A stretch of 21,155 nt of DNA from Plicaturopsis crispa FD-325 SS-3 (Eukaryota; Basidiomycota; Agaricomycetes; Amylocorticiales; Amylocorticiaceae): assembly GCA_000827205.1 (NCBI GenBank), contig KN832590.1, positions 18,592 through 39,746 on the forward strand. Direction: 5' to 3'. Of the stretch, positions 1 to 21,155 are shown one piece after another. How positions within the stretch are numbered: the stretch's first letter is position 1; each line of letters opens with the position of its first letter. Made by a program: the position numbers and the translations under genes. The notes below the pieces were generated by a model. The model did not search any database. It was not told where the DNA came from and was given only the letters and a program-made list of their open reading frames with translations.

Positions 1-27
1 ACCTCTTGAACCAAATAGCAAGCACAG

Positions 28-429
28 CTGGACGTCTATGACACCGCTGTAAAGGAAAAAAAGGCCCTCCCCAATACATTCTGGGCGTTCGTAGACGACA
101 AGCTTAACGATCGTCGCAAGGAGGCCTTGAAGCTTCCCGAGGATGAGCGTAAAGCCCACATCAGCCGGTGCGCAATCTGTATGATTCAATCGTTCGCACG
201 ACTGACCACGGGATTCAGACCCTTTGATCTTGCTCTCAAAAAGCATATCGCGGAGTTCCCACCTCGAGTCAAGAAGCCGAAGACAATGTCGCTACCTCCG
301 TGGCAGGTTGAACTGCAAAACTCCGTTGAGGAGATGGCGACCTACAACAATGAAGACTTGAACGAACCGATCAGTAACGCCAACAACACGCAGGATGTTC
401 CGCAGGATGATTCCCAGGAGCTAGAGTAA
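28..429 (+). CDS. Last exon of an unrecognised gene (partial)
   Basis: An open frame runs to a TAA at 427-429. Just upstream the same frame has stops (7-9 and 16-18), and the bases before position 28 (GCAAGCACAG) look like a 3' splice site, so this is read as the terminal exon of a gene that begins outside the window. The roughly 133 residues include FWAFVDDKLNDRR, a middle part rich in K and P (PPRVKKPKTMSLPPW), and an acidic, N- and Q-rich C-terminus ending DDSQELE. I see no signal peptide, membrane segment or catalytic motif and do not recognise the family. It points toward the minus-strand genes at 5498-8101, so the LINE lies in the spacer between convergent genes. The exon call is fairly secure; the function is unknown. 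Confidence 0.55.
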   Translation: MDVYDTAVKEKKALPNTFWAFVDDKLNDRRKEALKLPEDERKAHISRCAICMIQSFARLTTGFRPFDLALKKHIAEFPPRVKKPKTMSLPPWQVELQNSVEEMATYNNEDLNEPISNANNTQDVPQDDSQELE

Positions 430-583
430 TCAAGACCTCTCGTTTTTCATGTCCCTTTCATTCATTCATGCCCCCTACATCATAAAGCCTCGTATAATAC
501 TCCTGCGTTACTTAGTACTGCTACTGTAGTATATCTTTACGGTCAATTAATGCTCGTCACTTGCGATTATCCATCTGTATGAA

Positions 584-597
584 GTTGCAAGCATTGA
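584..597. repeat. LINE target-site duplication, left copy
   Basis: GTTGCAAGCATTGA here matches GTTAGCAAGCATTGA at 5298-5312, directly after the poly(A) tract, with one inserted A. A 14-15 bp duplication of variable length is what target-primed reverse transcription produces. It fixes the left end of the retrotransposon at about 598. Confidence 0.85.
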
Positions 598-870
598 GAC
601 TCCAAGACAAGAATCCTAAAAGCGCAGCTCAAGGCTACACTCAACGACAGCAACCTAGACTCAGACGAGAAGTTAATCACAGCTGACCACATAGCAGAGA
701 AATTGAAATCCCTGGAACAGGGGCGCCACCTATCCATCCGCGACAGCATTGCCGCGAAAGCGAGACTAGAAAATGAGACCGCGGCGCTAGCAGCAAATCA
801 TGGACAAGCATGGGGAAATTAAAAAAGCCCAGAGACACCATACAAGAATTACATATCCGGGTACAAACCC
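598..870 (+). pseudogene. LINE ORF2 remnant: endonuclease-RT linker, frameshifted
   Basis: Frame 1 (598-822) reads a helical, charged segment containing HIAEKLKSLEQGRH and AAKARLENET. Near 797 the sensible reading moves to frame 3 (SWTSMGKLKKPRDTIQEL), and near 852 to frame 2 (YPGTNP). From memory, AAKARLEGET, KKPRD and PGTNPPxYETRSDKM occur in this order in the linker before the reverse transcriptase of Agaricomycete LINEs, so this is one decayed coding stretch with two small indels, not an ORF1. It is interrupted at 870/871 by DNA transposon 1. With 871-1535 removed, frame 2 here joins the long frame at 1536 without a shift. The endonuclease domain itself is missing. Confidence 0.75.
863..870. 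repeat. Target-site duplication of DNA transposon 1, left copy
   Basis: ACAAACCC, repeated exactly at 1528-1535 on the far side of the insertion. The surrounding codons read PGTN before the element and continue PPAYETRS after it. Confidence 0.85.
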
Positions 871-1527
871 AGGACCCCCGACAATCGCCTCAGATGTCTG
901 TTCTGAGGTCCGCGTCTGCCATCCGGAAGCCCATTTTCGCGCCGGACGCCTACGGCGTCCGGATTTCTTCCCATACTTGACCTCAGGACCCTCTGACGTC
1001 CGGACTAGCGACATATACATCGAAAAAATCGAAAAAAAATACCAGAAAATACGAATTTTTTCTACGGGCTCAAAATAAGCAAGGCAGGTCATATGTGTGT
1101 GTTGAATGTCTTTGACTTGATTTGCAAGAGCCCTGGCGTAAGGGAGGAGGCCCGGGGAGGGTGGATCACTACCCTCGGAGCGTCGGTCGCTTTTTTGATA
1201 CAGATTCGCGCACAATGAAAGCGCCGCCGCTTTTACCGTGGAGAAACCATCTGAAAAAGCCGTCGAAACTGCCTTGTTTGGTGCACTTTGGGTACTGAAT
1301 TTTTCTTTCCGTCAGGATCCCGGCCAGGTGGCAGGTGGAGGTCGGAGGCCTCGACGTCCGGACTTGCACACACCCCTTGTCACCACCCCCTGCCGCCCGG
1401 AAAATGCCCCAGACATCGGGCCAAAATTTGGCCTTCTGACATCCGGATTCGCACAGGGCTCCGGCGCTACGCGCCGTCTGACATCCGGACTGGCGCACAG
1501 GGATATGGGTCGATTGTCAGGGGTCCT
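871..1527. mobile_element. Non-autonomous DNA transposon 1, inserted in LINE ORF2
   Basis: The ends are 17-bp terminal inverted repeats (871-887 and 1511-1527) with one mismatch. The left begins AGGACCCCCGACAATCG; the right end read on the minus strand is AGGACCCCTGACAATCG. An identical 8-bp ACAAACCC flanks both sides (863-870 and 1528-1535). The 657-bp body is GC-rich, has no credible gene, and carries repeated TCTGACRTCCGGAYT-like motifs. An 8-bp duplication fits the hAT superfamily, but the TIR start is not the usual hAT YARNG, and a 9-bp reading (TACAAACCC) would fit Mutator-like elements, so the superfamily stays open. Excision in silico restores the LINE reading frame, which independently supports the borders. 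Confidence 0.88.
951..1500. repeat. Dispersed TCCGGA motifs within DNA transposon 1
   Basis: Variants of TCTGACRTCCGGAYT occur near 991 (TCTGACGTCCGGACT), 1352 (CGACGTCCGGACTTGCACA), 1437 (TCTGACATCCGGATTCGCACA) and 1480 (TCTGACATCCGGACTGGCGCACA), with partial copies near 915 and 955. The core GTCCGGAC is palindromic. Clustered motifs near the ends of non-autonomous elements often serve as transposase binding sites; here that role is inference. Confidence 0.65.
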
Positions 1528-4500
1528 ACAAACCCTCCGGCATACGAAACACGGTCCGACAAAATGGCGGAAATCGGGAGGAACCACAACGCAAACATTC
1601 AAGATGAGGGACGAACCCCATATGCAGAACGCGTAGAGACCATACGAGAGGTCCTTGCTCAGGTAGAAGTCAAACTCTCGGAAGACGACCATGCGAAGTT
1701 GGCGCAATGCCTCACAATTGAGGAAATTGAGACAGTACTCAAGGGCCTTCCAAATGCTAAAGCAGCAGGTATTAATGGCCTACCATACGAAATCTGGAAA
1801 ATACTCCATGAGCGCGAGTCGAAACGCCCGGAAGACGGGAAGAAGTTCAACGTACTTGAGACCCTTAGAGCCGTATACAACGACATTGAGAAGCACGGTA
1901 TAGTGCAAGGAACAGACTTTGCGGAAGGCTGGCTCTGCCCGCTTTACAAGAAAAAAGACAAACGAGAGATAGCAAACTACCGACCAATAACGCTGCTAAA
2001 CGGCGACTATAAGATATTCACGAAAGCATTGGCAATCCGCCTAGCAGAAACCGCACCGTCAGTGATACACGAGAACCAAGCTGGCTTCGTCCCTGGCCGC
2101 AGCATAACAGAACAAGTAAGGCTTACACAAATGATACTAAACTTTGCAGAAGCAGAGGAAATAGGAGGTGCTATTGTGGCGCTTGACCAAGAGAAAGCCT
2201 ATGACAAGATAATGCACGATTACCTGTGGGACACCCTGAGAAAATACAACTTCCCGGAACACATGATAAACACGGTCAAATCACTATATGAGAACGCAGA
2301 AACCTCAGTGATCATAAATGGGGAAATAAGCTCAAAATACAAGGTAACCCGAGGAGTGCGTCAAGGAGACCCACTCTCGTGCCTACTGTTCGACATAGCA
2401 ATCGAACCACTCGCAGAACTGCTCCGGAAATCAGAGCTAAAAGGTATGCAAGGACCAGGGCTAGCTCACAGAACAGTGGTCACTCTATTTGCAGACGACA
2501 CAACAGTATATTTGAACTCGGATGATGACTTTCAAACTCTACAAAGCATACTAGACAAATGGTGTATAGCGTCAGGCGCAAAATTTAACACAACTAAGAC
2601 TGAAGTCATACCAATTGGCTCAAAACTGTACCGCGAAAACCTACAGACAACACGTCTGCTGTCCCCAAACCACCCCCCGATACCGGAGTCCATCAATATT
2701 GCAAGCGATGGCGTAGCAACGAGGATCCTCGGAGCCTGGATAGGCAACGAAACCAACGAGGAAGGTGTCTGGTCAACAGCTTTAGAGAAGATTGCAGCCA
2801 GCTTAGAGCGTTGGGAAAGCACTAACCCAACAGTAGAAGGACGTAAAATCATTCTGCAGTTCACTGTGGCAGGAATATCCCAGTACCTGACAGTGGTCCA
2901 AGGAATGCCAAGCGAAATTGAGAACAGGATCCTAAAGATTAGCCACTCCTTCATATGGGACAATGCAGGGAAAAGCACCATTAATAAAGAAACACTACAC
3001 GCCCCCGTCGAAAACGGAGGAAAGAAACTGATTAACATACAAGCGAGGAACGAAGCAATAGAACTTAACTGGTTAAAGGGGTACCTCGCGGAAGGAGAAC
3101 ACCGACCCCAATGGGCCTTTTTTGCTGACGCACTGATTGCACGGTGCGCAAGCACTACACCGCTGGTAGACAACGAAGCACGCATCAGCATCTTCTCACA
3201 AACTTGGAAACCAACGATGAGGAACCTACCTATAGGCCTCAGGCGAATGATCAAAGTGGCACGCAAGTATAAAGTACGTGTCGAAACCATTGAGCCGTCC
3301 GAAGAACTGCAAAAGGGTCTCCCAATATGGCTTCACATCGGAGCCTCGAAAGACATGAAAAAACTAAATAATCACAAACACGCCCGCTGCCTGAGGCAAA
3401 ACCATAAGATATCCACGACAGGAGAGCTGAAGGAGCTAACCGTGCGAAACAATGCTGACCATAAGCCAAGACGTAACTGTCGATGCCACTTTTGCAAACA
3501 CGATCGGAACGAGCTCGGATGCGATAACCCTCACAAGTGCCGCCAGTTTGCGGTGAAGTTCCTAAACAACCTAACGGACAAATGGAACCCAAGCCTACCA
3601 AAAAACAGACAAGTTAGCAACCTAACCGATGCCCAACTCGAAGGAAACAGGACAGCACTGGAGCAGAAAGAGAAACTTACTTTTGACCCGGACATGGCCA
3701 GGGAACTGGGACTCTCGGACAGTTTCAGGGTGTTCACGGAGGACCACGAACAGAACGAGAGAGCTATACAAACAGCCCAAGATGATCAGCCAGTAAATGA
3801 AGAGGCAACGAGGGTAACAACTCACGGAATAGTCAAGATAGACGAACACGGCGACTTTGTTGCTGGGGGTGGCGCATACTTCGCCCAAAATGATGCCCGG
3901 AACGTTTCCACCAGAATCGGACCGACAATTGCGTCTGCTCAAGGAGGTGAACTAGGCGCTATACTCTTGGTGCTACAGAAAACACCGAAGAACCGACCGT
4001 TAGAACTTGAAATAAGATCCAAGAACATCCTGAAAAATCTCACAACCGAGAAACAGGACCTGGAAGACAGCGACTTCCTAAACAGCAAAGACCGCAGCCT
4101 CCTGAAAGCGATATTAGCAAATCTACGAGAGAGAGGGACGAGCACATACCTAATCCAATCGAAACCAGGCACTAGAGCATCAGGAGCCAAAACCCTCGCT
4201 GAAAAAGGGTTACAGAAAGAAGCCCACGACCACATAGACACAACGACAAAAGCGAGCTTCACACTCACAGGCGTGAAACTCAACACCGGATCACAAGCAC
4301 TCTTCTACAAAGGAATCATGAGTACACAGATCCCACAAATAAGACGGACTACACTTACAAACCTGGACAAAACGCGACATGCAATGCGGAGCCTGAACGG
4401 CAAGACGCCGAACGATGTTCAAATCTGGCACTCAGTCAGGAATAAAGATATATACCGAACGACCCGCGGATTCCTATGGAAGAGTCTGCACGACGCGTAT

Positions 4501-5130
4501 AAGATAGGAGAATTCTGGTCAAGAATGTCAGACCCCAAATATGCACACAGGGCAAAGTGTGACCTGTGCGGCGAAGAAGAAACGATGGAGCACATACTAC
4601 TGGAGTGCGAATCTTCTCCGGTCAACAAGATTGTATGGTCACAAGCCGAAGAGCTGTGGAGAAAGCGAGAAAAAGATTGGCCGACGATATCGTACGGTCT
4701 AATCCTAGGATGTGGACTTGTCAGACTGAACAATGCGAGAACCAAGAAAGACGAGGGCAGAAGCCGATTACTGACTATAATAATATCTGAGGCAGCGCAC
4801 CTCATATGGAAAATCCGTTGTGAACGGGTGATCCAACGTGAAAGCCTAGAATCTGCAAGACACACGGAGGACGAGATATTGAAGAAGTGGATCTTCAGCA
4901 TAAACTACAGACTGAAGATGGACATACTACTCACCAACAGGTTCAAATTCGACACCCGAGCCACCAAGAAGGAAGCAGTGGTACTCCGGACATGGAGTGG
5001 TACTTTATTAGACGAAGAAAACCTGCCCGATGATTGGATCGGTCAGTCAGGAGTTTTAGTGGGTACGACCCCTCGTCAGCGCCGTCCCCCCGGACGGATT
5101 AGGCAGCATGCTGCCGGACGAGGAAGTTGA
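1528..5130 (+). CDS. LINE ORF2: reverse transcriptase, RNase H-like, zinc knuckle
   Basis: A continuous frame runs to TGA at 5128-5130. The frame is also open back to 1288, but everything before 1528 is DNA transposon 1. The first in-frame ATG inside LINE sequence is 1564, giving about 1,188 residues. Reverse transcriptase motifs appear in order: YRPITLLNGDYKIFTK, NQAGFVPGRS, LDQEKAYDK, RGVRQGDPLS and the catalytic LFADD (F at 2488-2490, DD at 2494-2499). An RNase H-like segment follows (about 3826-4230) that keeps the GGELGAILL glutamate, but where SDSK is usual it reads IRSK, so the active site looks incomplete. A zinc knuckle C-x2-C-x7-H-x4-C lies at 4558-4608. The protein would copy element RNA at a nicked target, but lacks its endonuclease part. 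Confidence 0.88.
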   Translation, partial: TNPPAYETRSDKMAEIGRNHNANIQDEGRTPYAERVETIREVLAQVEVKLSEDDHAKLAQCLTIEEIETVLKGLPNAKAAGINGLPYEIWKILHERESKRPEDGKKFNVLETLRAVYNDIEKHGIVQGTDFAEGWLCPLYKKKDKREIANYRPITLLNGDYKIFTKALAIRLAETAPSVIHENQAGFVPGRSITEQVRLTQMILNFAEAEEIGGAIVALDQEKAYDKIMHDYLWDTLRKYNFPEHMINTVKSLYENAETSVIINGEISSKYKVTRGVRQGDPLSCLLFDIAIEPLAELLRKSELKGMQGPGLAHRTVVTLFADDTTVYLNSDDDFQTLQSILDKWCIASGAKFNTTKTEVIPIGSKLYRENLQTTRLLSPNHPPIPESINIASDGVATRILGAWIGNETNEEGVWSTALEKIAASLERWESTNPTVEGRKIILQFTVAGISQYLTVVQGMPSEIENRILKISHSFIWDNAGKSTINKETLHAPVENGGKKLINIQARNEAIELNWLKGYLAEGEHRPQWAFFADALIARCASTTPLVDNEARISIFSQTWKPTMRNLPIGLRRMIKVARKYKVRVETIEPSEELQKGLPIWLHIGASKDMKKLNNHKHARCLRQNHKISTTGELKELTVRNNADHKPRRNCRCHFCKHDRNELGCDNPHKCRQFAVKFLNNLTDKWNPSLPKNRQVSNLTDAQLEGNRTALEQKEKLTFDPDMARELGLSDSFRVFTEDHEQNERAIQTAQDDQPVNEEATRVTTHGIVKIDEHGDFVAGGGAYFAQNDARNVSTRIGPTIASAQGGELGAILLVLQKTPKNRPLELEIRSKNILKNLTTEKQDLEDSDFLNSKDRSLLKAILANLRERGTSTYLIQSKPGTRASGAKTLAEKGLQKEAHDHIDTTTKASFTLTGVKLNTGSQALFYKGIMSTQIPQIRRTTLTNLDKTRHAMRSLNGKTPNDVQIWHSVRNKDIYRTTRGFLWKSLHDAYKIGEFWSRMSDPKYAHRAKCDLCGEEETMEHILLECESSPVNKIVWSQAEELWRKREKDWPTISYGLILGCGLVRLNNARTKKDEGRSRLLTIIISEAAHLIWKIRCERVIQRESLESARHTEDEILKKWIFSINYRLKMDILLTNRFKFDTRATKKEAVVLRTWSGTLLDEENLPDDWIGQSGVLVGTTPRQRRPPGRIRQHAAGRGS

Positions 5131-5152
5131 GCCCCACACTGCCCTTCAGGGC
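5082..5152 (+). other. Potential hairpins at the LINE 3' end
   Basis: Three short foldable segments cluster around the ORF2 stop codon: CCGTCC-CCCC-GGACGG (5082-5097), the 14-bp perfect palindrome GGCAGCATGCTGCC (5102-5115), and GCCC-TTCA-GGGC (5141-5152) in the 3' UTR. Many LINEs use a 3' RNA structure for recognition by their own reverse transcriptase. The base pairing is visible; the role is inference. Confidence 0.45.
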
Positions 5153-5272
5153 GTGCATTTGTGCATTTCTTCCTGGGTCCCACAAGGTTACACAGGTGAA
5201 ATATCCTACACAACCAGCGCGACGAAGAGAGTCCGACTACGTCGACTGCTCGAGTCTTGATTCGCTCCAACC

Positions 5273-5297
5273 AAAAAAAAAAAAAAAAAAAAAAAAA
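5273..5297 (+). other. LINE poly(A) tail
   Basis: Twenty-five consecutive A residues directly precede the right copy of the target-site duplication (5298-5312), marking the 3' end of the inserted cDNA. Confidence 0.92.
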
Positions 5298-5312
5298 GTT
5301 AGCAAGCATTGA
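5298..5312. repeat. LINE target-site duplication, right copy
   Basis: GTTAGCAAGCATTGA, the partner of 584-597, differing by one inserted base. Confidence 0.85.
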
Positions 5313-5497
5313 AACCATTTTTACCGAGCCATTTGCACCGTAAGCGTAAGGCATGTATGTCTCATCGCTGTCAATGCAATACCCATTCGACCCAAAGGTG
5401 TCGACCTCATTTCAATGAAATACAGACGACGAAACAACGTCTCTGCATGGACGTCGATCGGACGTATAGCAATAGCTGTCGAATTCACAGCGGCTAC

Positions 5498-6010
5498 TTA
5501 ATGTCGGGCACACAACGGTTCGAATATCCAAACAACATTCCTTCTTCGGACATTCATATCGCGTATCAAAAAAACGGTGGTGTACGTCGGCTTGGCTTCT
5601 TGGCTTCTTGTTACGACTTCTTCGTCCGCATCCAACAAATCCTGAAGCTCTTCTGCCGCGTTCTCGTCGTCGTCGGAATCATCACAATCGTCCCAGTTCT
5701 CCTCAATCTTGGATTCCGAGTCATCGTCGTTATTGGGGTCTGCGCTAAGACCGGGCATTCCCGATGCCGTGGGTTGAGGACGTTGTGAGTGATCCAAGAC
5801 AGGGTCCTCTCCGGCACGGAACCATGAGCTAACACTAGGCAACGGCGCCTCGTGCTCTTCAGGACCCATAAAGTCGGAAGTCGACACACCTAGCAGATTG
5901 AAGAGACCCTCCGCCTCCTCCCATGCTTGTTTCATGGCCGTCTCGATTTCGGAGTCCGTTGAAAGCTGGCTAGTTTTGCGAGATTTACGCCTTCCGAATC
6001 GACATATGTA
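5498..6010 (-). pseudogene. Acidic ORF, unrecognised; probable gene fragment
   Basis: On the minus strand a frame is open from about 6010 to the stop at 5498; the first ATG is at 5935, giving 145 residues. Before the ATG the same frame gives a basic stretch (FGRRKSRKTSQLSTDSEIE) that continues into TAMKQAWEEAEGLFNLLGV, so the real start is probably upstream or in another exon. The middle is strongly acidic (DDSDDDENAAEELQDLLDADEE). No domain is recognised. It lies 140 bp downstream of the 383-residue gene on the same strand, and could be the 3' part of a longer version of that gene or a separate fragment. I favour a fragment because the intervening sequence (6011-6151) has no clean splice path. 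Confidence 0.4.
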
Positions 6011-6151
6011 TGGGCATAACCAGATGCACGCGCCTTGGGGTCACCGGAATAGCGACCAAGTTTGACTGCTGCTCGAGCTCGAAGCAGGATGTGTATCCTG
6101 GGCCTCATGTACAGAAAATCCAGGTACGAGCAACAATTCTGCTCAGTTGGG

Positions 6152-8101
6152 CTATCCTAAGTTCAATCTGACATTGTTGATAATGAGAGATACTACCGGT
6201 CGAGCTGCTATCGAGAAGAATATCGCGTCCCATTCGTGGAAAATCTTCTGCACGGACGCCTTGTTGTTGCGAAGACCTTTTACCAGCCAACTGAGGTACA
6301 TTTCGAAGTCTGCTTGCCAGTCGATGCCCGTCTCACCGCCGATTTCTTGAAGGCACGTATCCATTGACAGCGCCCACCGAGCCTACAGTCCGGTAGCACC
6401 ATACTTAGCGGTGAGAAAATTCCGCTGAGCACATGGAATAGTGTGCCGTATAAAACACGGGAGTTCTTGACAGGTCAGTTTTAGACGTGTTTAAAACCTG
6501 TTTAAAACATGTCAAGAACTCGAGCCCGAAAATTCGAGTGTCAAGAACTGGTTAAAAACCTGGTGACCTACCCTGCATTTATGACTGATCTCCCGAGGAT
6601 GGTGGACATCTCCTCATGAAATCCCGTCGCTTTTTCGAATATGTGTTTTTTTGGCCTTATAACGACCTCCGGTAGACCGTCTGAGACGAGCAGCCTGAGT
6701 GACCTGGGATAGACGCGCCGATCCGGGAGTCCGGGACTGCTTACTTTGCGGCGGCCTCGCAGGCACTTGAGTGTTTCGTTCGCATCGTAAACCGACAAAA
6801 TCTGGGTCAGAATGACCATAACCCATCGATTTACGCCCGTCAAAGGCCTTTCGTACTGTTGGTCAAAAACTGGTTAAAAACCGGTTTTAAACCACTGTCA
6901 AAAACTAGGCGCCGAGTTCTTGACGTTCAAAACGTGTCAAGAACTCGCCGGTGAGTTTTTCACACTAACATGGAACACTTACTAAGACGGCGCACACTGC
7001 AATAGCGCCAGGCGTGGTGTGCGTGAGGCCCCACAATTCACCCGTGCTTTTATTTTTTCGATCTGCAGTCGGCGGGCCGCCGGATATCATCGAGACAACA
7101 GCGGTTGGGCCTCGAATGATGGACGCAAAAACCTAGGCTCACCATTAATTTGCTAGTAAGTGCCGATGTCACTGCATATGCAACATGCGACTCACGCGGA
7201 ACATGATTGGACTCAGAAATAACTTGTTAATGTCGCGCTTGCCGTTGTAATCTTTGTGTAGAACTTTGGCCCACATGTACAGATCATATTCCTCCTTTAG
7301 TGCTGCACCCTGGCGATCCTTGTACATCTTCCAACCAATGCGTTGGCGGAATTGCCTGCGAGATTCGGGGGTTTTGAGGTCTGTACTAGGCACGTCGAAA
7401 ATGTCTGCACCCGCGCGCTTGCGGACACGGTGAGCCATGTTCGATCGTTGTGTTCCCATATTCCTTACGACCTGAAAAGCTGATTAACACCTTTGTAACA
7501 GACTTTGTTGGCACTCACGAGATCTGATATCCGAGTCCATAGACTAGGATACATATCGTGATTCGTGATACTTCTCGGGGAGGACGTCGAGGAGGTCACG
7601 AATCTGACCTTGGACCTTTGTAGCCTCGTTTTCAAAGCGCGCAAACGCGTCGTAGTCGTCGTCGCACGGCTCCGTAAAGGTCTCGTTCTCCTTTCTCAAC
7701 CACAATAGTTTGACGCTTGCAAACTTCTTGCCCAGGAGGCTTATCTCCGCAGCGTCATCCTCGGGAATGTCGTCGTGCGTCTTTTGCTTCTTTGGACGGC
7801 CCCGACCTCGTGGTACCTGCGCGTTCTTCGCATCTGCAAGTTCGCGCTTGACGCTGTTGGCTTCTTCGCGAGCTTCGTCCTCTTTTCTCTGGGCCCTTCG
7901 AAGGGCCTACAATCATCGGTCAGTTTACGGATCTCAACGGCTCACCAAATTCTGACATACCTTGTACAGAGAGCCAGGGGACATGTCCCTAGTTACAGCA
8001 CCCTGACGAGGAGAGGATCCGTCGTCGCGCTGCAGCCTTTCGTTCTCTTCATCCGAGTTTTCCCAGTCAGTTTCATCCCGTGGCAGATGAGGGCGAGGCA
8101 T
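6152..8101 (-). CDS. Five-exon gene of unknown function with AT-hook-like RGRPKK
   Basis: Minus-strand exons: 8101-7961, 7906-7553, 7471-7196, 7132-6983 and 6382-6152 (141, 354, 276, 150 and 231 nt). Introns are 54, 81, 63 and 600 nt, all GT-AG and all phase 0, giving 383 residues. The last intron is 63 nt once the insertion at 6439-6967 and one TSD copy are removed. Exon 1 is acidic. Exon 2 starts as a charged helix (ALRRAQRKEDEAREEANSVK), then PRGRGRPKKQK, which resembles an AT-hook, then LGKKFASVKLLWL. Later segments include HRVRKRAGADIFDVPSTDLK, VLHKDYNGKRDINKLF, IIRGPTAV, GLTHTTPGAIAVCAVLARWAL and FHEWDAIFF. I recall this order from an Agaricomycete multicopy family without known function; relatives seem to continue further, so the C-terminus may be frameshifted after EWDAIFF (frame +1 gives DSSSTGSISHYQQ). 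DNA binding is only suggested. Confidence 0.75.
6461..6521. repeat. Left subterminal hairpin of hAT-like element 2
   Basis: GAGTTCTTGACA (6461-6472) is followed by its exact complement TGTCAAGAACTC (6510-6521), a 12-bp inverted repeat around a 37-nt loop. The right end has the same motif as an 11-bp inverted repeat, 6914-6924 and 6936-6946. Confidence 0.8.
6914..6946. repeat. Right subterminal hairpin of hAT-like element 2
   Basis: GAGTTCTTGAC (6914-6924) pairs with GTCAAGAACTC (6936-6946) around an 11-nt loop. The motif is the same as at the left end, so four full copies sit in two hairpins, one near each tip. Confidence 0.8.
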
Positions 8102-8350
8102 TGATGATTGTCCGTAGGTGACCTATGATTCTCTTGCTCGGTACAGGTTTTCAGGAGCGAGCTATTCAGATGTGAACGCGGCTCCACTGCATATTGGAAT
8201 GCGGCCGCGCTCACGTGATATCACCTGGCAACGCGACTGGTGCCATCTCCACCCAGTTTAACTTCATTGTAAGCCATCGCCACCATCCGTTGTTGCCCGC
8301 ACTGAAAGTAACCCTTCCTTTTAACTTGACACCTCCGAAGTGCAGCAAAA
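8102..8350. promoter_or_regulatory. Divergent intergenic region between AT-hook-like gene and Plavaka
   Basis: These 249 bp separate two divergent start codons (8101 minus, 8351 plus), so they must hold both promoters. I see no clear TATA box. Such a compact head-to-head arrangement suggests shared control or that both genes belong to one element; this is inference. Confidence 0.45.
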
Positions 8351-11300
8351 ATGCCCCGGCGCATGGCAAAAATTAATGAAACGGACAACCAGCGATGGTG
8401 TGAATCGTGCGGCGCGTACTGCGAGTCTCGTGGATTCAGCAAACACGTCGCAAACCACAGGAGAGACGAGCACGCAGAAGAGCAGATTAGAAAGCAGAAG
8501 CGACGGAAAACTCACCATCCTACGGGGGATGGTGCCATCTACGCCGTACGTTTCGCTATCATTTGTAGTGCCTTCAATTAACTTTACTCATCGTCGTGTA
8601 GGAAGCATCGGTCGCTCGTCCAGAGATCGAGAGTGCTGCTTTGTCCAAGACTGTCAATATTGCTCAAGGATCTCCTCATGGTAAGCAAAGCTCGTGCTGC
8701 GCTGCCTATTGGGACACACCGCTGATACATACATATGAAAGCTATCGACGACCATGAAGCTCCCAGCTTGGATAATGGCTCGTGTGGTAGCCCAGATTTC
8801 GTGGCCCCCGGACGCACTGGCGGGGACGCATCATGCTCTTCCCAATCCGATCCGCACCTGTTTATTGAGATTATTCCGCACCCGCACGATCCCGATCCCA
8901 ACCAAGATCGACGTGTTATCAATCTTGACGATGGCGTTAATCCAGTCGATTGTCACGATTCGGCTTTTGACTCTGCCCCCGTTACTGCTCCCCGCCTGCC
9001 AGCTAAACCGTGGGCTCCGTTCCGAACTCTCGCAGATGTCGAATATACCGAAGGCGCTGTGAAACATGGCTTGCGCCAGCCACTTGTCAACGACCAGCTG
9101 CGTCGAATGCATCATGGAAGCTGGGCTCCGAGTGGAACAAATATCACAATCCGCCACTACAATGACATGCAGAAGTCGTTGAAGGCGGCGAGGGAATATG
9201 GCGTGAAGGTATGCTTTCCTGCTCGCTACGTGGATCGTGATACACAAGCACATACTAAAACTGTCTTTCAAAGTTCAATGTCGGCAAAGTTTCAGCTGTT
9301 TACAAGGGTGTCGAGCACACATTCGAGTTTAGGTACCGGAATATCTGGGACTGGGTCAAGACGCTTGTCAAGGATCCGACCCTAGCACCCGTGACACATT
9401 GGTACCCAGTCAAGAAATATATCCATCAAGGAGGACTCATCACCCGACTGTACGACGAGCCTCATACAGCACAAAAGTGGTACCGTGTACAGGTACGTCA
9501 GTTGCGGTGCATTTCCGATTAAATGGAACTCACGATCTCCGACCTAGGATACCCTGCCCCAATATCCGGGCATGCAGCATGTGTTCCTCCCACTTATGTT
9601 CTGGCTCGACAAAGGCAACATGTCGAAACGGGTACATATGCACCCAATGATTGTACGTGCTGCTTGGTTGCCTGGCCCGATCCGCAACGCATCAGGAAAC
9701 GGCGGAGGTGTTCTTGTCGGATACATGCCAATTGTACGGCTTCAGATCATGTTTCGCGCAAGGCTACGACTGACTGATGACCATGCTGTAGATCGAGGAC
9801 CCAGAGGATCCGTCTGATCGCAATGACGCCTCGAAGCTTGCCTTCGTGTCCTGTATCCCGGTGTACCATACCATTCGCTGGACGGGGAAGAAGCGTGTGC
9901 TCTTGCTGCCTGTAGAGCTGCGCTAGCGAACTATCCGTGCCCTCGGTGCCTCGTACACAAGAACGATCTCGACAAGATTACCCGATCATTCTCGCCACGC
10001 ACCGTTCCTGATATGATTCAGACATACCGCGACGCCCTTGCAGCGGGCACCAAGACAGAACGCGAAAATATCCTGCGTCGAAAGGGTCTTCATGCAACCA
10101 AGGTAAGCAGGTTTGAGGTCAATTTACTCGTCCGCCTACCGTGCTCATTTGTCCTTACTAGAATGCGTTCTGGGACCTCCCCAACTCCGACCCATATTCT
10201 GGTATCAGCTACGATACGTTGCACGCAGATGATGTTGGCAAGGGCGGAAAACATCTTATACCCGAGGTCAAAAAGGTTCTTGGGGAACGACGTTGCAACG
10301 GGCAGTTCAAACAGAAGTGAGTCTGATTCAGTATTTCGTGTACCCTCCGTCTAATGTAATGGCACGAACAGTATGCAGCGTGTTCCACGATGGCGTGGTG
10401 TTAAGCATATCAACGACGTCACAGGGTCTGATTATGCGGACGGCCAATACCACCTGGATACATTGCGCGTGAGTAAAGTTTGCGGTAGTTTGTAATGTCG
10501 CTTAGTTCACGACCTCGCTGACGCGGGCTGGCGCAATCAACAGTGCATTCTGCCCTGCATAGTTCAACTGCTTCCCCGAAATGATCCTCTCGTGCACTGT
10601 TTGCGTGCCTACATCCGGTTCCGGGTCATGATCAGTCTACGGTGCATCAGCGAAGCCCAAATCGAACGCTTGAAAGGATATATCAAAGATTACGAGGAAG
10701 CTTGCAATGTATGCGCCTCCTTTTAGCTATACCCTCTCTTCCATGCTAATGAATGCTCCCCACGGACTAGGCTTACTCACGAGCCTACGGTAAAGATTTC
10801 AAGTTTCCCAAACAGCATCACACCCCTCATGTCCTTGAGGACCTCGTCGAAAAGGGTGCTACATATAACTACTCCGCGCGCCCGGGAGAGGGATTTCACC
10901 AAGAAGCTCGCGACGACTACGACCACACCAACAACAAGAATGGTGATCCACAGGTATGTGTCCACTGAAAATCGTATGGGTGTGTCGAAGTTAATCTCAA
11001 ATGTCATTACCGTGACAGATGACACGCATTGACGAGAACAAAGAGGTCGTGGCTGCCATCCGAATGGCTATCGACGAAAGTAAGAAGCAAGAGCAACACC
11101 GCCGGATGCAGGACGACTCCTCGGCGAGCGCTACAGAGTCAGGACCATCGGTGCATGCCCAAAACGACACCCGCGATGACGATGACAGCGGCCGCGACCC
11201 TGGCTTGCATTGGGCCCTCGGTGCTCGCCTGCCTTTAACCGACAGCCTATCACTCGAAGCCAGCATGAAATCAGTCCCGGGGTTTGGCGGCTTCGACAAG

Positions 11301-11638
11301 AGGCTGCGCACGTTCCTGGAAGAGAACGTTAGTGATCTACCAGACACGAGAGCCATCAAAGTAAGCCCTCCGAGCCATTGCCGTTCGACTACAACCCTGC
11401 CCCGATGTGAGAAGTACTGACACTTACTGTATTCCAGATCCGCCCGTATAAATGTTTGTACCTCAAGTATCAGTCCCTCGAGGATTGGACGGAGGGGTGC
11501 GATATATTACGGTGCAGTGAAGAATTCCACACTAGAGAACGGCACGACTGTGTCCTCGTCAACATCGAGCTACCCGGCCTGACGTGCGCTCGTCTCCGCG
11601 GCCTTTTCGCATGTGATCCCCAGTGGAAAGTCCGGTGA
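8351..11638 (+). pseudogene. Plavaka-type transposase, 12 exons, deleted and 3'-truncated
   Basis: Exons: 8351-8545, 8602-8680, 8742-9208, 9274-9492, 9548-9733, 9792-10102, 10162-10316, 10372-10468, 10544-10708, 10771-10953, 11019-11360 and 11438-11638; introns 55-77 nt, GT-AG. The N-terminus has a C-x2-C-x11-H-x3-H zinc finger (residues 17, 20, 32, 36). Motifs typical of Plavaka follow: RYRNIWDWVKTLVKDP, RNASGNGGGVLVGYMPI with IEDPEDPSDRNDASKLAF, then YPGVPYHSLDGEEA, LANYPCPRCLVHKNDLDK and AFWDLPNSDPY. The family is a cut-and-paste transposase of basidiomycetes. Two lesions are seen. In exon 6, near 9846-9850, the frame jumps from KLAFV straight to VLYPG, so a segment of 3n+1 nt is missing. 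The C-terminus stops at FACDPQWKVR, where the last codons lie in a foreign terminal-repeat sequence (11618). The exon-phase fit elsewhere is exact. Confidence 0.85.
11618..11633. repeat. Left end of a CCCAGTGG-family element, cutting Plavaka
   Basis: CCCAGTGGAAAGTCCG here is identical to the first 16 bases of the TIRs at 13711 and, inverted, at 17197. It has the orientation of a left end, and the next 80 bp are rich in TCGA (four copies, 11645-11710), as at 13711. The Plavaka reading loses family resemblance exactly here. No right end for this copy is seen before 17197. Confidence 0.7.
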
Positions 11639-12540
11639 GGGGAATCGAGGGGAAGCAAGTGGGATCTGTGCTGTCAATTTAGCATCGAGCGTCAGTCGAG
11701 GGATTTCGAGGCAGGTCCTGTACTGGACAGCAGGGTGGTTAGGTCGCATTTTCTATTAGACATGTTATCATGTTTTATTTTACCACAATAAAGCCATTTG
11801 AAGGCAAACTGAATGCATAGAAAGCTTCCGGTTACATGTACATAATTGGGCTACTGAAGGAATTGAAGAGAAAGAGGAAGAATTGATGAAATACTCGAGC
11901 TCATCGTCGACGACGACGACGAGCATGGGTCGCGGCGACGACGTGCGCGGCGGTCTGTACTGCGTTTACGTACGGTCGTGGTGGCGAGGCTTGCGTGCGG
12001 TGCAGAGGATCCTTACAGGGGCAAATACCTTACGAGGAAGCTGTTTGTAGCTGGCCAGTCCGGCTTTCCATAATATACCGATTTCCCGATCTGGGTTGTG
12101 CCGAGAGGTGGGTTGAACGCCCTGCCCGACTGTAGTACGCGCTGCTGTAAGTAGCTGCCCATGTAGCAGAGGTACCCGGGAGTCTTTTAGCACGCTGGCT
12201 ACTGTGGCCAGAAAGGCGATTGTATTTCCTGTTTTTTAGGAAAAACTCCAGGTTTTTTTGTTCAACTCAAAGATAATATTGCCTGTGCTGTAGGCTGAAT
12301 TAGCAAGTTTGCATGGTAATATACGGTCTACAAAATCTATTGACGGGTGCCCAACCTTAAGTATCTTATACGTGCATTGCTGAGCGCTGAGGAGTGCACC
12401 AGCAGCGTCGTCGGGGGTGCAGGGACAACTTCGACTTGATCGTGTAAAACAGCTCGAGAATACTTACTGGGCCCAGGACACGGCAACACAGTCAGCAGCA
12501 CACATTCTACATTAATCAAAGACACTGTGCACTTTTTTCG
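11639..12540. other. Stretch without a secure gene; possible minus-strand exon
   Basis: The region starts with TCGA-rich sequence and holds AATAAA-type signals on both strands (about 11770-11795) and a GAC/GTC run (about 11903-11925). On the minus strand, about 12186-12035 reads GYLCYMGSYLQQR followed by NPPLGTTQIGKSVYYG and PDWPATNSFLVR up to a GTATTT donor. That looks protein-like, but I do not recognise it and cannot connect it to other exons. A possible first exon (MSLINVECVLLTVLPCPGP then GTAAGT) starts at 12525 on the minus strand. Both are weak. Confidence 0.25.
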
Positions 12541-12555
12541 GAGTTCCTACCATAA

Positions 12556-12577
12556 GGGAGGGGCGATGGGGGTGGGG
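12556..12577 (+). other. G-quadruplex-type motif
   Basis: GGG-A-GGGG-CGAT-GGGGG-T-GGGG: four G-runs with loops of 1, 4 and 1 nt, about 300 bp upstream of the chromodomain exon. A similar motif lies at 14474-14498. Confidence 0.5.
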
Positions 12578-12845
12578 AACAGTGAGCAGAGTGCCACTGG
12601 CGTTGAGTAGCGGCGGGAAGCCTGCCAGGTGGCCGGCTTTGACGGGAATTGACGCCGAGATCGCGGGGGACTGTTTGTTCAAGGGTCCATTAGCGCCCGG
12701 AATTCGCCGGTTCTCTGGAGACTTGCTCTCTCCCAGCGAACTCGATCTCCTGCATGATTCAAGCCTGTGTCAAAGATTTACCTCTATTCTGCACGTTTAC
12801 GAACACTGGAACACTACTTGAACGGGATCATCCAACCGGCTAACA

Positions 12846-12865
12846 CTACCTACCTACCTACCTAC
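12846..12865. repeat. CTAC tetranucleotide microsatellite, five copies
   Basis: Five perfect CTAC units, just before the CTCTCCTAG acceptor-like sequence of the chromodomain exon. CTAAC at 12839-12844 could be the branch site of the intron that contains them. Confidence 0.8.
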
Positions 12866-12873
12866 TCTCCTAG

Positions 12874-13584
12874 CCTCCTGGCGGGATGGTATATCACCCC
12901 GCGGAGTGTATTCTTCAAGAATCCCGGACCGAATATCTTGTCTCTTGGGCGGGTACAGACCCGGATACTGAGCAACCGTGGCCCCTTCAATGGGTCCGCA
13001 AGAACTGGTGCAACGAGGCTTTGGTGAAAGACTGGATTAAAAAAACGAAAGGTAGTGTAGGACCCCAAGTGGAAGTGGAGATACAATGCATGCTTACTTG
13101 AACTATGGCAGCCAGGAAACCCAAAACTGTCTGCTGGGTTGAAGTCCCACCTTTGCCACTGAATCTGGGACAGGATGGAAGTGAGGAACTCGACCCATTC
13201 GTTCTTGTGATTTGTCGGCTGATGCGGTTTTGAGATTTTTTAAAGATTCTAGACCAGTCAGCCCAGCAGTCCGGCGACGACAAAATCATAGGAGGAGGAG
13301 GCGACCCGGACCAGTTCGTCGATCAGGGTCACGGCGGGGAATGTGCAGAGGCCCCTGGGTCAGAGGGTCTTTCAGGGCCCCAAGCATGGCTAGGTGAGAG
13401 AGAACAGTACCTATACCACCGCATAACGCACAATCGGAAACTAATACAAAGATACACTAGAGCAGACACAGGCCAGCAAGATGAGTCTGCCCAACACGAT
13501 AACAAGGCCAAAGAAGCCAAAAACAGAGAAGGAAAAGGCTCGCAAGGCTCAAAAACAAAAGCAAGCTCGCCAGGCAAAGGCTAA
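12874..13584 (+). CDS. Chromodomain protein
   Basis: Exons 12874-13051, 13112-13206 and 13246-13584 (introns 60 and 39 nt). The first exon follows a CTCTCCTAG acceptor, or the gene starts at ATG 12886. Residues after that ATG form a chromodomain: VYHPAECILQE, then TEYLVSWAGTDPDTEQPWP, then WVRKNWCNEALVKDWIKK. The Y of VYHP, the W of VSWAG and a W in QWVRKNW match the three aromatic cage positions that hold methyl-lysine. Binding of methylated histone H3 is therefore plausible; partners are unknown. The second exon has RKPKTVCWVEVPPLPL; the third is low-complexity and polar. The 39-nt intron is short and uncertain; without it the protein ends at 13233. The tail also overlaps a lysine- and alanine-rich frame at 13481-13687. 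The gene lies between two left ends of the CCCAGTGG family, so it may be element cargo. Confidence 0.65.
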
Positions 13585-13687
13585 GGCTCGTACAGAGGCT
13601 AAGGAAGCAAAGAGGAGACAAGCTAAGGAGGAAAAGAAGAGGAGGAAGCTTGGTAAAAACGGGCAGCCGCGCGTTGGTCACGATTAG
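13481..13687 (+). CDS. Lysine/alanine-rich coiled-coil tail, alternative 3' frame
   Basis: A 68-codon frame with ATG at 13481 and TAG at 13685. It starts MSLPNTITRPKKPK and continues as a regular K/A/R/E-rich helix (EKARKAQKQKQARQAKAKAR and more). The composition is far from random and looks like a basic coiled-coil. It overlaps the chromodomain exon in another frame. It may be the true C-terminus of that gene, reached by an unseen intron or after a frameshift, or a separate small gene. I prefer the first reading. Confidence 0.4.
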   Translation: MSLPNTITRPKKPKTEKEKARKAQKQKQARQAKAKARTEAKEAKRRQAKEEKKRRKLGKNGQPRVGHD

Positions 13688-13710
13688 GTCTATTAGTATT
13701 AATAATAATA

Positions 13711-13752
13711 CCCAGTGGAAAGTCCGTCGAGCACCGTCGAGTTACAACGAGT
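13711..13752 (+). repeat. Left terminal inverted repeat, CCCAGTGG family
   Basis: Begins CCCAGTGGAAAGTCCG and ends TTACAACGAGT. It pairs with 17156-17197 with four mismatches in 42. Confidence 0.88.
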
Positions 13753-13960
13753 TTGATCGATTGCATCGCTGGAAATCGACGTACCACGAAAAGTGATCAT
13801 TAACTAGATATTTATTGAGGTAGATCTACATCTAACGAGTACGAGCTATTCATTTTTGCTTCTTTTACGCTGCTCGACTGTGCCTCGATCTACCTCGACA
13901 TGGAACAAATAATGTATTGTATTCTTTCGGTTCGTCTAGCGCTATCGAGTACTATCGAGG
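13727..13960. repeat. TCGA-rich subterminal region
   Basis: About ten TCGA tetramers, often within TCGAG or CTCGA, occur in some 235 bp, where about one is expected by chance. The same enrichment follows the related left end at 11618. Such spaced motifs next to a TIR are good candidates for transposase binding; no experiment is implied. Confidence 0.6.
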
Positions 13961-15120
13961 AAAAGACGTTTGGAGGGGGGGAAATCAAATCATAATATAG
14001 GAGCGTGCGCTGTACTACACAAATACGGTGCTGTACTACTTTATTATCCCTACCAGCAACGTCCCACCGTTGCCTACGTGTGCCCCGACGGTACCGTATG
14101 CAGGGTATCGCTGTATCGCACCCTCCGCCGTTGTGGTGCCGTTCCGGTCGAGCCCACAGCCATGCCAGCCGATGGGATGTATCTGAATCTCGGTCACACT
14201 AGTCAGTCTAAAGTCGACCAGACAGCACGCGCTGCTACTCACCTGGACCGGAACACTACGAGACGCCTGCGGGAGGCAGCTGCGTGGCACCTGCTTTTTG
14301 CTGTTAGCGATACAGCCTACATTGCGATTGCTATGTTGTTCGTGCTTACCTTATCCGCATTACCGTACACAAAGTGTGTAACCCAGCCCCCGACCTTGTG
14401 ACCGGGGTTCCATTATCTGCCAACCTTCACTGTGGTTGGTGATCAAAAGATACTACGCACTTGGAATAAAATAGGGGGCGGAGGGAGGCATGGGAGGGTA
14501 GGCTGCTAGCTCTACAAGCTGTCGAGGAGCGGCAGGCGCGGGGTCGAGTCCATGACCTGTCCGCACTGCGGGTGGCAGCCACATGTCTAGATGACAAGCG
14601 ACAAACACGCTACCGTGTAGTGCATTGCGGGACCTCCAGAACAGAGTGGGAGCGGACGGAGGTGGGCGCGTGTAGTTGCACTCTGGACGTGGGGACGGTG
14701 TCGTTGAACAGGCGTTGTGACGTGGCGGGTCGCGCATTGTCGGTAGTGCATCGCCAACGCTGGGAGGGAGCAGGGTGCCGCTAATATAGAAGGCGCGTCG
14801 TCGGAGGGAGAGAGCAACGAGCAACGACGGACACAGAGATACCAGTGACCGTGGTGGCTTGGAGGAAGGAGGGAACGACGCAAGCAGCGCTGTGCTGGCA
14901 AGTCATTGGAAGTCCGCCAAGCATAGCGAACTTAGGTAAGCAACTGGAGACTGAATTTGTTGAAGGCAAGTCGCCGACTTGGCAGCTGCAGAATTTGCGA
15001 GGAGAAAATAGAGAGAAAAGGAGGATAATCAGACCATAAGAATTTGAAGGAGCGGGCCGTCGAGGCATTTCACGATGGCAGTCGATGTTACTCGATGATC
15101 ATTTGATGGCTAGGTATTTA
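13753..15120. other. Interior of the TIR element, left block: no secure gene
   Basis: The longest plus frame (13970-14401, 143 codons) lacks family resemblance or exon context. A second G-quadruplex-type motif, GGGGG-CGGA-GGG-AGGCAT-GGG-A-GGG, lies at 14474-14498. A frame at 14845-15039 is similarly unsupported. In the right arm of the element, the sequence equivalent to this whole block is only 6 bp long. Confidence 0.5.
13786..13816 (+). repeat. Direct repeat within the TIR element, copy 1
   Basis: TGATCATT followed by CTAG-A-TATTTATTGAGG resembles 15096-15126 (TGATCATT, a few extra bases, CTAG-G-TATTTATGGGG). Copy 2 also lies beside TCGA motifs, so it looks like a second, worn left-end region inside the element. 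Confidence 0.5.
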
Positions 15121-15140
15121 TGGGGTCTGGCAACTCCTGC
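15121..15140 (+). repeat. Internal repeat, inverted relative to 17130-17149
   Basis: TGGGGTCTGGCAACTCCTGC, 20 bases, is found exactly on the opposite strand at 17130-17149, only 6 bp inside the right TIR. A second shared block (TTTCCGCCCTGAAC and TAATCCCTA, 15887-15913) corresponds to 17060-17087 on the opposite strand. The two arms are thus inverted versions of one another, with about 0.7 kb extra between the blocks in the left arm. Confidence 0.8.
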
Positions 15141-17155
15141 TCGAAATCTGTACACCCCACGTGGTGCGGCAGAACCTTCGAAACGAGGAGAATTCAGTCG
15201 GAGTTCAAAGTTCGCTCTGCCGCGTCGCGCGGGTGGCTGAAATGAGTGTCGAGCAGCGGTTCAGCACCGTATCATAGCGTATCGTGGTAATCTTTGCGCG
15301 GACTGCGCAGAAAAGAGCGTGGACACATAGCTACATGCATACCATGGATAATGAGTAAAAAAACGCAAAAAAAATTGGCAAATTAGTGCTTGTATCGTTG
15401 TTTCTCGCTATAACTTGCATTCGAGGGCCTGCAAGTTGAAGCAACACTCATTACGTACACACGACTTTTGGCGGACGCTCCCCTCATTCCAGGCCAAAGT
15501 TCATGAGCTTCCACACGCCCTTTGGAGGTCCGGTAAAGTTCGGGAACATCGTTTTTCGTAGGTTAGAGAAAAGTCTTCGGGACAGATTTTTTATTTTTGG
15601 CTTCATTCTTTCAAACTGAGTGCTTTTCATGCGAGTACAGAGGAACAGGCGCGTATTAAAAAAATCGAGCCCGAAGACTTTGTTTAGAATACATTTTCGT
15701 ACAACTTTTGTCACTCAAACTATACACCAAATGTCCTGTATGAAGCAGCAAAGGAGTGGGACATTTTCTGTGGTGGCGCGCTCTGTGGCGCAGACGCGAA
15801 TGGACGCGACTTTGAGCTTGCCGATCCCCGGCATAGCGGCAACTTTCGGCAAGCCGTTTATGGGGGGTCGTGGGACAGTTGTCCACTTTCCGCCCTGAAC
15901 CTTAATCCCTAATAAGGCAATTTTTGTTTCGGCATTTCGGCGGCGCCTTTGACCGCTGCGTCGGTTCGACGTTCAACGTTCAACAACTGAGCAAGTTCAA
16001 CGGCCATGCATTGCCAACATCGCTCCCTCGCCAAGGGCCCATTCCGTAGAACCCAGCCTCGAGCTAATGTACTCACTGAAGTCAGAATAGAGCATGGCTG
16101 AGGTTGAAGAGCTATAATTATTATAACATACACCATATAGTACAAGACTAATATACAAACACTCCCCGCGAGACAAACCACCTGGTACCGCCGCATGAAC
16201 AAGATACGCCGGAGCGGGCGTCACCACCAGCGTACTATAATGACGTGGGGGTGCCGGTGCTGAGGGCGTCGCGTAGAGGCGTCGCGAGGAGCGGCATGCG
16301 ACGATGGATGCAGACGCGTCGTTCGTCCGGCTCGGCCCAGTTCATCCCAGCCGCGAGACAAGATTATCTTACCCATGGGATGTAGACATGGGGATTCAAC
16401 AGGATTCGACGCGGGCAGGGACGCGTGAAACGACGCGTGGCGGATAGGCGTAGGGCATCTAGCGCCGAGACGGCGCGCCATTGCCTGCATAGGTGGAGGG
16501 GCGCGCGAGGAATGGACTCGAGCTGGCCCCAATGCCCGACACCATCCGCGGATGCAAATGGCGCCGTTGCAGTGTAGCTTCTATAAGTGCGCATGTGTAA
16601 GGGCGCGCGACGCGCTTGCAAGGGGAGCCTCTACTACGAGGCGCGGGATAGGCAGAAGCGAGAGTGTGGATACGGGGAGCTCGAGCATGACGGCGATGGC
16701 GGAGTCCTTGTACTGCGCGGTTCAAGCGCTGAGCCTGTAGCGCCGTCATGGAAAGGCTGGGGGACTACGCAGCGGCGGGAACACGAGGGCGGGGGCTGAG
16801 GCACGGAGTGGTTGAAAGAGAGAAACCAACGTACTTGTCTGTGTAATTGGATCAACGCCCGCGGCTGCCTGCTCTGTGCTGAGCGGCGGTCGTATCAGCA
16901 CAGAGCAGCATACTGGCGGATACATGGAGCGCACCAAACTTGCGGTGGGCTGGACTATCACGTAGGCGGGAGAGTGCAGGACGATGAGCGGGTTAAAGGA
17001 TCGGCGAGCGCTATCCGGACGATTAGCACCGAATTCAAAGACCGACCAGGAATCTCCTTTTTAGGGATTAGAGTTCAGGGCGGAAACTCAAAACTGTCGT
17101 GGGACTGTACACTTTCGGTGCTTTTCCTCGCAGGAGTTGCCAGACCCCAGTATTT
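15141..17155. other. Interior of the TIR element, right block: no secure gene
   Basis: A minus frame at 15484-15714 (76 codons) and many short GC-rich frames at 16200-16960 are present but have no splice context or recognisable motif. A local inverted repeat, AACTTGCA and TGCAAGTT with a 10-nt loop, lies near 15412-15437. I see no RNA gene here. Confidence 0.45.
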
Positions 17156-17197
17156 ACTCGTTGTAATTCGAAGGCCCTCGACGGACTTTCCACTGGG
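17156..17197 (-). repeat. Right terminal inverted repeat, CCCAGTGG family
   Basis: Ends CGGACTTTCCACTGGG; partner of 13711-13752. Confidence 0.88.
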
Positions 17198-17368
17198 ATT
17201 AATAGTCGATAGTCCATGACTTGTTTAGTCTGAATCAGTTGGTAGGGTCCGAACCGGACCTGAAATTTTTCGTCATGTGCAGTCATGCTTTTTCGACGAA
17301 TAAGGGAATTTCCAGTGCGCCCTGTATTCGCGCCGCCGCGAACGCTGTAGTCCTGTTGCTTCACGTCC

Positions 17369-19293
17369 ATGGCACCGTCTTTTCAGTGGAGCTCTCCAGC
17401 TGGCTACGAGCTATATATGTCGAAATATCTTGCGCAAGACAAAGATCAGATACGACCCCGCACGATTACCAAGTTGAAGGCGTCTGCAAAAGTCTCGACG
17501 GCGTCGACCGCTTGCGATGACCCCGACCGGGAGCGGGAAAACAGGATTCTACACGATGTACATCCTCGTAGTTTTGGCAGCTGTTGCAGACCCGCTGCTC
17601 TGCCCAACGTCGCGCTTTCCCAAGAACCCGTGTCTTATGCCCAACGATACCGCTTCAGATGGAAATGGTGCGGTCTTACATGTGGCAGTGTTCTCCATGT
17701 GCTGAAACAGTCCAACAGGCGGCGAAAATGAGCGCGGTCGGCCTCAGAGTCCTGGCAATCAACTCGGACACTCGAGAAGCTGCACAACGGTGCGAGCGGG
17801 AGGAGCTCTGGGTCACCGCTCGCACGGAGCCCAGTGTCATAATCGCGGGCCCGGAACAGCTACGCTCCGACGAGTACGAGAAAGCGCTACGCGACGACAA
17901 GCTCTATGGCCGAATGTGTGGACTTGGGTTCGACGAAGTTCAACGTCTAAGCTTTCGTCAGGATTTCATGCAGATGGGCTTCGTAAAGGCGCGTCAAACC
18001 GAGGTGCATAACCCATGAATACTCACATCAGCTACTGTCCGCTCTGGCCCTCCGATGGACAACATCTGCGAGCTTCTGGGCCTCCGCAACGGTACATACC
18101 ACACGATTCGGCGTTCGAATTTACGCCCCGAAATTCAATTGCTTTTCTGCGAGCTCACCTCACCCATCGACGGCGACGCCTTCCCGAAGCTCCATTGGAA
18201 CCTCGACAGTGCACGTCCACGTCCCACCATTGTTTTCGCGAAGTCGATATATCTAGGCAGTCGCATCTGGGGAGATCTTATGCGCCAGTCCAGCAAAAAG
18301 CAGGCTACGACTGGTCTCTCGAAAGCGGAAGGGGATCGTGCGCGAAAAAAGCAGATCATTGAACTGGGACCCGTACAACGAAGAGGCTCGCGCGTATCTC
18401 GGCGCGGGTCAAGGCTACGAGTGCATGATCGCTATCGGCACGGACTCGCTCTCGGTCGGAGTCGACATGCATGCGCGTGCATCATTGTGGGCGATATTGC
18501 GGATGCCGACGAACTTAACCAAAAAATTGGACGCGCTGGACGACCACGACGGCTTGTTTCTGACCCACGCGGCATCATCTATACGACCTCGACCAGGACC
18601 AGAATGGCCGCAGCACTCAAGGCGATACCACCGGATAGTACCATAGGCTCCGAAGACCGGAATGTAGACGACAGTATGTCGTTCATGCTCGTCGCAAAGT
18701 GCAAGACTGCCGCACAAAACCAGCTCTACAACGGCTCCATAACTGAGGAGCCACCCTGCCTTTGTTCGTCGTGCCGAACTGACCCTCCGCCTCTACCTCG
18801 TGCGGCCTGCAACTGCAGCGGCTGCATTCCGGAGGCACTTCCTGTCCTAGTCAAACCGGCAATGTCCCTCAGTGTTGCAGCCTCTATCCCCAAGAAGAAG
18901 CGATTTCCAAAGCTGATGAAGGCACACGGCAAGCTTGCTCTCGACGCTTTCCGGGTGCGCATGTGGCGCAAGAGAGACAAGGCCGCAACACCGATTCTTG
19001 GCCAGTCGTTGGTCCTTCCGGACGACGTGTTGAAGGCTATACTCGATGGCTACAATGTTTACAAGAATCCACCTGCCCTCGCAACCCTATTGAAGGGACG
19101 CACTTATCACTTATGCACTTATGCACTTATGCTAAACCAAATCTCCAGCACCTCGTCGATCTCCTTGCTTTCCTTCGAGTTGGAAGCCATTGGAGCAGCG
19201 GCAAAGGCGGCTAGCCAAGTGAAGGCCGCTGCAAAGGCTGCAGAGAAGAAGAAGCGCGCGCTAGAGGCGGAAGCGGAGGCTGAGTTGTACTAG
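17369..19293 (+). pseudogene. RecQ-like DEAD/H-box helicase pseudogene
   Basis: The protein is spread over all three frames. It starts MAPSFQWSSPAGYELYMSKY with IRPRTITKLKA (frame 2). Motif I TPTGSGKT is at 17520-17543 (frame 3). Frame 1 carries VIIAGPEQL, motif II as DEVQ (17932-17943; DEVH is usual), an in-frame TGA (18016-18018) and motif III TSAT (18025-18036). SVGVDM of motif V is in frame 2 (about 18454-18468) and motif VI QKIGRAGR back in frame 1 (18520-18543). The C-terminus has two C-x-C-x2-C clusters (CLCSSC and CNCSGC, about 18756-18825) and ends in an alanine/lysine-rich helix. Intact relatives, from memory a multicopy Agaricomycete group, would unwind DNA with ATP. At least four frameshifts, a short deletion after DEVQ and one stop make this copy non-functional. 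Confidence 0.85.
19101..19131 (+). repeat. Short tandem repeat CACTTAT(G) within the helicase
   Basis: CACTTATC is followed by three units of CACTTATG. The unit of 8 is not a multiple of 3. Downstream, family-like residues PNLQHLVDLLAFL are in frame 3, while before and further after (ELEAIGAAAKAA) they are in frame 1, so the repeat is a likely source of one frameshift. Confidence 0.65.
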
Positions 19294-19601
19294 GCTGAAC
19301 GGGCTTCGGGCGACGATAAAAGGTGCGAACTCAAACTATTGCCTCACTATGGTCATCCTAACATCGAGTTCGAAGGTCTACTATTTCAACGGAGACAATC
19401 AACGATGCCGGAACACCGCCTACCGACTTGACGCGCGATGCTGAGCATCCGTCCCCTGCCGTAGTGTGAGCCCGAACTTAGAGAATCGTCCTAGTATGTC
19501 TGTCCCGTGCCTGATATTATAATCCCTTCGCAGATTTTCCAAGACAACGCGCTCGAAATGCACCAGTACAGAACATGTCTTCCTCCTCGTCACCCTCCAC
19601 A
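19294..19601. other. Spacer between convergent pseudogenes
   Basis: This is the 3' flank of the helicase pseudogene and of the minus-strand gene that ends at 19602. I see no gene, repeat or RNA here. Confidence 0.5.
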
Positions 19602-20960
19602 TCACATATGGCCGTCTTGGGAGTGGATACTGCCGAGCGTCATCTGGGGCTCATCTGTATCCGAGTCCGGCTCGGCGTCATCTGCATCTGCATCTTCCTC
19701 CTTCTCTGCCTCTTCTCCCGAGTCATCGTCGTCGTCGTCGTCGTCGCTGCTTTCACCTTCCCCTGCCCTCCCGCCATCTTTCTCGATAGCCCCATCTTCC
19801 TCCGCAGTTGCTATTGTCTCGCCTCCCGTAGTTACCCCCCTAGCGCGAAGTGTTCGTGTTACCCATCCTTTCGAATAGACCACTACCGTGACACTACGCT
19901 CTCCCGGGTGAACTGGTACGTCTTGTGGCCAATATGATCAAGTACTGCCCAACTTGAAACCGTGCTGACGTCGCCGCAAACGTGAGGGCCGATACCATGT
20001 TCGCGTGCACGTATCGCCGTAAGAGCAGCTTTCATTCGCATATCCGAGCGCTAGTACCCCAGTTGACTACCGTGTCCGATCGGCATACTTGAACTGCCCT
20101 GGTCCACCCATCATGTACGTCCGAAGCCATGCCCTGAGACCGAGATGATGGTATTTTTTGCTCGCTACCCGAATATTATATCTGTTGAGCGAGACTCCGA
20201 GTCCGTTTGGTTCGAACGCGACATTATTGACATTGGGCCCGTTCGCCATGTTTGGAAGGCATGGCATGGTGCGGAGTCGCCTCAGAGATCGATCCTGACT
20301 AACGAGCAGTCTCTCGACTTGCTTGCTTGTAGGGGCAAACCTTCCTACGTCTTTGGATTGCTTATGCTCGACTTCTCCCTGTTGCAACGATGTTAGCCAC
20401 CCAAAAATCAATGGATAGGAGAGTGGGAAGTGGCGCGTACAAGCCGTGTTGTAATAGTCCATAGTCCCAAACTCGCGAATGGTAGGAGGGAGCAGTCTCC
20501 CTTTTCCTTTTCCTCCGAATTTCTGTTCGTGCTGTGGGGGCAGTCGCTGCATTTGCGGTTAGTAGTGGTCCAGGTAACGGATTGTTGCGTGACAAGGAAC
20601 ACGACGTCTGGCTGGCATAAGCCCATCATGATCTGGTGGTAGAAATCCCTCCATCAGAGGAAGTTGGCACTAGATGATGCTCGTCAGATGGCGTTCGAGA
20701 TGTATTCTCGAAGACAACGTTACCTAACGGAAGAGCGTCTTCAAAATCCTGAGCGGCGAGCTTTTTCAATTGCGATATATTATCACCAAAGGAGCGGATC
20801 GTGCTGGTAGCTCAGGTAAGAACTTGGTGGAGTCTTTCTCCATGAATTAGTTAAGCGATTCCACACATATGTAGAAACTTCACACTGACTTTTCATGATA
20901 TTCGTATACCTCATCTTCACCGATTGCATGCAAGATGCGGATCAAGCGGACGATTAGCTT
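19602..20960 (-). pseudogene. Decayed multi-exon gene of a multicopy Agaricomycete family
   Basis: Read on the minus strand, fragments occur in a consistent order: KLIVRLIRILHAIGEDEVYEY (20960-20889), STIRSFGDN then QLKKLAAQDFED (from about 20803, after a CTACCAG acceptor), PLMEGFLPPDHDGLM, TIREFGTMDYYNT, then after a clean 62-nt intron (20379-20440) GEVEHKQSKDVGRF, a conserved-looking stretch to GLRAWLRTYMMGG, an exon 20041-19887 (MKAALTAIRAREHGIG), a phase-matched 47-nt intron (19840-19886) and an acidic exon to 19602 with eight consecutive D. I recall the order DTIRRF, LKKLAARDFED, FGTTDSYST, GELEHR from large, possibly transposase-derived Agaricomycete proteins. Here about 100 residues before TIREFG are missing and frames change, so it is a pseudogene. 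The function of the family is not known to me. Confidence 0.55.
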
Positions 20961-21155
20961 CTCAACATTTCAGATCCCTACTCGTGCATCTCGCCGTTCT
21001 CAAAGAGACGATGGTACTGTAGCCCAAATTAGCGTGGCGTCCAGGACGCATTCTGTGGGAGGTATGGGCATGTACGGGAAGACATGAGAGGAGACGGTGA
21101 CGTACCATGGCTGTAATCAAGGACTCTTCGGCCAGATGCTCGTCAGCCTTACTGT
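20961..21155 (-). other. Possible further exons of the minus-strand gene, cut by the window edge
   Basis: On the minus strand, about 21146-21105 reads ADEHLAEESLITAM followed by a GTACGT donor, and CCTCCCACAG near 21055 looks like an acceptor. The sequence between that acceptor and 20960 has stops in the expected frame. This is a weak continuation of the gene to the left. Confidence 0.3.

Follow-up and report, generated by a model that had tools for sequence, protein, structure and literature searches.

A transposon nested in a damaged LINE

The window, a 21,155-bp stretch of the Plicaturopsis crispa genome, carries a 5'-truncated LINE on the plus strand (598..5297), whose homology to relatives begins at position 598 and whose 3' end shows an A25 run at 5273-5297. 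This LINE is bracketed by an 11-bp target site duplication (TSD), GCAAGCATTGA, with copies at 587..597 and 5302..5312, and its reverse transcriptase domain (Pfam RVT_1, E 7.3e-37) lies in the open downstream frame 1528-5130. Nested within it, on the plus strand at 871..1527, is a 657-bp non-autonomous transposon with terminal inverted repeats (TIRs). The left TIR, AGGACCCCCGACAATCG, occupies 871..887 on the plus strand, and the right TIR occupies 1511..1527 on the minus strand, its reverse complement being AGGACCCCTGACAATCG. Direct reading of these 17-bp ends gives 16 matches out of 17; the TIR was located by such direct matching, as an inverted-repeat search gave no pair at 871-1527. The 8-bp TSD ACAAACCC was likewise read directly, at 863..870 and 1528..1535, and of the lengths 6-10 tried, the flanks match at 8 only. 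The borders are thus given by the TIR and the exact TSD, precisely as the sequence-only reading had proposed, and relatives elsewhere in the genome end at the same base as the window element without running past it.

ORFs scanned inside the element matched no Pfam family, nine ORFs of the window gave no Pfam match at E <= 0.01, and a tRNA search of the window found none. The long ORF 1288-5130 belongs to the LINE, whose frame remains open across the right part of the insert. Since a DNA search for further LINE copies returned the window's own alone, the state of the insertion site was assessed with a protein search, whose nine LINE matches comprise the window itself, three relatives that cover the site, and five that fall short of it. 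All three covering relatives (57-59% identity) are uninterrupted at the site; one example reads ...ALKVPGSSPARYESRSE... across it, and the window flanks, once joined, read ...PGTNPPAYETRSDKM.... The segment is therefore no normal part of related LINEs, and the earlier claim of a nested, non-autonomous DNA transposon is borne out.

That claim had been coupled to the idea that excision restores the reading frame, which holds for a few codons at the junction but fails further upstream, where the frame was already broken. LINE homology upstream of the insert runs in frame 1 at 598-780 (visible with two of the three relatives) and continues in frame 3 at 792-857 (all three), while frame 2 holds only the last few LINE codons before the insert. 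The LINE copy is frameshifted upstream of the insert and 5'-truncated, not an otherwise intact frame, and the insert is a non-coding DNA transposon nested in an already damaged LINE. Taken by itself, the insertion is ordinary: a single non-coding element within a truncated LINE copy.

Relatives, target sites and sub-terminal motifs

A genome pattern search with the window TIR gave 28 matches, against one in the reversed control. The window subfamily itself was found in one copy, its left 190 bp matching only itself, so that its standing as a family depends on relatives with the same ends and with 70-77% identity to parts of its right ~185 bp. Within the same 33-Mb genome, both ends could be paired for 12 elements, all with perfect, mutually different 8-bp duplications: eight such relatives, which fall into two more subfamilies of 414-416 and 487-488 bp, and four members of a sister family, D, with ends AGGACCCCGGACAATGCC. 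Adding the window element and a coding member of family D gives 14 compiled elements (window, one; subfamily B, three; subfamily C, five; D, four; coding, one), and every one has a perfect 8-bp TSD, all different, although the set was selected for pairable ends and the relatives at C12:78573 and C1:3882952 show one end only. When lengths of 6-10 bp were tested, the nine window, B and C elements matched at exactly 8 bp. In a further family, F, two of four fetched copies have a perfect TSD. The search of the host genome that the sequence-only reading had called for thus returned the expected result of shared ends with differing duplications, and its suggestion of a well-defined family stands for the shared ends and falls short for the subfamily proper, of which there is one copy.

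Family D has all the hallmarks of MITEs: short, non-coding elements with TIRs, a TSD and ends homologous to those of a coding element. The window subfamily has the same features except for homologous ends in a coding element of its own, no coding copy with its ends being found by the genome TIR-pattern and one-mismatch-end searches. Several other candidates were rejected: a 2,397-bp end pair on C18, whose flanks are inverted and not direct, reads as a palindrome; AGGACCCCTGACACCC sites, three on C3 and one on C18, share a common outside flank and belong to another repeat; and AGGACCCCGGACA sites at C1:2013279 and C9:1064152 continue unlike family D. Apparent partial duplications at C22 and C1:2073-2075k, 100% identical and bounded by N runs, are most likely assembly artefacts. 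At C5:954871 and C1:3475357, one end only was seen. We consider it probable that the window element is a non-autonomous member of a wider AGGACC group, characterized by ends starting with AGGACC, 8-bp duplications and arrays of TCCG motifs.

These arrays support the earlier remark on distinctive TCCGGA motifs. Six plus-strand copies of the TCCGGA-type motif lie in the window element; 2,000 sequences simulated under a first-order Markov model average 0.23 copies and reach 3 at most, the motif having been picked after the sequence was seen. From the left end, they begin at element position 50 (920..927, CATCCGGA; the same position in all three full B copies, with CACCCGAA in C), position 86 (956..963, CGTCCGGA; the same in 8/8 full B and C copies), and position 127 (997..1004, CGTCCGGA; position 126 in 5/5 C copies, where B has TATCCGGA). 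Towards the right end, they lie at 166 bp (1355..1362, CGTCCGGA), 81 bp (1440..1447, CATCCGGA) and 39 bp (1482..1489, CATCCGGA) from the terminus, corresponding to 165-166, 80 and 38 bp, each in 8/8 full B and C copies. Distances from the ends therefore agree to 1-2 bp among the window element, B and C. The arrays inside both ends are mostly spaced at 34-46 bp, and the window copy is short of one site, leaving an 85-bp gap. Copy by copy, TCCGGA occurs in 6/6 motifs of the window element and 17/18 of B, and TCCGAA in 30/30 of C; between the B and C majorities, G-to-A changes affect six of seven aligned motif copies, as against 6 of the 76 G columns elsewhere (Fisher P 1.6e-5). Judged from sequence comparison, the near-constant spacing and the TCCGGA/TCCGAA split suggest that these are drifting candidate binding sites for a transposase.

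The target sites of the 14 compiled elements favour G1/C8 (20 of 28 half-sites, P 9e-7) and, to a lesser degree, C3/G6 (12/28, P 0.04). The T2/A7 signature of hAT elements (an nTnnnnAn bias) reaches 10/28, with P 0.06, or 0.10 with a corrected background. In the consulted portion of PMC3276498, the P-element target motif is given as GTCCGGAC and that of hobo as GTNCGNAC; the preference of the AGGACC group resembles the latter as well. The same portion describes 7-bp duplications for the P-group element 1360, so 8 bp is not an exclusive test.

A coding sister element and the candidate transposase

Family D includes a coding copy of 6,910 bp at C17:296728-303637, flanked by the 8-bp TSD TCTATGTC, with TIRs matching at 17 of 18 positions and outer 60-106 bp that are 81-89% identical to the D copies. 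Its right-end motifs are set 93, 132 and 171 bp in from the terminus, unlike the left-end distances. A KDZ ORF 9 kb from one end was rejected as its partner because a right end with matching TSD precedes that ORF; this divergent ORF, at C17:306041, lies outside the ends of the coding element. The element encodes an Ulp1-type protease region (Pfam E 4.5e-7, above the cut-off) and shows a match to the P-element HTH (Tnp_P_element, PF12017; E 6e-4, 20.5 bits) below the 23-bit cut-off, in a scan that also returned other chance-like matches at E 0.008-0.2. A genome search with PF12017 gave E 0.02, with one of 14 control genomes (a bacterium) also matching, below cut-off, and the HTH regions of four homologues matched in one case at E 0.17 and in three not at all.

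The same element gave no hAT, Mutator or KDZ Pfam match, and the 981 aa scanned contain no THAP match at E <= 1. Its transposase-like last ORF matches no Pfam model over the first 444 of 487 codons. The candidate transposase lies at nt 3614-5401 of the element. Pfam holds models for the RNase-H core and the GTP-binding insertion, and neither matched the protein at E <= 1; PDB searches returned nothing at E <= 1 or <= 10. A D...D...E-like spacing, suggestive of an RNase-H-like region, was read by eye in this element. A homologue on C19 has a protein order resembling that of the C17 element; the 8.8 kb retrieved there, one end of which is N, gave no TIR/TSD pair under the criteria of an exact 8-bp TSD, no more than 2 mismatches over 10 bp and a length of 2-9 kb. 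The window itself retains a decayed C-terminal piece of a protein like the last ORF of the 6,910-bp element, on the minus strand at 5618..6129 (tblastn, 52% over 56 aa and 30% over 115 aa, E 1e-14), which a second search also found. On these similarities, the coding relative provides a tie between the AGGACC group and an unusual transposase with no more than a weak likeness to that of the fruit-fly P element.

The sequence-only reading had left the choice between hAT and Mutator-like, and the coding copy, with Ulp1 and a sub-threshold P-element HTH in place of either match, supports neither. A non-autonomous hAT origin, in which some hAT transposase of this genome would have produced the duplications, is unlikely: hAT elements usually have 8-bp TSDs (PMC12730594, in the part consulted), 13 hAT dimerisation-domain matches occur in the genome, and hobo's GTNCGNAC is similar to the group's preference, but none of the 28 TIR matches pairs around any of the 13 in a coordinate comparison, the T2/A7 signature is weak (10/28, P 0.06-0.10), and the dimerisation domain is not matched in the sister element. 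A one-mismatch end, AAGACCCCTGACA, at C14:16248 does face a hAT match 1.5 kb away (C14:17780), yet its continuation differs from that of the window ends and resembles a different repeat, one with ACCCCTGACACC. Also against this origin, known hAT ends start with CA and have G at position 5.

Movement by a KDZ transposase of the Zisupton or Dileera type is more improbable still. These types make 8-bp TSDs (same part of PMC12730594), KDZ matches number 43 in the genome, and one-mismatch AAGACCCCTGACA ends lie 2.6 and 3.3 kb from such matches on C38 and C24; against this, both sites point in the direction opposite to those matches and continue unlike the window ends, and the complete family D coding element gives no match to the KDZ domain (PF18758). 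A Mutator-like element, with 9-bp duplications and long TIRs, is very improbable, given that 9/9 window, B and C elements have exactly 8 bp, not 9, and that the sister element gives no Mutator match. The Ulp1 region of the sister element would fit that reading, as such proteases occur in some Mutator-like elements. That the segment is no transposon at all, being normal to the LINE or a chance arrangement, is almost certainly wrong: the exact sequence was found only once, but the insert is missing from all three LINE relatives spanning the site, and same-ended relatives occupy other loci with other TSDs.

We therefore favour, with reasonable though not full assurance, an AGGACC group moved by a transposase of the C17 type. 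The window element carries only what a transposase would need, namely the ends and inner putative binding sites. Supplied from another place in the genome, a transposase would act in trans, binding the inner motifs, then pairing and cutting the ends, perhaps with P-like chemistry. Insertion would follow at staggered cuts 8 bp apart, preferably at targets with G as first and C as last base, loosely RGTCnnGACY. This transposase would most likely be of the C17:296728-303637 type, or a close relative tuned to the motif of the window subfamily.

Comparison with known transposons

We recognised no description of these ends, or of a fungal P-like/Ulp1 element, in the literature searched, and a prior Repbase entry is possible. 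A more speculative view, which we hold as doubtful, is that the AGGACC group represents an undescribed fungal superfamily defined by AGGACC ends with 8-bp duplications, a fused Ulp1 region of SUMO-protease type and sub-terminal arrays on a single strand, in which the motif dialects TCCGGA, TCCGAA and TTGTCCG, the last being that of the C17 protein's own family, follow separate transposase lineages. Should the favoured reading hold, one genome would contain all three dialects together with the short elements and a coding relative, making co-evolution of transposase and binding sites directly testable by binding assays. The range of P-like transposons, or of a new kind alongside them, would then widen to a fungus, in a form that has a protease region but no THAP domain.

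Among known systems, hAT elements (hobo, Ac) share the 8-bp TSD and short TIRs and differ in end sequence, in the weak T2/A7 preference of our set, and in the lack of a hAT match in the sister element. KDZ (Kyakuja-Dileera-Zisupton) elements, abundant in this genome, are alike in the 8-bp TSDs described for Zisupton and Dileera in the part of PMC12730594 consulted, whereas the sister coding element has no KDZ match. The P superfamily (Drosophila P, the zebrafish THAP9 element) offers parallels: as portrayed in the consulted part of PMC7776569, it combines 8-bp TSDs, TIRs, sub-terminal sites and internally deleted non-autonomous copies, to which the C17 element adds a sub-threshold HTH match and the group a target preference partly like GTCCGGAC. 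It differs in that the C17 element, at 6.9 kb with ends starting AGGACC, has an Ulp1 protease region, no THAP match and a last ORF matching no Pfam model (444 of 487 codons scanned), and in that the group's motif arrays, present at both ends, share one strand. That same part of PMC7776569 describes THAP domains as confined to animals. An arrangement of MITEs beside a P-element family, likened here by description only and in an animal host, is that of the Anopheles gambiae P elements (PMC1562414, in part).

An insertion in a truncated LINE and its relatives

The window element is a 657-bp insert at 871-1527 with 17-bp inverted ends, matching at 16 of 17 positions, and an 8-bp duplication, ACAAACCC, on either side (863-870 and 1528-1535), exactly the borders drawn by the sequence-only reading. 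Its host is a 5'-truncated LINE, running from 598 to an A25 run at 5273-5297 and flanked by an 11-bp duplication, GCAAGCATTGA (587-597 and 5302-5312); the LINE frame downstream of the insert (1528-5130) carries a reverse transcriptase domain. Searching the genome (33.2 Mb in 49 contigs) with the LINE protein gave nine matches, three of which, the window's own aside, span the insertion site. All three (57-59% identical) run through this empty site uninterrupted, so that the segment is not a normal part of these related copies, and when 635 nt from around the insertion served as a DNA query, no second copy of the LINE stretch was recovered in the genome. The accompanying argument that excision restores the reading frame holds for the few codons adjoining the junction only, because upstream LINE homology passes from frame 1 (two of the three relatives) through frame 3 (all three) to frame 2. 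As an insertion, the window element is ordinary.

Other copies with the same ends and different duplications had been anticipated. The exact element was found once in the genome, its left 190 bp matching only itself, but its right part matches at least seven other places at 70-77%, and a scan with the terminal inverted repeat pattern returned 28 hits versus 1 in the control. These two sources yielded eight relatives with both ends paired, each with a perfect and different 8-bp duplication. They comprise subfamily B (487-488 bp; contig positions C1:2073212, C41:18933 and C1:274190) and subfamily C (414-416 bp; C22:269005, C3:388191, C1:1128350, C2:219426 and C3:2226994), with identities of 93-99% within B, 94-98% within C and 76-78% between them. 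At two more places (C12:78573 and C1:3882952), a single end only is visible. Two element copies (C22; C1:2073-2075k) lie at partial duplications, 100% identical with N runs at their borders, which are most likely assembly artefacts.

A coding element with D-type ends

A looser end scan gave 91 hits versus 56 in the control, hence chiefly chance, and revealed a sister family, D: four copies of 339-348 bp with ends AGGACCCCGGACAATGCC or one letter off, all four with perfect 8-bp duplications. A D-type end at C17:296728 and its counterpart at C17:303637 delimit a 6,910-bp coding element (ends 17/18 matching, duplication TCTATGTC), whose outer 60-106 bp are 81-89% identical to D copies. Its frames, taken as continuous open frames in the genomic sequence, include 989 codons with a Ulp1 (Peptidase_C48) match (E 4.5e-7), 88 codons whose match to the P-element HTH model (E 6e-4) falls below the threshold, and 487 codons, the first 444 of which gave no Pfam match. 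The sequence-only reading had looked to an autonomous relative with the same inverted repeat to settle hAT versus Mutator; this coding element of the sister family matches neither, and no coding copy with the window element's own ends was found. The P-element link is weak: the same scan gave other chance-like matches (E 0.008-0.2), the HTH genome search reached only E 0.02 with one of 14 control genomes, a bacterium, also matching, four homologues scored poorly (E 0.17 in one, none in three), and the proteins had no PDB match.

Homologues lie on C19, C46 and C24, with a more distant one on C2. The C19 homologue has a similar order (Ulp1, middle region, last ORF), and no element ends were found in the sequence fetched around it. 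A decayed relic of a protein like those of the C17 element occupies 5618-6129 of the window on the minus strand, about 300 bp from the LINE 3' end; given this relic, the LINE may have landed in or next to an older element of the AGGACC group, the set defined by ends starting AGGACC.

Sub-terminal motif arrays

Six NRTCCGGA motifs lie in the window element: three start at 50, 86 and 127 from the left, and the other three sit 166, 81 and 39 bp away from its right end. The corresponding places are left 50 and 86 and right 166, 126, 80 and 38 in B, and left 86 and 126 and right 165, 126, 80 and 38 in C. All six motifs of the window element have the core TCCGGA, as do 17 of the 18 in B; all 30 in C have TCCGAA. 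Between the B and C majorities, G changes to A at the same base in 6/7 aligned motif copies versus 6/76 other G columns (Fisher P 1.6e-5), the seventh being one column off in the alignment and, by eye, TCCGAA too; since the C copies have a common ancestor, this represents one set of changes, not five. This concerted change is best explained by selection for continued match to a transposase whose binding preference shifted; alternatively, the C ancestor arose separately from a coding element already bearing TCCGAA. D and the coding element both repeat the word TTGTCCG (or CGGACAA). In the coding element it lies at 8, 40, 83 and 128 counted from the left end and at roughly 171, 132 and 93 bp from the right; both ends carry it on the same strand, and there are two further internal copies.

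A pattern of three TCCGRA motifs gave 90 genomic hits versus 10 in the control, TCCGGA-only sites being scored on both strands. It placed family F (ends AGGACCTATGAYAGTCCC) at eight places, of which those on C1, C4, C12 and C13 were fetched; there is a 654-bp form with TGTCCGGACAAA arrays and a 2,015-bp form on C13 (target site duplication AATAGAGT), and duplications are perfect in two of the four. Family G (end AGGACCCATGATTATAGG, TTGTCCGGA arrays) was placed at five; both fetched copies (C7, C14) show an AGGACC end, and no second end was found within the stretches fetched.

Affiliation of the window element

The window insert is probably a non-autonomous element of the AGGACC group. The ends, the length of the duplication and the arrangement of motifs that it has in common with the group suggest that a C17-type transposase would move it in trans. 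That it is instead a non-autonomous hAT seems unlikely, although a AAGACCCCTGACACC end on C14 that faces a hAT match 1.5 kb away counts slightly in favour of hAT. This site, like the AAGACCCCTGACACC sites on C38 and C24, resembles a AGGACCCCTGACACCC repeat on C3 and C18. The C38 and C24 sites lie 2.6 and 3.3 kb from KDZ transposase matches. The genome has 43 such matches, which suggest a fungal host, probably a basidiomycete; nine of them extend, uninterrupted by a stop, over about 200 of the profile's 217 positions, and one match, C37:13253-13948, is some 4.6 kb upstream of the window, itself at C37:18592-39746. A 2.4-kb palindrome-like stretch with a run of N and AGGACCCCCTACA at its borders (C18:487723-490119) was rejected as an element, its flanks being inverted with no direct duplication.

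As far as the literature search reaches, Repbase lying outside it, a Ulp1-bearing, weakly P-like coding element with miniature families in a probable fungus was not recognised. Across the target sites of 14 elements (the window element, three B, five C, four D and the coding element), with background corrected for runs of N, G at position 1 (or C at 8) occurs in 20/28 half-sites (binomial P 9e-7), C3/G6 in 12/28 (P 0.04) and T2/A7 in 10/28 (P 0.10). Set beside the Drosophila P motif GTCCGGAC and that of hobo, GTNCGNAC, as given in PMC3276498, this preference favours P over hAT only mildly.
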